Below are positions 1 through 64,000 of a stretch of DNA of 64,000 nt, piece by piece; within the stretch, counting starts at the first letter, position 1; every line of letters starts with the position of its first letter. The stretch is from positions 257,330-321,329 of the forward strand of contig NZ_FNOG01000008.1 of NCBI RefSeq assembly GCF_900106525.1. The letters are read 5' to 3'. Source of the DNA: Lysobacter enzymogenes. GTDB taxonomy: Bacteria; Pseudomonadota; Gammaproteobacteria; Xanthomonadales; Xanthomonadaceae. The notes beneath the pieces were generated by a model. That model was given only the letters and a program-made list of their open reading frames with translations, searched no databases and was not told the origin of the DNA. The position numbers and the translations under genes were made by a program.

Positions 1-320
1 ATCAAAATGGATTCCGGCTTTCGCCGGAATGACGGGTTGGGGGTTGCGAGGTTTCTGGAAGCTACGGCGGAGCTACGCCGCTGCGGTTGGATTCCGGCTT
101 TCGCCGGAATGACTGGATTGGGAGCTTCGGGTCTTCGGGGGAGTTCGGCGGGGCTACGTCGCTGCGGTTGGTCGCGACTCGCGTCGCTCCTACAGGGGCT
201 CCGGCCGGCTACGTATCCGACTGTAGGAGCGGCGCGAGCCGCGACCACGACAACCCAGCCATGACGTAGTTGCGCACTTGCAGCCGCGACTCGCACCGCT
301 CCTGCAGCAAGACATCAAAC
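1..320. repeat. Intergenic palindromic repeat cluster (two REP families)
   Basis: No gene is visible in positions 1-351. Two copies of a hairpin repeat with core ATTCCGGCTTTCGCCGGAAT lie at about 10-33 and 90-113. Three copies of a second family, core GCGCCGCTCCTACAG or its complement, lie at about 171-196, 221-246 (opposite orientation) and 281-306. Both families recur in other intergenic gaps of the window, which marks them as dispersed REP-type elements. They lie downstream of the minus-strand ABC permease and might act as mRNA-end structures. Confidence 0.75.
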
Positions 321-351
321 CTGCCGCAGATTTCGCAGGGCGCCGCCCGCC

Positions 352-1160
352 TCAGCTGCGCAACCCCACACCGCGCTTGAGCAACCACAAGCCCAGCGAC
401 GACAGCGCCACCACGAAGGCCAGCATCAGCGCATACGCCACCCACAACGGCACGTCGCTGCTGCCGAGCAGGCCGTAGCGGAATGCGTTGACCATGTAGA
501 AGATCGGATTGGCGTGAGTCGCCGCTTCCGCCCACGCCGGCAGCAGCTTGACCGAATAGAACACGCCGCCAAGATACGTCAGCGGGGTCAGGATGAAGGT
601 CGGCACGATCGCCACGTCGTCGAACTTCTTCGCGTACACGGCGTTGATGAAGCCCGCCAGCGAGAAGATCGTCGCGCCCAGCAGCACGGTGGTGAAGGTC
701 ACCAGCGGGTGCGGGATGCGCACCTTGGTGAAGCACATCGCGATCAGCAGCACGATCGCGCCGACCATCAGCCCGCGCAGCACCGCGCCGGCGACGTAGC
801 CCCACAGGATCACCCAGTTCGGCATCGGGCTGACCAGCAGTTCCTCGACGTGGCGGCCGAACTTGGCGCCGAAGAAACTCGAGGAGATGTTGCCGTAGCT
901 GTTCTGGATCACGCTCATCATCACCAGGCCCGGGACGATGAACTCCATGTAGCTGTAGCCGCCCATGTCGCCGATGCGCGAGCCGATCAGGCCGCCGAAG
1001 ATCAGGAAGTACAAGGTCATGGTGATCGCCGGCGGCACCAGGGTCTGGCCCCAGATGCGCAGGATCCGCGTCACTTCGCGGCGCACGATGGTGCCCAGCG
1101 CCGTCAGGTTGCGGCGCGCGGGCGAAATCGCGGCGCTGTCGGCCGTTTGGATCTCGCTGC

Positions 1161-1164
<4 letters not shown>
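352..1164 (-). CDS. ABC-2 type transporter permease (YadH-like)
   Basis: This 270-residue inner-membrane protein is the permease half of a two-gene ABC exporter. It has about six hydrophobic segments and the typical ABC-2 pattern: a cytoplasmic N-terminus running into RREVTRILRIWGQTL, then a first membrane helix, and a conserved LTPLTYLGGVFYS segment in the C-terminal half. The start at 1164 was chosen because ATG overlaps the TGA of the upstream ATPase gene by four bases (ATGA), a sign of translational coupling; the frame stays open further upstream, but there it overlaps the ATPase gene. The family resembles E. coli YadH. The substrate is unknown. Confidence 0.9.
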
Positions 1165-2174
<1,010 letters not shown>

Positions 2175-2408
2175 TGCGGGAGGGTCTCGGTCGCTGGCCG
2201 CGGGCCTCGCGGCGAATGGCTTAGTATAGGCCGCCCCGTGGCGCCACCCCGGCCACAGACTGTTGCGGACCGCGCCATTTCGACGGCCGCGCGCAGCCCG
2301 GACCGGCCGGAGTTTGCGCCGCCGGTCGCTTCGCCCGCCTCGCGGCGCGGCGTCCCTGCCCCCTTTCGCACCCGGCCGCGGCCGGACGCCCATCGAGAAC
2401 TCCGTCGC

Positions 2409-3155
2409 ATGAAGCAATTCCCGCTCAAGCTCGTCTCGCGCCGCATGCTCGCGCCGACCGTGGGCCACTACGTGTTCCAGCGCGGCGATGGCGAGCCGCT
2501 GGACTACATCCCCGGACAATTCATCCAGGTCCACTTCCAGTACGCCGACGGCACCGCGACCAAGCGCAGCTATTCGCTGGCCACCATCCACGACCACGCG
2601 CTGGGCCCGGGCGAGGCGGTGGAGATCGCGGTCAGCTACGTGCCCGGCGGCGCCGCCACCGCGCTGTTCGAAGGCTTGGGCGAGGGCGACGCGGTCCAGG
2701 CCAGCGGCCCGTTCGGGCGCTTCTGCCTGATGCCGGCCGACGCCAACCGCCGCTACCTGCTGATCGCCACCGGCACCGGCGTCACCCCGTACCGGGCGAT
2801 GCTGCCGCAGCTGGAACGGCAGATCCGCGAACGCGGCATCGAGGTGGTGCTGCTGTTCGGCGCGCGCACCCCGGCCGAGCTGCTGTACGGCGACGAGTTC
2901 CGCGCCTTCGCCGATCGCGTGCCGGGCTTCCGCTTCGTGCCGTGCTTCTCGCGCGAACTGCCGGCCGAGCCGCATGCGGACGTGCGCCACGGCTATGTGC
3001 AGCAGTTCCTGGCCGAGTTCGCGCCGGACGCGGCCGGCGACATCGCCTATCTGTGCGGCAACCCGAACATGGTCGATGCCTGTTTCGAGGCGTTGAAGGA
3101 ATACGGGCTGGCGGTGCCGCAGATCCGGCGGGAGAAGTACGTTTCGTCGAAGTGA
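2409..3155 (+). CDS. fpr: Ferredoxin--NADP(H) reductase
   Basis: This 248-residue FAD enzyme transfers electrons between NADPH and ferredoxin or flavodoxin in the cytoplasm. Visible family signatures are the FAD-binding RSYS at residues 53-56, the NADP-binding GTGVTP near 121-126, YLCGNPNMV in the nicotinamide region and the C-terminal REKYVSSK. The length matches the bacterial subclass of FNR (about 250-260 residues). ATG at 2409 is used because the family begins near this point and the frame upstream shows no FNR sequence. It is divergent from the ABC exporter genes, separated by a 234-bp region that must hold both promoters. Confidence 0.93.
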   Translation: MKQFPLKLVSRRMLAPTVGHYVFQRGDGEPLDYIPGQFIQVHFQYADGTATKRSYSLATIHDHALGPGEAVEIAVSYVPGGAATALFEGLGEGDAVQASGPFGRFCLMPADANRRYLLIATGTGVTPYRAMLPQLERQIRERGIEVVLLFGARTPAELLYGDEFRAFADRVPGFRFVPCFSRELPAEPHADVRHGYVQQFLAEFAPDAAGDIAYLCGNPNMVDACFEALKEYGLAVPQIRREKYVSSK

Positions 3156-3187
3156 TCGGTAGGGCGCGGCGGCGGGTACTAGAGCGT

Positions 3188-3261
3188 CGGGCCTGAAGGC
3201 CCTCCCACAACAGCCGATGCTGCGCGGCATCGCGGCGGTTGTGGGAGGGCCTTCAGGCCCG
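3188..3261. repeat. Long inverted repeat (REP family B)
   Basis: Two 24-base arms (about 3188-3211 and 3238-3261) containing AGGGCCTTCAGGCCC are near-perfect inverted copies around a 26-base loop. A relative of the same family forms a similar hairpin at 16895-16985. It lies between fpr and the following hydrolase gene, so it could also act as a transcript-end structure for fpr, but there is no T-tract. Confidence 0.75.
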
Positions 3262-3395
3262 ATGCTTTTGGCTCAGCCGCTGCGCGGGCGGAAGAGCCGG
3301 CGGAAAGATCTTCGCGCCGGGTGGTCACATTCTTCCCGCCACCGTGGTCTGTCATTCTTGCAGGCGCAACCGCCCTGGCGACGAGATCACGGAAC

Positions 3396-4937
3396 ATGCC
3401 CATCGATTGGAAGCACCCCCGGCCGCGCTGCGCGGCCATCGCGCTGGCCGCCGCGCTCGCGGCCCTGACCCTGGCCGGCTGCGGCCGCGGCGCGGACGTC
3501 GCTGGTGCCGATGGCGGCGCGGTCAAGCGCCGCTACGGCGCGATCGCGTTCGAGCCGTGCACCCTGGCCTCGCCGTTCGCCACCGGCACCATCCCGGCCC
3601 AGTGCGCGCGCTTCAAGGTGCCGGAAAACCACGCCGAGCCGAACGGCCGCAAGATCGAACTCAACCTCGCCTGGCTGCCGGCCACCGACAGCAGCGCGGC
3701 CGAGGACGACCCGGTGTTCTTCCTCGCCGGCGGCCCGGGCCAGGCCGCGACCTCGTCGTGGCCGCTGGTCGACGCGGCGTTCCGCGACGTGCGCAAGCGC
3801 CGCAACATCGTGTTGGTCGACCAGCGCGGCACCGGCAAGTCGGCGCCGCTGACCTGCACCGAGGCCGTGCCGCAGGACGACGACGGCGGCGACGAAGCCG
3901 CGCAGTTGGCCGCTTCGGTCGACGCCGTGCGCCGCTGCGCGCAGGGGCTGAAGGTCGACGCGCGCTACTTCACCACCACCGACGCCATCGCCGACCTCGA
4001 CGCGGTGCGCGCGGCGATCGGCGCGGCCAAGGTCGATCTGGTCGGCGTGTCCTACGGCACCCGCGTGGCCCAGCAATACGCCGGGCGTTATCCACAGCGC
4101 ACCCGCGCCGTGGTGCTCGACGGCGTCGCCCCGAACGAACTGGTGCTCGGCAGCGAACACGCGCGCAACCTCGATGCCGCGCTGGCCCAGCAGTTCAAGC
4201 TGTGCCAGCAGACGCCGGCGTGCCGCGCGCGCTTCGGCGCCGACCCGCGCGAGCAGCTGCGCCAGCTGATGGCGCGGCTGCAGGCGCAGCCGGTCGAAGT
4301 CGACTACCGCGACCCGTCCACCGGCGAGCCGCGCCGCGAGCGCGTCACCGCCGGCCACGTGGCGATGCTCACGCGCATGTTCTCCTACCAGCCCGAGGCC
4401 GCTTCGCTGCTGCCGCTGGTGCTGTCGGAGGCCGACCAGGGCCGCTACGCGCCGCTGCTGGCGCTGTCGAAGATGATCGGCGGCCAGCTCAGCGAAGAGC
4501 TCAACTACGGCATGCAGCTGTCGGTGACCTGCGCCGAGGATGCCGACCTCTTCGTTGCCGATCCGGCCGACAAGGACACCGTGCTCGGCAACGCCATGAC
4601 CGACGCGCTCAAGGCGCAATGCGCGGTCTGGCCGACCGGGACGCGGCCGAAGGATTTCCACCAGCCGCTGCGTTCGAACCTGCCGGTGCTGCTGCTGTCG
4701 GGCGAGCTCGATCCGGTGACCCCGCCGCGCTATGGCGAACAAGTGCTGAAGAACCTGCCCAACGGCCGCCACCTGGTGCTGCGCGGCCAGGGCCACGGCG
4801 CGCTGCGCGTGGGCTGCACGCCCAAGCTGCTGGGCCAGTTCCTGGAGAGCGGCGACGCCAAGGCGCTCGATGCGCGCTGCCTGGATGCGTTGGGCTACGT
4901 GCCGCCGTTCGTTTCGTTCACGGGGTGGGAGCCGTAG
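3396..4937 (+). CDS. Alpha/beta-hydrolase lipoprotein, tripeptidyl-aminopeptidase-like
   Basis: This 513-residue protein has a lipoprotein signal peptide ending in the lipobox LAGC (Cys29), so it is probably membrane-anchored in the periplasm. The alpha/beta-hydrolase core shows the oxyanion segment FFLAGGPGQAAT, nucleophile motif GVSYG (Ser219), acid in GELDPVTPP (Asp439) and histidine in GQGHGAL (His467). This domain order (hydrolase fold plus a C-terminal TAP-like domain) is that of the SlpD/SlpE and tripeptidyl aminopeptidase family, which releases short peptides from N-termini. ATG at 3396 gives a clean signal peptide. It is followed after 143 bp by an ABC exporter. The exact substrate is unknown. 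Confidence 0.85.
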   Translation: MPIDWKHPRPRCAAIALAAALAALTLAGCGRGADVAGADGGAVKRRYGAIAFEPCTLASPFATGTIPAQCARFKVPENHAEPNGRKIELNLAWLPATDSSAAEDDPVFFLAGGPGQAATSSWPLVDAAFRDVRKRRNIVLVDQRGTGKSAPLTCTEAVPQDDDGGDEAAQLAASVDAVRRCAQGLKVDARYFTTTDAIADLDAVRAAIGAAKVDLVGVSYGTRVAQQYAGRYPQRTRAVVLDGVAPNELVLGSEHARNLDAALAQQFKLCQQTPACRARFGADPREQLRQLMARLQAQPVEVDYRDPSTGEPRRERVTAGHVAMLTRMFSYQPEAASLLPLVLSEADQGRYAPLLALSKMIGGQLSEELNYGMQLSVTCAEDADLFVADPADKDTVLGNAMTDALKAQCAVWPTGTRPKDFHQPLRSNLPVLLLSGELDPVTPPRYGEQVLKNLPNGRHLVLRGQGHGALRVGCTPKLLGQFLESGDAKALDARCLDALGYVPPFVSFTGWEP

Positions 4938-5080
4938 GCGACGGAACCGGGCCACGGGGAACAGGGAGCCGATAGCCGCGCGAGTCTCGCGCCCGCTGTC
5001 GATCCCCTCGCCGCGCGATGCGCGCCCCCGTCGCCCTTTCCGATCCTCGACGTCCCATTCCCCATTGCCGAGCCACGACC

Positions 5081-5823
<743 letters not shown>

Positions 5824-5827
<4 letters not shown>

Positions 5828-7011
5828 AAGTCAATCCGTTCGCCGCATTCTGGTCGGTCGTGCGCAAGGAACTGCGCGACATCTCGCGCGACCGCCGTAC
5901 TCTCGCCATCACCTTGCTGATGGGCCCGCTGCTGTATCCGCTGCTGATGCTGGGCATGGGCTCGCTGGCCGAGAACCGCGCCCGCACCCAGCTCGACAGC
6001 GTGCTCAAGGTGCCGGTGGTCGGCGCCGAGCGCGCGCCCAACCTGGTCAAGTTCCTCGCCACCCAGAACATCGTCGCGGTGCCCGCGCCGAAGGACCTGG
6101 ACGCAGCGGTGCAGAACCAGGAGCACGACGTCGGCCTGATCGTCTCGGCCGACTTCGGCAAGGACTGGAAGGCCGGGCAGCCGGCGCTGGTGGAGATCGT
6201 GCAGGACAGCACCCGCCGCGACGCCGACATCCCGGCGCGGCGCCTGCACGCGGCGCTGGAGGGCTACAGCCGCCAGGTCGGCGCGCTGCGGCTGCTGGCG
6301 CGCGGGATCGCCGCCAGCGTGATCCAGCCGGTCAACGTCGCCGACCGCGACGTCGCCACCGCCGAGGCCAAGCGCGGCCTGATCCTGTCGGCGCTGCTGC
6401 CGTACCTGCTGATCATGACCTCGTTCGCCGGCGGCGCGTTCCTGATCATCGACGCCACCGCCGGCGAGCGCGAACGGCAATCGCTGGAACCGCTGCTGGC
6501 CACGCCGGCGCCGCGCGCGGCCATCGTCAGCGGCAAGATCGCCGCGGCCTGCGTACTCGGCTTGTTCTCGCTGCTGCTGACTCTGCTCGCGTTCAAGCTC
6601 AGCGCGCAGATGAGCAGCGGAGTGGGGCGCATGCTCGATGTCAGCCTGTACGCGATCGGCAAGATGCTGCTGATCCTGCTGCCGATGTCGTTCATCGGCA
6701 CCGCGCTGCTGACGTATCTCTCGGCCGCGGCCAAGAGCCTGAAGGAAGCGCAGAGCCACGTGACCTGGCTGATGCTGCTGCCGCTGCTGCCGACCTTCGT
6801 GCTGATGGTCAACCCGCTCAAGACCCAGCTGTGGCAGTTCGCGGTGCCGTTCCTGGCGCAGAACCAGCTGCTGCTGAAAGTGATCCGCGGCGAAGCGATC
6901 AGCGGCCAGACCTGGGCGATGTACCTGGCCTGCGGCTTCGGCCTGGCGGCATTGCTGTGGGTCGCCGCGGTGCGGCGCTACAACAACGAACGGCTGGCGA
7001 TTTCGGGCTGA
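5824..7011 (+). CDS. ABC-2 type permease (NatB-like)
   Basis: This 395-residue inner-membrane permease is the partner of the preceding ATPase. An N-terminal segment (KELRDISRDRRTL, then a helix) is followed by a large extracytoplasmic domain of about 150 residues and a C-terminal block of five to six helices. The motif ATAGERERQSLEPLLATPAPR between helices is the signature of NatB/YhaP-type permeases. Start ATG 5824 overlaps the ATPase stop. A bidirectional terminator at 7248-7278 ends the unit. Confidence 0.9.
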
Positions 7012-7030
7012 TCCGAACCGGCTGCCCCTG

Positions 7031-7180
7031 TGTAGGAGCGGCGCGAGCCGCGACTGCGGGGTAGCCGGTTGCGTCGCAGCTGCGGTTTCGCGGTCGCAGC
7101 TTGCGCAGCTCCTACAGTCGGCTGTCGGCACTATGCGCAGGTCGGGGAGCTCCCTGTAGGAGCGGCGCGAGCCGCGACCG
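7031..7180. repeat. REP family A copies
   Basis: The 294-bp gap between the natB-like gene and the TonB-domain gene holds two copies of the GCGCCGCTCCTACAG family (complement strand, about 7031-7056 and 7154-7180), plus a half copy near 7101-7118. No gene is visible in this gap. Confidence 0.7.
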
Positions 7181-7247
7181 CGACACCCCGCTTACGACGC
7201 AACTGAGATGTCGCAGCCGCACACACGACATCTGCGATATCCACAAA

Positions 7248-7278
7248 GAAAAAGCCCGGCTCGCGCCGGGCTTTTTCG
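7248..7278. terminator. Bidirectional rho-independent terminator
   Basis: The stem AAAGCCCGGC (7251-7260) pairs with GCCGGGCTTT (7265-7274) around a 4-base loop, with A-rich sequence before and T-rich sequence after it. It serves both the plus-strand ABC operon and the minus-strand TonB-domain gene whose stop is at 7306. Confidence 0.85.
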
Positions 7279-7305
7279 TTCAACCGGATCTTCGTTCCGC
7301 GACGA

Positions 7306-8343
7306 TCAACCGCCCGGATTGAACCCGATCGTGCGGCGCGTGGTGACCGGCGCGGGCACCGGCTGGAAGCGCCACTTGCGCACCGCGTTGACCGCTTCGC
7401 GGTCGAACACGCGCGGCGGGTTGGCGCGGACCACGCGCGCGGCGGTGACCGAGCCGTCGGTGCCGACGGTGAACTCGACCTGGACCTCGCCGGACGTGCC
7501 GGCGCGCAGCGCGTCGGGCGGGTAGCGCGGGGCCGGCGTGGACACCGCGCGCAGGTCGCTGGCGGCGGCGGCCGGTGCGCTCGGCGCGGTCGGCGTCGGG
7601 GCCGGACGTTCCGGTGCGGCGGCGGTCGGCGCCGGACGCTGCTCGGCGGCGCGCTGTTCGGCGGCGCGTTGCTCGGCCGCGCGCGTCGCGGCCTGGCGTT
7701 CGGCCGCCTGCTGCGCGGCCAGTTGCTGCGCGGCCTGCTGCTGCTGTTGCTGCTGCTGAGCCAGGCGCTGCTTTTCCAGCTCGGCCTGCTTGCGCACCTG
7801 GTCCTCGGCGGTGAGCTTTTCCTGTTCGGCGCGCTTGGTCACCGCCTGCTGGGCGCTGGCGATGGCGGCCTTGAGCCGGGCCATGGCCGGGTGCTGCGGG
7901 TCGGCGCGTTCGATCAACGCCGACAGGCGCTGGGCTTCGCTGAAATCCTCGCGGCCGATGCTCTGCTCGGTGGCGATCACCGTCATCGGCAGCAGGTCGG
8001 TCAACGCGCTGGAGGCGACCGCATCGGCCGGCGCCTTCTCGCGCAGGGCCAGGTAGTACTCCACGGCGTTGTCTTCGGCCGGCGCGTACAGGCGGTTTTC
8101 CGCATACGCCTTGCGCGCGGCCTCGCGCAGTTGCTCCACGCTCAGGGCCGAGACCTTGGCCGAGACCGCGTTGCCGGCGTTCGCCGCCGGCGCGCTCGCG
8201 CTGGGCGCGGCCTGCTCCGGCGCGGCCGGCGCGGCTTCTTCTTTCTTACCGCAGGCCGCCAGCGCGCATCCGAGCGCGAACACGGCGGAAACCTGCTTGA
8301 CAGCGGACAGCCGGCTGCAATGCCGGTCGTTATTGGCGATCAT
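7306..8343 (-). CDS. TonB C-terminal domain lipoprotein
   Basis: This 345-residue protein begins with a lipoprotein signal ending in LAAC followed by Gly. Residues ~40-130 are an Ala-rich helical region. Residues ~170-235 are a Q/A/E-rich coiled-coil-like stretch (a run of eight glutamines, repeated AAEQR units). A Pro-rich linker follows, and the last ~85 residues form a TonB-type domain (RYPPDALRAGTSGEVQVEF, then AVNAVRKWRFQPVP). TonB proteins normally use an N-terminal transmembrane anchor; a lipid anchor is unusual. It could be an outer-membrane-tethered TonB-like or TolA-like envelope protein rather than a genuine energy transducer. Single gene, with a terminator just downstream. Confidence 0.82.
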   Translation of the reverse strand: MIANNDRHCSRLSAVKQVSAVFALGCALAACGKKEEAAPAAPEQAAPSASAPAANAGNAVSAKVSALSVEQLREAARKAYAENRLYAPAEDNAVEYYLALREKAPADAVASSALTDLLPMTVIATEQSIGREDFSEAQRLSALIERADPQHPAMARLKAAIASAQQAVTKRAEQEKLTAEDQVRKQAELEKQRLAQQQQQQQQAAQQLAAQQAAERQAATRAAEQRAAEQRAAEQRPAPTAAAPERPAPTPTAPSAPAAAASDLRAVSTPAPRYPPDALRAGTSGEVQVEFTVGTDGSVTAARVVRANPPRVFDREAVNAVRKWRFQPVPAPVTTRRTIGFNPGG

Positions 8344-8749
8344 CGATAAAAGCTCCCCTGAAGTACGCGAGTCCCCGTCCGATACGGGGCCGGGCGCACG
8401 CCGGATAGAACGCGCTAGCGAGCCGCGTTTGTCAAGCGTTCAGGTTGCGACGGGCCCCCGCGATGGGCGTCAGACCCCGAGTGTGCCATCCATCGCGGGC
8501 CGCACCGATACCGGGTGTGTCGGTTCGCAGCGGCGCCCGCGACCGCCGCCACAGTTTGCGTGCGCCGGACGCGACCGCCGGCGGCCCCCGTGCGCCGGCG
8601 AACGCACGCGCCGACGAGCCCGCGCCGGGTCGCACCGAACCGGTGCCGAACGCGTGCCAACCCGAGGCCGGGCCCGCACCGGGCTGGCCGAACCCGCGCC
8701 GCCCTGCACTAGAATCGCCGCACCACGGGCAGGAAGCAGGAGCGGGAAC
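8344..8749. other. Divergent intergenic region, no gene
   Basis: These 406 bp separate the minus-strand TonB-domain gene from the plus-strand SPFH gene and must contain both promoters. The sequence is very GC-rich. I see no coding frame with family resemblance, no repeat of the families found elsewhere and no convincing -35/-10 pair. An AGGAAGCAGGAG stretch at 8731-8742 supplies the ribosome-binding site of the SPFH gene. Confidence 0.5.
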
Positions 8750-9811
8750 ATGAGCATTCTGGGTTTCATCAAGGGCGAGCTGCTGGAAGTCATCGAGTGG
8801 ACCGACGACTCGCGCGACACCCTCTCCTATCGCTTTCCCGACGACGACAAGGAGATCAAGAACGGCGCGCAGCTGATCGTGCGCGAGTCGCAGCAGGTCC
8901 AGTTCGTCGCCGCCGGCCAATACGCCGACCTGTTCGGCCCGGGCAAGCACACGCTCAAGACCGAGAACATCCCGGTCCTGTCGACCATCCTGGGCTGGAA
9001 GTACGGCTTCCAGTCGCCGTTCAAGTGCGACGTCTACTTCCTCAACACCCGGCTGTTCACCGGCAACAAGTGGGGCACGGCCAACCCGGTGATGATGCGC
9101 GACGCCGACTTCGGCGTGGTTCGCCTGCGCGCGTTCGGCACCTACGATTTCCGCATCGTCGACCCGCCCAAGTTCCTCAAGGAAGTGGCCGGCACCGACC
9201 AGAATTTCCGCCTCGACGAGTTCGCCGACACCATGCGTTCGCGCATCGTCAGCGTGTTCACCGAAGCGCTCGCCAGCGCCAAGGTGCCGGCGCTGGACGT
9301 GGCCTCGCGCTACACCGAGCTGGGCGAGGCGCTGCTGCCGCTGATCAACCCGGCGATGACTTCCAAGTACGGCATCGAGATCGCCTCGTTCGTGCTGGAG
9401 AACGTGTCGGTGCCACCGGAAGTGGAGAAGGCCATCGACGCGCGTTCGAGCATGAGCGCGGTCGGCAACCTCAACGACTACGTCAAGTTCCAGATGGGCA
9501 GCGCGATGGGCCAGGGCGGCGACGCCTCGGCCGCGGTGCCGGCGCAGATGGCGATGGGCTTCGGCATCGCCCAGGAAATGATGCGCGGCATGCAGGGCGC
9601 GCCGCAGGGCAACGCCGCGGCCGCGCCGGCGGCGGACGCCGCGCCCGCCGGCGGGCTCGAAGTGCTCACCCCCGAACAGGCCGCGACCGCGCTCGGCGTG
9701 TCGGTCGAGGACGTGATGGCGGCGATCGCCGCCGGCGACCTCAAGGCGCGCAAGATCGGCAACGCCACCCGCATCGCCAAGAGCGCACTCGAAGAATTCC
9801 TGCGCGGCTGA
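8750..9811 (+). CDS. SPFH-domain protein with C-terminal excisionase-like HTH
   Basis: This 353-residue protein belongs to the bacterial SPFH/virion-core-like family (YdjI-type). Residues 1-~250 hold the SPFH-type domain (MSILGFIKGELLEVIEW start, QFVAAGQYADLFGPGKHTL). A Met/Gly/Ala-rich linker follows. The last ~50 residues (LTPEQAATALGVSVEDVMAA, then ARKIGNATRIAKSALEEFL) look like the helix-turn-helix of MerR/excisionase-type proteins. SPFH proteins scaffold membranes; a DNA-binding-like tail is unexpected and may instead bind protein. ATG 8750 follows a strong AGGAG site. The stop overlaps the next start (TGATG), so the two proteins are probably made together. Confidence 0.82.
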   Translation: MSILGFIKGELLEVIEWTDDSRDTLSYRFPDDDKEIKNGAQLIVRESQQVQFVAAGQYADLFGPGKHTLKTENIPVLSTILGWKYGFQSPFKCDVYFLNTRLFTGNKWGTANPVMMRDADFGVVRLRAFGTYDFRIVDPPKFLKEVAGTDQNFRLDEFADTMRSRIVSVFTEALASAKVPALDVASRYTELGEALLPLINPAMTSKYGIEIASFVLENVSVPPEVEKAIDARSSMSAVGNLNDYVKFQMGSAMGQGGDASAAVPAQMAMGFGIAQEMMRGMQGAPQGNAAAAPAADAAPAGGLEVLTPEQAATALGVSVEDVMAAIAAGDLKARKIGNATRIAKSALEEFLRG

Positions 9812-11154
9812 TGGATAACGCTACCGTCGGAAAGCATCCCTGCCCGGAGTGCGGCGGGGATCTGCAATGGAATGCGGGCAAGCAGGCGCTGGCCTGCCCG
9901 TACTGCGGCACCGTGGTGCCGTTGGCGTCGGCGCCCGCGGGCGCGGGCGACGGCAGCGCGCAGATCGTCGAGCACGATCTGGAGGAAGCGCTGGCGCGGA
10001 TACCGCCCGAGCTGCCCGAGCCACGCGCGCAGGGCGCCGCCGCGAACGGCGCGCAAGACCCTGAGCTGGCCGCGGTCCACGCCACCATCGAGCGGCTGGC
10101 GCGCTCGCCCGGCGGCGCGCCGGGCACCGCCACCAGTTGGAGCGTGTCGGCGCGCGGCCAGGACGGCGAGTTCGAGCTCAAGGGCTCGCAGAACGGCCAC
10201 GCGCTCGAATTGCTGCGCAGCATGGCCGCGACCCCGGCGGAGCAACGCGGCTACGGCGCGCAGCGGCGCGAGGTGCAATGCCAGAGCTGCCACGCGATCT
10301 CGGTGTTCGTCGACGGCAAAGTCGCCGACCGCTGCGAGTTCTGCGGCTCGCCGTCGATCATCGATCACGAATCGCTGGGCGATGCGATCACCCCGGAAAG
10401 CCTGCTGCCGTTCAAGATCAGCGACGGCCAGGTGCGCGACGCGATCCGCAAGTGGTACGGCAGCCGCTGGTTCGCGCCGAACCGGCTCAAGACCGCGGCG
10501 CTGACCGACACCCTCAAGGGCGTGTACCTGCCGTACTGGACTTTCGACGCCGACGTGTCCGCGCGCTGGAGCGCCGAGGCCGGCCACTACTACTACGTCA
10601 CCGAGAGCTACACCGAGAACGGCCAGCGCAAGACCCGCGAAGTGCAGAAGATCCGCTGGGAACCGGCCTCCGGCTCGCTGCAGCTGTTCTTCAACGACGA
10701 GCTGGTGCCCGGCACGGTCGGCGTGCATGCCGACCTGCTGCAGAAGATCGGCGAGTTCCCCACCACCACCGACCTCAAGCCGTACTCGCCCGAGTTCGTG
10801 CGCGGCTGGACCGTGGAGCGTTACCAGGTGGACCTGCGCCAGGCCGCCCAGCGCGGCGAGGCGCAGATGCGCGAACGCACCCGCGCGGCCTGCTCGGCGG
10901 AAGTGCCCGGCGACACCCAGCGCAACCTGCAGGTCGACGCCACGCTCAGCCGCCGCACCTTCAAGCACGTACTGGTGCCGGTGTGGCTGGTCAGCTACAC
11001 CTACGGCTCGCGCAGCTACCAGGTGCTGGCCAACGGCTACACCGGCGCGCTGGCCGGCGAGCGGCCCTACAGCTGGGTCAAGATCTTCTTCGCCGCGCTG
11101 GCGGCGGCGCTCGCGTTGCTGGTGCTGCTGGCGGTGTTCGGCGCGCTGCGCTGA
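9811..11154 (+). CDS. Zinc-ribbon membrane protein, partner of the SPFH protein
   Basis: This 447-residue protein has two zinc ribbons: CPEC/CPYC (Cys11, 14, 29, 32) and CQSC/CEFC (Cys157, 160, 175, 178). A soluble region of about 230 residues follows (YLPYWTFDADVSARW, then RTFKHVLVPVWLVSYTYGSR), and the protein ends in one hydrophobic helix (FFAALAAALALLVLLAVF) that would anchor the C-terminus in the membrane. Proteins of this type are often labelled as primosomal protein N'-like helicases because of the zinc ribbons, but no helicase motif is present here. Start ATG 9811 overlaps the SPFH stop by one base. Function unknown; a membrane-associated complex with the SPFH protein is an inference from coupling. 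Confidence 0.8.
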   Translation: MDNATVGKHPCPECGGDLQWNAGKQALACPYCGTVVPLASAPAGAGDGSAQIVEHDLEEALARIPPELPEPRAQGAAANGAQDPELAAVHATIERLARSPGGAPGTATSWSVSARGQDGEFELKGSQNGHALELLRSMAATPAEQRGYGAQRREVQCQSCHAISVFVDGKVADRCEFCGSPSIIDHESLGDAITPESLLPFKISDGQVRDAIRKWYGSRWFAPNRLKTAALTDTLKGVYLPYWTFDADVSARWSAEAGHYYYVTESYTENGQRKTREVQKIRWEPASGSLQLFFNDELVPGTVGVHADLLQKIGEFPTTTDLKPYSPEFVRGWTVERYQVDLRQAAQRGEAQMRERTRAACSAEVPGDTQRNLQVDATLSRRTFKHVLVPVWLVSYTYGSRSYQVLANGYTGALAGERPYSWVKIFFAALAAALALLVLLAVFGALR

Positions 11155-11156
11155 AC

Positions 11157-11328
11157 TTATCCACAGACGCGGTTTATCCACAGCCTCGGCCGCAGGGCGG
11201 TCGAGGCGGCGGAGCGCCCGGCTTGTCTTGTGGATAACACCGTTGTGGATAAGCCGGATGGCCGCTATCGCCTTGTGCAGCCTGGCTTTCCGGTTTTTTA
11301 TCCGGCGCTTGTACCGTGCTTATCCACA
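11157..11328. promoter_or_regulatory. Cluster of five perfect DnaA boxes
   Basis: The exact 9-mer TTATCCACA occurs at 11157-11165, 11174-11182 and 11320-11328 on the plus strand, and at 11229-11237 and 11244-11252 on the minus strand. Five exact copies in 172 bp of intergenic DNA are far beyond chance in a 70% GC genome. The cluster sits between the zinc-ribbon gene and an MFS gene, about 10 kb from the dnaA-dnaN intergenic region. Confidence 0.8.
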
Positions 11329-11346
11329 GCATGCGGCCCGCTCTAT

Positions 11347-11365
11347 ATTTGACTTTGAGTCAAAT
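11347..11365. promoter_or_regulatory. Perfect palindrome, likely operator of the MFS gene
   Basis: ATTTGACT (11347-11354) and AGTCAAAT (11358-11365) are exact inverted repeats separated by TTG. The motif lies in an AT-rich pocket 78 bp upstream of the MFS start codon, a position typical of a repressor operator. No regulator gene is adjacent. Confidence 0.6.
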
Positions 11366-11442
11366 GTAATTCGATAGAAACCCTGTTTTTCCGCAAAGGC
11401 CGCCGGCCGACACTGCGCATCCCGAATCGCTCGATTCCCCGG

Positions 11443-12654
11443 ATGCCCGCCATGCCTCTCGCTCTGTTGGCCCTGACCCTCGGCGCCTTCGCCATCGGCA
11501 CCACCGAGTTCGTCATCGTCGGCCTGATCCCCACCCTCGCCGCCGACCTCGGCGTCGACCTGCCCTCGGCCGGCCTGCTGGTCAGCCTGTACGCGCTCGC
11601 CGTCGCCATCGGCGCACCGCTGCTGACCGCGCTGACCGGGCGGGTGCCGCGCAAGCCGCTGCTGATCGGCCTGATGGCCTTGTTCACCGCCGGCAACGTG
11701 GTCGCCTGGCTGGCGCCGGGCTACGCCACCTTGATCGTCGCGCGCGTGCTCACCGGCCTGGCCCACGGCGTGTTCTTCTCGGTCGGCTCGATCATCGCCA
11801 CCAGCCTGGTGCCGAAGGAAAAAGCCGCCAGCGCGATCGCCACGATGTTCAGCGGCATGACCGTCGCCTTCGTCACCGGCATCCCGCTGGGCACCTTCCT
11901 CGGCCAGCACTTCGGCTGGCGCGCGACCTTCCTCGCGGTCGCCGGGTTCGGTTTGATCGCGCTGATCGGCAGCGCGCTGTTCGTGCCCCGACGCATCGCC
12001 CACAGCGCGCCGGCGCCGCTGCGCCAACAGGCCGCGCTGCTGCTGCAGCCGCGCCTGCTGCTGGTCTACGCGATGACCGCGGTCGGCTACGGCGGCTCGC
12101 TGATCGCTTTCACCTTCCTCGCCCCGATCCTGCAGGACATCGCCGGCTTCGGCCCGAACATGGTCGGCGCGGTGTTGCTGGCCTACGGCGTGTCGGTCGC
12201 GATCGGCAACGTCTGGGGCGGCCGCCTCGCCGACCGCCACGGCCCGGTGAAAGCGCTCAAGACCATCTTCGCCCTGCTCGCCGCGGTGCTGCTGGCGCTG
12301 AGTTTCACCATGCACAGCCAATGGCTGGTGGTGTTGACCGCACTGGCCTGGGGCGCGGTCGCGTTCGGCAACGTGCCCGGTCTGCAGGTGTACGTGGTCA
12401 AGCAGGCGCAGCGTTACGCGCCGCAGGCGGTCGATACCGCCGCCGGCTTCAACATCGCCGCGTTCAATCTCGGCGTCGCCGGCGGCGCCTGGGCCGGCGG
12501 CCAGGTCGTCGCTCACCTGGGCCTGGCGCATACGCCGTGGATCGCCGCGCTGGTGGTGTTCGCCGCGTTCGGTCTGACCGCGTTGAGCGGCCGTCTGGAT
12601 CGCCGCGACGGCGTCGCCGAACGCGCCGAAGGCATCGCGGTCGCCGCGCATTGA
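11443..12654 (+). CDS. MFS transporter, DHA1 family (AraJ/NepI-like)
   Basis: This 403-residue inner-membrane transporter has twelve predicted helices. The N-terminal [20 protein letters not shown] and the loop 2-3 region ([15 protein letters not shown]) match the drug:H+ antiporter-1 branch that includes AraJ and purine-ribonucleoside exporters. It probably exports a small toxic compound or sugar-like solute. A palindrome at 11347-11365 suggests a dedicated repressor. The aldo-keto reductase gene starts 34 bp downstream, so the two are probably co-transcribed. A second ATG lies three codons in. Confidence 0.87.
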
Positions 12655-12688
12655 TCCGCCTCCTTCCTACTTTCCGGAGATATCCACA

Positions 12689-13492
12689 ATGAACGTCCCC
12701 GCCTTCGGCCTCGGCACTTTCCGCCTCAAGGGCCAGACCGTCATCGACTCGGTACGCACCGGCCTCGAGCTCGGCTACCGCGCCGTCGACACCGCGCAGA
12801 TCTACGGCAACGAAGCCGAAGTCGGCACGGCCATCGCCGACAGCGGCGTGGCCCGCGATGAGGTTTTTCTCACCACCAAGATCTGGACCGAGAATCTCTC
12901 GCGCGAACGCCTGATCCCGAGCCTGCGCGAGAGCTTGGCCAAGCTGCGCACCGACTACGTCGACCTGACCTTGATCCACTGGCCGTCGCCGAACGATGCG
13001 GTGCCGGTGGACGAATTCATGCACGCGCTGCTGCAAGCCAAGCGCGAAGGCCTGACCCGCGCGATCGGCGTGTCCAACTTCAACATCGATCTGATGCAGC
13101 GCGCGATCGCCGCCGTCGGCGCCGAGCAGATCGCGACCAACCAGGTCGAGCTGCATCCCTACCTGCAGAACCGCAAGCTCGCGCAGTTCGCGCGCGAAGC
13201 AGGAATCGGGCTGACCTCGTACATGACCCTGGCCTACGGCAAGGTGCTCGGCGATGCGGCGCTTGTGGATATCGCCGCGAAGCATCGCGCGACGCCGGCG
13301 CAGGTGGCGCTGGCCTGGGCGATGCAGTCGGGGTATGCGGTGATTCCGTCGTCGACCAAGCGCGAGAACCTGGCCGGCAATCTGTTGGCGGTTTCGCTGC
13401 GGTTGGACGACGAGGACATGCGGCGCATCGCCGGGTTGGACCGTGGCGAGCGGTTGACCGATCCGGATGGTTTGGCGCCGGCTTGGGATTGA
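12689..13492 (+). CDS. Aldo/keto reductase (DkgB-like)
   Basis: This 267-residue cytoplasmic TIM-barrel NADPH-dependent reductase has family signatures [30 protein letters not shown] and, near the C-terminus, [14 protein letters not shown]. The length and motifs fit the 2,5-diketo-D-gluconate reductase group (DkgA/DkgB), which also reduces methylglyoxal and other aldehydes. It follows the MFS gene closely and precedes an Old Yellow Enzyme reductase, suggesting a role in detoxifying carbonyl or electrophilic compounds. Confidence 0.9.
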
Positions 13493-13519
13493 TGCGCTTG
13501 CGTCGTCGCTGAGTTGTCG

Positions 13520-13600
13520 CGGTCGCGACTCGCGTCGCTCCTACAAGAGCTTCGGCCGCCACGGGATCTACCTGTAGGAGCGGCGCAAGCCGCGACCGCC
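13520..13600. repeat. REP family A inverted pair
   Basis: Two oppositely oriented copies of the GCGCCGCTCCTACAG family (about 13521-13545 and 13572-13598) face each other between the aldo-keto reductase and Old Yellow Enzyme genes. Together they could fold into a large hairpin. Nothing else is visible in this 227-bp gap apart from the region preceding the next start. Confidence 0.7.
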
Positions 13601-13719
13601 ATCGCACACCCTCGCGCCGCAACCTTGTCCACATCCGCGCAACACAGCATCGGCGCCGCGACGCATACCGCCGCGCGCGCCGCGCCCCACCTCGTTCCCA
13701 ACTGCCACGAGAACTCCCC

Positions 13720-14820
13720 ATGCTGTTCACCCCACACCGCATCGGCGCCCTCGACCTGCCCAACCGCATCGTCATGCCGCCGATGACCCGCTCGCGCGCC
13801 GGCCGCGGCGAAGTCGCCACCGAACTGATGGCGCAGTACTACGCCCAGCGCGCCGGCGCCGGCCTGATCGTCAGCGAAGGCACCCAGATCAGCCGCCAGG
13901 GCCAGGGCTACGCCTGGACGCCCGGCATCCACACGCCCGAACAGATCGCCGGCTGGCGCCGCGTCACCGACGCCGTACACGCCGCAGGCGGTCGCATCTT
14001 CGCCCAGCTGTGGCATGTCGGCCGCGTCTCCCACGTCGCCTTGCAGGACGGCGGCGCCGCGCCGGTGTCCTCGTCGGCGCTGGTGGCCGAAGGCGTGAAA
14101 GTGTTCGTCGACGTCGAAGGCCGCGGCCCCGAGGCCGGCGTCGGCGAAATGGTCCAGCACTCCACACCGCGCGCGCTGCGCGCCGACGAGATTCCCGCCA
14201 TCGTCGCCGACTACGCCCAGGCCGCGCGCAACGCGCTCGCCGCCGGCTTCGACGGCATCGAACTGCACGGCGCCAACGGCTACCTGATCAACCAGTTCAT
14301 CGACTCGCAGGCCAATGCGCGCGACGACGAGTACGGCGGCTCGCTGCCCAACCGTTTGCGATTCCTGCGCGAAGTCGCGCAAGCCGTCGGCGACGCCATC
14401 GGCGCCGACCGCGTCGGCGTACGCCTGGCGCCGCTGACCACGCTGCAAGGCGCGGTCGACGACACGCCGCAAGCGACCTACCTGGCCGCGGCGAAGATCC
14501 TCGACGAGATCGGCGTCGCCTACCTGCACATCGCCGAAGCCGACTGGGACGACGCCCCCGGCATGCCCGACGCATTCCGCGAAGCATTGCGCCTGATCTA
14601 CCGCGGCACGCTGATCTACTCGGGCAAGTACACCAAAGCCCGCGCCGAAGACGCGCTGGCCCGCGGCTGGGCCGACCTGATCGGCTTCGGCCGCCCGTTC
14701 ATCGCCAACCCCGACCTGCCGCATCGCTTGCAACACGACCTGCCGCTCAACGAAGGCGACCGCACACGTTACTTCGGTGGCGGTTCCGAGGGTTATACCG
14801 ACTACCCGCGCGCAGCATGA
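13720..14820 (+). CDS. Old Yellow Enzyme family alkene reductase
   Basis: This 366-residue FMN-dependent NAD(P)H oxidoreductase has visible signatures: NRIVMPPMTRSRA near the N-terminus, GQLWHVGR-type segment (AQLWHVGRVSH), the FDGIELHGANGYLINQF active-site block with the His/Asn pair, and a GRPFIANPDLP phosphate-binding end. Members (NemA, XenA/B relatives) reduce the C=C bond of alpha,beta-unsaturated carbonyls, nitrate esters and N-ethylmaleimide. The neighbouring reductase and efflux pump support an electrophile-response role, but each could be regulated separately because REP hairpins lie between them. Confidence 0.92.
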   Translation: MLFTPHRIGALDLPNRIVMPPMTRSRAGRGEVATELMAQYYAQRAGAGLIVSEGTQISRQGQGYAWTPGIHTPEQIAGWRRVTDAVHAAGGRIFAQLWHVGRVSHVALQDGGAAPVSSSALVAEGVKVFVDVEGRGPEAGVGEMVQHSTPRALRADEIPAIVADYAQAARNALAAGFDGIELHGANGYLINQFIDSQANARDDEYGGSLPNRLRFLREVAQAVGDAIGADRVGVRLAPLTTLQGAVDDTPQATYLAAAKILDEIGVAYLHIAEADWDDAPGMPDAFREALRLIYRGTLIYSGKYTKARAEDALARGWADLIGFGRPFIANPDLPHRLQHDLPLNEGDRTRYFGGGSEGYTDYPRAA

Positions 14821-14890
14821 TTGCGACGGATGGCGGCGGTGCGGCATGCACAACGATATCCACATGCCCTTGCACCGCCGCGACCGCGAC

Positions 14891-15275
14891 ATCGCGCTTG
14901 CGACGCAACTGAACTAGCGTGGTCGCGGCTCGCGCCGCTCCTACAGGGAGATCGCGCAGCGCGTCGCGATCGGTTCACTGCACAAAGATATCCACACCAT
15001 CGTTCGCAGCCACAACGAAGCGACTGTAGGAGCGGCGCAAGCCGCGACCGCGACACCGCGCTTGCGACGCAACTGAACTAGCACGGTCGCGGCTCGCGCC
15101 GCTCCTACAGGGAGATCGCGCAGCATGTCGCGATCGGCTCACTGCACAGAGATATCCACACCATCGTGCGCAGCTACAACGCAGCGACTGTAGGAGCAGC
15201 GCAAGCCGCGACCACGACACCACGCTTGCGACGCAACTGAATCATCGCGGTCGCAGCTCACGCTGCCCCTGCAGG
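14891..15275. repeat. 164-bp tandem repeat containing REP family A elements
   Basis: A unit of 164 bp is present in two full copies and one partial copy: GCTTGCGACGCAACTGAA recurs at 14896, 15060 and 15224. Each unit contains two oppositely oriented REP family A elements and the sequence GATATCCACACC, an ATATCCACA DnaA-like 9-mer. The copies differ by scattered substitutions, so the duplication is not very recent. This fills the 486-bp gap between the Old Yellow Enzyme gene and mnmE; no gene is visible there. Confidence 0.85.
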
Positions 15276-15306
15276 ATCACCGCCACGACGCCCGCTCCCG
15301 CACGCA

Positions 15307-16677
15307 TCACTTGCCGATGCAGAAACTCGAAAAGATATGCCCCAGCAGATCGTCGGCGCGCACGCGCCCGGTGATCTCGCCCAAGGCATCGTGCGCATGG
15401 CGCAACGACTCGGCGGCCAGGTCCAGCATCTCGTGGTCGAGTTGCGCGCGCGCTTCGATCAGCTCCTCGCGCGCGCGGCGCAGGGCCTCGACATGCCGCG
15501 CGCGCGCGGTGAACGCGCCTTCGGTCGCATCGCTGCCGTCGCCCTGCGCCAACGCGCGCAAACGCGCGTGCAGCGCGTCGAGCCCGGCGCCGCTGTGGGC
15601 GGAAACGAATACCCGATTCTCGCCGCCGACATCCGCCGGCCCCGGCGACTCGTAGTCCGATTCGAGCAGGTCGATCTTGTTGTAGACGAATAGGCGCGAA
15701 GGCACCGGTTCGATCGCATCGGCGACCGCAGCCAACCCGCCATGCGGATCGCGCGCGTCGAGCACAACGATCGCCAGGTCCGCGCGGTCGAGCTCGCCGC
15801 GCGCGCGGCGCATGCCTTCGCGCTCGATCGCGTCGCCGCCGTCGCGCAGGCCGGCGGTATCGACCAAGGTCAGTTCGACGCCGTCGAGTTTGATCGTCTC
15901 GTGCAGCAAGTCGCGGGTGGTGCCGGCGATATCGGTGACGATGGCGCGTTCGCTGCCGGCTAGCGCGTTCAACAGCGAACTCTTGCCGGCGTTGGGCGGG
16001 CCGACGATCACCGCGTGCAAACCGTCGCGCAGGCGCCGGCCGCGTTCGGCCGCGGCGAGCAATGCTTCCAGCGATTCGGCGGCGCCGCGCAGGCGTTCGC
16101 GCAATGCGCCGCCGCCGAGCGTGTCGATGGGTTCGTCGGCGAAATCGATCGCCGCTTCCACGTGCACGCGCACCGCCAGCAGATCGCCGGCGAGCGCTTC
16201 GACGCGGCGCGAGAATTCGCCGTCGAGCGCGCGCCGCGCCGCACGCGCGGCGCGCGCGTCGGCCGCGGCGATCAAGTCGGCGACGGCTTCGGCCTGGGCC
16301 AGGTCGAGCCGGCCTTCAAGAAACGCGCGTTCGCTGAACTCGCCCGGGCGCGCTCGGCGCGCGCCGAGCGCGCAGGCGCGCGCGAGCAGTTCCTCCAGCA
16401 GCGCCGGGCCGCCGTGCGCCTGCAACTCGGCCACGTCTTCGCCGGTGTAGCTGGCCGGCGCGGCGAAATACAGGGCGATGCCGTCGTCGAGCGTTTCGCC
16501 GTCGGCGTCGCGAAAACGCACGTAGTGGGCGTAGCGCGGCTGCAGCGTGCGGCCGGCCATCGCCTGCGCGATCGCGCGCGCCTGGGTTCCCGACAGACGC
16601 ACGATGCCGACGCCGCCGGCGCCGGGCGCGGTGGCGATGGCGGCGATGGTGTCGCGGGCGGGGGCGGCGGAGGTCAT
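15307..16677 (-). CDS. mnmE: tRNA modification GTPase MnmE
   Basis: This 456-residue GTPase works with MnmG to add the carboxymethylaminomethyl (or aminomethyl) group to U34 of certain tRNAs. The N-terminal formyl-tetrahydrofolate-binding domain begins [22 protein letters not shown]. The embedded G domain shows [22 protein letters not shown] and NKID, and the protein ends with the conserved FCIGK whose cysteine is required for modification. The length is standard. The gene is on the minus strand downstream of yidC; a perfect DnaA box (TGTGGATAA, 16704-16712) lies 27 bp before its start. Confidence 0.97.
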
Positions 16678-16740
16678 GGGCGGATGATAGTGGGTGCTGG
16701 GACTGTGGATAAGGTCGGGATCGAAGCCTGGCGCTGAAGT

Positions 16741-16985
16741 CTCTGGATGCCCGCCTTCGCGGGCATGACGCCAGGTAGGTTTCGTGGCGTCTGTTCAAAG
16801 CCGTCATCCCTGCGAAAGCGGGGATCCAGGGCTTCACCGAAGCATGACGCTGAAGTCTCTGGATCCCCGCCTTCGCGGGGATGACGACCGTGGTTGTTGT
16901 GGGAGGGGCTTCAGCCCCGACGCTCTTGGCTCAGATCGCGGCGTCTGGCACGACAGCGTCGGGGCTGAAGCCCCTCCCACAACAA
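16741..16985. repeat. Dense REP cluster (families B and C)
   Basis: Three hairpins with a GGATCCCCGCCTTCGCGGGG-like core lie at about 16741-16770, 16803-16829 (opposite orientation) and 16858-16885. They are followed by a family B inverted repeat with arms at 16895-16923 and 16955-16985 (core GGGGCTTCAGCCCC). The 422-bp gap between mnmE and yidC holds no gene apart from these, the yidC terminator and a DnaA box at 16704-16712. Confidence 0.8.
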
Positions 16986-17047
16986 CTACAGCCGCGTCGT
17001 GACCCGGCTAACCCGATCCCAATTCGGCGCAGCTATCCACACAAACG

Positions 17048-17073
17048 CAAAAGCCCGCCTTGCGGCGGGCTTC
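17048..17073 (-). terminator. Rho-independent terminator of yidC
   Basis: AAGCCCGCC (17051-17059) pairs with GGCGGGCTT (17064-17072) around TTGC. On the minus strand the stem is followed by TTTTG. It lies 27 bp past the yidC stop. Confidence 0.75.
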
Positions 17074-17099
17074 GCGAGTACCGATGCGGCCTGCACCGA

Positions 17100-18827
17100 T
17101 CAGCTCTTGTCCTTGTCCTTGCCGCCACCGCCGCTCGCATTCTCTTCCGCGTAGCGCTTGGTGGTGATCCACTGCTGCAGCAGGCCCAGGCCGCCGTTGG
17201 CGACTTGGTACAACACCAGACCCGCCGGCAGGAACGCCAGGATCGCGCCGAACACCAGCGGCATGAACTGCATCATCTTCTGCTGGGTCGGGTCCATGCC
17301 GGTCATCGGGGTCAGCTTCTGCGTCGCCCACATGATCGCGATGTTGCACAGCGGCAGCACGAAGAACGGATCGCGCGAGGTCAGGTCGTGGATCCACAGC
17401 GTCCACGGCGCGTGGCGCAGTTCCACCGACTCGGCCAGCATCCAGTAGAGCGTCATGAAGATGATGATGCTCGGCAGCAGCGGCAGACAGCCGCCGACCG
17501 GGTTGATCTTCTCCTTCTTGTACAGCTCCATCAGCGCCATCTGGAACTTCTGCTTGTCGTCGCCGTAGCGCTCCTTGAGCTGGGCCACGCGCGGCTGGAA
17601 CTTGCGCATCTTGGCCTGCGACTTGTACTGCGCCGCCGACAGCGGATACAGCGCCAGCTTCAGCAGCACCACCAGGCCGATGATCGCCCAGCCCCAGTTG
17701 CCGAACAGGCCGTGCAGCTTGTCGAGCAGCCAGAACAGGCCGTTGGCCAGGGTGGCGAAGATCGAGTAGCTGCTGAAGTCGACCGCGCGGTCCAGGCCCT
17801 GCACCTTCTGCGCTTCGATCGCCTTGACCAGCTTCGGGCCGACCCACAGGCGCGCTTCGGTGCTGGCCTTCTGGCCCGGCGCGACGTTGACGCCGGGGCC
17901 GAGGTCGCGGATCAGGTACTGCGGCGCGCCGCCGGCGTTGAGCTGCTCGAGCGAGAACTGGCCCTGGTCCTTCTCGCCCGGAATCCAGGCGGCGAAGAAG
18001 TGGTGCTGCAGCATCGCGATCCAGCCGCCGGTGACCTGCTTGTTGAGGTTGCCGTCGGCGGCGAACTTGTCGAACTTGCGCTTCTCGTACTTGTCGGTCG
18101 GGCTGTACCACGCCGCGCCCTGGAAGCTGTACTGCTCGGGGCTGAAGGGCCCCTTGCGCGCCAGTTCGCGCGGCACGCGGCTGAGCTGGCGGTAGACATA
18201 GCCCTGCCACGCCGCAGCGCCGGCGTTGCTGACTTCGTCGCGGACCTTGATGACGTAGTCGCTGCGGCCGAAGGTGTAGGTGCGGGTGATGGTGACGCCG
18301 TTGGCGCCGGTCCACACGAACGGCACCGAGATGTCCTTGGCGCCGTCGCCGAGCTTGAGCTCGCGCGCGTCGCCGGCGTAGCGAAAGCCGCTTTCGTGGG
18401 TCGGCGCGCTGCCGCCCTGGCTGACCCAGCCGCTCTGGGCGACGAAGTACAAGGTGGAGTCGTGCGCGAGCAGGCGCATCGGCGGGCTGCCCGGCTCGGT
18501 GCCGACCGGATAGCGCAGCAGGTCGGCCTCGCTGACTTCGCCGCCGCGCAGGATCACCTTGAGCACGTCGGTGTTGACCACGACCGGCGCGTCGGTGGCC
18601 GGGGCGGCGCTGGCGACCGCAGCCACACCGGCGACGGCCGGCGCGGTGGGCGCGCCCGGCACGCCGGGCTGCGCGGCCAGGCCGGCGGCGCTGGGCACGG
18701 TGCTCGCCGGCGCGACCGCGCTCGGCGGCAGAGCCGGCGGCGCCGACGTCTCCTTGCCCCATTCCATCCACAGCAGGGTCGCCACCATCAGCCAGGCGAG
18801 GATCAGGAAAGCACGGGTCTGGTTCAT
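17100..18827 (-). CDS. yidC: Membrane protein insertase YidC
   Basis: This 575-residue inner-membrane insertase folds and inserts membrane proteins alone or with SecYEG. It has an N-terminal helix ([19 protein letters not shown]), a large periplasmic beta-sandwich domain of about 300 residues, then the conserved five-helix core starting near [19 protein letters not shown]. The sequence [17 protein letters not shown] in the cytoplasmic loop and [20 protein letters not shown] are family hallmarks. The tail is short and lysine/aspartate-rich. The Ala/Pro/Val-rich region after helix 1 is longer than in enteric homologues. It follows rnpA by only 15 bp. Confidence 0.97.
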
Positions 18828-18842
18828 GGGCAGCAGGCAGGC

Positions 18843-19277
18843 TCAGCCGGGACCGGGGTCCGGCAGGGGGTGAGAAGGGGAAGCGGCCGGCATTGTGCCG
18901 GGGGCCGCAGTCTCGGGCAATGCGAGCGCGCTTCGCGCGCCGGCGCGCTTGAGCAGACTCTCGAACGCGGCGCGGAGTTCCGGGCCGGAAAGCTTCGACG
19001 CGCCGGGGCGCGCGACCAATACATAATCGCCCGGCGCGAGCTCGGCGCGCAGGTGGCGGAAGGCATCGCGGAAGATGCGCTTGATGCGGTTGCGGCCGAC
19101 CGCGTTCGGATCGACCTTGCGCGAGACCGCCAGCCCCAGCCGCGCCGGAATCGCCGGGTCGGCCTGGAAATGCAGCGCGAGCACGGGCAGCGCCACGCGC
19201 CGTCCATGCTTGAAGATGCGGTCGAAATCGGAACGCGCGCGTACCCGCGCGGTGCGCGGGAAGCGGGACGAAATCAT
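18843..19277 (-). CDS. rnpA: Ribonuclease P protein component
   Basis: This 144-residue basic protein binds the RNase P RNA and helps process tRNA 5' ends. It contains the conserved core RFPRTARVRARSDFDRIFKHG and the RNR signature in NAVGRNRIKRIFRDAFR. ATG 19277 was chosen; the frame is open upstream to 19523, but that part overlaps rpmH. The last ~25 residues are Pro/Ala-rich and not conserved. Only 15 bp separate it from yidC, so the yidD gene that often lies between them is missing here. Confidence 0.95.
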   Translation of the reverse strand: MISSRFPRTARVRARSDFDRIFKHGRRVALPVLALHFQADPAIPARLGLAVSRKVDPNAVGRNRIKRIFRDAFRHLRAELAPGDYVLVARPGASKLSGPELRAAFESLLKRAGARSALALPETAAPGTMPAASPSHPLPDPGPG

Positions 19278-19369
19278 TGCAGGCGGTCGGCCGCGCGGCG
19301 CCGGATCGTTCCGAAGGGGCCGCAAACGGCCGGGAACGACGGCAGCGCCGACAAGGCGGCCGGCAACGC

Positions 19370-19510
19370 TTAGGCGGTCAGGCGCTTGCGGCCCTTGGCA
19401 CGACGACGGGCGAGGATCTTGCGGCCGTCGGCGGTCGCCATGCGGGCACGGAAACCGTGGTCGCGCTTGCGCTTGAGGTTGCTGGGCTGGTAGGTGCGCT
19501 TGGTGGCCAT
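19370..19510 (-). CDS. rpmH: 50S ribosomal protein L34
   Basis: This 46-residue ribosomal protein has the standard L34 sequence: [20 protein letters not shown] at the N-terminus and [18 protein letters not shown] at the end. It is the first gene of the rpmH-rnpA-yidC group transcribed away from dnaA, and ends 92 bp before the rnpA start. Confidence 0.98.
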
Positions 19511-19824
19511 GACAGGCTCGCAAAGGTAACGACGAAAGTGGACCGCCGATTCTAGCGGCGCACCCAAGGCAGGGTCAAGCCCTTGTCCCGATTGGGATTG
19601 CAGATGCGCGACGCACGCCACCAAAGCGCCTGGGGGCAGCCTGTGTACGAGCTGTGCATGAACCTGTGGATTAGTCCTGTTCCGAACCCGACCGCGGTGG
19701 TAGTCTGACCGACCCCCCGGCTTCCTGCGTCGCGATGTCCGCATCGTGCGTTGGGCCGCTTTCGTCCGTCGCCGGCGCCGCCGTCGCGATCGACCGCACC
19801 ACGCATAAAGAAGACACGCTACAG
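19511..19824. other. rpmH-dnaA divergent promoter region
   Basis: These 314 bp separate the divergently transcribed rpmH and dnaA genes. One DnaA-box-like site with a single mismatch (TGTGGATTA, minus-strand reading TAATCCACA) lies at 19665-19673, preceded by TGTGCATGA at 19653. A site here would fit autoregulation of dnaA by DnaA. No perfect box and no strongly AT-rich unwinding element is present, so the initiation site is less likely here than downstream of dnaA. Confidence 0.6.
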
Positions 19825-21177
19825 ATGGAAGCCTGGCCCCGCTGCCTCGAACGCCTCGAAGCCGAATTTCCGGTCGAGGACGTGCATACCTGGTTGAAGC
19901 CGCTGCAGGCCGCGCAGCGCGACAGCAAGACCGTGCTCTACGCGCCCAATGCGTTCGTGGTCGAGCATGTGCGCGAGCGCTATCTGGCGCGCATCCGCGA
20001 GCTGTTGTCGTATTTCGCCGGCAGCGAGGACGTCAGCCTGGAAGTGGGTTCGCTGCCGCGTTCGCCGGCCAGCACCCAGCCGTTGCCGCTGGAGCCCACC
20101 ACCAGCGCGGTGCGCCAGACCCCGGCCGCGGTGGTCGCGCCGGTCGAGCCGTTCCAGGGCAATCTCGATACGCATTACACCTTCGACAACTTCGTCGAAG
20201 GCCGCAGCAACCAGCTCGGCCGCGCCGCCGCCTGGCAGGCCGCGCAAAAACCCGGCGAGCGCGCGCACAACCCGCTGCTGTTGTACGGGGGCACCGGCCT
20301 GGGCAAGACCCATCTGATGTTCGCCGCCGGCAACGCCATGCGCGACGCCAATCCGGCGATGCGGGTGATGTACCTGCGTTCGGAGCAGTTTTTCAGCGCG
20401 ATGATGAAAGCGCTGCAGGACAAGACCATGGATGCGTTCAAGCGTCAGTTCCAGCGCGTCGACGCGCTGCTGATCGACGACATCCAGTTCTTCGCCGGCA
20501 AGGACCGCACCCAGGAAGAGTTCTTCCACACCTTCAATGCGCTGTTCGACGGCAAGCAGCAGATCATCCTGACTTGCGACCGCTATCCGCGCGAAGTCGA
20601 AGGCCTGGAGCCGCGGCTGAAGTCGCGCCTGGCCTGGGGCTTGTCGGTGGCGATCGAGCCGCCGGACTTCGAGACCCGCGCCCAGATCGTGATCTCCAAG
20701 GCCAAGGAGCGCGGCGCCGCGATCCCGGAGGAAGTCGCCTTCCTGCTGGCCAAGAAGATGCGCTCGAACGTGCGCGACCTGGAAGGCGCGCTCAACACCC
20801 TGACCGCGCGCGCCAACTTCACCGGCCGCGCCATCACCGCCGAGTTCGCCCAGGAAACCCTGCGCGACCTGCTGCGCGCCCAGCAGCAGGCGATCGGCAT
20901 CCCCAACATCCAAAAGACCGTGGCAGACTACTACGGCCTCCAGATCAAGGACTTGTTGTCCAAGCGGCGCACGCGTTCGCTCGCCCGTCCGCGCCAGGTG
21001 GCCATGGCGCTGACCAAGGAACTGACCGAACACTCGCTGCCTGAGATCGGCGATGCCTTCGCCGGTCGCGACCACACGACCGTCCTGCATGCCTGCCGTC
21101 AGATCCGCACCCTGATGGAAACCGACGGCAAGCTGCGGGAAGACTGGGACAAGCTGATCCGCAAGCTCAGCGAGTGA
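19825..21177 (+). CDS. dnaA: Chromosomal replication initiator DnaA
   Basis: This 450-residue initiator binds TTATCCACA-type boxes and unwinds oriC. Domain I starts [29 protein letters not shown] short linker (to about residue 110) precedes the AAA+ domain with Walker [10 protein letters not shown] (about 155-163) and Walker [10 protein letters not shown]. Domain IV carries the DNA-binding signature [14 protein letters not shown] near the C-terminus. ATG 19825 is chosen because the conserved N-terminus of Xanthomonad DnaA begins there; an in-frame ATG at 19735 would add 30 unconserved residues. Confidence 0.98.
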
Positions 21178-21928
21178 TCCGCAGCGCCCGTTCCGCGGGC
21201 GCCGGCCTCGGCCTGGGATGCGCGGCAGCGCCGACGGCGCGATCCCGACATCGCGCTGGCGGCTGCGTCGCGCGGCCCGCGCCCAGCTGGCGCCGCCTTC
21301 CGGCTCCGAGCCGGCGAACCGGCCGCGAATTCTCGCCAGGCGAACGGGCCAGCGGCTCGTTTGCGTAGGGCGGCTCCTGCCGGCATCCACGACGACGAGC
21401 GCAACGCAGGGCACGGCCGTCCGGTCGCCGCGCTGCCGTCCGCGCTCATCCGTAGAGATCGCAGGACCGCGGCTGCAGGGCCGAGCGGTGTTTCGTCGTT
21501 GGCGGTATCGCGCGGTCCGGGCAGAACCGGCTTATCCACAGCATGCGCAGTGCGCAGCGGCGGGTTCGAAGGGTTCGGTCCAGGTTCGGTGTCGCTGCCG
21601 GCGGTTTGGGGTCCGCAAGGGACGCCGCGCTGCCGGTGGACACAAGGTAGTCGCTAAGTTGCTGATACGAAAGGCATAAGTTCGGGGACTAGACTCGTAC
21701 AAGCTGTGGATAAAGTTGCGGCCGCGACCACGCGCTGAGGTTATCCACAGGATCTACCGGTCCTCCAGGGCCAGTTCTACCCGCTTTTGAAGTACCGAAA
21801 AACGCTTGTAGATCAAAAGCTTAAGCCTGTTTTCAACCGTTTTTCGCCGCTCCACCGCCACTAAGATTTTGATTTATACATCTCTTTTGTAATTGGGCTT
21901 GCGCCCACCGACCGGCCAAGGGGTCCGC
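21178..21928. other. Candidate replication origin (oriC), dnaA-dnaN intergenic region
   Basis: This 751-bp gap has three exact DnaA boxes: TTATCCACA at 21532-21540 and 21741-21749 (plus), and TGTGGATAA at 21705-21713 (minus). Downstream, 21785-21895 is the most AT-rich stretch of the neighbourhood (runs such as GATCAAAAGCTTAA and GATTTTGATTTATACA), a good candidate for the unwinding element. The first ~350 bp (21178-21530) is GC-rich with no recognisable gene. Position, boxes and AT-rich element together fit an oriC of the Xanthomonad type; the dnaN promoter must also lie here. Confidence 0.75.
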
Positions 21929-23029
21929 ATGCGTTTCAGCCTGCAACGCGAAGTTTTTCTCAAGCCGTTGGCCCAAGTGGTCAATGTCGTCGAACGCCGG
22001 CAGACGTTGCCGGTCCTCGCTAACCTGCTGGTACAGGTGAAAGACGGCCAGTTGTCGCTGACCGGCACCGACCTGGAAGTCGAAATGATTTCCCGCGTCA
22101 ACGTCGACGACGCGAAGGACGGCGAAACCACGATCCCGGCGCGCAAGCTGTTCGAAATCGTGCGCGCCCTGCCCGACGGCAGTAAGGTCACCGTGAGCCA
22201 GGCGGCCGAGAAGATCACCGTGCAGGCCGGGCGTTCGCGCTTCACCCTGTCGAGCCTGCCGGCCAACGACTTCCCGTCGATCGACGAGGTCGAAGCGACC
22301 GAGCGCGTACGCGTGCCGGAAGCCGCGCTCAAGGAGCTGATCGAACGCACCGCGTTCGCGATGGCCCAGCAGGACGTGCGCTATTACCTCAACGGCTTGT
22401 TGTTCGACCTGCGCGAAAACAGCCTGCGCTGCGTCGCCACCGACGGCCACCGCCTGGCGCTGTGCGAAGCGCCGTTCGAAGGCGGCGCGCAGACCAAGCG
22501 CCAGATCATCGTGCCGCGCAAGGGCGTGCAGGAACTGCAGCGCCTGCTCGAAGGCGGCGATCGCGAAGTCGAGCTGGAAATGGGCCGCGGCCACATCCGC
22601 ATCAAGCGCGACGATGTGACTTTCACCAGCAAGCTCATCGACGGCCGTTTCCCCGACTACGAGGCGGTGATTCCGATCGGCGCCGACAAGGAAGTGCGGA
22701 TCGAGCGCGAAATCCTGCGCGCGTCGCTGCAGCGCGCGGCGATCCTGTCGAACGAGAAGTACCGCGGCGTGCGCATCGAAGTCTCGCCGGGCCAGCTCAA
22801 GATCAGCGCGCACAACCCGGAGCAGGAAGAGGCGCAGGAAGAAGTCGAAGCCGACACCAAGGTCGACGACCTGGCGGTGGGCTTCAACGTCAACTACCTG
22901 CTCGACGCCCTGACCGCGCTGCGCGACGAGCACGTGGTGCTGGCGCTGCGCGACGCCAACTCGTCGGCGCTGGTGCGCGAGGCCTCGAACGAGCGTTGCC
23001 GTCATGTGGTGATGCCGCTGCGGCTCTGA
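21929..23029 (+). CDS. dnaN: DNA polymerase III beta sliding clamp
   Basis: This 366-residue protein forms the ring-shaped processivity clamp. It starts MRFSLQREVFLKPLAQVVNV and shows RQTLPVLANLL, LRCVATDGHRLAL and the C-terminal RHVVMPLRL that ends nearly all clamps. The length equals that of E. coli DnaN. ATG 21929 is used because the upstream 12 in-frame residues are not conserved. A terminator and a parS site follow immediately. Confidence 0.98.
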   Translation: MRFSLQREVFLKPLAQVVNVVERRQTLPVLANLLVQVKDGQLSLTGTDLEVEMISRVNVDDAKDGETTIPARKLFEIVRALPDGSKVTVSQAAEKITVQAGRSRFTLSSLPANDFPSIDEVEATERVRVPEAALKELIERTAFAMAQQDVRYYLNGLLFDLRENSLRCVATDGHRLALCEAPFEGGAQTKRQIIVPRKGVQELQRLLEGGDREVELEMGRGHIRIKRDDVTFTSKLIDGRFPDYEAVIPIGADKEVRIEREILRASLQRAAILSNEKYRGVRIEVSPGQLKISAHNPEQEEAQEEVEADTKVDDLAVGFNVNYLLDALTALRDEHVVLALRDANSSALVREASNERCRHVVMPLRL

Positions 23030-23048
23030 TCCACGCCGCAACGCTCGC

Positions 23049-23062
23049 GTTCCACGTGGAAC
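23049..23062. promoter_or_regulatory. parS centromere site 1
   Basis: The perfect palindrome GTTCCACGTGGAAC matches the ParB-binding parS consensus of gammaproteobacteria. It lies just after the dnaN stop and before the dnaN terminator hairpin. Confidence 0.85.
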
Positions 23063-23067
23063 AAAAC

Positions 23068-23100
23068 ACACGCCCGGCTGATGCCGGGCGTGTTCGTTTT
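23068..23100 (+). terminator. Rho-independent terminator of dnaN
   Basis: ACACGCCCGGC (23068-23078) pairs with GCCGGGCGTGT (23083-23093) around a 4-base loop, followed by TCGTTTT. Confidence 0.85.
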
Positions 23101-23146
23101 GGGGTTTCGAAGCGTTTTCGACCGCCGCGGAAGGTTCCTGAGCGCC

Positions 23147-23313
23147 CTGTAGGAGCGGCGCGAGCCGCGACAAACCGAAGAAATTCACTTCCGCGTCGGT
23201 GCCGAAGTGGTTGATCTGAAAGCGAAAGCTTTAGATCTGGTGGTTTTGTAGCTTCGGTTGCCCCGCTGACGCACGCCGCTTCGGTTTGTCGCGGCTCGCG
23301 CCGCTCCTACAGG
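23147..23313. repeat. REP family A inverted pair between dnaN and recF
   Basis: Two oppositely oriented copies (about 23147-23171 and 23288-23313) of the GCGCCGCTCCTACAG family flank about 115 bp of unrecognised sequence. The 360-bp dnaN-recF gap holds only these, parS 1 and the dnaN terminator. Confidence 0.75.
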
Positions 23314-23389
23314 TAGCCCATGCGGCTCCATCCAGGTCTCGGCCCATCCCGCCGCCCCGCCCCCGAACCAATCTGCGATCATTTCCCCC

Positions 23390-24475
23390 ATGCACGTAAC
23401 CCGCCTGGACGCCCGCGGCCTGCGCCGCTTCGCCGACGTGAGCCTGTTGCCGGCGCCCGGGATCAACCTGATCACGGGCGAGAACGGAGCGGGCAAGACC
23501 AGCCTGCTCGAAGCCCTGCACCTGATGGCCTACGGCCGGAGCTTCCGCGGCCGGGTCCGCGATGGGCTGATCCGCGCCGGCGATCCGGCGCTGGACGTCT
23601 TCGTCGAATGGCAGGAAGCTCGCCGCGACCAGCGGCGCAAGGCCGGGTTGCGCCATAGCGGGCACGAGTGGGCCGGGCGCCTGGACGGCGCCTCGGTTTC
23701 CCAGCTCGGCGAGCTTTGCGCCGCATTGGCGGTGGTCAGTTTCGAGCCAGGCAGCCATGCCCTGATCACCGGGCCCGGCGAAATTCGCCGTCGCTACCTC
23801 GATTGGGGTTTGTTCCACGTGGAACCAGACTTCACTCCGCTGTGGCGGCGCTATACCCGGGCGCTCAAGCAGCGCAACGCCCTGCTCAAGGCGCGGGCCC
23901 GCGATGGGCAGCTCGATGCCTGGGATCGTGAGCTGTCCGACGCCGGCGAGCCGCTGAGCCGGCGCCGCCAGCAGTACCTGGACGAACTCCAGCCCCGTTT
24001 CGCCGCCTTCGCCGCCGAATTGGCCCCGGGCCTGGGCGCGATCCGGCTCGATTACGTCCCCGGCTGGCGCCGCGACGAGTTTCCGCTGGCCGATGCCCTG
24101 CTCCTGGCCCGCGAACGCGACCAGCAGCAAGGCTTTACCTCGGTCGGGCCGCATCGGGCCGATTGGCGCATCGGCTACGGGTCGATTCCCGGGCGCGAGG
24201 CATTGTCGCGCGGGCAGGCCAAGCTGGTCGCCCTGGTCGCGCTGCTGGCCCAGGCCGAGCAGCACGCCCAGGTGCAGGGCGAATGGCCGGTGATCGCGCT
24301 GGACGATCTGGCCTCCGAGCTGGACCGGCGCCATCAGCGACGGGTTCTGGAGCGGCTGATCGCCAGCCGGGCCCAGGTTTTCATCACGGGCACCGAACCG
24401 CCCGTGGCGCTGGCCGATATGCAGGTCGAAGTCACCAGGTTCCACGTGGAACATGGAACATTGCAGGCGGGGTGA
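23390..24475 (+). CDS. recF: DNA replication and repair protein RecF
   Basis: This 361-residue SMC-like ATPase loads RecA at gaps. It has Walker A GENGAGKTS (residues 30-38), signature LSRGQAKL and Walker B VIALDDLASELD, and the usual length. Two parS palindromes are embedded in the coding sequence, where they are translated as FHVE in DWGLFHVEPDF and TRFHVEHG. E. coli RecF has different residues at these spots, so the residues may be constrained by the parS sequence. It begins 360 bp after dnaN and probably has its own promoter. Confidence 0.97.
   Translation: MHVTRLDARGLRRFADVSLLPAPGINLITGENGAGKTSLLEALHLMAYGRSFRGRVRDGLIRAGDPALDVFVEWQEARRDQRRKAGLRHSGHEWAGRLDGASVSQLGELCAALAVVSFEPGSHALITGPGEIRRRYLDWGLFHVEPDFTPLWRRYTRALKQRNALLKARARDGQLDAWDRELSDAGEPLSRRRQQYLDELQPRFAAFAAELAPGLGAIRLDYVPGWRRDEFPLADALLLARERDQQQGFTSVGPHRADWRIGYGSIPGREALSRGQAKLVALVALLAQAEQHAQVQGEWPVIALDDLASELDRRHQRRVLERLIASRAQVFITGTEPPVALADMQVEVTRFHVEHGTLQAG
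23812..23825. promoter_or_regulatory. parS site 2 (inside recF)
   Basis: A perfect GTTCCACGTGGAAC palindrome within the recF coding sequence, read there as part of GLFHVEPD. Confidence 0.85.
24439..24452. promoter_or_regulatory. parS site 3 (end of recF)
   Basis: A perfect GTTCCACGTGGAAC palindrome near the 3' end of recF, read as RFHVEH. A degenerate copy (GGGCCACGTGAAAC, right half intact) follows at 24502-24515. Confidence 0.85.
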
Positions 24476-24539
24476 TTCACGCTCGGCATGGAACCTGGCA
24501 CGGGCCACGTGAAACACCTCGCGGCCGGCTCCACGACAT

Positions 24540-24553
24540 GTTCCACGTGGAAC
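24540..24553. promoter_or_regulatory. parS site 4
   Basis: A perfect GTTCCACGTGGAAC, and also a perfect 16-mer TGTTCCACGTGGAACA at 24539-24554. It lies in the recF to DUF5694-like intergenic region. Confidence 0.87.
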
Positions 24554-24630
24554 ACGCTGCAGAACCGGCCTCTAAACCCCAAGAAGCCGCCGCGCATCCC
24601 TTCGAAGCGAACCACTCCAGGGATGACCGC

Positions 24631-25713
24631 TTGAAACCCATGCTTTCCGCGCTATTCGGCCTGTGCCTCGCCGCCCAGGCCTACTCGAAGCCGGCCGCTA
24701 GCAACCAGGTAGATCTAGCCGCCGTCGGCCAAGGCTTCGCCGGCCCCCGCACCCAGGTCGCCGTGCTCGGCAGCACCCATCTGAGCGGCCTGCCCAAGGA
24801 CTACGACTTCAAGGCCCTGGAACCGCTGCTGGAGCGCCTGGCCGCGTTCAAGCCTGAGCTGATCGCGATCGAAGCCGTGTCCGGCGAAGGTTGCGACCAT
24901 CTGAGCCGCTACCACGAGCTGTTCGACGGCGCCGCCGAGAGCTACTGCGCCGACACCGACGCCGCGCGCCAGGCCACCGGCCTGGATGTCCGCGCCGCCG
25001 TCGTCGCCGTGCGCCAGCGCTACGCCGACTGGCCGGCGCAGCCGACCCCGGCCCAACGCCGTTCGCTCGCCAGCCTGCTGCTGGCCGCCAACGAGCGCGC
25101 CTCGGCCCTGGCCCAGTGGCTGCAGCTGGCGCCGGCCGAGCGCCGCGCCGGCGACGGGCTGGACCCGGCCCTGGTCGCCCAGCTCGACAAGCTCGCCACC
25201 AGCGCCCGCAACGAGAACTACCGCATCGGCGCGGTCCTGGCCGCGCGCCTGGGCCTGCAGCGTGTGTACGCGGTGGACGATCACAGCGCCGACCGGGTCA
25301 CCGCCGACGCCGGCGGCAAGCCTTACGAAGCCGCGGTGAAAGCGGTCTGGGCCGCCGCGCCGTACCCGTTAGCCGAACGCGAGCAGGCCTATCTCGACCG
25401 CGGCGACCTGCTCGGCCTGTACCGCTCGCTCAACGCGCCCGAAACCCAGCGCGCTGCGATCGCCGCGGACTTCGGCGGCAACCTGCGCGAGCCCTCGCCC
25501 GAGCGCTACGGCCGCCAGTACGTGGCCTGGTGGGAAGCGCGCAACCTGCGCATGGCCGCGAACCTGCGCGAGGCCTTCGGCAACCGACCCGGGATCCGCG
25601 TGCTCGACATCGTCGGCTCTTCGCACAAGCCCTATCTGGACGCCTACCTGGGCCAGATGCACGACGTCGAGGTGCTCGACGTGCAGGCGCTGCTGGCGCC
25701 TGGGACGCGCTGA
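24631..25713 (+). CDS. Secreted DUF5694-like protein
   Basis: This 360-residue protein has a short signal peptide (LSALFGLCLAAQAYS) and a single domain starting VAVLGSTHLSGLPKDYDF, with RNENYRIGAVLAARL in the middle and VLDIVGSSHKPYLDAYL near the end. These match my memory of the DUF5694 family, whose fold is related to erythromycin-esterase/TraB-like proteins; biochemical function is not established. A TTG start at 24631 is preferred because a GGGA site lies 7 bases upstream and it adds a lysine before the hydrophobic core; ATG 24640 is the alternative. It sits between recF and gyrB, an unusual place for a secreted protein. Confidence 0.7.
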   Translation: MKPMLSALFGLCLAAQAYSKPAASNQVDLAAVGQGFAGPRTQVAVLGSTHLSGLPKDYDFKALEPLLERLAAFKPELIAIEAVSGEGCDHLSRYHELFDGAAESYCADTDAARQATGLDVRAAVVAVRQRYADWPAQPTPAQRRSLASLLLAANERASALAQWLQLAPAERRAGDGLDPALVAQLDKLATSARNENYRIGAVLAARLGLQRVYAVDDHSADRVTADAGGKPYEAAVKAVWAAAPYPLAEREQAYLDRGDLLGLYRSLNAPETQRAAIAADFGGNLREPSPERYGRQYVAWWEARNLRMAANLREAFGNRPGIRVLDIVGSSHKPYLDAYLGQMHDVEVLDVQALLAPGTR

Positions 25714-25763
25714 GAGGCCATCGCCGGGCGCAGGGCTGGGGACCCAGGGGGCGGGGGTCGCGA

Positions 25764-25774
25764 GGTGCTATAAT
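25764..25774 (+). promoter_or_regulatory. Extended -10 promoter of gyrB
   Basis: A perfect TATAAT (25769-25774) is preceded by TG plus one base (TGCTATAAT), the extended -10 arrangement. There is no good -35 hexamer. It lies 87 bp upstream of the gyrB start and stands out in otherwise GC-rich DNA. Confidence 0.65.
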
Positions 25775-25797
25775 TTCGTCTGGATCCCAATAGCTAA

Positions 25798-29179
<3,382 letters not shown>

Positions 29180-29280
29180 GCCCACAGCCCGCGCCCACTG
29201 CGCGCAGCCCGCACCGCTATTGACGATCCGTTAATCCGGCCGGCGCTACAAAGCCGTTATCGCTTTGGGGACAACCGGCA

Positions 29281-30084
29281 ATGAAACGCATCCTGCTTGG
29301 GCTCACGATCGCAGCCTTGGCCGCCGCCTGCGCCACCACCACGTCGCCGACCGGGCGCACCCAGCACGTCGGCGGGGTCTCCAAGGCCCAGCTCGACGAA
29401 ATGGGCGCGCAGGCCTTCGCCGAGGCCAAGAAGAAAGAGCGCATCAGCACCGACCAGCGCCAGAACGCCTACGTGCGCTGCGTGGTGAACTCGATCACGC
29501 GCGAACTGCCGCCGGGTTGGCAGGCCAATTGGGAAGTGGCCGTGTTCGTCGATAGTTCCCCCAACGCCTTTGCCCTTCCTGGCGGAAAGGTTGGCGTAAA
29601 CACGGGGATTTTTACCGTCGCCAAGAACCAGGACCAACTTGCGGCGGTGATTTCGCACGAAATCGGCCACGTAGTTTCGCGTCACCACGACGAGCGCATC
29701 ACCCGCCAGATGGGCAGCCAGGTCGCGCTCAACGTGCTCGGCAGCCTGGTCGGCGCGCGCTACGGCGACGGCGCTGCCGGCGCCACCAGCCAGCTCGGCG
29801 GCGCGGCCCTGCAGACCGCCTTCCTGCTGCCCGGTTCGCGCACTCAGGAGAGCGAGGCGGACGTGGTGGGTCAACGACTTATGGCACAGGCGGGCTACGA
29901 CCCGAGGCAGGCGGTGGACCTGTGGCAGAACATGATCGCGGCCAGCAGCACGCGCCCGCCGCAGTGGCTGTCGACCCACCCGGACCCGCAGGCCCGCATC
30001 CACGAACTGGGCGCCCGGGCCGGTGCGCTGATCCCGGTCTACGAACAAGCGCGGGCGGCCGGCCGTACGCCCAAGTGTGGATGA
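29281..30084 (+). CDS. M48 family metalloprotease lipoprotein
   Basis: This 267-residue lipoprotein has signal lipobox AAAC (Cys17 region: LAAACATTTS) and a zinc-protease domain with HEIGH at residues 126-130 and the downstream ESEAD that supplies the third zinc ligand. It resembles LoiP/YggG-type periplasmic proteases that act on outer-membrane proteins. The N-terminal ~90 residues after the lipobox carry the QNAYVRCVVNSITRELPPG segment typical of the group. The start follows a clear gap after the CPBP gene. Confidence 0.9.
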   Translation: MKRILLGLTIAALAAACATTTSPTGRTQHVGGVSKAQLDEMGAQAFAEAKKKERISTDQRQNAYVRCVVNSITRELPPGWQANWEVAVFVDSSPNAFALPGGKVGVNTGIFTVAKNQDQLAAVISHEIGHVVSRHHDERITRQMGSQVALNVLGSLVGARYGDGAAGATSQLGGAALQTAFLLPGSRTQESEADVVGQRLMAQAGYDPRQAVDLWQNMIAASSTRPPQWLSTHPDPQARIHELGARAGALIPVYEQARAAGRTPKCG

Positions 30085-30221
30085 TGGTTGCGTGAAAAAG
30101 GCGGCCCGAACCCGTATCGCGCAGCCCCAAGTTTCTGTTAGGTTGGCGGCCCCTTGGCCTTGCGCCGGTCCCGCCGCGAGGCCCCGGTCTGCGGCCGCTG
30201 AGCCCTTTGAAAGGTGAGTCC

Positions 30222-31430
30222 ATGAACAAGCAACCCACCCGTCGCAGCACCTTGCTCGCCGCCGCCATCGGTGCGGTGCTGGTGTTCGGTGCCGTGACCC
30301 AGGTCAACGCCCAGACCGCCTCCGAGCGCAGCGCCCAGCGCCGCGCCGCGAAGGACAGCAAGCCGGCCAAGCAGGAAAACCAGTACCCGAACGCGACCCG
30401 CACCGCGCCGGAAGCCAAGGCCTCGTCCAAGGGCGGCGCCAAGCTGCAGAAGATGATGGACGCGTTCGACAAGGAGAAGTTCCCGGAGGCCCGCGCCCAG
30501 GCCGACGCGATCATCGCCGACGCCGGTCTCAATCCGTACGAACGCTCCTTCGCCGCGCAGATCGGCTTCCAGGTCGCTTACGACGCCGACGACAACAAGG
30601 CGGCGATCGAGTACCTGAAGAAGGCCATCGAGATCAACGGCCTCGACAACAACGCCCACTTCGACCGCATGTTCGTCCTGGCCCAGCTGCAGCTGCAGGA
30701 AGAGCAGTACACCGAGTCGCTGGCGACCATGGACCGCTTCCTCAGCGAGTCCAAGAGCACCAAGCCCGAGCACCTGATCGTCAAGGGCAACGCGCTGTAC
30801 CGCCTGGAGCGCTACCCGGACGCGGCCAAGATCATCAAGCAGGCCGTCGACGCCTCGCCCGATCCGAAGCAGGAATGGCTGCAGCTGCTGATGGCGTCGT
30901 ACGTCGAGAACAACCAGGGCGCCGACGCGGCCAAGGTCGCCGAGTCGATCGCCGCCAAGAATCCGAACGACAAGCGCGCGCAGATGAACGTCGCCGCGGT
31001 CTACTCGCAGTCGGACATGCTCGACAAGGCCGCCGCGGTGCTGGAAAAGATGCGCGCCGCCGGCCAGTTCACCGAAGACAAGGATTATCGTCAGCTTTAC
31101 GCCACCTACCTTAATCTCGACAAGAAAGAGAAGGAGGCGATCGGGGTCATCAACGAGGGTCTGCAGAAGGGCATCCTCAAGCCCGACTACCAGGCCTACG
31201 TGGCGCTGGCCCAGGCCTACTATTACTCCGATCAGATCGGCCCTGCGGTCGATGCGTACAAGAAGGCGGCTCCGCTCGCGCCGGACGGTGAGACGTACCT
31301 CAATCTCGCCCGTGTGCTGTGGCAGGAAGACCGCATTCCCGAGGCCAAGGAAGCCGCCAAGCAGGCGATCGCAAAGGGCGTGAAGAAGCCCGAGGACGCC
31401 AACAAGATTCTCGCGCTGAAAGGCAAGTAA
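30222..31430 (+). CDS. Periplasmic TPR-repeat protein next to tonB
   Basis: This 402-residue exported protein has a signal peptide ending in VNAQ. The mature part is built of helix pairs with TPR character (DNKAAIEYLKKAIEINGLDN, ALYRLERYPDAAKIIKQAVD, IGPAVDAYKKAAPLAPDGE), about eight to ten repeats. TPR arrays mediate protein-protein contacts. ATG 30222 follows an AAGGTGAG site; a TTG at 30207 is rejected. It precedes tonB by 98 bp with a candidate promoter between them, so it may be a partner of the TonB machinery, but this is inferred from position only. Confidence 0.85.
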   Translation: MNKQPTRRSTLLAAAIGAVLVFGAVTQVNAQTASERSAQRRAAKDSKPAKQENQYPNATRTAPEAKASSKGGAKLQKMMDAFDKEKFPEARAQADAIIADAGLNPYERSFAAQIGFQVAYDADDNKAAIEYLKKAIEINGLDNNAHFDRMFVLAQLQLQEEQYTESLATMDRFLSESKSTKPEHLIVKGNALYRLERYPDAAKIIKQAVDASPDPKQEWLQLLMASYVENNQGADAAKVAESIAAKNPNDKRAQMNVAAVYSQSDMLDKAAAVLEKMRAAGQFTEDKDYRQLYATYLNLDKKEKEAIGVINEGLQKGILKPDYQAYVALAQAYYYSDQIGPAVDAYKKAAPLAPDGETYLNLARVLWQEDRIPEAKEAAKQAIAKGVKKPEDANKILALKGK

Positions 31431-31455
31431 TTTCAGCGTGTAGGGCCGGCCGCGC

Positions 31456-31485
31456 TTGTAAACCTGTGACGCGGTTTGGTATATG
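31456..31485 (+). promoter_or_regulatory. Candidate tonB promoter
   Basis: TTGTAA (31456-31461) and TATATG (31480-31485) are separated by 18 bp in a locally AT-richer stretch, 44 bp before the tonB start. No Fur-like box is obvious. Confidence 0.45.
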
Positions 31486-31528
31486 CTAGGAGGTTCCCGC
31501 AACTGGAAACGGTTGCAGGAACCGAACG

Positions 31529-32254
31529 ATGGCCCGAGGCGCCCAGGCGTCCGGTAACACCTCCCGAGCTGACGGCATGACGCAAGACCTCGAACTCCAA
31601 GTTAGGAAAGATGACGACCGCGAAGGCTTGAACTGGGCACGTATTGCCGGTATCACCTGCGCGATCGCCGTGCATGCTGCGGCGCTGCTGTTGTTGCTGG
31701 CCCCGATGACTCCGCCCGCCCAGCAGCAGGACAAGGAGGAGGTGACGATGGTCAACATCATCAAGCCGCCGCCGCCGCCCCCGCCGCCGCCGCCGCCGCC
31801 GCCGGAGCCGCCGAAGGAAATCAAGCAGCCGCCGAAGGAGCTGTCGCCGCCGCGTCCGACTCCGACGCCGCCGCCGCCGGACCAGCCGCCGATCGAGAAC
31901 GTCGATCCGAGCCCGATCGATCCGCCCGCTCCGCCGCCGGCTCCGCCCGCGCCGCCGCAGGTGGCCAGCGATATCGGCTCGAGCGTGGATCCGTCCTCGC
32001 GTCGCCTGAACCCGCCGAAGTACCCGCCGACCGAAGCCCGTCAGGGCGTGGGCGGTACCGTAGTCCTCGTGATCAGCATCGACGGCCAGGGCAACGTGCT
32101 GGACGTGCAGGTCGAGAAGTCCAGCCGCAACCGCAACCTGGACCGAGCGGCCATGGATGCCGCGCGCAAGTGGCGCTTCAACCCCGAAATGAAAAACGGT
32201 CAACCGGTCGCCAGCCGCGTCCGCGTCCCCGTCGATTTCGTCCCGCCGACCTGA
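31529..32254 (+). CDS. tonB: Energy transducer TonB
   Basis: This 241-residue protein is anchored in the inner membrane and energises outer-membrane TonB-dependent receptors. It has a cytoplasmic N-terminus, one helix (IAGITCAIAVHAAALLLLLAP, about residues 39-59), a very Pro-rich periplasmic spacer with a run of 13 prolines, and a C-terminal TonB domain (LNPPKYPPTEARQGVGGTVV, then AARKWRFNPEM). ATG 31529 has AGGA eight bases upstream; ATG 31577 is an alternative that removes 16 residues. It heads tonB-exbB-exbD-exbD. Confidence 0.95.
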   Translation: MARGAQASGNTSRADGMTQDLELQVRKDDDREGLNWARIAGITCAIAVHAAALLLLLAPMTPPAQQQDKEEVTMVNIIKPPPPPPPPPPPPPEPPKEIKQPPKELSPPRPTPTPPPPDQPPIENVDPSPIDPPAPPPAPPAPPQVASDIGSSVDPSSRRLNPPKYPPTEARQGVGGTVVLVISIDGQGNVLDVQVEKSSRNRNLDRAAMDAARKWRFNPEMKNGQPVASRVRVPVDFVPPT

Positions 32255-32338
32255 TCGGGGTCGGTTGGACACGCTAGTTGTGTCGTTCGTTCCGCGTAAA
32301 ACATTTCTTCCTTTCCACGACATTCAAAGGTAAGCGTC

Positions 32339-33088
32339 ATGCTGCAGCAAACCACCACCGCCGCCGCCGGAGGCTCCAACGCTGAAGCGCTCCAGCAGAT
32401 GAGCTTTTCGCATCTGTTGCAGAACTTCGACCTCGTCGGCTGGATCGTGTTCATCACGCTCACGCTGATGTCGGTTCTGTCGGTCTACTGGATCGTCATC
32501 AATTTCGTTAAGAACCTGCGCCTGCGCGGTTCCTCGGACCGCGTCGTCAGCACGTTCTGGGAAACCCCGAACGCGCAGGACGCGATCCGCTACATGGAAG
32601 AGCAGCCGCGCAGCGAGCCGTTCTCCAAGATCGCCCTGGACGCCGCTCAGGCCGCCGCTCACCACCAGCGCCATGAAGGTTCGCGCCTGGTCGAGTCGCT
32701 GAACCGTTCGGAGTTCGTCGATCGCGCCCTGCGTCAGGCCGTGACCCGCGAGAGCTCGCGTCTGGAAGCCGGTCTGACCGTGCTCGCCACCGTCGGTTCG
32801 ACCGCGCCGTTCGTCGGCCTGCTCGGCACCGTGTGGGGCATCTACCACGCCCTGCTGCGCCTGGGCGCCTCGGGCGAGTCCTCGATCCAGGCCGTCGCCG
32901 GCCCGGTGGGCGAAGCGCTGATCATGACCGCGATCGGTCTGTTCGTCGCGATCCCGGCGGTGCTCGCGTACAACTTCTTCGTGCGCCTGAACCGCGTCAC
33001 GAACAACAAGTTCGACACCTTCGCGCACGACCTGCACGACTTCTTCGCCACCGGCTCGCGCGTCGGCGAAGTGTCGAACAAGCGCTAA
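32339..33088 (+). CDS. exbB: TonB-system biopolymer transport protein ExbB
   Basis: This 249-residue inner-membrane protein is the stator/channel subunit that uses the proton motive force to drive TonB. Three helices are visible: WIVFITLTLMSVLSVYWIVINF near residue 35, then GLTVLATVGSTAPFVGLLGTVWGIYHALL and EALIMTAIGLFVAIPAVLAYNFF, the last two being the MotA/TolQ/ExbB signature helices. It is followed by two exbD genes with short gaps. Confidence 0.95.
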   Translation: MLQQTTTAAAGGSNAEALQQMSFSHLLQNFDLVGWIVFITLTLMSVLSVYWIVINFVKNLRLRGSSDRVVSTFWETPNAQDAIRYMEEQPRSEPFSKIALDAAQAAAHHQRHEGSRLVESLNRSEFVDRALRQAVTRESSRLEAGLTVLATVGSTAPFVGLLGTVWGIYHALLRLGASGESSIQAVAGPVGEALIMTAIGLFVAIPAVLAYNFFVRLNRVTNNKFDTFAHDLHDFFATGSRVGEVSNKR

Positions 33089-33131
33089 GCGCAACACGTC
33101 TCCCATTTAGCGTAGCTCCTGGAGTTCGGAC

Positions 33132-33545
33132 ATGGCCTTTAGTTCAGGCGACACCGGCGGCCCGATGGCCACAATCAACGTCACGCCCCTCGTGGACGTG
33201 ATGCTGGTGCTGCTGATCATTTTCATGATCACGGCGCCGTTGATGACGCATAAGGTCGAAATCAAGCTGCCCGAGGCCACGCTGAAGAAGATCGACGAAG
33301 CGCCGAAGATCACGCCGATCACCTTGGCGATCCAAGAAGACGGTCACATCTACTGGAACGACGAGCCGATCACCGCCGACCAGCTCGAGAGCCGTCTTTC
33401 GGTCGAAGCGCAGAAAACCCCGCAGCCGCCGATCAACGTCCGCGGGGACCGCACGACCAAGTACCGCACGATCAACAACGTGGTGACCATCGCGCAGAAG
33501 CAAGGCATGCGTAAGGTCGGCTTCGTCGCGATCAAAGAACGCTAA
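33132..33545 (+). CDS. exbD: ExbD/TolR family protein (ExbD1)
   Basis: This 137-residue protein has one N-terminal helix carrying the conserved aspartate in [16 protein letters not shown], the proton-binding residue of the ExbB-ExbD motor, then a periplasmic domain ending in KVGFVAIKER. It lies 43 bp after exbB. Xanthomonas campestris has the same exbB-exbD1-exbD2 order, where exbD2 is dispensable for iron uptake but needed for other functions. Confidence 0.94.
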   Translation: MAFSSGDTGGPMATINVTPLVDVMLVLLIIFMITAPLMTHKVEIKLPEATLKKIDEAPKITPITLAIQEDGHIYWNDEPITADQLESRLSVEAQKTPQPPINVRGDRTTKYRTINNVVTIAQKQGMRKVGFVAIKER

Positions 33546-33560
33546 TCGGAGATCGGGAAC

Positions 33561-33977
33561 ATGGCTTTCAGCAACAACTCCTCCGATAGCGGCGCGATTT
33601 CGGACATCAACGTCACCCCGCTGGTTGACGTGCTCCTGGTGCTGTTGATCATCTTCATGGTCACGGCGCCGACGGTGTCCTATCCGATCGACGTCAATCT
33701 TCCGCAGCCGACGCTCAACCCGCCGCCGCAGACCTCCGAGCCGCCGCCGCCGATCGCCTTGCGCATCGACGCCACCGGCCAGGTGTTCTGGAACAACAAC
33801 CCCACGCCGCTCGCGGCGATCCCGGGGATGATGAACGAAACGGTGCAGCGCGATCCCACCAACCAACCTCTGCTAGAAATCGACACCAACGAAGACGCCG
33901 AATACGGCGTGCTCGCCAAGGTGCTGGCTTACGCCAAAAACGCAGACATGAAAAAGATCGGTTTCGTCCAGAAGTAA
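33561..33977 (+). CDS. exbD: ExbD/TolR family protein (ExbD2)
   Basis: This 138-residue paralog has the same topology: [22 protein letters not shown] helix with the key aspartate, then a periplasmic domain with a short Pro-rich insertion ([11 protein letters not shown]) not seen in ExbD1. It starts 15 bp after ExbD1 and ends the operon at the terminator at 34008-34038. Confidence 0.94.
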
Positions 33978-34007
33978 TTTCGTTCGGAACCGACGCTTAC
34001 CGTCGTG

Positions 34008-34038
34008 AAACGCCGCCCAACCGGGCGGCGTTTTTTTT
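34008..34038 (+). terminator. Terminator of the tonB operon
   Basis: CGCCGCCC pairs with GGGCGGCG around AACC (arms 34011-34018 and 34023-34030), followed by eight T residues. A strong rho-independent terminator. Confidence 0.93.
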
Positions 34039-34190
34039 GGCTGTCCCGCCGCGGCGTGGGGGCCGGCGGGCATGGACAGTCGCAGCCTGGGGCGCCCCGC
34101 GGCGGGCGTCCGGACGCGCCTGCTTGCGCACCCGGGGGCGGCGGGATTAACGTCGAAGCGGGTATCCCGCCCCAAGGATGGAGGTAGCTC

Positions 34191-34595
34191 ATGGCCGTTT
34201 CCGCGTATTCCGCTGCTGGCCGTTTCCGCGACGAGACCGTCGCCGAGATCAATGTGACCCCGCTGGTCGACGTGATGCTGGTCCTGCTGATCATCTTCAT
34301 GGTGACCGCGCCGGCGCTGACCGGGCAGCTCAAGGTCAGCCTGCCCATCACCACCCCGATCGATGTCGTGGACCCGCCGAAAGCCGAGTTGAGCGTGCAG
34401 CAGGACGGCAGCTTCGTGCTCGATGGCCGGGCGATGACGCGCGCGCAACTGTCGGCCGCGCTGTCAGCGCTCGCCGCCGAGCATCCCGACCTGGCGTTGA
34501 GCGTCGACACCAATGCCGATGCGGACTACCAGGCCTTCGCGCAGGCGTTGGCCACGGCGGACGCGGCCGGGATCCGTAATCTGTCGACGAGGTAA
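34191..34595 (+). CDS. Third ExbD/TolR family protein
   Basis: This 134-residue protein again has the [19 protein letters not shown] helix with the motor aspartate and an ExbD periplasmic domain (ELSVQQDGSFVLDGRAMTRA), but it lies 213 bp beyond the tonB operon terminator and has its own terminator. It therefore probably has separate expression. No exbB partner is adjacent; it may pair with the ExbB upstream. An AAGGATGGAGG stretch before ATG 34191 is a good ribosome-binding site. Confidence 0.88.
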   Translation: MAVSAYSAAGRFRDETVAEINVTPLVDVMLVLLIIFMVTAPALTGQLKVSLPITTPIDVVDPPKAELSVQQDGSFVLDGRAMTRAQLSAALSALAAEHPDLALSVDTNADADYQAFAQALATADAAGIRNLSTR

Positions 34596-34633
34596 GGCCG
34601 CTGCGGGCGTTGCGCCTGCTGCTAAGCTGCGCC

Positions 34634-34666
34634 GAAAACGGCCGCCGGATGGGCGGCCGTTTTCTT
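34634..34666 (+). terminator. Terminator of the third exbD gene
   Basis: GAAAACGGCCGCC (34634-34646) pairs with GGCGGCCGTTTTC (34652-34664), with the T-tract inside the right arm. It marks the left border of the DnaA-box array. Confidence 0.85.
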
Positions 34667-34684
34667 TGGGGGCGAAGGCGTGGG

Positions 34685-36719
34685 TTGTCCACAGCGTTGC
34701 GATGGGCGATGTCGGCTTCGCATGTCGTGGCAGGTCCGGCGCGGCAGCGACGACATGGGCGCGACTGGCGGGACTTGTCCACAGCATCGTCGCTGTGGAT
34801 CCACGCGAGAAGCGCGGAATGCCCGATCTACCCTTCCGACGCGATCGCGATTTGTCCACAAGCGGAGCTCCGCTGAAGTGGACGAGCGGGATATCCACAG
34901 TCGTTCGGAGTGTGGACAGGTCTAGAGTCTGGACCTGCCCCGCTCAATTCGGCTGCGCTGTGCATAAGTGCGGCGTGCTCGCATGGAGGCAGTAGCTGGG
35001 CGCTCATGGCCGGAGAACTTTGTTGTCCACAGGCGCGATGTCGTAGCCCGATGCTGCAGCGAACAAACGGCATCGCGCCCAGGTGCGGCACCTGCCTTTG
35101 AAATGAAACGGCAAGGCAGCCGGCAACTGCGAGGTGTTGATAAGTCGTCGCGTTCCTGCTGCCGCAAACGCTCACACGCACCGCGCGCGCAAGAACGCAT
35201 CGATGCGCGTTGTCCACAGAGGGCTACGCCGCCGTCGTTCGCGTCCGGCCTCGGGATACGCCACCGGACGGCCGCAACACAGCGTGTGCCTCGAACAGTT
35301 GTCCACACCGATGCCGGCCTCCTAGAAAAAGCGAGAAAAACGCCTGAATTTGGTGGGTTTTGTGATGCCCGCGCGAAGACTTATGACAAGACTTGTCCAC
35401 AAGGCAGTACAGCGGCCGCAGCCGCGACGGGCCGGCGGATGCGGCACGTCGATGAGCAGTGCATCGCAGGATGTAGCGGACACTTGTCCGAATCTGTCGT
35501 GACGGCGATGGCGGCGGTTCTCGCGGCGCCGCGCGGTGGCTGGGGATTGTCCACAGCGTGGACGCGACCGCTGCGCACGCGCGCTGCCTTGTCAGTGGGC
35601 GCCGGCTGCGCGGCTGGCCTGGCTCGTTGGTCTATTTGTCCACAGAGGTATTGCATCGCCCCTGGTCGCTCGCTCGCGGGTCGGGCGTTGTCCACAGGTG
35701 CAACTACGAACGGGGCTGTGTCTTAGCGACGCTATCTTTCGGGCCGGCGATACCGCGCGGCAATCAGCGGATCTGCCGAAGCGCGCTTTATCCACATGTC
35801 GCACAGAGCGGCGATGCCGCTGGCCTAGGCGACCGTACAAGTGGAGATTCGCGCGAGATCGCTTTGTGCAGCTACGCCTTTGCATCGTCAGCCGCGCTTA
35901 TCCACAAATGCTGGTGGAAGCGTCGGCGCTGCGTGGCTGCTCAATGCTTCTGCATCATGTTCGAAACGGCGCGACACGATGATGCGAGCGAGTTCGTCGT
36001 TGTCCACAGGGATGATTCGAGCGCCGTCGAAATCCTATCCGACGTGGGTTGTCCACAAGTGCGTCTTCGGTGTTCGCAGGGTGCGGGTACGACTCGCAAC
36101 GATGTTGCTGTAGAGACTTGTCCACAAGCGAATCGGTGCGACGCCCGCGCGAGCGAATCTTCTCGTCGCGGGCGCGATCGCCGAATCGAACGTGCGAGCG
36201 ACGCGCGCAGTTTGTCCACAGATACCGCCTTACGCGCGTATCGCGTCCAAACGCTTGGTGCGCGCTGGTTGGCGAATTCGGCACACGTACTTGTCCACAA
36301 GACATTCGCATGGTCGCCACCGCGTTGTTTGCGAATCTGTGTGCAATGCGGTTGTCCACAAGTCGTATCGCGGCACCTGTTTGTCCACAGCACTCGCGGA
36401 GCGTGTCGCGGGAGCGTTGCGGCATGTGCGCAGCGCCGATGGCGAGCAATCGTTTATCCACAGAACGTCGGCGATGCTACGGCCGCATGCGTAGTAGTGA
36501 TGCGTGCGTCGTCGGCGGTGGACATCGCACCGAAGCGAGCTACCGATCACGCGCGACTGGCTTATCCACACGTGTCGAATCGAATCGCCCGTGACGGGCG
36601 CGGATACGCGAGAGGCAGCGTTGTCGAAAACCCGCTTGTCCACAGGCGCGCCGAGTCGAATACGTCGACACGCACGATTCCGCGCAGCGGCGAGTCGTCG
36701 CGCATACCAGTTGTCCACA
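34685..36719 (+). promoter_or_regulatory. Array of 23 exact DnaA boxes in gene-free DNA
   Basis: The 2,260 bp between the third exbD gene and pdxJ contain no believable gene. They hold 19 copies of TTGTCCACA, starting at 34685, 34775, 34852, 35023, 35210, 35299, 35393, 35547, 35636, 35688, 36000, 36049, 36118, 36212, 36291, 36352, 36381, 36636 and 36711, and four of TTATCCACA, at 35788, 35898, 36454 and 36562. All 23 are on the plus strand, usually 50-110 bp apart, and the DNA between them is not repeated. Single-mismatch sites occur at 34891, 34911, 34959, 35135 and 36787. The region is visibly less GC-rich than its surroundings, with an A/T-rich patch at 35324-35366. TTGTCCACA is the preferred box of DnaA in high-GC actinobacteria. 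Likely roles are DnaA titration, replication timing or part of the origin. Confidence 0.88.
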
Positions 36720-36855
36720 AGCACCGCCGCCGTCGAAGCAAACATCGCGGCATCTCATCGGCGCGCACCACCATCGCCAGAGCGGCAGTGGATAACTCAG
36801 CGTCCATCGCCCCGCCGACGCGAGGCCTGCATGCTTCGAACGCCGCCGCCTTGCC

Positions 36856-37611
36856 TCAGCGACTGGCCGCCATCACCGCCAGATAGCCGCGCACCGTCGC
36901 ATCGAGGCCGTCATACAGCGCCTCGCCGATCAGCGCATGGCCGATCGACACCTCCAGCACGTTCGGCACGGCGCGCAGGAACGCGCCGAGGTTGGCCTGG
37001 CTCAGGTCGTGCCCGGCGTTGACGCCGAGACCGACGGCCTGGGCGCGGCGGGCGGCGGCAGCGAATTCGGCCAGCGCGGTGCTGGCGTCGCCGGCGGCGA
37101 AGGCCTCGGCGAACGGGCCTGTGTACAACTCGACCCGCTGCGCGCCGAGCTCGGCCGCGCGCTCGATGCCGTCGCGGTCGGCGTCGGCGAACACGCTGAC
37201 GCGGCAGCCGAGTTCGCGCAGTTCGGCGATGCGCGGCCGCAGCGCGGCGGCGTCGCGTTCGAAGTCGAAGCCGTGGTCGGAGGTGAGCTGGTCGTCGCCA
37301 TCGGGCACCAGCGTCGCCTGCGCCGGGCGAGCGCGTCGGCACAACTCGAGCAGGCCGGGGTAGCCGGCGCGCGGCGGCGCGAACGGGTTGCCTTCGATGT
37401 TGAACTCGACGCCGCGTGCGTGGGCGAGTTCGGCCAGCGCGTAGACGTCGTATTCGCGGATGTGGCGCGCGTCGGGGCGCGGGTGCACGGTGATGCCGTG
37501 GGCGCCGGCGTCGAGGCAGGCGCGCGCGGCGCGGACCACATCGGGTTCGGACCCACCGCGCGAATTGCGCAGCACCGCGATCTTGTTGACGTTGACGCTG
37601 AGGACGGTCAT
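36856..37611 (-). CDS. pdxJ: Pyridoxine 5'-phosphate synthase
   Basis: This 251-residue cytoplasmic TIM-barrel enzyme condenses 1-deoxy-D-xylulose 5-phosphate with 3-amino-2-oxopropyl phosphate to make pyridoxine 5'-phosphate, the vitamin B6 ring-closing step. Visible motifs are [40 protein letters not shown] and the C-terminal [19 protein letters not shown] 37611 is chosen over an in-frame TTG two codons upstream. It is convergent with the tonB region across the DnaA-box array; a minus-strand DnaA box (TGTGGACAA, 37677-37685) lies upstream of it. Confidence 0.96.
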
Positions 37612-37721
37612 GGCCAAAGCCTAGCGCGCACTGCGCGTAGCTGCGAGTGCGCAATCTGGCCGCCGTGGTCGCGGCCTGTGGACAAACGACGTGTGGCCGC
37701 GGGCGCGATGGCGCGCCGCGC

Positions 37722-37985
37722 TCAGCGCTGCGGCGGTTCGGACTGGCTGGCGGCGGCGAGCTTGCGCGCTTCGGCCTGCTCGCGCAGGCGGCGCAGTTCG
37801 GCCGGGTCGATCATCGACGACACGTCGCGGCTGTGGTTGTCCAGGCGCCGCGCCAGCAGGCCCATGACCCCGGCGATCAGCAGGCCGAGCGCGGCCAGCA
37901 GGCCGACGGCCATCAGCGCGGGCGAGGTGGTCTTCAGCGCCAGCCCGAAGGCGGCGAAGGCCAGCAGCAGGTAAACCCAAGGCAT
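37722..37985 (-). CDS. Small membrane protein of unknown function
   Basis: This 87-residue protein has two adjacent N-terminal helices (WVYLLLAFAAFGLALKT and MAVGLLAALGLLIAGVMGLLA) followed by a charged, helical cytoplasmic tail (MIDPAELRRLREQAEARKLA). I do not recognise a named family. It is plausible as a conserved Xanthomonad inner-membrane protein because the hydrophobic/charged partition is clean. It lies 110 bp upstream of pdxJ in the same direction and may be co-transcribed. Confidence 0.6.
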   Translation of the reverse strand: MPWVYLLLAFAAFGLALKTTSPALMAVGLLAALGLLIAGVMGLLARRLDNHSRDVSSMIDPAELRRLREQAEARKLAAASQSEPPQR

Positions 37986-38230
37986 TGCGGCGTGCTCCCT
38001 GACGAAAACGGCGTATCCCCTGTCCGGGCCGGTCGCGACGGGCCGGCCGGGGGCCTCGGACGGGCCCGGGTCGAGTGTAGCGCGGGCCGGCGCAGGCTAC
38101 AGCCGGGGCGGTGCGCGGCTGCGACCGCCGGCACATCGGGGCGGAGTGGCGGCTGGGGGAACGGGCTGAATGCGCGGGTGGTTGCGCGGACCGGTTGGAG
38201 CGATGCGCGGCGTGGCTGCGAGGTCTGGCT

Positions 38231-38491
38231 GTGTAGGAGCGGCGCGAGCCGCGACCGCGACTTCCGGCCTGCGGCGCGAGCTTGAAACCCCGCGGTCGCG
38301 GCTCGCGCCGCTCCTACAGGGGGCGATCGTGGCTTCGCGGTGATCGGGCACGCTCGCTGCGGCTTGGGCGGATGCGGATGCGAGGTGGCTGCGAGGTCCG
38401 ACTGTAGGAGCGGCGCGAGCCGCGACCGCGACTTCCGGCCTGCGGCGCGAGCTTGGAACCCCGCGGTCGCGGCTTGCGCCGCTCCTACAGG
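38231..38491. repeat. Four REP family A copies as two inverted pairs
   Basis: The 536-bp gap 37986-38521 holds copies at about 38231-38257, 38295-38320 (inverted), 38402-38428 and 38465-38491 (inverted). The unit from GTAGGAGCGGCGCGAGCCGC to the facing copy is itself duplicated with a period of about 170 bp and shares the spacer CTTCCGGCCTGCGGCGCGAG. No gene is present. Confidence 0.8.
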
Positions 38492-38521
38492 GGGCGGCCG
38501 CGGCAGCGCGGGCGGTGGCGG

Positions 38522-39970
38522 TTACAGCAGCGGCGAGACCAGCCGCGCCAGGGCTTCGGGCAGGCGCACGCGCCACAGCGAGCGGTTGCGGTCGTTGCGT
38601 ACGCGCGGGGCGCGCGAGCATTCCTGTTCGATCAGTGCGGCCAAGCGGCCGCCGAGGTCGGCGTTGTAGAACATCACCGAGATCTCGAAGTTGAGCCGGA
38701 AGCTGCGGTGGTCGAAGTTGGCCGAGCCGATGATGACGCTCTCGTCGTCGCACAGCAGCGCCTTGGTGTGGAGCATGCGCGGGCCGTATTCGTGGATTTT
38801 GACCCCGGCTTCGAGCAGTTCGTCGAAGTAGGAGCGCGCGGCATAGGTGACCAGGCGGCTGTCGCTGAGCTTGGGCACCAGCAGGCGCACGTCCAGGCCG
38901 CCGAGCGCGGCCGAGGTCAGGGCCATGCGCGCGGCTTCGCCCGGGACGAAGTACGGCGTCACCAGCCACACCCGGTGGCGGGCGGCGTGGATCGCGCCGA
39001 CATGGACGCGATGGATCGCTTCCCAGTTCGAATCCGGGCCCGAGCTGACCACTTGCGCGGCGATCGTGCCCGGCTGCGGCGCCAGGTGCAGTTGCTTGAG
39101 CGGCGGTTGGCCGGTGGCATAGCACCAGTCCTCGATGAAGACCAGTTCCAGCTCGCGCACCACGTCGCCTTCCAGGCGCAGGTGCAGGTCGCGGTAAGCG
39201 TCCTTGCGCGCGCGCTCGTCCTCTTCGTCGGTGATGTTGATGCCGCCGGTGTAGCCGACGCGGCCGTCGATGACCACGATCTTGCGGTGGGTGCGCAGGT
39301 TGAGCCACGGCCGGTGCCAGAACCAGCGCAGCTTCATCGGATGGAACCAGGCCGCTTCGCCGCCGGCGTCGATCAACGGCTTCAGGAAGCGCTGCGAAGT
39401 GCTGCCCGAACCGACCGCATCGAGCAGCAGCCGCACCTTGACCCCGGCGCGGGCGCGCTCGACCAGCGCATCGCGCAGCGCGGTGCCGATGCCGTCGGGC
39501 TGGTAGATGTAGTACTCCAGGTGGATGTGCTCGCGCGCCTGGGCGATGTCGGCCAGCAGCGAGGCGTACTTGGCGCCGCCGTCGATCAGCAGGCGCGCCT
39601 CGGTGGCGGTGGTCGGCGGCAGGCCGGTGGTGGCCTGGCCCAGCCGCGACAGCTCGATCGCTTCCGGCGACGGCGTCAGCCCCGGCGGCGGCGCCGGCAG
39701 CGCGGCGCGCGCGCGCACCCGACGCAGGCGCTGGCGGTGGATGCGCTGCGGGCCGAAGAAGAAATAGATCAGAAAGCCGATGTAAGGCAGCAGGGCGAGG
39801 CTGAAGAGCCAGCTCAGGGTCGCCACCGGTTCGCGCTTCTGCAGCACGATCCAGGTGCTCAGCCAGACCAGATAGATCGCCCAGCCGGCGGTGAGGTAGA
39901 AACCGATGTGGGGAATGGCGACGAGGTCCTGCCACAGAGCGGTCAGCGAGTCGGGCACGGGAAGCTCCAT
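38522..39970 (-). CDS. cls: Cardiolipin synthase
   Basis: This 482-residue membrane enzyme of the phospholipase D superfamily joins two phosphatidylglycerols (or PG and PE) to make cardiolipin. Two N-terminal helices (FYLTAGWAIYLVWLSTWIVL, then LSWLFSLALLPYIGFLIYFFFG) precede two HKD motifs: HRKIVVID from residue 228 and HTKALLCDD from residue 401, each followed by GSAN/GGIN-type residues. The length fits the ClsA group. Confidence 0.93.
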   Translation of the reverse strand: MELPVPDSLTALWQDLVAIPHIGFYLTAGWAIYLVWLSTWIVLQKREPVATLSWLFSLALLPYIGFLIYFFFGPQRIHRQRLRRVRARAALPAPPPGLTPSPEAIELSRLGQATTGLPPTTATEARLLIDGGAKYASLLADIAQAREHIHLEYYIYQPDGIGTALRDALVERARAGVKVRLLLDAVGSGSTSQRFLKPLIDAGGEAAWFHPMKLRWFWHRPWLNLRTHRKIVVIDGRVGYTGGINITDEEDERARKDAYRDLHLRLEGDVVRELELVFIEDWCYATGQPPLKQLHLAPQPGTIAAQVVSSGPDSNWEAIHRVHVGAIHAARHRVWLVTPYFVPGEAARMALTSAALGGLDVRLLVPKLSDSRLVTYAARSYFDELLEAGVKIHEYGPRMLHTKALLCDDESVIIGSANFDHRSFRLNFEISVMFYNADLGGRLAALIEQECSRAPRVRNDRNRSLWRVRLPEALARLVSPLL

Positions 39971-40133
39971 CGGAGGGTGGCGCGGCCGTGGCCGGCGCCG
40001 GGCTAGGCTAGCCCGTGCGGGGGCGAGCGCAAAGCGCGCGGTCGGTCGTTTCGCATCGATCGCCTCGACCCCGCCGCCGCCCGCCGCGCGTTAGCCCTGC
40101 TCGTGCCGTCCCGGCCCGACTGGAGCAAACCTC

Positions 40134-40910
40134 ATGCCGCGTTTCGCCTGCTGGTGGTTGTTGTCCGCGCTGCTCGCCGCCGCGCCCTCCTCCGCCGCGC
40201 CGCGCTATCTGGCGCCCGGACCGGAGCCGCGCGCGATCAGCGTGTCCGGTTCGGCCGAGATCAAGGTGCCGCCGGACGAAGTGCTGCTGAGCGTCGGCGT
40301 GGAATCGCGCGCGATCGCGCTGGCCGACGCCAAGCGCGCCAACGACGCCGACGTGGCCAAGGCGCTGGCCTTCCTGCGCGCCAGCGGCGTGGCCGACAAG
40401 GACGTGCAGACCGATTACGTCAACATCGAGCCGCATTACTCCTACGACACCGATACCGCCACCACGCGCTTGCGCCCGGAGTTCTACGTCGTGCGCAAGA
40501 GCATCGGCGTGCGCCTGACCCGGATCGGCGCCTACGAATCGGTGCTGGCCGGGCTGCTGAGCAACGGCGTGCAGCACGTGCACGGGATCGAGTTCCGCAC
40601 CTCGCAGCTGCGCAAGCACCGCGACGCCGCGCGCGCGCTGGCGATCCGCGCCGCGCGGGAGAAGGCCGACGCCTTGGCCGGCGAACTGGGCGTGCGCCGC
40701 GGCGAGGTCCAGACGGTGTCGGAGTCCTACTCCGGCGGCTGGTGGCGCGGCAGCGGCTGGTGGGGCAACACCGGCGGCGGGCAGGCGATGCAGAACGTGG
40801 TCCAGCAGGCCGGCGGCGGTGGGGGCGGCGCCGGCGAGGACGGCGCGACCCTGGCGGTGGGGCAGATCAGCGTCAATGCGACGGTGAATGCGAGTTTCGC
40901 GATCGAGTAA
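40134..40910 (+). CDS. SIMPL (DUF541) domain periplasmic protein
   Basis: This 258-residue exported protein has a signal peptide (ACWWLLSALLAAAPSSAA) and a SIMPL domain beginning PRAISVSGSAEIKVPPDEVLLSVGV, with KDVQTDYVNIEPHYSYDTD in the centre and QISVNATVNASFAIE at the end. SIMPL-domain proteins (BP26/OMP28, YggE) form oligomeric rings and are linked to oxidative stress resistance. A Gly-rich insertion (about residues 200-225) breaks the C-terminal part. Confidence 0.88.
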   Translation: MPRFACWWLLSALLAAAPSSAAPRYLAPGPEPRAISVSGSAEIKVPPDEVLLSVGVESRAIALADAKRANDADVAKALAFLRASGVADKDVQTDYVNIEPHYSYDTDTATTRLRPEFYVVRKSIGVRLTRIGAYESVLAGLLSNGVQHVHGIEFRTSQLRKHRDAARALAIRAAREKADALAGELGVRRGEVQTVSESYSGGWWRGSGWWGNTGGGQAMQNVVQQAGGGGGGAGEDGATLAVGQISVNATVNASFAIE

Positions 40911-40977
40911 CGGGTGCGGCGGTGGCGGCGATTGGTGCGGTCGCGGGGGCGAGCCGGCGTCGTTGTTGTGGGGTCGC

Positions 40978-41003
40978 GGTCGCGGCTTGCGCCGCTCCTA
41001 CAG
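40978..41003. repeat. REP family A copy
   Basis: A single GCGCCGCTCCTACAG-type element after the SIMPL gene, within the 435-bp gap 40911-41345. Confidence 0.65.
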
Positions 41004-41136
41004 GGGCTTCGGCTGCGACCGCGGAGCCTCGATCTCGCGCCGCCGCCTCCGGTCTGATCCTGCCCGATCCGGCAAATCGCCTCACAAACAGAACGCCGAC
41101 CGAGCTTGGGGATAAGTCGTGGGCAGCGCTGTGAAC

Positions 41137-41170
41137 AAACCCGCGCAAACCGACCGCTGGCGCGGGTTTT
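41137..41170 (+). terminator. Terminator-like hairpin
   Basis: AAACCCGCGC (41137-41146) pairs with GCGCGGGTTT (41160-41169) around a 13-base loop, ending in TTTT. It could end transcription from the SIMPL gene. Confidence 0.65.
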
Positions 41171-41236
41171 CCTGAACGGGGACGGCTGGGGATAAGTGCT
41201 GTCGATAAGCGCCGGCTCGTTCATCTGCCTGACCGG

Positions 41237-41270
41237 TTGTCCACAGCCCCGCCGGCCGGGGTTATCCACC
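41237..41270. promoter_or_regulatory. DnaA-box pair upstream of the radical SAM gene
   Basis: TTGTCCACA (exact) at 41237-41245 and TTATCCACC (one mismatch) at 41262-41270 lie 76-109 bp before the radical SAM start. GGGATAAG half-sites occur at 41109 and 41191. Another exact TTGTCCACA occurs after the gene at 42501-42509. Confidence 0.5.
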
Positions 41271-41345
41271 GTCCGAGCGCTGCGGCGGCTCGACCCGGCC
41301 GCGGCGTCGCATCCGCTGCGACGGCGCCGGCCTACCCTGGGGCGC

Positions 41346-42449
41346 ATGGATTCGGCGCGCAAAACCCAGATCTCCATGCAGCCGGCGGCGATCAAAGGCC
41401 GCGGCGCGGCCAGCTTCGTCGACGGCCGCTTCGCCGTGCGCACCGCCCACGGCGAGGACGACGGTTGGGGCTCGGTCTACGAGGACGCCGAACTCGCCGC
41501 GCGTCCGGACACGGTGGTGACCGAGGAGACCGCGCGCAGCATCATCAGCCGCAACGACTCGCCCGACATCGCCTTCGGCCAGTCGGTGAACCCCTACCGC
41601 GGTTGCGAGCACGGCTGCGTCTACTGCTTCGCCCGGCCCTCGCACGCCTACCTCGAACTGTCGCCGGGCCTGGACTTCGAAACCCGGCTGTTCGCCAAGA
41701 CCAACGCCGCCGAGCGCCTGCAGAACGAACTCGCCCGCCCGGGCTACCAGTGCGCGCCGATCGCGCTGGGCATCAACACCGATTCCTACCAGCCGATCGA
41801 GCGCCGTTTCCGCATCACCCGCGGTGTGATCGAGGTGCTCGACGCCTGCTCGCACCCTTTCAGCCTGATCACCAAGAACGCCTCGATCGTGCGCGATGTC
41901 GAGGTGCTGGCGTCGATGGCGCAGCGCGGGTTGGTGTCGGTGTATTTCTCGGTGACCACGCTCGACAACCAGCTCTCGGCGCGGATGGAGCCGCGCGCCT
42001 CGGCGCCGCACTCGCGGCTCAAGGCGATGCGCACCTTGGCCGAAGCCGGGGTGCCGGTGGGCGTGATGGTCGCGCCGGTGATTCCGATGATCAACGACGG
42101 CGAGATCGAACGCATTCTCGAGGCCGCGCACGAGGCCGGCGCGCGCGCCGCGGGCTATGTGCTGCTGCGGCTGCCGCACGAGCTCAAGCAGGTCTGGCGC
42201 GACTGGCTGCAGCTGCACTACCCCGACCGCGCCGCGCACGTGATGAGCCTGGTCCAGCAGATGAGCGGCGGCAAGGATTACGACGCGCGCTTCGGCCACC
42301 GCATGCGCGGGCACGGGCCGTTCGCGCAACTGATCGGGCAGCGTTTCCAGAAGGCCTGGAAGCGGCACGGCTTCGGCCGCTTGCCGGCGCTGGATACGAG
42401 CCGGTTCGTCGCGCCGCGCAAGCCGACGCCGCAGCTGGAGTTGTTTTGA
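41346..42449 (+). CDS. PA0069-family radical SAM protein
   Basis: This 367-residue radical SAM enzyme has the 4Fe-4S cysteines in CEHGCVYC (Cys87, 91, 94), with the wider CxxxCxxC spacing of the radical SAM superfamily. Further family features are NPYRGCEHGCVYCFARPSH, GINTDSYQPIERR and the APVIPMINDGE segment. Relatives (Rv2578c, PA0069) are related to spore photoproduct lyase-like proteins, but no reaction is established. ATG 41346 is preferred; ATG 41376 is also possible. A run of 50 upstream in-frame residues shows no conservation. Confidence 0.88.
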   Translation: MDSARKTQISMQPAAIKGRGAASFVDGRFAVRTAHGEDDGWGSVYEDAELAARPDTVVTEETARSIISRNDSPDIAFGQSVNPYRGCEHGCVYCFARPSHAYLELSPGLDFETRLFAKTNAAERLQNELARPGYQCAPIALGINTDSYQPIERRFRITRGVIEVLDACSHPFSLITKNASIVRDVEVLASMAQRGLVSVYFSVTTLDNQLSARMEPRASAPHSRLKAMRTLAEAGVPVGVMVAPVIPMINDGEIERILEAAHEAGARAAGYVLLRLPHELKQVWRDWLQLHYPDRAAHVMSLVQQMSGGKDYDARFGHRMRGHGPFAQLIGQRFQKAWKRHGFGRLPALDTSRFVAPRKPTPQLELF

Positions 42450-42578
42450 GGGCGGCGGATAAGTCCGCGGATTCGGCCGTGTCGGTGGCGAGCGGTGTGG
42501 TTGTCCACAGATGCGGGCGGCGATGCGGATTCGTTGTCGATACCTGCGGCTTCGGGATGGCGATGTAGACCGGTTTTC

Positions 42579-42655
42579 GCGGTCGCGGCTCGCGCCGCTC
42601 CTACAGTCGCTGCGTCGCGGCCGAAGCCCCTGTAGGAGTGGCGCAGGCCGCGACC
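42579..42655. repeat. REP family A inverted pair
   Basis: Two facing copies (about 42579-42606 and 42630-42655) separate the radical SAM gene from the convergent MFS gene and could form a shared transcript-end hairpin. Confidence 0.7.
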
Positions 42656-42716
42656 GCGCCACCGCAAACACGGCGACACTCTCTTCGCGCGGCGCCAGAC
42701 GCCCGCACAGCCGCCT

Positions 42717-44300
42717 TCACCCCGCTGCGTCCTCGCACAACGCTTCGACCGCCAGCGGCGCCTGCCCCGCCACCTCCGCCGCCGGCCCCAGCAACGCATA
42801 CACCACCCACGCCACCGCCGCCGTCGCCGCGGCCAGCGCATACATCAGCCACGCGAACGCGCTGTCGTAGGCCGCGCGCAAGGCCGCCGGCGCGAACTGC
42901 GGCAGCAGCGCCTGCGCGCGCGCCGCGTCGCCGGTGGCCAGTCGCTGCGCGGCCTGGTTCAAGGCCTCGCCCGCGGCCGCGCCGGCGTGGCCGAGCCGCC
43001 ACTGCAACAGCCCGGCCAGCGCCGCGGCCACCACCGCCAGGGCGATGCCCTCGCCCGACACGCGGCTGGCGCCGAACACGCCGGCGGCCATGCCGGCGCG
43101 TTCCTTCGGCACCACGCTGATCGCCAGGCCGTCCATCAGCCCCCACGGAATCGCCGAGCCGGTGCCGATCAACAGCATCGGCGCGATCAGGCCGTAGACC
43201 TCGCCGCGCCCGGCGGCCCAGCCCAGCCAGGCCAGGCCGGCCGCGGCCAGCAGCAGGCCGGCCGCGCACAAGGTCGAGGCGGCCACGCGATGGTTGAGCA
43301 CCGCGGCGAGCATCGGCACCACCAGCATCGGCGCCGACAGCGCGATCATCATCAAGCCGGCGTCGAGCGTGCCCAGGCCGTGGATGCCGATCAGCCGCAC
43401 CGGCAGCAGCACGATCAGCGCGAGGTAACACAGCCCGGTGCCGATCGGCAGCAACTGCGCGCCGACGAAGCGCGGATAGCGCAGCAGGCTCAGATCCAGC
43501 ATCGGCCGCGTCGCGCCGGCGTTGGCGAGCGCGGTTTCGATCCGCACGAACCACCACAGCAACAACGCCGAACCGATCAGCGCCGCCAGCACCCACGGGT
43601 CGCCCCAGCCGCGCTCGGGCGCTTGCAGCACGCCGATGGTCAGCAGCGCCAGCATCGCGGTCGAACTCAGGCTGCCGCGCCAGTCCAGGCCGCCGGCGTC
43701 GGGATCGCGCGACTCGCGCATGCGCGGCACGCCGAACACCGTCGCCAGCACCGCGATGGCCAGACTCGACAGGAACACCGAACGCCAGCCCTGCACCTGC
43801 AGCAGCCAGCCGGCCAGGCTCGGCCCGAACGCCAGCCCCAGGCCGAACGCGGTGCCGAGCAGGCTGAAGGCGCGGATCCGCGCCGGGCCGTGGAATTCCT
43901 GCGACAGCGCGGCGTTGCCGCCGGCCAGCGCCAGCGCCGCGGCGATGCCTTGCAGCACCCGCAACGCATTGAGCGCGGCCAGACTCGGCGCCAGCGCCAG
44001 CAGCAGTGAGACCGCGGCGTAGGCCACGATGCCGATAGTGAACACGCGCTTGCGCCCGTAGGTGTCGGCGAGGGTGCCGGCGGCCATCAGGCAGCTGCCG
44101 AAGGCGAGCATGAAGGCGTTGGTCATCCAGTTCAGCGCCACTGGGCTGCCGCCGAGTTCGGCGGCGATGGCCGGGATCGCCACCGGCGGCGCGGTGAAGC
44201 TCAGCGGCAGCACCAGCCCGGCCAGGCACACGGCGCCGAGGATCCAGAAACGGTCGTGGCGGCCGGGCGCGGGCCCGGCGGGAGAGGGGGAAGCGGACAT
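42717..44300 (-). CDS. MFS drug transporter, DHA2-like
   Basis: This 527-residue membrane transporter has about fourteen hydrophobic segments. Its motif A region (MAAGTLADTYGRKRVFTIGIV) and the motif C-like GNAALSQEFHGPARIRAFSLLGTA resemble the 14-helix drug:H+ antiporter-2 group (QacA/LmrB/EmrB relatives). A long extracytoplasmic loop follows helix 13 (GEALNQAAQRLATGDAAR), as in QacA. ATG 44300 is chosen; 20 upstream residues in frame are not membrane-like. A LysR regulator is divergently transcribed 125 bp away and probably controls it. Confidence 0.87.
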   Translation of the reverse strand: MSASPSPAGPAPGRHDRFWILGAVCLAGLVLPLSFTAPPVAIPAIAAELGGSPVALNWMTNAFMLAFGSCLMAAGTLADTYGRKRVFTIGIVAYAAVSLLLALAPSLAALNALRVLQGIAAALALAGGNAALSQEFHGPARIRAFSLLGTAFGLGLAFGPSLAGWLLQVQGWRSVFLSSLAIAVLATVFGVPRMRESRDPDAGGLDWRGSLSSTAMLALLTIGVLQAPERGWGDPWVLAALIGSALLLWWFVRIETALANAGATRPMLDLSLLRYPRFVGAQLLPIGTGLCYLALIVLLPVRLIGIHGLGTLDAGLMMIALSAPMLVVPMLAAVLNHRVAASTLCAAGLLLAAAGLAWLGWAAGRGEVYGLIAPMLLIGTGSAIPWGLMDGLAISVVPKERAGMAAGVFGASRVSGEGIALAVVAAALAGLLQWRLGHAGAAAGEALNQAAQRLATGDAARAQALLPQFAPAALRAAYDSAFAWLMYALAAATAAVAWVVYALLGPAAEVAGQAPLAVEALCEDAAG

Positions 44301-44425
44301 GCGGTCGGCCGTGGGGGGACGGTGCGCCAGCTTAGGAGTGCCGCAATCGGCGAAAAACACCGTGCCGGTTCATGCTTTATGGAGCAAATGGCCATAATGG
44401 CCGCCTCGCCCCCGAGGATCGCCGC
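44301..44425. promoter_or_regulatory. Divergent MFS/LysR promoter region
   Basis: This 125-bp region contains both promoters. An AT-richer centre at about 44372-44400 includes the imperfect palindrome TGGCCATAATGGCC (about 44389-44402), a candidate LysR operator. Confidence 0.45.
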
Positions 44426-45328
44426 ATGGACAAGCTCGGCAGCCTGCTCGCCTTCGTGCGCACCGCCCACGCCCGCAGCTTCGTCGCCGCCGCGCGCCAG
44501 CTCGGGGTCTCGTCCTCGGCGGTGGGCAAGAGCGTGGCGCGGCTGGAGCAGCAACTCGGCGTGCGCCTGCTCCAGCGCAACACCCGCAACGTCCAGCTGA
44601 CCGAGGAAGGCCGCCAGTTCTACGAGCGCTGCAAGCCGCTGCTGGACGAACTGGAAGACGCCGAAGCCGCGCTGACCCAGGCCATGCAGGCGCCGCGCGG
44701 GCGCCTGCGCATCAGCCTGCCGACCGTGGGCTACCGCTTCCTGGTGCCGGTGCTGGGCGAGTTCCGCCAGTGTTATCCACAGGTCGAGCTGGAGCTGGAC
44801 TTCAACGACCAGATCGTCGACGTCATCGACGGCGGTTTCGACGCCGCCATCCGCAGCGGCGACATGCCCGACTCGCGCCTGCGCGCGCGCCGGCTCGGGC
44901 CGTTCTGCTTCATGTTGTGCGCCGCGCCCGAGTACCTGGCGCGGCGCGGCGAGCCGCGCGCGCCGGCCGATCTGGCCGGGCACGACTGCATCCACTTCCG
45001 CTTCGCCAACAGCGGCAAGCTGCAGGAATGGTCGCTGCGGCTGGAGCCCGGCGAAGTCGCGCCGCACCTGCCGGCGGCATTGGTGTGCAACAACAGCGAA
45101 GCGGCGGTGGAGGCGGCGGTGCACGGCCTCGGCATCGTCTACTCAGTCGACTTCCTGGTGCGCGACCACCTCGCCGCCGGACGCCTGCAGCGCGTGCTGC
45201 CGGGATTCGAGACCCAGCGCGGCCAGTTCTGGGCGTTGTGGCCGGCGCACCGGCACGTGTCGCCGAAGCTGCGGGTGTTCCTGGATTTCATCGGCGAGCG
45301 TTTGTTCCGGCACAAGCCGATCACTTGA
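44426..45328 (+). CDS. LysR family transcriptional regulator
   Basis: This 300-residue regulator has an N-terminal winged HTH (LGSLLAFVRTAHARSFVAAARQLGVSSSAVGKSVARLEQQLG split over about residues 4-45) and a periplasmic-binding-like effector domain starting GRLRISLPTVGYRFLVPVL. It belongs to the CrgA/DsdC-like LysR branch often found beside efflux pumps. The divergent MFS gene is its likely target. An exact DnaA box TTATCCACA at 44773-44781 lies inside the gene, probably by chance. ATG 44426 is chosen because the HTH begins there. Confidence 0.92.
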   Translation: MDKLGSLLAFVRTAHARSFVAAARQLGVSSSAVGKSVARLEQQLGVRLLQRNTRNVQLTEEGRQFYERCKPLLDELEDAEAALTQAMQAPRGRLRISLPTVGYRFLVPVLGEFRQCYPQVELELDFNDQIVDVIDGGFDAAIRSGDMPDSRLRARRLGPFCFMLCAAPEYLARRGEPRAPADLAGHDCIHFRFANSGKLQEWSLRLEPGEVAPHLPAALVCNNSEAAVEAAVHGLGIVYSVDFLVRDHLAAGRLQRVLPGFETQRGQFWALWPAHRHVSPKLRVFLDFIGERLFRHKPIT

Positions 45329-45596
45329 GCGCCGCGCCGCATCGATCTGGCCGACTGTGGCCGCAGCGAGGCCGCGCTGGCACCGGCGCGCGGCGTGGCC
45401 GACAATGCGGCCAGCGCGCCGCGCTACCGGGCGCGCGGCTGTTTCGTTCGAATCGCCGGCGCCGCGTCGCCGGATCTTCCAGGACGCCGCCGCACGGATG
45501 CTCACGCCCCCGCTGTCCCCCGCACGCTTGTCTTCGGCTTCGCGCCGCTGCGCGCGCTCTGCCGTGCGCGTCTCCCCCTTTCCGCAAGGACTCCGC

Positions 45597-46439
45597 ATGT
45601 TCCGATCCGTCCCGTTCCGCGCCTGCGCGGCGCTGGCCCTGCTCGCCGTCGCCGCGCTGAGCCAGGCCGCCGGCTTCGATTGCCGCCGCGCGCGCACCCA
45701 GGTCGAGAAAACCATCTGCGCCGACGCCGAGCTGTCGCGTCTGGACAGCGAAATGAACGCGCTCTACAAACAGATCCGCGCCGAAACCCGCGGCGTCGAC
45801 GGCGAGACCGGCTGGCAGGTCGATCCGGTCGCCGCCGAGAACGCGCGCTGGCTGGCCGGCCGCAACGAATGCCGCGACGCGGCCTGCATCCGCAGCGCCT
45901 ACCAGCAGCGCATCGCGCAGCTGCGCCGCGACTGGGGCGAGGCGCTGACGCCGGCGCAGGCCGCGGCCGCTACGCCGGCCCAGGACAAGCTCGACTACCG
46001 TTACGACCGCCACGGCGACTTCAAGGTCTTCATCGCCGACTTGCGCAAGGCGGTGGCCGCCGACGACCGCGTGGCGGTGGCGAAGATGACCGCGCGCCCG
46101 TTCGCCGATTTCAGCCACGGCAGCAGCTGCCTGCCCGGCAACGACCCCTGCGACGCGCAGCAGCGCAAGCAATCGGCCAGCGCGCGCGACCAGGCCGAGG
46201 TGGTCGCCAAGTACGACCGCATCGTCACCGCGGCGGTGCGCGCCGCGCTCAAGGCCAACCGGGTGCGCGCGTACTCGCGCAAGCTCGATTCGGGCGAGGA
46301 CGAAAACGGCGAGGTGCAGGCGCCGGGCGCGATCGAGCCCGGCGAGTACTTGCTGGAAAACGACGATATCCACACCCAGCGCGTGTTCAAGCGCGTCGAC
46401 GGCGTGTACAAGCTGCAGCGCATTCCGTTCTATTCCTGA
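45597..46439 (+). CDS. Exported protein with LprI-like N-terminal domain
   Basis: This 280-residue secreted protein has a signal peptide (FRACAALALLAVAALSQAAG) followed immediately by an LprI/DUF1311-type domain: FDCRRARTQVEKTICADAEL, with paired cysteines, and RLDSEMNALYKQIRAE. A second cysteine pair lies near CRDAACIRSAYQQR. The C-terminal half (KLDYRYDRHGDFKVFIADLR to the end) is unassigned. LprI domains include a lysozyme inhibitor of Mycobacterium. ATG 45597 follows an AAGGA site; upstream frame is not conserved. The gene is 14 bp upstream of a second LprI-domain gene. Confidence 0.82.
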   Translation: MFRSVPFRACAALALLAVAALSQAAGFDCRRARTQVEKTICADAELSRLDSEMNALYKQIRAETRGVDGETGWQVDPVAAENARWLAGRNECRDAACIRSAYQQRIAQLRRDWGEALTPAQAAAATPAQDKLDYRYDRHGDFKVFIADLRKAVAADDRVAVAKMTARPFADFSHGSSCLPGNDPCDAQQRKQSASARDQAEVVAKYDRIVTAAVRAALKANRVRAYSRKLDSGEDENGEVQAPGAIEPGEYLLENDDIHTQRVFKRVDGVYKLQRIPFYS

Positions 46440-46453
46440 GCCAGGACGCTTTC

Positions 46454-47563
46454 ATGACGAACTCACTACGCCTCCTCGCCGCCGCGCTGCTGCTTGCTGC
46501 GCCCGCGTTCGCGCCGGCCTTCGCCCAGGCCGCGCCTGCGGCCTCTTTCGACGGCACCTGGCAGGCCTGCAAGCGCTACCAAGGCGAACTGTGGTGCCAG
46601 GGCCTGCAGCTGGAGCAGCGCGGTACGCAGATCCGCGGCGCGTGGAACTGGCGCGCCAGCAACACCGGCGGCATCAACCTGTTCAAGGGCCGGCTGGTCG
46701 GCGCGCGGGTCGAGTTCGATCCGGAAGGCTGCGTGATCGGCGCCGAGCGCTGCGAGCCGCGCACGCCGTCGCAGGCGCCGAACTATCTGCTGCGTTGCGG
46801 TGCGGAGCTGCACTGGGTCGGCGCCGACGTCACCAGCTGCCAGGGCAAGATCGACGAGGGCTCGCGCTACCGCCGGGTCGCGCGCGACAAGATCGACGTG
46901 GTGGATTTTTCGGCGTATCCGTTCTTCGACGACGGCAAGGCGCACCCTTCGTTCGATTGCGCCAAGGCCAAGACGCCGGTGGAACGCGGCATCTGCGCCG
47001 ATCCCGTCGCCGCGCGCACCGATTCGGCGATCGCCCACCGCTACGCCGAACTGCTGCAGCGCTTCGCCGGCGAGCCCGCGCAGGGCCTGCGCGAGGACCA
47101 GCGCTACTTCATGACCATCCGCGACGCCGCCTATGAGAACGCCGCGCGCGGCGACCGCGCCAAGGTGCTGCGCGAGCAGCTCGACGGGCGGTTCAAGGAG
47201 CTCGATCGCATGCGCGAATACCCGAGCAAGGGCTTGGTCGGCGACTGGAACAACTTCGCCGGCGGCCTGGAGATCCGCCGCAACACCAAGGGCGAGTACG
47301 CGGTGCGCGGCAACGCCGCCCATCCGCTCGACGGGCGCTGGGTGTGCGACGCCGAAGTGTCCGGCCGCGGCAGCGACGAGCGCGTGGTCGCGCGCGTCGA
47401 AGGCGACTACGAAGGCAGTGCGCTGGAGCTGACCCGCATCGGCCTCGCCGTGCGCGTGCGCGAACTCGACGCCAAGGGCGCGCCCAAGCCGATGTCGGAG
47501 TTCTGCGGCGTCAACGGCACGCTCGACGGCTGGTATTTCCAGTCGCCGCCGCCGAAGCCTTGA
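46454..47563 (+). CDS. Exported protein with central LprI-like domain
   Basis: This 369-residue secreted protein has a signal peptide (SLRLLAAALLLAAPAFAPAFA). Residues ~25-145 are a beta-rich Cys-containing region (WQACKRYQGELWCQG, CEPRTPSQAPNYLLRCGAEL). At about residue 171 an LprI-type motif appears (FDCAKAKTPVERGICADP). A second beta-rich region follows and the protein ends in PPPKP. It resembles its upstream neighbour only in the LprI module. The two form a likely operon. Function unknown; lysozyme-inhibitor-like action is only suggested by the shared module. Confidence 0.78.
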   Translation: MTNSLRLLAAALLLAAPAFAPAFAQAAPAASFDGTWQACKRYQGELWCQGLQLEQRGTQIRGAWNWRASNTGGINLFKGRLVGARVEFDPEGCVIGAERCEPRTPSQAPNYLLRCGAELHWVGADVTSCQGKIDEGSRYRRVARDKIDVVDFSAYPFFDDGKAHPSFDCAKAKTPVERGICADPVAARTDSAIAHRYAELLQRFAGEPAQGLREDQRYFMTIRDAAYENAARGDRAKVLREQLDGRFKELDRMREYPSKGLVGDWNNFAGGLEIRRNTKGEYAVRGNAAHPLDGRWVCDAEVSGRGSDERVVARVEGDYEGSALELTRIGLAVRVRELDAKGAPKPMSEFCGVNGTLDGWYFQSPPPKP

Positions 47564-47617
47564 GCGTGGGTCGCTGCGACCGACCAGATTTCAGGTTCGC
47601 GTCGTAAGCCGACTTTC

Positions 47618-47770
47618 GCGGTCGCGGCTTGCGCCGCTCCTGCAGTCGCTGCGCCGCGCCTCGCGCTGCAGCCGAAAGCCCCTGTAGGAGCGGCGCAAGC
47701 CGCGACCGCGGGGCATCGGACTCGCGTCGCAATCCACGATCCGCAGTCGCCGCTCGCGCCGTTCCTACAG
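47618..47770. repeat. REP family A cluster
   Basis: Copies at about 47618-47644, 47682-47708 (inverted) and a degenerate one at 47740-47770 fill the 323-bp gap between the LprI-domain gene and the convergent M4 protease gene, along with the protease terminator. Confidence 0.75.
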
Positions 47771-47786
47771 TCGCTATGCCGCACTA

Positions 47787-47822
47787 ACGAAAAAAGCGCC
47801 GGGACCGAAGTCCCGGCGCTTT
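47787..47822 (-). terminator. Rho-independent terminator of the M4 protease gene
   Basis: AAAGCGCCGGGAC (47793-47805) pairs with GTCCCGGCGCTTT (47810-47822). Read on the minus strand it is followed by a run of T residues. It lies 64 bp past the protease stop. Confidence 0.85.
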
Positions 47823-47886
47823 GCATTACGTATCGACAATGCCGAACGCGAAGCGCCGCAGCCGCAAGGCCCCGGCGCCGCCGCGA

Positions 47887-49794
47887 TCACTTCTTGCAGC
47901 GCGCCGCGTCCGAGCCTTCCGGCAAGCCCACGTTCACCGCTTCCCACGCGCAGGCCACGGTCTTGACCGCGCTGGCCTTGAGCAGGCCGCGGTCGACCAG
48001 GTCCTGGGCCGCGGTCTGGGTCGCCACGCGCGCGTCCGGGTAGCTCGCCTGCGAGGTCAGGTACAGGGTGTTGGCGCGGTACCAGATCTGCCCGGCGACC
48101 ACTGGCGTCAGGCCCTTCAGGCCGGTCGCGCCGTTGCACACCAGATCGGACGGCAACAGGCTCTTGCGGTGCGACTTGGGCACCTTCTGGCCTTCGGCGA
48201 GCAGGTAGAAGAAGTGGTTGCCGATGCCGGAGGTGTAGTGCGGATCCTCATCGACGAAGCCGGCCGCCGGATAGCAGTCGAACGAGCCGTTGCCGTCGGC
48301 GTCCTTGTCCAGGCTCGGCTTGAACATGTAGCGCAGCGGCGTGCCGTCGAGGTTGACGTTCTCGCCGATCAGATAATCCGGCGGATCCTTCGGGCTGTTG
48401 TCGAAGAACTCGACCAAGGTGCCGTGGATGTCGGAAGTGGCTTCGTTGAGGCCGCCGGCGTCGCCGGAATACAGCAGGCCCGAAGTCGCCTGGGTCACGC
48501 CGTGCGACATCTCGTGGCCGGCCACGTCGATGGCCACCACCGGGTTGGACACGCCGTAGTCGCCGTTGCCGTAGACCATGCGCTTGGCGTCGCCGTCCCA
48601 GAACGCGTTGGTGCCGCCGATGTCGAAGAAGAAGTAGCTAAAGGTGACGTTGACGAAGCTCTGCACGCCGACGCCGTCGCCGAAGATGCCCAGGCGGTCG
48701 TAGAACTTCTTGTAGTAGTCCCAGGTGCGGGCCACGCCGTAGTGGGCTTCCACGCCGGTGCGCGCGACGTTGCTCATCTGCTCGTCGCCCCAGACGTTGT
48801 CGGCGTCGAACATCGCCGGGGCGCTGAAGTCGCCGCCGCCGAAGATCAGGTCGACCACGGTGCCGCCGGTGTTGTGGGTGGTGCCGCCGCCGCGCTTGTC
48901 GTCGCGCAGCAGGTAGCCCGGGCCGCGGCCGTCGCTTTCCTCGGCGCCGACCTTGGCGGTGGTGATGTTCACCTTGCCGCGGGTGATGGTGTAGCCGCTG
49001 GTTTCGGTGCTTTCGGCGCTGTAGATGCGGCTGTCGCGGCCGAGCAGGCCGCCGTTGTCGGCGTCGACGTAGATCAGGTCGTGGACCGGGCGCTGCGCCT
49101 TGTTGAGGCCGCGGAAGGTGACTTCATAGGCCAGCTTGGGCTGGTTGTCCTTGGCGAAGTAGACCATGCGCGACTTGGGCTGCTCGAGGAAGCGCCCGGC
49201 GAAGTGCACGCCGGCGTCGGCGATGGCCTGCGCGGAGGAAAGCTTGGCGTTCGGCGCGGCGCCGTTGTTGCCGAGCGCGAGGTCGAGGGTCTTGCTGATC
49301 GAGCTCAGCAGGCCGTTCTTCGCATGGGTGACCAGGTCGCCGCCGATCACCGGCAGGCCCTGGTAATCGCGCTGGAAGCGCACGTGCTCGCTGCCGTCGG
49401 CTTCGACGATCACGTCGCGCGGCTGATAGCTTTCCGCGGCCAGCGCGGCGTCGGCGTTCGCGCCGGACAGGCCGTGCGCGGCGGCGCTGCGGGCCTTGTC
49501 GGCCTGCAGCAGTTCGCGCGCGCGCTGCACCGCCGGGTGGTTATCCAGCTGCGCCTGCGGCGTCGCGCCCGAGCGCGCCGAGGCATCGGCGAAGGGTTGC
49601 TGCAGCGTGGCGTGCGCGGCCGGCGCGTGCGCGTTGCGCTGCGCGGCGGCGTTCGCGGTTTGCGCGCCGGCGCTGCGCGCGGCGTTGCCCGCGTCGGCGC
49701 CGGTATCGCGCTGCGCGATGATCAGCGTAGTGGCAGTGGTGCCGGTGATGGCCAGCAGGATCGATGCGGTGAGCACCTTGTGCTTGATCGACAT
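47887..49794 (-). CDS. M4 family (thermolysin-like) secreted metalloprotease
   Basis: This 635-residue pre-pro-protease has a signal peptide (LTASILLAITGTTATTLIIA), a long propeptide with an FTP/PepSY-type chaperone region (VRFQRDYQGLPVIGGDLVTH), and a catalytic domain with the zinc motif HEMSH in VAGHEMSHGVTQATSGL, the downstream ligand in GGLNEATSDIHGTLVEFF, and the substrate-binding YTSGIGNHFFYLLAEG. It should be exported (type II route) and degrade extracellular protein, in keeping with predatory/lytic Lysobacter physiology. ATG 49794 is preferred; the frame upstream runs through unconserved sequence. Transcribed alone. Confidence 0.92.
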   Translation of the reverse strand: MSIKHKVLTASILLAITGTTATTLIIAQRDTGADAGNAARSAGAQTANAAAQRNAHAPAAHATLQQPFADASARSGATPQAQLDNHPAVQRARELLQADKARSAAAHGLSGANADAALAAESYQPRDVIVEADGSEHVRFQRDYQGLPVIGGDLVTHAKNGLLSSISKTLDLALGNNGAAPNAKLSSAQAIADAGVHFAGRFLEQPKSRMVYFAKDNQPKLAYEVTFRGLNKAQRPVHDLIYVDADNGGLLGRDSRIYSAESTETSGYTITRGKVNITTAKVGAEESDGRGPGYLLRDDKRGGGTTHNTGGTVVDLIFGGGDFSAPAMFDADNVWGDEQMSNVARTGVEAHYGVARTWDYYKKFYDRLGIFGDGVGVQSFVNVTFSYFFFDIGGTNAFWDGDAKRMVYGNGDYGVSNPVVAIDVAGHEMSHGVTQATSGLLYSGDAGGLNEATSDIHGTLVEFFDNSPKDPPDYLIGENVNLDGTPLRYMFKPSLDKDADGNGSFDCYPAAGFVDEDPHYTSGIGNHFFYLLAEGQKVPKSHRKSLLPSDLVCNGATGLKGLTPVVAGQIWYRANTLYLTSQASYPDARVATQTAAQDLVDRGLLKASAVKTVACAWEAVNVGLPEGSDAARCKK

Positions 49795-50208
49795 AATCTT
49801 GGGTCTCCGAGTCATGCAAAGCGAAAAGAGAAAAGAACGCAAAATCGCCGCCGCGCTTTGATGCGCGGTTACGGCGGTACTGCACAACGGCAGGGAGTCG
49901 GTGCAACCGCAGCGATGCGTCTTACGACGAGTGAAGGCGCAGGCGCTGCAGCGTTTCCCCATAGCTGCGAACGCGGCGCCATGCGCATCCCCCCACCTTG
50001 TCGATGCGAAAGGCGCGCGCGGAATGGAAGAAGTGAGATGCGCGTCTAAGAGCGCGCCGCTTGATTGGCGACGCAAGTTTCGCGCTCGCCCTGTAGGAGC
50101 GGCGCGAGCCGCGACTGCGGCATCGCAGCTACTGCGAAGGTTTCGTCGCGAACGGAAACTTCGCTGTCGCGGCTCGCGCCGCTCCTACAGCGGCTTCGGA
50201 CGCAACGC
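49795..50208. repeat. M4 upstream region with a REP family A inverted pair
   Basis: This 414-bp gap holds the promoter region of the M4 protease and two facing REP copies at about 50090-50117 and 50165-50191. No gene is visible. Confidence 0.6.
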
Positions 50209-50427
50209 TCAGCGCGTCGGCGCGGGCATGATGTGCGACAGATAGATGCGGCTGTCTTCGAAGATGCGGATCGCCACCGCCACGCGCAGCTGCATCGACA
50301 GATCGAAGGCTTCGGCCTTGGCCGCGGCCGATGCCGAGGCGGCATCGTCGAAGCGCGTGTCGGCCACGTCGCAGGACAAGGTGCGGCCGTGATAAGTGGA
50401 TTCGTTGAGTTGCACCGTGAAGACCAT
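50209..50427 (-). CDS. Small hypothetical protein
   Basis: This 72-residue protein has no signal peptide or membrane helix. The sequence FTVQLNESTYHGRTLSCDVA, then AEAFDLSMQLRVAVAIRIFE, has balanced composition unlike a shadow frame. I do not recognise it. It is flanked by REP elements and a GC-rich gap and appears to be a single gene. Confidence 0.5.
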   Translation of the reverse strand: MVFTVQLNESTYHGRTLSCDVADTRFDDAASASAAAKAEAFDLSMQLRVAVAIRIFEDSRIYLSHIMPAPTR

Positions 50428-50959
50428 GACGCCCCGCGTGGATGGCGAACGATGAGGCCCCGATCCGACTCGCCGTTGGCGCGAAACGGCGGCCCGTTCT
50501 GGGTTCCCTGGCCGGTCGGCCTGCGGTGCCGGTGGTTCGGGCGCGCGTCCGGGGCGCGGCTAAGTTGACCCAAGTCGCAGTCTTTCGCCCTCGGAAGACT
50601 CGCGGCTGCGCTGTAGGAAATGTCTGATCGGGCCGTCGGCCATCGCCCCGCGGCGCCGTCGCCAACGACTGAACGCCGCCTGTAACCGCCGGCGGCTCCG
50701 AGACTTTCGGCGGATCAACCGTGACCGCGGCCGTCTTACCTTGACCGCTCCCGCGTCGCCGCGGCCGTTAAGGACCGACCATGCCCGCCCTCGCCAGGAC
50801 CACGGCCAAGCAGCACGCACGCCCTCGCCCGCGCTGGCGTTCGCGCCGCCGCGCATGGCTGGGCTTTGCGCTGCTGCTGGCGTGGGCGGTCGCGCCGGCG
50901 GCGCCTGGCGCAGGTACGGTCAGCCTGGTCGCCGGCGAACTCGAGGCGCAGGCGCTGCC
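50428..50959. other. Gap with no convincing gene
   Basis: These 532 bp lie upstream of the small hypothetical gene and downstream of the SLC13 gene, both on the minus strand. Plus-strand frames exist but are Arg/Pro/Ala-rich and overlap the SLC13 gene. I see no repeat, box or terminator I can support. Confidence 0.4.
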
Positions 50960-52756
50960 TCAGCCGCCCGGCCAGAACGGGCCGCCGAGCCAGAGCCAGC
51001 GCGCCATCCAGGCGCTGACCAAGGCGATGAGCACGGTCAAGGGCAAGCCGATGCGCAGGAAGTCGCTGAAGCGGTATTGGCCCGGGCCGAGGATGAGAAG
51101 GTTGCCGTGGTGACCGATCGGGGTCAGGAACGCGACCACCGCGCCGAGCGCGGTGCACACCACGAACGGCGTCGCCGGCTGGCCCAGCGACTGCGCCAGC
51201 GAAATCGCGATCGGCCCCAGCAACACCGTCGTCGCCGCGTCCGACAGGATCTGGGTCAGCAGCGCCGCCACCGTGAACATCACCAGCAAGATCGCCAGCG
51301 GCGGCCAGCCGGCGATCACGTGCAACATGCCCTGGGCCAGCAATTGCGCCGTGCCGGTCTGCTCCATCGCCACGCCCAGCGGGATCACGCCGGCGATCAT
51401 CACGAAGATGCGCACGTCGATCTCGCGATACGCCTGTTCGACATCGACGCAGCGCGTGGCCACCATCGCCACCGCGCCGAGCAGGAACGCCAGCGGCGCC
51501 GGCAACCATTCGGTCGCCGCCGCGAGCACGGTCGCGGCCAGGATCGCCAGCGCGATCGGCGCGCGCACGCGCCGCCGCGCTTCGCCGGCGAACGGCACCA
51601 GCATCAGGAAGCCGTGGTGCGCGGCCAGTTCGGCGAAGCGCGCCGGCCGGCCCCACAGCACCAGCAGGTCGCCTTCGCGCAGGCGCGCGTCGGCCAGGCG
51701 CGGCGCGACCGCGCCCTGGCGCCGCCACAAGCCGGCGATGACCGCGTTGAACTGGCGCGCGAAGTCGAGCTCGCGCACGCTGCGGCCGATGAACTCCGAA
51801 CCCGGCGCGACCAGGGCCTGCACCAGTTGCGCTTCGCCGTCGCCCTGCGCGTGCTCGCCGAAGCGCGCGACTGCATTGAGATCGAGGCCAGGATCGTCGT
51901 GCAGCGAGGCCAGCGCGTCGGCCGAGGCTTCCACCAGCAGGATGTCGCCGCTGATCAGCGGGCTGCTCGGGCCGAGGTCTTGCCGGCGCACGCCGTCGCG
52001 CAGCCAGCCGGTCAGCACGAAGCGGTCGCCCAGCGCTTTTTGCAGTTCCGCCAGCGGCCGCGTGCTCCAGCGCGAGCCTTCCACCACCAGCAGTTCGGTG
52101 CGGTAGCGGTCCAGGCGCAGATAGCCGTCGTCGCCGTGCTCGCCGCTGCGCTTGGGCAGGATCCAGCGCGCGGCCAGCATGTACAGCACGCCGACCACGA
52201 CCAGCGCCAAACCGATCGGGGTGATCGAGAAGATGCCCAGGCCCGGCGCGCCGGTGCGTTCGATCAGGTTGTCGGCGAGCAGGAAGGCCGGCGCGCTGAC
52301 CAGCGTGAGCGTGGTGCCCAGCGAGGCGGCGAACGACATCGGCATCAGCAGGCGCGAGGCCGACAGGCCGCGCGACTTCGCGAACCGGGTCAGGATCGGC
52401 AGCATCATCGCCGTGACCATGACGTGGTGGGTGAACGAGGACAGCGCCGCCACCGCCGGCATGGTCACCGCGATCGCGCGGCCCTCGCTGCGGCCGGCGG
52501 CGCGGCCGATCCACTGGCCCAGGCGCTCGGTGATGCCGGTCGCGGCCAGGCCGCCGGAAATCACGAACACCGCCGCGACGATGATCGCCGGTTCGCTGGC
52601 GAAGCCCGACAGCGCCTGCTTGGCGTCGAGCACCCCGGTCAGCACCAGCGCCAGCAGGGTCAGCATGGCGGTGACATCGACCCGCAGCCGTTCGCTGACG
52701 AACAGGTACAAAGCGCCGGCCAGGATCAGGAGGAACGCGATCTGGGAAAAGTCCAT
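50960..52756 (-). CDS. SLC13 family permease with RCK_C domains
   Basis: This 598-residue membrane protein has an N-terminal half of about six helices (QIAFLLILAGALYLFVSERL, SFTHHVMVTAMMLPILTRFA), a central soluble region with two TrkA_C/RCK-type modules (LVVEGSRWSTRPLAELQKAL, GSEFIGRSVRELDFARQFNA), and a C-terminal helical half (TPIGHHGNLLILGPGQYRFS). This two-module layout is that of the SLC13/DASS anion symporters that carry sulfate or dicarboxylates. ATG 52756 is chosen because the first helix begins there. Confidence 0.9.
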   Translation of the reverse strand: MDFSQIAFLLILAGALYLFVSERLRVDVTAMLTLLALVLTGVLDAKQALSGFASEPAIIVAAVFVISGGLAATGITERLGQWIGRAAGRSEGRAIAVTMPAVAALSSFTHHVMVTAMMLPILTRFAKSRGLSASRLLMPMSFAASLGTTLTLVSAPAFLLADNLIERTGAPGLGIFSITPIGLALVVVGVLYMLAARWILPKRSGEHGDDGYLRLDRYRTELLVVEGSRWSTRPLAELQKALGDRFVLTGWLRDGVRRQDLGPSSPLISGDILLVEASADALASLHDDPGLDLNAVARFGEHAQGDGEAQLVQALVAPGSEFIGRSVRELDFARQFNAVIAGLWRRQGAVAPRLADARLREGDLLVLWGRPARFAELAAHHGFLMLVPFAGEARRRVRAPIALAILAATVLAAATEWLPAPLAFLLGAVAMVATRCVDVEQAYREIDVRIFVMIAGVIPLGVAMEQTGTAQLLAQGMLHVIAGWPPLAILLVMFTVAALLTQILSDAATTVLLGPIAISLAQSLGQPATPFVVCTALGAVVAFLTPIGHHGNLLILGPGQYRFSDFLRIGLPLTVLIALVSAWMARWLWLGGPFWPGG

Positions 52757-52892
52757 GCGCACGATTGTGCGGGACTTGGCCGTGTCCATGCCGTGTGCGC
52801 CGTCCACCCTGCCGTCACGGATGCATTGGCTACACTTTCCGGCCAATTCGCCGCCGATGGCCGACGCTGCGCTCCGATCCGACCCTAATCCG

Positions 52893-54074
52893 ATGACCTT
52901 GCCGCACCCCCTGCCGACCGCTGCGCAGGCCGGAAACGACCCGGCGCAGGATGATCGTTTCCGTCTGGCGATGACGGCGTCGAACATCGGCATGGCCATC
53001 GTGTCGCTCGACGGGGTCTGGCTGGAGGTCAATCCGGCGCTGTGCGCGATGCTGGGCTACCGCGAGGAGCAGTTGCGCGGGCACCACTACAGCGAAGTCA
53101 CCCACCGCGACGATCTGGCGATCAGCCAGAACCTGGTCGCGGCCCTGGTCAGCGGCGAGCTGGCCTCGGTCGACGAGCACAAGCGCTACGTCCACGCCGA
53201 CGGTTCGGACGTGTGGGTGCAGCTCAACGTGGCGGTGATGCGCGCCGACGACGGCGCGCCGCAGTATTTCATCTCGCACATGCGCGACATCCGCGGCGAG
53301 CGCGAGGCCGGCATCGCGCTGAGCGCGCGCGTGGCCGAGCACGGCGCCGCGCTGGACGCCTCGCACCGGCAATTGCAGCTGTTCGCCGACGCGGTCGCGC
53401 ACGACCTGCGCGCGCCGCTGCGTTCGATCGAAAGCTTTTCCGCGCTGCTGGCCGACCGCGCCGGCGAGCGCCTGAACGAAACCGACCGCGACTATCTGAC
53501 CCGGATCCGCGCCGCCGCCACCCGCATGACCGGGCTGCTGGCGATGCTGACCGAGCTGTCGCACGTGACCCGCGCGGAGATGCGGATCGGGCCGGTGGAC
53601 CTGAGCCTGCTCGCCGACTGGGTCGGCGCCGAGCTGCAGGACGCCGATCCGTCGCGCCGCGGCGAGGTCCGGGTGCAGCCGGGGTTGCAGGTCGAAGGCG
53701 ACGAGCGCCTGCTCAAGCTGATGCTGACCCAGCTCATGCACAACGCCTGGAAGTTCTCGGCGCTGGCGGCCGAGGCGGACGCGCCGGTGCGGATCGAGGT
53801 CGGCGGCGAAACCCGCGACGGGGCGCTGGCGCTGAGCGTGCGCGACCACGGGAGCGGTTTCGACATGCGCTATGCTCACAAGCTGTTCGAGCCCTTCCAG
53901 CGCCTGCACGGGCCGGACCAGGGCGGCGGCCACGGCCTGGGGCTGGCGATCGCGCGGCGGGTGGCCGAGCGCCATCGCGGCCGTCTGCGCGCCCACGCCG
54001 GGCCTGGCGCGGGCAGCACGTTCACAGTCGAGTTGCCGCTCGTATCGAGGGGCGAGGAAAACGTTGATGCATAA
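52893..54074 (+). CDS. PAS-domain sensor histidine kinase
   Basis: This 393-residue kinase has an N-terminal PAS/PAC sensor (FRLAMTASNIGMAIVSLDG, then QYFISHMRDIRGEREA), a short coiled coil, a HisKA dimerisation domain with phospho-acceptor His170 in VAHDLRAPLRSIESFS, and a HATPase domain with N, D and G boxes (LMHNAWKFSA, DHGSGFD, GHGLGLAIARRV). No membrane helix is visible, so sensing is cytoplasmic. Start codon uncertain: ATG 52893 or ATG 52857. It overlaps its response regulator by 8 bp. Confidence 0.9.
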   Translation: MTLPHPLPTAAQAGNDPAQDDRFRLAMTASNIGMAIVSLDGVWLEVNPALCAMLGYREEQLRGHHYSEVTHRDDLAISQNLVAALVSGELASVDEHKRYVHADGSDVWVQLNVAVMRADDGAPQYFISHMRDIRGEREAGIALSARVAEHGAALDASHRQLQLFADAVAHDLRAPLRSIESFSALLADRAGERLNETDRDYLTRIRAAATRMTGLLAMLTELSHVTRAEMRIGPVDLSLLADWVGAELQDADPSRRGEVRVQPGLQVEGDERLLKLMLTQLMHNAWKFSALAAEADAPVRIEVGGETRDGALALSVRDHGSGFDMRYAHKLFEPFQRLHGPDQGGGHGLGLAIARRVAERHRGRLRAHAGPGAGSTFTVELPLVSRGEENVDA

Positions 54075-54501
54075 GGAAATCCTGCTGGTCGAGGACAATC
54101 CCGACGACGTCGAGCTGACCCGGCTCGCCTTCGACGAGGCCAAGATCGCCAACAGGCTGGTGGTGATGGGCGACGGCGCCGAGGCGCTGGATTACCTGTT
54201 CGCCCGTGGCCGCTATTCGGACCGCGACCCCAACGACCTGCCGTCGATCGTGCTGCTGGACCTGAACCTGCCCAAGGTCGACGGCCGCGAGGTGTTGCAG
54301 GCGATCCGCGCCCACGAACCCACCCGCACCCTGCCGGTGGTGGTGCTGACCACCAGCACCGAGCCGTTCGACGTCGAAGCCAGCTATGCGCTCGGGGTCA
54401 ACAGCTACATCCAGAAGCCGGTGGATTTCGAGCAGTTCGTCTGGGCGGTCAAGCAGGTCGGGCTGTACTGGCTGGTGCTGAACCACCCGCGCAATCCCTG
54501 A
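54067..54501 (+). CDS. Single-domain response regulator (Rcp1-like)
   Basis: This 144-residue receiver-only regulator has acidic pocket EDNPDD near the N-terminus, phospho-acceptor Asp65 in VLLDLNLPKVDG, and the conserved lysine in YIQKPVDF near residue 119. It lacks an output domain. The FAR-type Rcp1 group it resembles is partnered with cytoplasmic PAS/GAF kinases, as here. The coupling with the upstream kinase is an 8-bp overlap. Confidence 0.92.
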   Translation: MHKEILLVEDNPDDVELTRLAFDEAKIANRLVVMGDGAEALDYLFARGRYSDRDPNDLPSIVLLDLNLPKVDGREVLQAIRAHEPTRTLPVVVLTTSTEPFDVEASYALGVNSYIQKPVDFEQFVWAVKQVGLYWLVLNHPRNP

Positions 54502-54667
54502 TCGGGGCGCCGCGTTCGCGGCGTGGCCGCGGCTGGTGGACCGAAGCCTTCGCGCCGGCGTCGCCGAATAGGGTCTCGTCGCGGTTTTCGCGGGTCGCGC
54601 TTTTGCCGCGCGGCTGGCCGTAGTCCCGGCGGTTTTCGCCCGGCCTAGTGCCAATCACTCATCCAAG

Positions 54668-54702
54668 AACCGCCTCGGGGCTGCCCGCCAGGCGGTTTTT
54701 TC
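54668..54702 (+). terminator. Terminator after the kinase/regulator pair
   Basis: AACCGCCT (54668-54675) pairs with AGGCGGTT (54690-54697), followed by TTTT. The 405-bp gap 54502-54906 holds no gene; this hairpin is the only recognisable element. Confidence 0.7.
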
Positions 54703-54906
54703 GTGCCTTGGGCATGGCAATAGCACGCCGTCGAGCACAGCTCCTGCAGCCAGCATGTCCGCGCGGGCACATCCACGTTCGATAGGCGTATTGCGTCCAC
54801 ATCGGTGCTGCGGCCGGTGACGGCCTGCCCGCCGCGCGGCGGCGCGGCCGGACGCCTCCAGCCCGCCGGTGCGCGGCGGGCCCGCCACGAAGGGATGCCC
54901 GCATTG

Positions 54907-56328
54907 ATGCGTGATACTCCGGAGCAACGCTTGAAAGCCGGTTCGGTCGGTTGGCTGCAGATCCTGGCCTTGGTGCTCGCCACCACCGGGCCGTTGATCG
55001 GCCTGGTCGGCGCGGTGCCGGTGGCGCTGACCCAGGGCAACGGCATCGGCATGGCCGGCTGTTTCCTGCTTGCCGGTCTGATCTATCTGGTTTTCGGCGC
55101 CGGCTTCGCGGCCTTGACCCGGCAGGTGGTGGACGCCGGCGCGTTCTATGCCTGCGTCGCGCGCGGCCTGTCGCGCCCGGCCGGATTGATCGCGGCCGGG
55201 CTGGCGACTACGGCGTACATGGCCTTGCAACTGTGCTGCTACGGCTTGATCGGCTTCTTCATGACCCAGCTCAGCCAGGGCGTGTGGGGCGAAGGCCTGC
55301 CGTGGTGGTTCAACGCCTTGCTGGTCAACGCCGTGGTGCCGTTTTGCGCGCAGCGCAATCTGACCTTCGCCGCGCGCCTGCTCGGCGTCCTGGTTCTGGC
55401 CGAATTCGCGGTGTTGGCCGCGTTCGCTGCGTCGGTGCTGTGGCACGGCGGCGGGCCGGAAGGCCTGAGCGCGCAGCCGTTCGCGCCGGCGCAGGTGTTC
55501 TCGGCCGGTTTCGGCGCGGCGATGGTGTTCGCCGTGGCCGCCTTCGCCGGCTTCGAGACCGCGGCGGTCTACGGCGAGGAAGCGCGCGCGCCGCAGCGCA
55601 CCGTGTCGCGCGTGTTGTTGGTGGCGATCCTCGCCGTCACCGCGACCTTGGCCGGATCGGCCTGGGCGCTGATCGCGGCCTACGGCCCCGGCGAAGTCGT
55701 CGACGCGGCCGCGCGCGATCCCGGCGCGTTGTGGTTCTCGGCGGTGTCGCGGTTCTTGTCGCCGGACTTGAGCACGGCGATGGCGGTGCTGCTGATGACC
55801 AGCCTGTTCGCCGCCATCATCGGCCTGCAGAACGCGGTCTCGCGCTATCTCTATGCGCTGGGCCGCGATGGCGCGATCTGGCCGGTGCTGGCGCAGATGC
55901 ATCCGCAGCACGAGACGCCCTACATCGCCAATCTGGCCCAGGCGTCGGTGTCGATCCTGGCGTTGGCCGGGTTGGGACTGGTCGAAAGCGATCCGCTGCG
56001 CATCGCCTTGGGTTCGGCGTCGGCGCTGGCGGTGATCGCGCTGCTGAGCGCGCAGATTCTGGTCAGCGCCGCGGTGATCGGTTTCTTCCGCGGCCGCGAC
56101 GGCGGCGTGTGGAGCACCCGGATCGCGCCGGCGGCGAGCGCGCTGGCGTTGGCGGCGCTGCTGTGCACGGTCTTGCTCAACCTGCGTTCGCTGACCGGCG
56201 GCAGCGCGGCCGCGGCCTGGACGATCGCGATCGCGCTGCTGGCGCTGGCGGGCGCCTGCGCGTTGCGCGCCTGGGCGATGAAGCGGCGCGATCCGGCCGC
56301 CTACGCGCGGCTCGGCGGCGCGCGCTGA
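54907..56328 (+). CDS. APC-family amino-acid permease
   Basis: This 473-residue transporter has twelve predicted helices. The N-terminal LQILALVLATTGPLIGLVGAVP and the AFAGFETAAVYGEEARAPQR segment after helix 6 are typical of the amino acid-polyamine-organocation superfamily. ATG 54907 follows a GAAGGG site; an ATG at 54895 is too close to it. Monocistronic; convergent with an oxygenase gene 18 bp beyond its stop. Confidence 0.87.
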   Translation: MRDTPEQRLKAGSVGWLQILALVLATTGPLIGLVGAVPVALTQGNGIGMAGCFLLAGLIYLVFGAGFAALTRQVVDAGAFYACVARGLSRPAGLIAAGLATTAYMALQLCCYGLIGFFMTQLSQGVWGEGLPWWFNALLVNAVVPFCAQRNLTFAARLLGVLVLAEFAVLAAFAASVLWHGGGPEGLSAQPFAPAQVFSAGFGAAMVFAVAAFAGFETAAVYGEEARAPQRTVSRVLLVAILAVTATLAGSAWALIAAYGPGEVVDAAARDPGALWFSAVSRFLSPDLSTAMAVLLMTSLFAAIIGLQNAVSRYLYALGRDGAIWPVLAQMHPQHETPYIANLAQASVSILALAGLGLVESDPLRIALGSASALAVIALLSAQILVSAAVIGFFRGRDGGVWSTRIAPAASALALAALLCTVLLNLRSLTGGSAAAAWTIAIALLALAGACALRAWAMKRRDPAAYARLGGAR

Positions 56329-56346
56329 CGCCCGCGGCGAGCCGCG

Positions 56347-57099
56347 TCAGCCGGCCGCGAACAAGCGCTCGGCGCGCTGGAACAGGATCCAGCTGGTGGC
56401 GATGTACTTGTCGCCGCCCTTGGGCCGGTTGCCGCGGTGGGTGTGGGTGAACGCCGCCGGCGCGATCAACAGGTCGCCGGCGCGCGGAACGATCTTGCGG
56501 CGTTGATAGAGGAACTCGGTTTCGCCTTCGCCGAAGCCGTCGTTGAGATAGATCGTCCACAGCACGTGGCGGTGCAGGGTGTCGGCATGGGCGTCGCGCG
56601 GGTACAGCTCGCAATGCCAATACGGATAGCCGCCGCGGCCGTCGGTGTAGCGCTGCAGGTTGATCGCGCCGGGGCGGAACACGGTCTGCGCGACCGGCGC
56701 GAGCTGGGCGTCGTCCATCTGCGCCATGCGCTCGGCGGTGAGGCGGTGGCGCTTGCCGTCGGCGTCGGGCGCTTCCAGCATCAGCGGCGCGATCATCATG
56801 TGCGGATAGCGGCGCAGGTATTGCAGCAGGCCGCGGAACACCGCCAGGTTCAGCGCGACTTCGATGTCCTTCCAGCCCTCGCGCCCGGTGATGGTGAGGT
56901 CGCGGCTGTCCTTGAGGTCGGGCATCACCCCGCCGCCGACGCGGCCGGGTTCGCTCTCGCGGCTGGCGTCGAAGCGCCGGACCAGGTCGGCGCATTGCTC
57001 GCGGCTCAGCACCTGCGGATAGACCTCGATGAAATCGTCGCCGCCGGTGGCGGCAGCGGGCAGGGCGTCGCGAGCGGCGTCGGGTGCGTGCGAAGACAT
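56347..57099 (-). CDS. 2-oxoglutarate/Fe(II)-dependent oxygenase
   Basis: This 250-residue enzyme has a prolyl-4-hydroxylase-like double-stranded beta-helix fold: YWHCELYPRDAHADTLHRHV, GEGETEFLYQRRKIVPRAGD and THTHRGNRPKGGDKYIATSW contain the candidate iron ligands and the 2-oxoglutarate-binding residues. N-terminal IEVYPQVLSREQCADLVRRF is the usual start of this fold. The substrate (protein prolyl or other) is unknown. ATG 57099 is chosen; the frame continues upstream without similarity. Confidence 0.8.
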   Translation of the reverse strand: MSSHAPDAARDALPAAATGGDDFIEVYPQVLSREQCADLVRRFDASRESEPGRVGGGVMPDLKDSRDLTITGREGWKDIEVALNLAVFRGLLQYLRRYPHMMIAPLMLEAPDADGKRHRLTAERMAQMDDAQLAPVAQTVFRPGAINLQRYTDGRGGYPYWHCELYPRDAHADTLHRHVLWTIYLNDGFGEGETEFLYQRRKIVPRAGDLLIAPAAFTHTHRGNRPKGGDKYIATSWILFQRAERLFAAG

Positions 57100-57491
57100 G
57101 GAACCAACCTGAAGGGACGGGACGGATAAGACACAAACGCGCGACGGCGGCGTCGCCCCATCCTCGCATGCGCGATGCAGTTGCGAAAACGCAACGCGGC
57201 GGCGGCGCGTCTGCGCGGCCGCGCGCGATCGACTGCAAAGGCAGGCGCAGCGCACATGCGCGTCGGCGCCGGCGCCAAGCTGAGTGGGGACGCGGCGTCG
57301 CCGACATCGCCACGGTGCGTTGCGGGCGAGCAACGTTTTCTCGCGCCGGCACCGGCCAGGCGCCGGCGTCGGCGGCGAAACCGCTTTGGGATCAATGGCT
57401 TGAAAAGTTGGCACGGGACTAGCGTGGGAACTCCCACCGGCCGCTCGCCCCGCCCTCGGCGCGTCGAGCTTCCCCCGCCCCGGAGTCCGCC
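57100..57491. other. Divergent promoter region upstream of the fap-like operon
   Basis: This 392-bp gap lies between the minus-strand oxygenase gene and the plus-strand repeat-protein operon. It is GC-rich and shows no gene. A potential promoter for the operon must be near 57420-57480, but I see no convincing hexamers. The first gene's site is a GGAG just before 57492. Confidence 0.45.
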
Positions 57492-58034
57492 ATGTCCCCC
57501 GCCACCGTCCGTGTCGTCCCGCTCTCCCGCCGCTGCGCATCGACGTTCGCCGCGCTGACGCTCGCCGTCGCCGTCGTGCCTGCGGTGCAGGCGGCCGAGC
57601 CCGGCACCAACACCCATACCGACCCGAGCGTGATCGTCGCCCGCACCGTCTACCCGCGCATCGCTTATCGCGCGCTGCCGGCGCAGGACAATCCGGTGCG
57701 CACCGCGGCCACTACCTTTCCCGCCCAGGTCTTCCACACCACTCTAGATCGTTCGCTGGCGCCGCTGCTCGACGATGCCGCGCTCGGCCAGCACGGTTCC
57801 GGCGGCGTCGGCATCGGCGCCGCGACCGGCGCGTTGACCGGCCTGCTGGTGCCGGGCGCCGGCCCCGGCGCGGGCAATGCGTTCGGCGGGCCGGCGACAA
57901 CGGCACCGCTGGGCGCCAGCGCCAGCGTCGGCGGCGCGGTGATCGGCGCCACTGCCGGCCTGGGCGACACCATCACCGGCGCGGTGATGCAAGCGGTGAT
58001 GCCGGCCGCCGCAGCGCCCGGGAGCGGGCGGTGA
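57492..58034 (+). CDS. Exported Gly/Ala-rich protein, first gene of the fap-like operon
   Basis: This 180-residue protein has a signal peptide (ALTLAVAVVPAVQAAEP). The C-terminal half is a Gly/Ala-rich run (GIGAATGALTGLLVPGAGPG, ASVGGAVIGATAGLGD). I do not recognise a family. Its stop overlaps the GTG start of the next gene, so translation is coupled. Position as first gene and Gly/Ala richness suggest an accessory or minor subunit of the secreted fibre system downstream; this is inference. Confidence 0.65.
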   Translation: MSPATVRVVPLSRRCASTFAALTLAVAVVPAVQAAEPGTNTHTDPSVIVARTVYPRIAYRALPAQDNPVRTAATTFPAQVFHTTLDRSLAPLLDDAALGQHGSGGVGIGAATGALTGLLVPGAGPGAGNAFGGPATTAPLGASASVGGAVIGATAGLGDTITGAVMQAVMPAAAAPGSGR

Positions 58035-58657
58035 ACGCCCGCGCCCGCCCGCTGCGGCATGCGCCGCTGTGGCTGATCGCTTGCCTGCTGGCGACCGCGG
58101 TGGTCGCCGACGGCCGCGCCCAGACGCCGCTCGACAGCGCCCGCATCGGCGCCGCCGGGCGCGGCCTCGACGGCCGCGCCGCGATCAACCAGGCCGCCGG
58201 GCAGGGCAACGCCCAGGCCAACCAGGCCGCGCTGTCGCTGTCGTCCGACGGCATCGCGTCGGCCGCCGCCAACGCGCGTCAGCAGCTCGATCCTGTCGCC
58301 GCCGCCGCCCTCGCCCGCCGCGCCCAGGCGCGCATCGACGCCGGCGCCTTCGCCGACGCGCGCGGCCTGCTGCAACTCAACCAAAGCGCCGGCGCGGGCA
58401 ATGCCCAGCTCAACCAGTTCGCGCTCGCGCGCGGTGGCGACGGCAGCAGCGCGCTCGACGACGCCGCGCTGGCGCAAGTCGCCGGCCCCGCGGCCGCGCC
58501 GCTGGAAACCCGCCACGCGCCGGGCCTGCGCGAAGCCGCCATCGCCGACGACGCCTTCCGCGGCGGCCAGGGCGTGCTGCAACTCAATCAGACGGCGGGG
58601 ACCGGCAACGCGTCGGTCAACGCCATCGTGCTCCGACTGCCGGGGAGTGCTCCATAA
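58031..58657 (+). CDS. Exported N/Q repeat protein (FapA-like position)
   Basis: This 208-residue protein has a signal peptide (WLIACLLATAVVADGRAQ) and three N/Q/G-rich repeats: INQAAGQGNAQANQ (about 52-65), LNQSAGAGNAQLNQ (about 116-129) and LNQTAGTGNASVN (about 187-200). The pattern NQxAGxGNxQxN resembles the repeat unit of Pseudomonas Fap amyloid subunits. GTG start at 58031 overlaps the previous stop (GTGA). It could be a minor subunit or chaperone-like FapA/FapE relative. It has no cysteine pair at the end, unlike the next two genes. Confidence 0.68.
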   Translation: MNARARPLRHAPLWLIACLLATAVVADGRAQTPLDSARIGAAGRGLDGRAAINQAAGQGNAQANQAALSLSSDGIASAAANARQQLDPVAAAALARRAQARIDAGAFADARGLLQLNQSAGAGNAQLNQFALARGGDGSSALDDAALAQVAGPAAAPLETRHAPGLREAAIADDAFRGGQGVLQLNQTAGTGNASVNAIVLRLPGSAP

Positions 58658-58712
58658 AAACCACAACGGCGGAATGCAGTCGCGACACCCATCATCCTTC
58701 AGGAGAGAGACC

Positions 58713-59474
58713 ATGAAAGCGCAACTGACCCTGCTCGCCCTCGCTTTGGCCATCGCCGCACCCGCTTACGCCGAAGGCGACGACGCGCGCATCCACAGCG
58801 ACACCTCGGTGAGCAACCGCATCCACGTCGGCGGCCATGTCAGCGTCAAGGGCAAGATCCGCGTGGCTTCCGAATCCGCCGCGACCGTCGACCAGGACCA
58901 GAACACCCTGGCCAACAGCTCGCTCGGCGACGGCGACCACGATGCGCATCTGGGCGGCAGCGCCCTGTCCAACGCTCAGGGCAACATGGGCGTCAACGTC
59001 GCCGCCGGCGTCGGCAACGCGCAGAGCAACGACACCGCGCTGTCGGCGGTGGACGGCGAGAAGGTGTTCGCCTCGGCGATGACCTTCAACGACCAGAAGA
59101 CCGGCTTCAACTACGCCTATTCCAGCCAGCAGGACACCTACTACAGCGCCACGCTCGACGGCAGCGCGCTGTCCAACGCCAAAGGCAACATCGGCGTGAA
59201 CGTCGGCGCCGGCGTCGGCAACGCGCAGAGCAACGGCATGGCCGCCTCGGTCAACAGCTCCGGCACCATCGCCAAGGCCGCGTCCGACAGCGAGCAGCAC
59301 GGCTGGCTCAACGAACTGGCCGCAGCCTGCGACCTGGACACCTTCGCCACCCTCGGCGGCAGCGCGCTGTCGGGCGCGCAGGGCAACATCGGCGCCAACG
59401 TCGCCGCCGGCGTGGGCAACCTGCAACACAACGGCCTGTCGATCGCCACCGCCTCGTGCGGCAGCTGCCAATGA
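58713..59474 (+). CDS. Fap-like amyloid subunit 1 (FapB/FapC-like)
   Basis: This 253-residue exported protein has a signal peptide (residues 1-20, ending AYA) and three imperfect repeats: ALSNAQGNMGVNVAAGVGNA (from about 84), ALSNAKGNIGVNVGAGVGNA (from about 152) and ALSGAQGNIGANVAAGVGNL (from about 220), separated by two variable linkers, and a C-terminal CGSC (Cys249, Cys252). Three repeats plus two linkers plus CxxC is the layout described for Pseudomonas FapC, the major functional amyloid. It is a tandem paralog of the next gene, with near-identical N-termini. The AGGAGAGAGA site before ATG 58713 is very strong, which suggests high expression. Confidence 0.78.
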   Translation: MKAQLTLLALALAIAAPAYAEGDDARIHSDTSVSNRIHVGGHVSVKGKIRVASESAATVDQDQNTLANSSLGDGDHDAHLGGSALSNAQGNMGVNVAAGVGNAQSNDTALSAVDGEKVFASAMTFNDQKTGFNYAYSSQQDTYYSATLDGSALSNAKGNIGVNVGAGVGNAQSNGMAASVNSSGTIAKAASDSEQHGWLNELAAACDLDTFATLGGSALSGAQGNIGANVAAGVGNLQHNGLSIATASCGSCQ

Positions 59475-59530
59475 CGCGCGCGCGGCCGCGGCGCACCGCC
59501 GCGGCCGCTCCCGCCTGACGGAGAACCACG

Positions 59531-60346
59531 ATGAAACTTCTTCCGCACTCCCTGCTGGCGATCGCGCTGGCGGCGCTGGCCCTGCCGGCCTTCGCCGAAG
59601 GCGACGACGCGCGCATCCGCAGCGACACGTCGGTGAGCAATCGCATCCACGTCGGCGGCCACGTCAACGTGAAAGGCAAGATCCGCGTCGCTTCCGAATC
59701 GGCCGCCACGGTCGACCAGGACCAGGCCACCGACAGCAACGCCTCGCTCGGCGACGGCGACCACAGCGCGCATCTGGGCGACAACGCCCTGTCGAACGCG
59801 CAAGGCAACATCGGCGCCAACGTCGCCGCCGGCGTCGGCAACGCGCAGAGCAACGACACCGCGCTGTCGGCGGTGGACGGCGAGAAAGTATTCGCCTCGG
59901 CGATGGTGTTCGGCCGTCAGTCCGCGCTGGCCAATTTCGCCACCACCAACACCGACCAGACCTTCTACCGCGCTACCCTCGACGGCAACGCGCTGTCGAA
60001 CGCGAAGGGCAACATCGGCGTCAACGTCGCCGCGGGCGTCGGCAACGTCCAGGGCAACGGCATGGCCGCTTCGGTCAACAGTTCCGGCACCGTGGCGCTG
60101 GCGACCTCCGACAGCGAGCAGTGGGCCTCGTCGAACCTGCTCGACAGCGACGGCCGCCGCATCAGCCTGGACCTGTACGCATCGCTCGGCGGCAACGCGC
60201 TGTCCGGTGCGCAGGGCAACATCGGCGTCAACGTAGCGTCCGGCGTGGGCAACCTGCAGCACAACGGTTTGGCCATCGCCACCGCCTCGTGCGGCGCCTG
60301 CGCACCGCCGCCTCCGCCTCCCACCTGCAGTCAATGCGGCGACTGA
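59531..60346 (+). CDS. Fap-like amyloid subunit 2 (FapB/FapC-like)
   Basis: This 271-residue exported protein is a paralog of the previous one: the mature N-terminus (EGDDARIRSDTSVSNRIHVG) is nearly the same, and there are three repeats of ALSNAQGNIGANVAAGVGNA type separated by linkers. It ends in CGAC, a run of prolines and CSQC, giving two CxxC motifs. Linkers differ in sequence and length from the first paralog, as expected for B/C pairs. Probably one is nucleator (FapB) and the other major fibre subunit (FapC), but the sequence does not say which. Confidence 0.78.
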   Translation: MKLLPHSLLAIALAALALPAFAEGDDARIRSDTSVSNRIHVGGHVNVKGKIRVASESAATVDQDQATDSNASLGDGDHSAHLGDNALSNAQGNIGANVAAGVGNAQSNDTALSAVDGEKVFASAMVFGRQSALANFATTNTDQTFYRATLDGNALSNAKGNIGVNVAAGVGNVQGNGMAASVNSSGTVALATSDSEQWASSNLLDSDGRRISLDLYASLGGNALSGAQGNIGVNVASGVGNLQHNGLAIATASCGACAPPPPPPTCSQCGD

Positions 60347-60419
60347 CCTCCCCCCGTCGTCGCACCGCGATGGCCGCGCGTCGGCCATCGCGGCCTTGCC
60401 CCCCGCTGAGGCCGCCGTC

Positions 60420-61157
60420 ATGTCCGCGCATCGCTGCTGTCTGTGTTTCCTCGCGCTCGCCCTCGCCGCCTGCGGCGCTGCGCACGCGCAAAGCGCGGGC
60501 GCGCCCGGCGAGCGCTACAGCGCGGTCGACCTGACCCGCCTCACCGGCGCGACCTCTACGCCCGTGGTCAAGCCGATGCGGACCCTGCGCGACCTGCGTT
60601 ATCGCGAACTGCTGCGCCAGCGCTACGACTTCAGCTGCGGCTCGGCCGCCTTGGCCAGCCTGCTGCACTACGGCTACGGCCTGGACGTCGACGAACCGGC
60701 GCTGATCGAAAAGATGATGGTCGGCGTGGACCCGCGCGAAGTCGTGCGCAACGGTTTCTCGATGCTGGACATGAAACGTTACGTCGAAAGCATCGGCCTG
60801 CGCGCGCACGGCTTCCGCATCGACGCCGACGCGCTGTACCGCTTGCAGATGCCGGTGATCGCGCTGCTCGATCTGCGCGGCTATCGCCACTTCGTCGTGG
60901 TCAAGGGCGCCGCCGGCGGACGCGTGTTCGTCGCCGATCCGGCGCTGGGCCACCGGGTGATGCCGGAAGCCGAGTTCGTGCGCGGCTGGAACGGCATCGT
61001 CCTGGCCGTGGTCGGCGACCGGCCGATGCGCGCGGATTCCTATCTGGTCGGCGACCGCAGCTCGCCGGCGCTGCAACGCCGCGGCGATGCGCTCGAACGC
61101 GCCACCGCGGCGCCGCGCGCGGTCGAGTACACGCTGTCGCTGTCCGATCTGTTCTAG
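60420..61157 (+). CDS. fapD: C39-type cysteine peptidase, FapD-like
   Basis: This 245-residue exported protein has a signal with a lipobox-like LAAC and a C39 peptidase domain: nucleophile Cys73 in QRYDFSCGSAALASLLHYGY, His157 in GYRHFVVVKG and Asp173 in FVADPALG, the C/H/D triad of the family. Stand-alone C39 domains of this type (FapD) are found in fap operons, where they are needed for fibre production, possibly by processing subunits or the exporter. Bacteriocin-exporter C39 domains are fused to ABC transporters; this one is not. Start ATG 60420. Confidence 0.8.
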   Translation: MSAHRCCLCFLALALAACGAAHAQSAGAPGERYSAVDLTRLTGATSTPVVKPMRTLRDLRYRELLRQRYDFSCGSAALASLLHYGYGLDVDEPALIEKMMVGVDPREVVRNGFSMLDMKRYVESIGLRAHGFRIDADALYRLQMPVIALLDLRGYRHFVVVKGAAGGRVFVADPALGHRVMPEAEFVRGWNGIVLAVVGDRPMRADSYLVGDRSSPALQRRGDALERATAAPRAVEYTLSLSDLF

Positions 61158-61227
61158 CGCCGATCCGTTCCAACGCCGCTCCATTCCGATCCTGGCGACC
61201 GATTTGAGATCGCCGACGAGGTGCCCG

Positions 61228-61968
61228 ATGAACCGCCGATCCCTCATGTGCGTTCTGCTTGCGGCCACCGCCGTTACAGCGCAACCCGCTGCCGCGCTGC
61301 CGCCGCTTCGCGCGCAGCTCGTCGACGACGCCACCCTGGCCACGCTCAGCGGCCGCTATTACGACGCGCAGATGCTGGTCGGCCTGCGCGTGGACCTGAT
61401 TTCCAGCGTGGCCACGCCGCAGCAGGGCGCGGCCGCGGCCAGCGGCTCGCTGCTGGTCCTGCGCGACGGCAACGGCTTCAGCGTGCGCAGCGATGCGCGC
61501 AGCAGCGCGTCCGGCGGCGGCGATGCATCCGCGTCCGCACTGACGTCCGGCGCCGAATCGGTCCGCATGCAGGGCATCGGCCAGATCGCGCAGATCGCCG
61601 GCGACGGCAATCGTTTGTCGAACCTGGCCGCGATCGAGTTCGTCGACCCGGCCCGCGCCAACCGCGACGCCGCCGGCTTCAACGGCCAGACCCGCAGCGA
61701 CAGCGCCGCCGGCGCGATGCATGCGCAGGTGACCTTCCTCGACGGCGGCGTCCAGGTCGGCGTGCAGGCGCCGGGCGTGTCGCTGCAACAGCGCGTCGAC
61801 GCCGGCGGGCTCGGCGGCATCGCCCAGAGCGGCCGCATCGCCGGCGACGGCGTGGTCGCCGGCAACCGCCTGCAGTTGCAGATCGTCAGCGCGGCGATGA
61901 CGCCGCAGATGAGCCGCGAGCTCGGCCTGCAGCAGGCGCTCGAAGGCCTGCGCGCGCTGCCGCGCTGA
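61228..61968 (+). CDS. FapE-like exported protein
   Basis: This 246-residue protein has a signal peptide (SLMCVLLAATAVTAQPAAA) and begins, after it, with VDDATLATLSGRYYDAQMLV, similar to the N-terminus of FapE proteins as I remember them. The rest is Ala/Gly/Ser-rich with beta-strand-like stretches (QVGVQAPGVSLQQRVDAGGL). No cysteine pair. Its place between the C39 peptidase and the barrel gene is the fapD-fapE-fapF order. The assignment rests on order and limited similarity. Confidence 0.62.
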   Translation: MNRRSLMCVLLAATAVTAQPAAALPPLRAQLVDDATLATLSGRYYDAQMLVGLRVDLISSVATPQQGAAAASGSLLVLRDGNGFSVRSDARSSASGGGDASASALTSGAESVRMQGIGQIAQIAGDGNRLSNLAAIEFVDPARANRDAAGFNGQTRSDSAAGAMHAQVTFLDGGVQVGVQAPGVSLQQRVDAGGLGGIAQSGRIAGDGVVAGNRLQLQIVSAAMTPQMSRELGLQQALEGLRALPR

Positions 61969-62000
61969 TGTCCACCGTTCCCAGGCAAACAGGCACGATC

Positions 62001-63353
62001 ATGCGCGTCGCTCCCACTGCGTTGTCCCTCGCTCTGGCGCTGGCGTTGAGCGCGCCGGCCTACGCCGCCGATGCGGACGCGCCGGCGCAGGAAGTCCGCT
62101 CGCTGCACCAGCGCATGCTCGACATGAGCCGCGAACTCGATGCGCAGCGCGCGCAGATCGAACGCCTGCGCGACGAAGTCGACCGGCTCGAACTGGCCCA
62201 GCGCGGCCGCGGCCTGAGCGCACCGCCCACCGACACGGCCGCCGCCGCGCCCGACGGCGCCCAGCAAGGCGTGCCGCGCGACGCGCGCGAACTGGCCGAA
62301 GACGCGCGGCGCAAGGCCGGCACCGAGACCGACGGCGAGCGCAGCGCGAACACGCCGCCGCAGGTCGGCCAGGCCCAGCGCGAAGAGGACGCGCAGCGGC
62401 GCGAGCAGGAAAAAGCCCTGGTGGTGCGCGAGCACGCGCCGCTGTTCGAGCGCAAGTTCACCCTCGACGCCGGTTTCAGCTACAGCTATTACGACCGCCG
62501 CCAGCTCGCGCTCAGCGGCTTCCTGGCGCTGGACGCGATCTTCCTGGGCAGCATCAACCTCGACCAGACCAAGGCCAGCGTCGGCACCTTCGAACTCAGC
62601 GGCCGCTACGGCCTCAGCGACCGCCTCAGCGTCGAAGCCTCGCTGCCCTACGTCTACCGCGACTCGCGCTTCGTCAGCGGCGGCGCCGGCGGCGCGTCCA
62701 GCGTGGTCAGCGAAGTGCGCATGCGCTCGCAAGGCGTGGGCGATGCGAGCGTGGCGGCGTACTACCAGTGGGTGAAGGAATCGCAGCGCTGGCCCGACAT
62801 CGTCACCAGCCTGCGCGTGCGCGCGCCGACCGGGCGCGACCCGTTCGGGCTCAAGCTGATCCAGCCCGACGGCGACAACAACAACCTCAACATCCCCGAA
62901 GCCCTGCCGACCGGCTCGGGCGTGTGGGCGGCGACCTTCAACGTCTCGGCGCTGCGCACCTACGACCCGGTCATCCTGTTCGGCAACATCGGCTACACCT
63001 ACAACCGGCCGGAGAACTTCGGCGACATCTCGCCGGTGGCCGAACAGGTCTCGCCGGCGCGAGTGGCGCTGGGCAACACCGTGCAGCTCAGCGGCGGCCT
63101 GGCGATCGCGCTCAACGACCGTTCGGCGGTGAGCTTCAGCGTCGCCACCGCCGCCACCGGCGCCACCCACACCACAGCGCCGGGCGCGCCGAAGCGGCGC
63201 GTGGCCGGCAGCTCCAGCAATTCCACCACGCTCAACATCGGCGCCAGCTACGTGCTGCCCTCGGGCTGGACCTTCAACGGCCAACTCGCCGCGGGGCTGA
63301 CCCCGGACGCGCCGAACTTCGTGTTTTCGCTGCGCGGCTCGCGTTCGTTCTGA
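62001..63353 (+). CDS. fapF: Outer-membrane secretion pore, FapF-like
   Basis: This 450-residue protein has a signal peptide (LALALALSAPAYAA), an N-terminal coiled coil (RSLHQRMLDMSRELDAQRAQ, then RLRDEVDRLELAQ), a helical hydrophilic linker to about residue 150, and a C-terminal beta-barrel with amphipathic strands ending in a terminal aromatic residue (SLRGSRSF), the outer-membrane insertion signal. Coiled coil plus linker plus barrel is the architecture of FapF, the trimeric pore that exports Fap subunits. ATG 62001 is preferred over an overlapping upstream ATG at 61968. A terminator follows. Confidence 0.8.
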   Translation: MRVAPTALSLALALALSAPAYAADADAPAQEVRSLHQRMLDMSRELDAQRAQIERLRDEVDRLELAQRGRGLSAPPTDTAAAAPDGAQQGVPRDARELAEDARRKAGTETDGERSANTPPQVGQAQREEDAQRREQEKALVVREHAPLFERKFTLDAGFSYSYYDRRQLALSGFLALDAIFLGSINLDQTKASVGTFELSGRYGLSDRLSVEASLPYVYRDSRFVSGGAGGASSVVSEVRMRSQGVGDASVAAYYQWVKESQRWPDIVTSLRVRAPTGRDPFGLKLIQPDGDNNNLNIPEALPTGSGVWAATFNVSALRTYDPVILFGNIGYTYNRPENFGDISPVAEQVSPARVALGNTVQLSGGLAIALNDRSAVSFSVATAATGATHTTAPGAPKRRVAGSSSNSTTLNIGASYVLPSGWTFNGQLAAGLTPDAPNFVFSLRGSRSF

Positions 63354-63406
63354 GCGCGGGGCGCGGCACCGCTTGCGGGCGATAGCGTCGCGCTGTGCCC
63401 GGGGAC

Positions 63407-63435
63407 GGGGTGGACGCATTGTCCACCCCGGTTTT
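63407..63435 (+). terminator. Terminator of the fap-like operon
   Basis: GGGGTGGAC (63407-63415) pairs with GTCCACCCC (63421-63429) around GCATT, followed by GGTTTT. Confidence 0.7.
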
Positions 63436-63441
63436 CTGCGC

Positions 63442-64000
63442 TCACAGCTTTTCCCAGCGATCCTTGATCTCTTCGCAAGCGGCGGCCAGATCGCCCAGCC
63501 GGCGCTTTCTGGCCCTGGGCGCGGTGTGGATCCTGCGGGTCGCGATATCCACCACATAACAGCGCGAAGAAAGCACCAGGCCGGGCGCGGACAGGTTGCG
63601 TTCCAGATGGGTCTGCATCGCGGTGGCGACGTAATTCCCGCCTTTCTCGTCCAGCGGCTGGCTCTTGGAAAAATGCAGCTTGACGCAGCCGACCACGGCG
63701 AGCGAGCGCGGATCCAGCAGCAGCGCATCCGGACGCGCGACCACGCGCACGCCGGCCATCTCGACCGCGTCGGAACACCGCGCATCGGCCGAGACCGCGA
63801 TCAGATCGTCGATCTTCATCGCGCCGCGGATTTCGACGAAGGTGTCGATGGCCGCGGCGGAGTGGGCCCGGTCCTGCATCGCGAAATCCGACCCGCCCGG
63901 GTCTCGCCGCAAGCCCTCGGCGAAGTCGCGCGCCCGCGCTTCGCCGGCCGTGCCAGACGCGATGAGGGACGAAATGGCGTCGCGCGCGTCCCGATAGCGG
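63442..64000 (-). CDS. Partial hypothetical protein running off the window
   Basis: The frame stays open from the stop at 63442 to the right edge, adding at least 29 codons beyond the first in-frame TTG at 63912, so the gene's 5' end is outside the window. The visible 186 residues show no membrane helix; segments such as GVRVVARPDALLLDPRSLAV and YVATAMQTHLERNL have the look of a soluble, alpha/beta protein. Two cysteines (CSDAVEM and SSRCYVVD) are visible. I do not recognise the family. Confidence 0.65.
   Translation of the reverse strand, partial: RYRDARDAISSLIASGTAGEARARDFAEGLRRDPGGSDFAMQDRAHSAAAIDTFVEIRGAMKIDDLIAVSADARCSDAVEMAGVRVVARPDALLLDPRSLAVVGCVKLHFSKSQPLDEKGGNYVATAMQTHLERNLSAPGLVLSSRCYVVDIATRRIHTAPRARKRRLGDLAAACEEIKDRWEKL

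Follow-up and report, generated by a model that had tools for sequence, protein, structure and literature searches.

A one-directional DnaA-box array in one Lysobacter clade may soak up DnaA and help set the start of replication

A single clade of Lysobacter carries, 13 kb from its likely replication origin, an array of exact DnaA boxes that nearly all read the same way and persist in number where the DNA between them has turned over. We studied the array in a 64-kb stretch of DNA (the window), where it comprises 23 boxes, and in related genomes. On balance, comparison of the boxes with their diverged surroundings favors the view that the array acts as a lineage-specific, origin-proximal DnaA-binding sink, which would titrate DnaA and would double right after initiation. 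Whether DnaA titration serves bacteria as a replication timer is an old question. In the available sections of PMC9640692, Berger and ten Wolde conclude that neither the number nor the affinity of sites can stop premature re-initiation at fast growth, that titration would prevent it only with origin-proximal sites, and that such placement does not fit E. coli. The features of the window are as follows.

11157..11328, strands + + - - + box by box: second box cluster, made up of five TTATCCACA, upstream of an MFS gene and 8.5 kb before dnaA
19735..21177, + strand: dnaA (Pfam Bac_DnaA, Bac_DnaA_C, DnaA_N)
21178..21892, no strand: dnaA-dnaN gap, likely oriC, with boxes at 21532 (+), 21705 (-), and 21741 (+) and an A/T-rich 3' part
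21893..23029, + strand: dnaN (Pfam DNA_pol3_beta domains)
34191..34595, + strand: exbD3, left neighbor of the array (Pfam ExbD)
34685..36719, all on the + strand: array of 23 DnaA-box 9-mers, TTRTCCACA (exact word search)
35283..35530, + strand: conserved core of the array, about 250 bp (alignments of the five array genomes)
35324..35366, no strand: A-tract patch within the core, a poor candidate for an unwinding element (A/T content and alignment)
36856..37617, - strand: pdxJ, right neighbor of the array (Pfam PdxJ)

Exact TTRTCCACA occurs 38 times across the window, where 0.15 would be expected (at most 1 in any of 100 shuffles), in keeping with the estimate of a preliminary description that chance would supply far fewer than one in 2 kb. 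The array takes up 23 of the 38, and its makeup (19 TTGTCCACA and 4 TTATCCACA, all on one strand, at 34685 to 36719) agrees with that description in word counts and coordinates alike. It lies 13.5 kb past dnaA, inside the gap between exbD3 and pdxJ, which are convergent, their 3' ends facing one another across it. Mean box spacing is 92 bp, close to the 90 bp first estimated, with a coefficient of variation of 0.40, and is more even than random placement (none of 5,000 simulations was as even); evenness is not significant in G003 (P = 0.20), and box positions in the array genomes show no consistent helical phasing. Every repeat family with at least three copies in the window is centered on a box, and the box-less repeat pairs are short (11 to 20 nt), with two copies each. 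No tandem repeat of boxes was found in the window's copy of the array, which, for the window, upholds the earlier statement that it is not a simple tandem amplification. In line with the proposed lack of convincing genes, eight ORFs across the stretch have no Pfam match. Rfam gave no match at gathering score anywhere in the window, and sigma-70-like promoters (1 versus 0.4) and terminators (3 versus 1.8) in the array are at about chance level. The GC content of the gap, 63.1%, is lower than that of the right flank (73 to 74% at 37 to 39 kb), as had been described for both flanks, but higher than that of the left (59.5% at 33 to 34 kb). exbD3 is 79 to 82% identical to its counterparts in the four other array genomes; for exbD1 and exbD2 the figure is 93 to 100%.

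A search with a gapped-pair pattern matched 3 of 149 family genomes; because so strict a pattern cannot demonstrate absence, we read the gaps themselves, in 20 Lysobacter genomes (the window included) and in 20 genomes chosen from the 137 with a pdxJ match that belong to other genera of the family. Two of the 40 loci (L059 and L086) had no readable gap, which left 19 gaps from Lysobacter and 19 from other genera. The array is present in five of the former, the window's among them (G000, G003, G008, G014, and G018); in the other 14 Lysobacter gaps there is one box in G002 and none in 13, and the 19 readable gaps from other Xanthomonadaceae genera contain no exact box. The preliminary description had taken absence from close relatives as grounds against its reading; the array is missing from 14 of the 19 readable Lysobacter gaps and is kept throughout the monophyletic five. 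These five form one clade, with support of 100/99, in a tree of dnaN, recF, gyrB, and exbB whose rows are 18 of the 20 Lysobacter genomes and five from other genera (G009 and G017, with genes missing on their contigs, were left out). The last 105 aligned residues of DnaA are identical in the five array genomes, the sister pair G007/G019, and G004, with a one-residue difference in the remaining 10 array-less Lysobacter genomes of the tree. Since the array clade is monophyletic and the same DnaA C-terminal residues occur without the array, the change appears to lie in cis; the array was probably gained within one Lysobacter clade, for which a single gain suffices. A 21-mer of the core matched one record, Lysobacter sp. 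yr284, among 84,980 species genomes, a set from which near relatives of the window genome may be absent. A mobile or phage origin was considered and dropped, with no match of the core to phages or of the whole array to plasmids.

The array gaps of the five species hold 23, 13, 13, 13, and 12 plus-strand boxes. Together they contain 74 boxes on the plus strand, one of which sits in the end of exbD3 in G014, and 4 on the minus strand. In the trimmed gaps, TTGTCCACA is counted 53 times on the plus and never on the minus strand, and TTATCCACA 20 and 4 times; in raw plus-strand counts, exact TTRTCCACA occurs 73 times and the remaining one-base variants of TTGTCCACA 8 times. Five of the 10 genome pairs were compared for identity in the arms of the array, with five letter shuffles of each arm as the null. 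In four of these pairs (G000, G008, G014, and G018) the arms are 0.42 to 0.51 identical, versus 0.43 to 0.46 when shuffled; the right arms exceed the null by 0.03 to 0.07, a remaining trace of some ancestry or of the boxes. The closest pair, G008 and G003, has arms that are 0.68 identical. Between array genomes the dnaA-dnaN gap is 81 to 91% identical (81 to 88% in the four pairs with diverged arms) and gyrB, where measured, about 95%. Of the 23 boxes of G000, 12 align with no box of the other genomes and 7 align with one in three or four of them, so boxes appear to have been gained and lost while their number and direction persisted. Within the five-genome clade, this is the pattern that the preliminary description had asked of an alignment of the gap, with box number and orientation kept (12 to 23 plus-strand boxes) and spacers drifting, here to about shuffle identity, and exact 9-mers in arms so diverged bear out its impression that the boxes look selected. 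In G003 a box-bearing unit of 55 bp is repeated in tandem 4.1 times, which shows one route of box gain, and the one-way orientation may simply come from growth by tandem duplication.

Because the boxes are exact in diverged arms and so look selected, a large origin-proximal titration or timing locus, as first proposed for this site 13 kb from dnaA, seems the best reading of the comparison, and a box number that is kept at positions that mostly are not fits a DnaA sink. We infer that DnaA is the binder: the separate exact boxes would bind it and keep it away from the oriC between dnaA and dnaN. At the fork speeds of other bacteria, 13 kb is copied in about a minute or less. The array, lying near oriC, would be replicated very soon after initiation, so that the number of sites would double at once and free DnaA would fall; re-initiation would thereby be delayed, and the array would set the amount of DnaA that has to accumulate per origin. 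In excerpts of PMC4285127, TTGTCCACA is given as a high-affinity box in Streptomyces coelicolor and Mycobacterium tuberculosis. Parts of PMC4585315 and PMC13220808 describe DnaA-box clusters near oriC that repress untimely initiation in Bacillus and Streptomyces, and early initiation in Bacillus upon deletion of six clusters. It counts against a sink that plain titration needs neither a single orientation nor a core with non-box motifs and leaves both of these features unexplained.

The five TTATCCACA at 8.5 kb upstream of dnaA are present in four array genomes, and G003 has three plus-strand boxes there; seven array-less genomes lack any exact box over the 12 kb that precede dnaA. Among the 12 Lysobacter genomes that this check spanned, the cluster is seen only in the array clade. 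Hand counts over nine genomes, G003 not among them, put 38 of 64 (G000), 32 of 56 (G008), 35 of 58 (G018), and 30 of 56 (G014) of the genome's boxes within 30 kb of dnaA where the array is present, and 3 of 21 (G007), 2 of 28 (G019), 2 of 23 (G006), 2 of 19 (G004), and 1 of 25 (G001) where it is not. In G018, a 157-bp unit repeated in tandem 3.1 times, with a minus-strand TTATCCACA, lies some 22 kb to the right of the start of dnaA (L108:2443-2932). A more elaborate form of the sink, which we put forward tentatively, is a recently evolved titration timer: a retained oriC would be flanked by clade-specific clusters at -8.5 and +13 kb, box number, changed by tandem duplication, would set the threshold while spacers turn over, and orientation and core would reflect directional loading of DnaA from the core into the array.

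No other part of the array aligns over as long a stretch as the core. In each of the five array genomes the core boxes that correspond to 35299 and 35393 read TTGTCCACA, and the motif ACTTATGACAAGA-N-TTGTCCACAA around the second box is invariant. A dyad, CGGACACTTGTCCG, near 35478 in G000 is changed in G008 and G003; a further motif, GTGAC(G/C)GCGA(T/C)G, and a degenerate TTGTCCGAA accompany the two fixed exact boxes. The consensus for IHF is WATCARNNNNTTR; this expression has no exact match in the core or the whole gap of the five array genomes and does match the dnaA-dnaN gap in all five. The core of the five likewise contains no exact Fis consensus, as printed in PMC10380432. A structured RNA in the core was rejected: the nested hairpin that RNAalifold predicted shows some two-sided changes, but as a single strand the core of none of the five genomes folded better than its shuffles (z of -0.37 to 0.97), and the window had no Rfam match at gathering score.

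The main rival to a sink starts from this core, and we consider it unlikely, if deserving of attention: as at datA or the DARS sites, the core and a partner protein would assemble a DnaA complex that alters the nucleotide state of DnaA, with the outer boxes feeding or extending it. Two boxes shared unchanged by the five genomes, within the longest aligned part, suit such a site, since datA and DARS2, in the portions of PMC10380432 at hand, rely on fixed boxes together with IHF or with IHF and Fis. That exact IHF and Fis consensus sequences are absent from the core of all five genomes argues against it, however, as do the inconsistent box phasing and the lack of a clear second core copy in the window's own genome, where the next best match has an E value of 0.0014.

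The array could also be a replication origin, replacing or backing up the dnaA-dnaN gap, with the A-tract patch as its unwinding element; we judge this improbable. In Xanthomonas campestris the dnaA-dnaN gap is said, in work by Yen from 2002, to be the functional oriC. In all five array genomes this gap retains its A/T-rich 3' part and an opposed box pair, minus then plus, at a distance of 36 bp. Such a pair occurs in 20 of the 37 dnaA-dnaN gaps read; another 15 contain one exact box each, and the last 2 contain no box. TTGTCCACA and TTATCCACA interchange at one box of this gap among relatives. Just downstream, at 23048 to 24554, are four parS-like sites (consensus TGTTNCACGTGNAACA, 0 to 1 mismatch), just after dnaN, within recF, and just past recF. 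The box at 35299 has the A-tract patch on its 3' side, a placement like that at the E. coli R1 box, which speaks for an origin. The best 30-bp window, however, reaches 60 to 67% A+T in the array of the five genomes (57 to 67% in the core) versus 77 to 80% between dnaA and dnaN; in the window itself the figures are 63% for the array gap and 80%. Judged by A/T content only, the array thus lacks a strongly A/T-rich unwinding element next to its boxes, the A/T content of the patch varies among the array genomes, and its earlier nomination as an unwinding candidate looks weak. The Streptomyces oriC, with 19 boxes and the same preferred word (excerpts of PMC4285127), also speaks for an origin.

GC skew, which the preliminary description had proposed as a check, gave a divided answer. 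In G008, over -60 to +100 kb only, the cumulative minimum does fall at the array (-1240 at 16 kb), but it is nearly tied by -1229 at 28 kb; the value at dnaA-dnaN (2 kb) is -839. For the genes from dnaN to exbD1, which occupy the interval from dnaA to the array, fourfold-site skew is similar in array-bearing and array-less genomes, a comparison of little power, as leading genes average -0.065 (39 genes) and lagging genes -0.098 (35 genes), with a per-gene standard deviation of 0.12 to 0.16; a contrast of 0.03 is too small for skew to place a switch within 13 kb. Skew was therefore rejected as proof of a moved origin. With the dnaA-dnaN gap kept, the A/T content of the array weak, and skew uninformative, a moved or second origin at the array is not supported by these comparisons, nor was the suggestion that the array forms part of the working origin borne out.

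Facing box pairs occur elsewhere in these genomes. Between folP and miaA, tandem noncoding units of about 200 bp carry facing TTGTCCACA-N5-TGTGGAYA in all nine Lysobacter genomes examined, array or not, with 3 to 9 pairs per genome, and make up a candidate distal DnaA-box locus; four array genomes have a further set 57 to 69 kb from there, close to a PHB depolymerase gene. In G000 these pairs lie at C12:149.9-150.8 kb (L087) and C12:209.1-209.7 kb (L088); other such loci are L090 to L095 and L110 to L114. A single facing TTATCCACA-N5-TGTGGATAA pair is found in each of the nine genomes tallied (G000 C4:131799, G001 5612984, G004 4477513, G006 5579030, G007 1189938, G008 518757, G014 4446568, G018 456432, and G019 375369). 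The TTGTCCACA-N5-TGTGGACAA arrangement between folP and miaA could represent the palindrome of a dimer, and a protein other than DnaA might then read the 9-mer, but none of the window's array boxes has a paired half and the 9-mer is common to the dnaA-dnaN boxes, which makes such a reader very improbable. Least probable of all is a functionless, self-expanding repeat spread by tandem duplication of a box-bearing unit: it would account for the G003 repeat and the single orientation, but neutral boxes should decay like spacers, and a ratio of 73 exact boxes to 8 variants in arms at about shuffle level (four of five pairs) counts against it.

If the array is a titration timer, replication timing in this clade would have evolved through the number of sites in cis, with the DNA-binding region of DnaA unchanged. 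The clade appears to have the origin-proximal sites that theory calls for, in numbers from 12 to 23 and with the same DnaA DNA-binding region as sister species without the array, and its species, next to those sisters, form a natural series for relating the number of boxes to initiation mass and timing. The array is not named in the open-licence papers that were searched.

Among known systems, E. coli datA is likewise an intergenic DnaA-box locus beyond oriC that lowers free or ATP-bound DnaA, as we infer for the array. datA requires boxes 2, 3, and 7 and an IHF site (sections of PMC10380432 and PMC5835720), whereas the array has no exact IHF consensus and far more boxes. E. coli DARS1 and DARS2 are also noncoding and have a conserved core with DnaA boxes; the DARS core holds boxes I to III, and DARS2 uses IHF and Fis in addition (sections of PMC10380432), in contrast to an array core without exact IHF or Fis consensus, the arrangements being compared by description only. 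The Streptomyces cluster of Smulczyk-Krawczyszyn 2006, as relayed in part of PMC4585315, resembles the array in having TTGTCCACA boxes near oriC, and it represses untimely initiation, as the array may do; unlike the 19 boxes of the Streptomyces oriC (excerpts of PMC4285127), the Lysobacter array stands apart from a retained dnaA-dnaN gap. The Bacillus subtilis clusters of Okumura 2012, relayed in parts of PMC4585315 and PMC13220808, also lie near but outside oriC; there are six separate clusters in that species, and in Lysobacter a single 2-kb array of up to 23 exact boxes facing the same way, with a core, in one clade of another phylum. With its 23 boxes 13.5 kb from dnaA and a separate dnaA-dnaN gap, the array fits the class of consensus DnaA-box clusters near, and outside, oriC. 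The X. campestris oriC reportedly has the same gene neighborhood; the window keeps the equivalent gap and has the array in addition, 13 kb from it.
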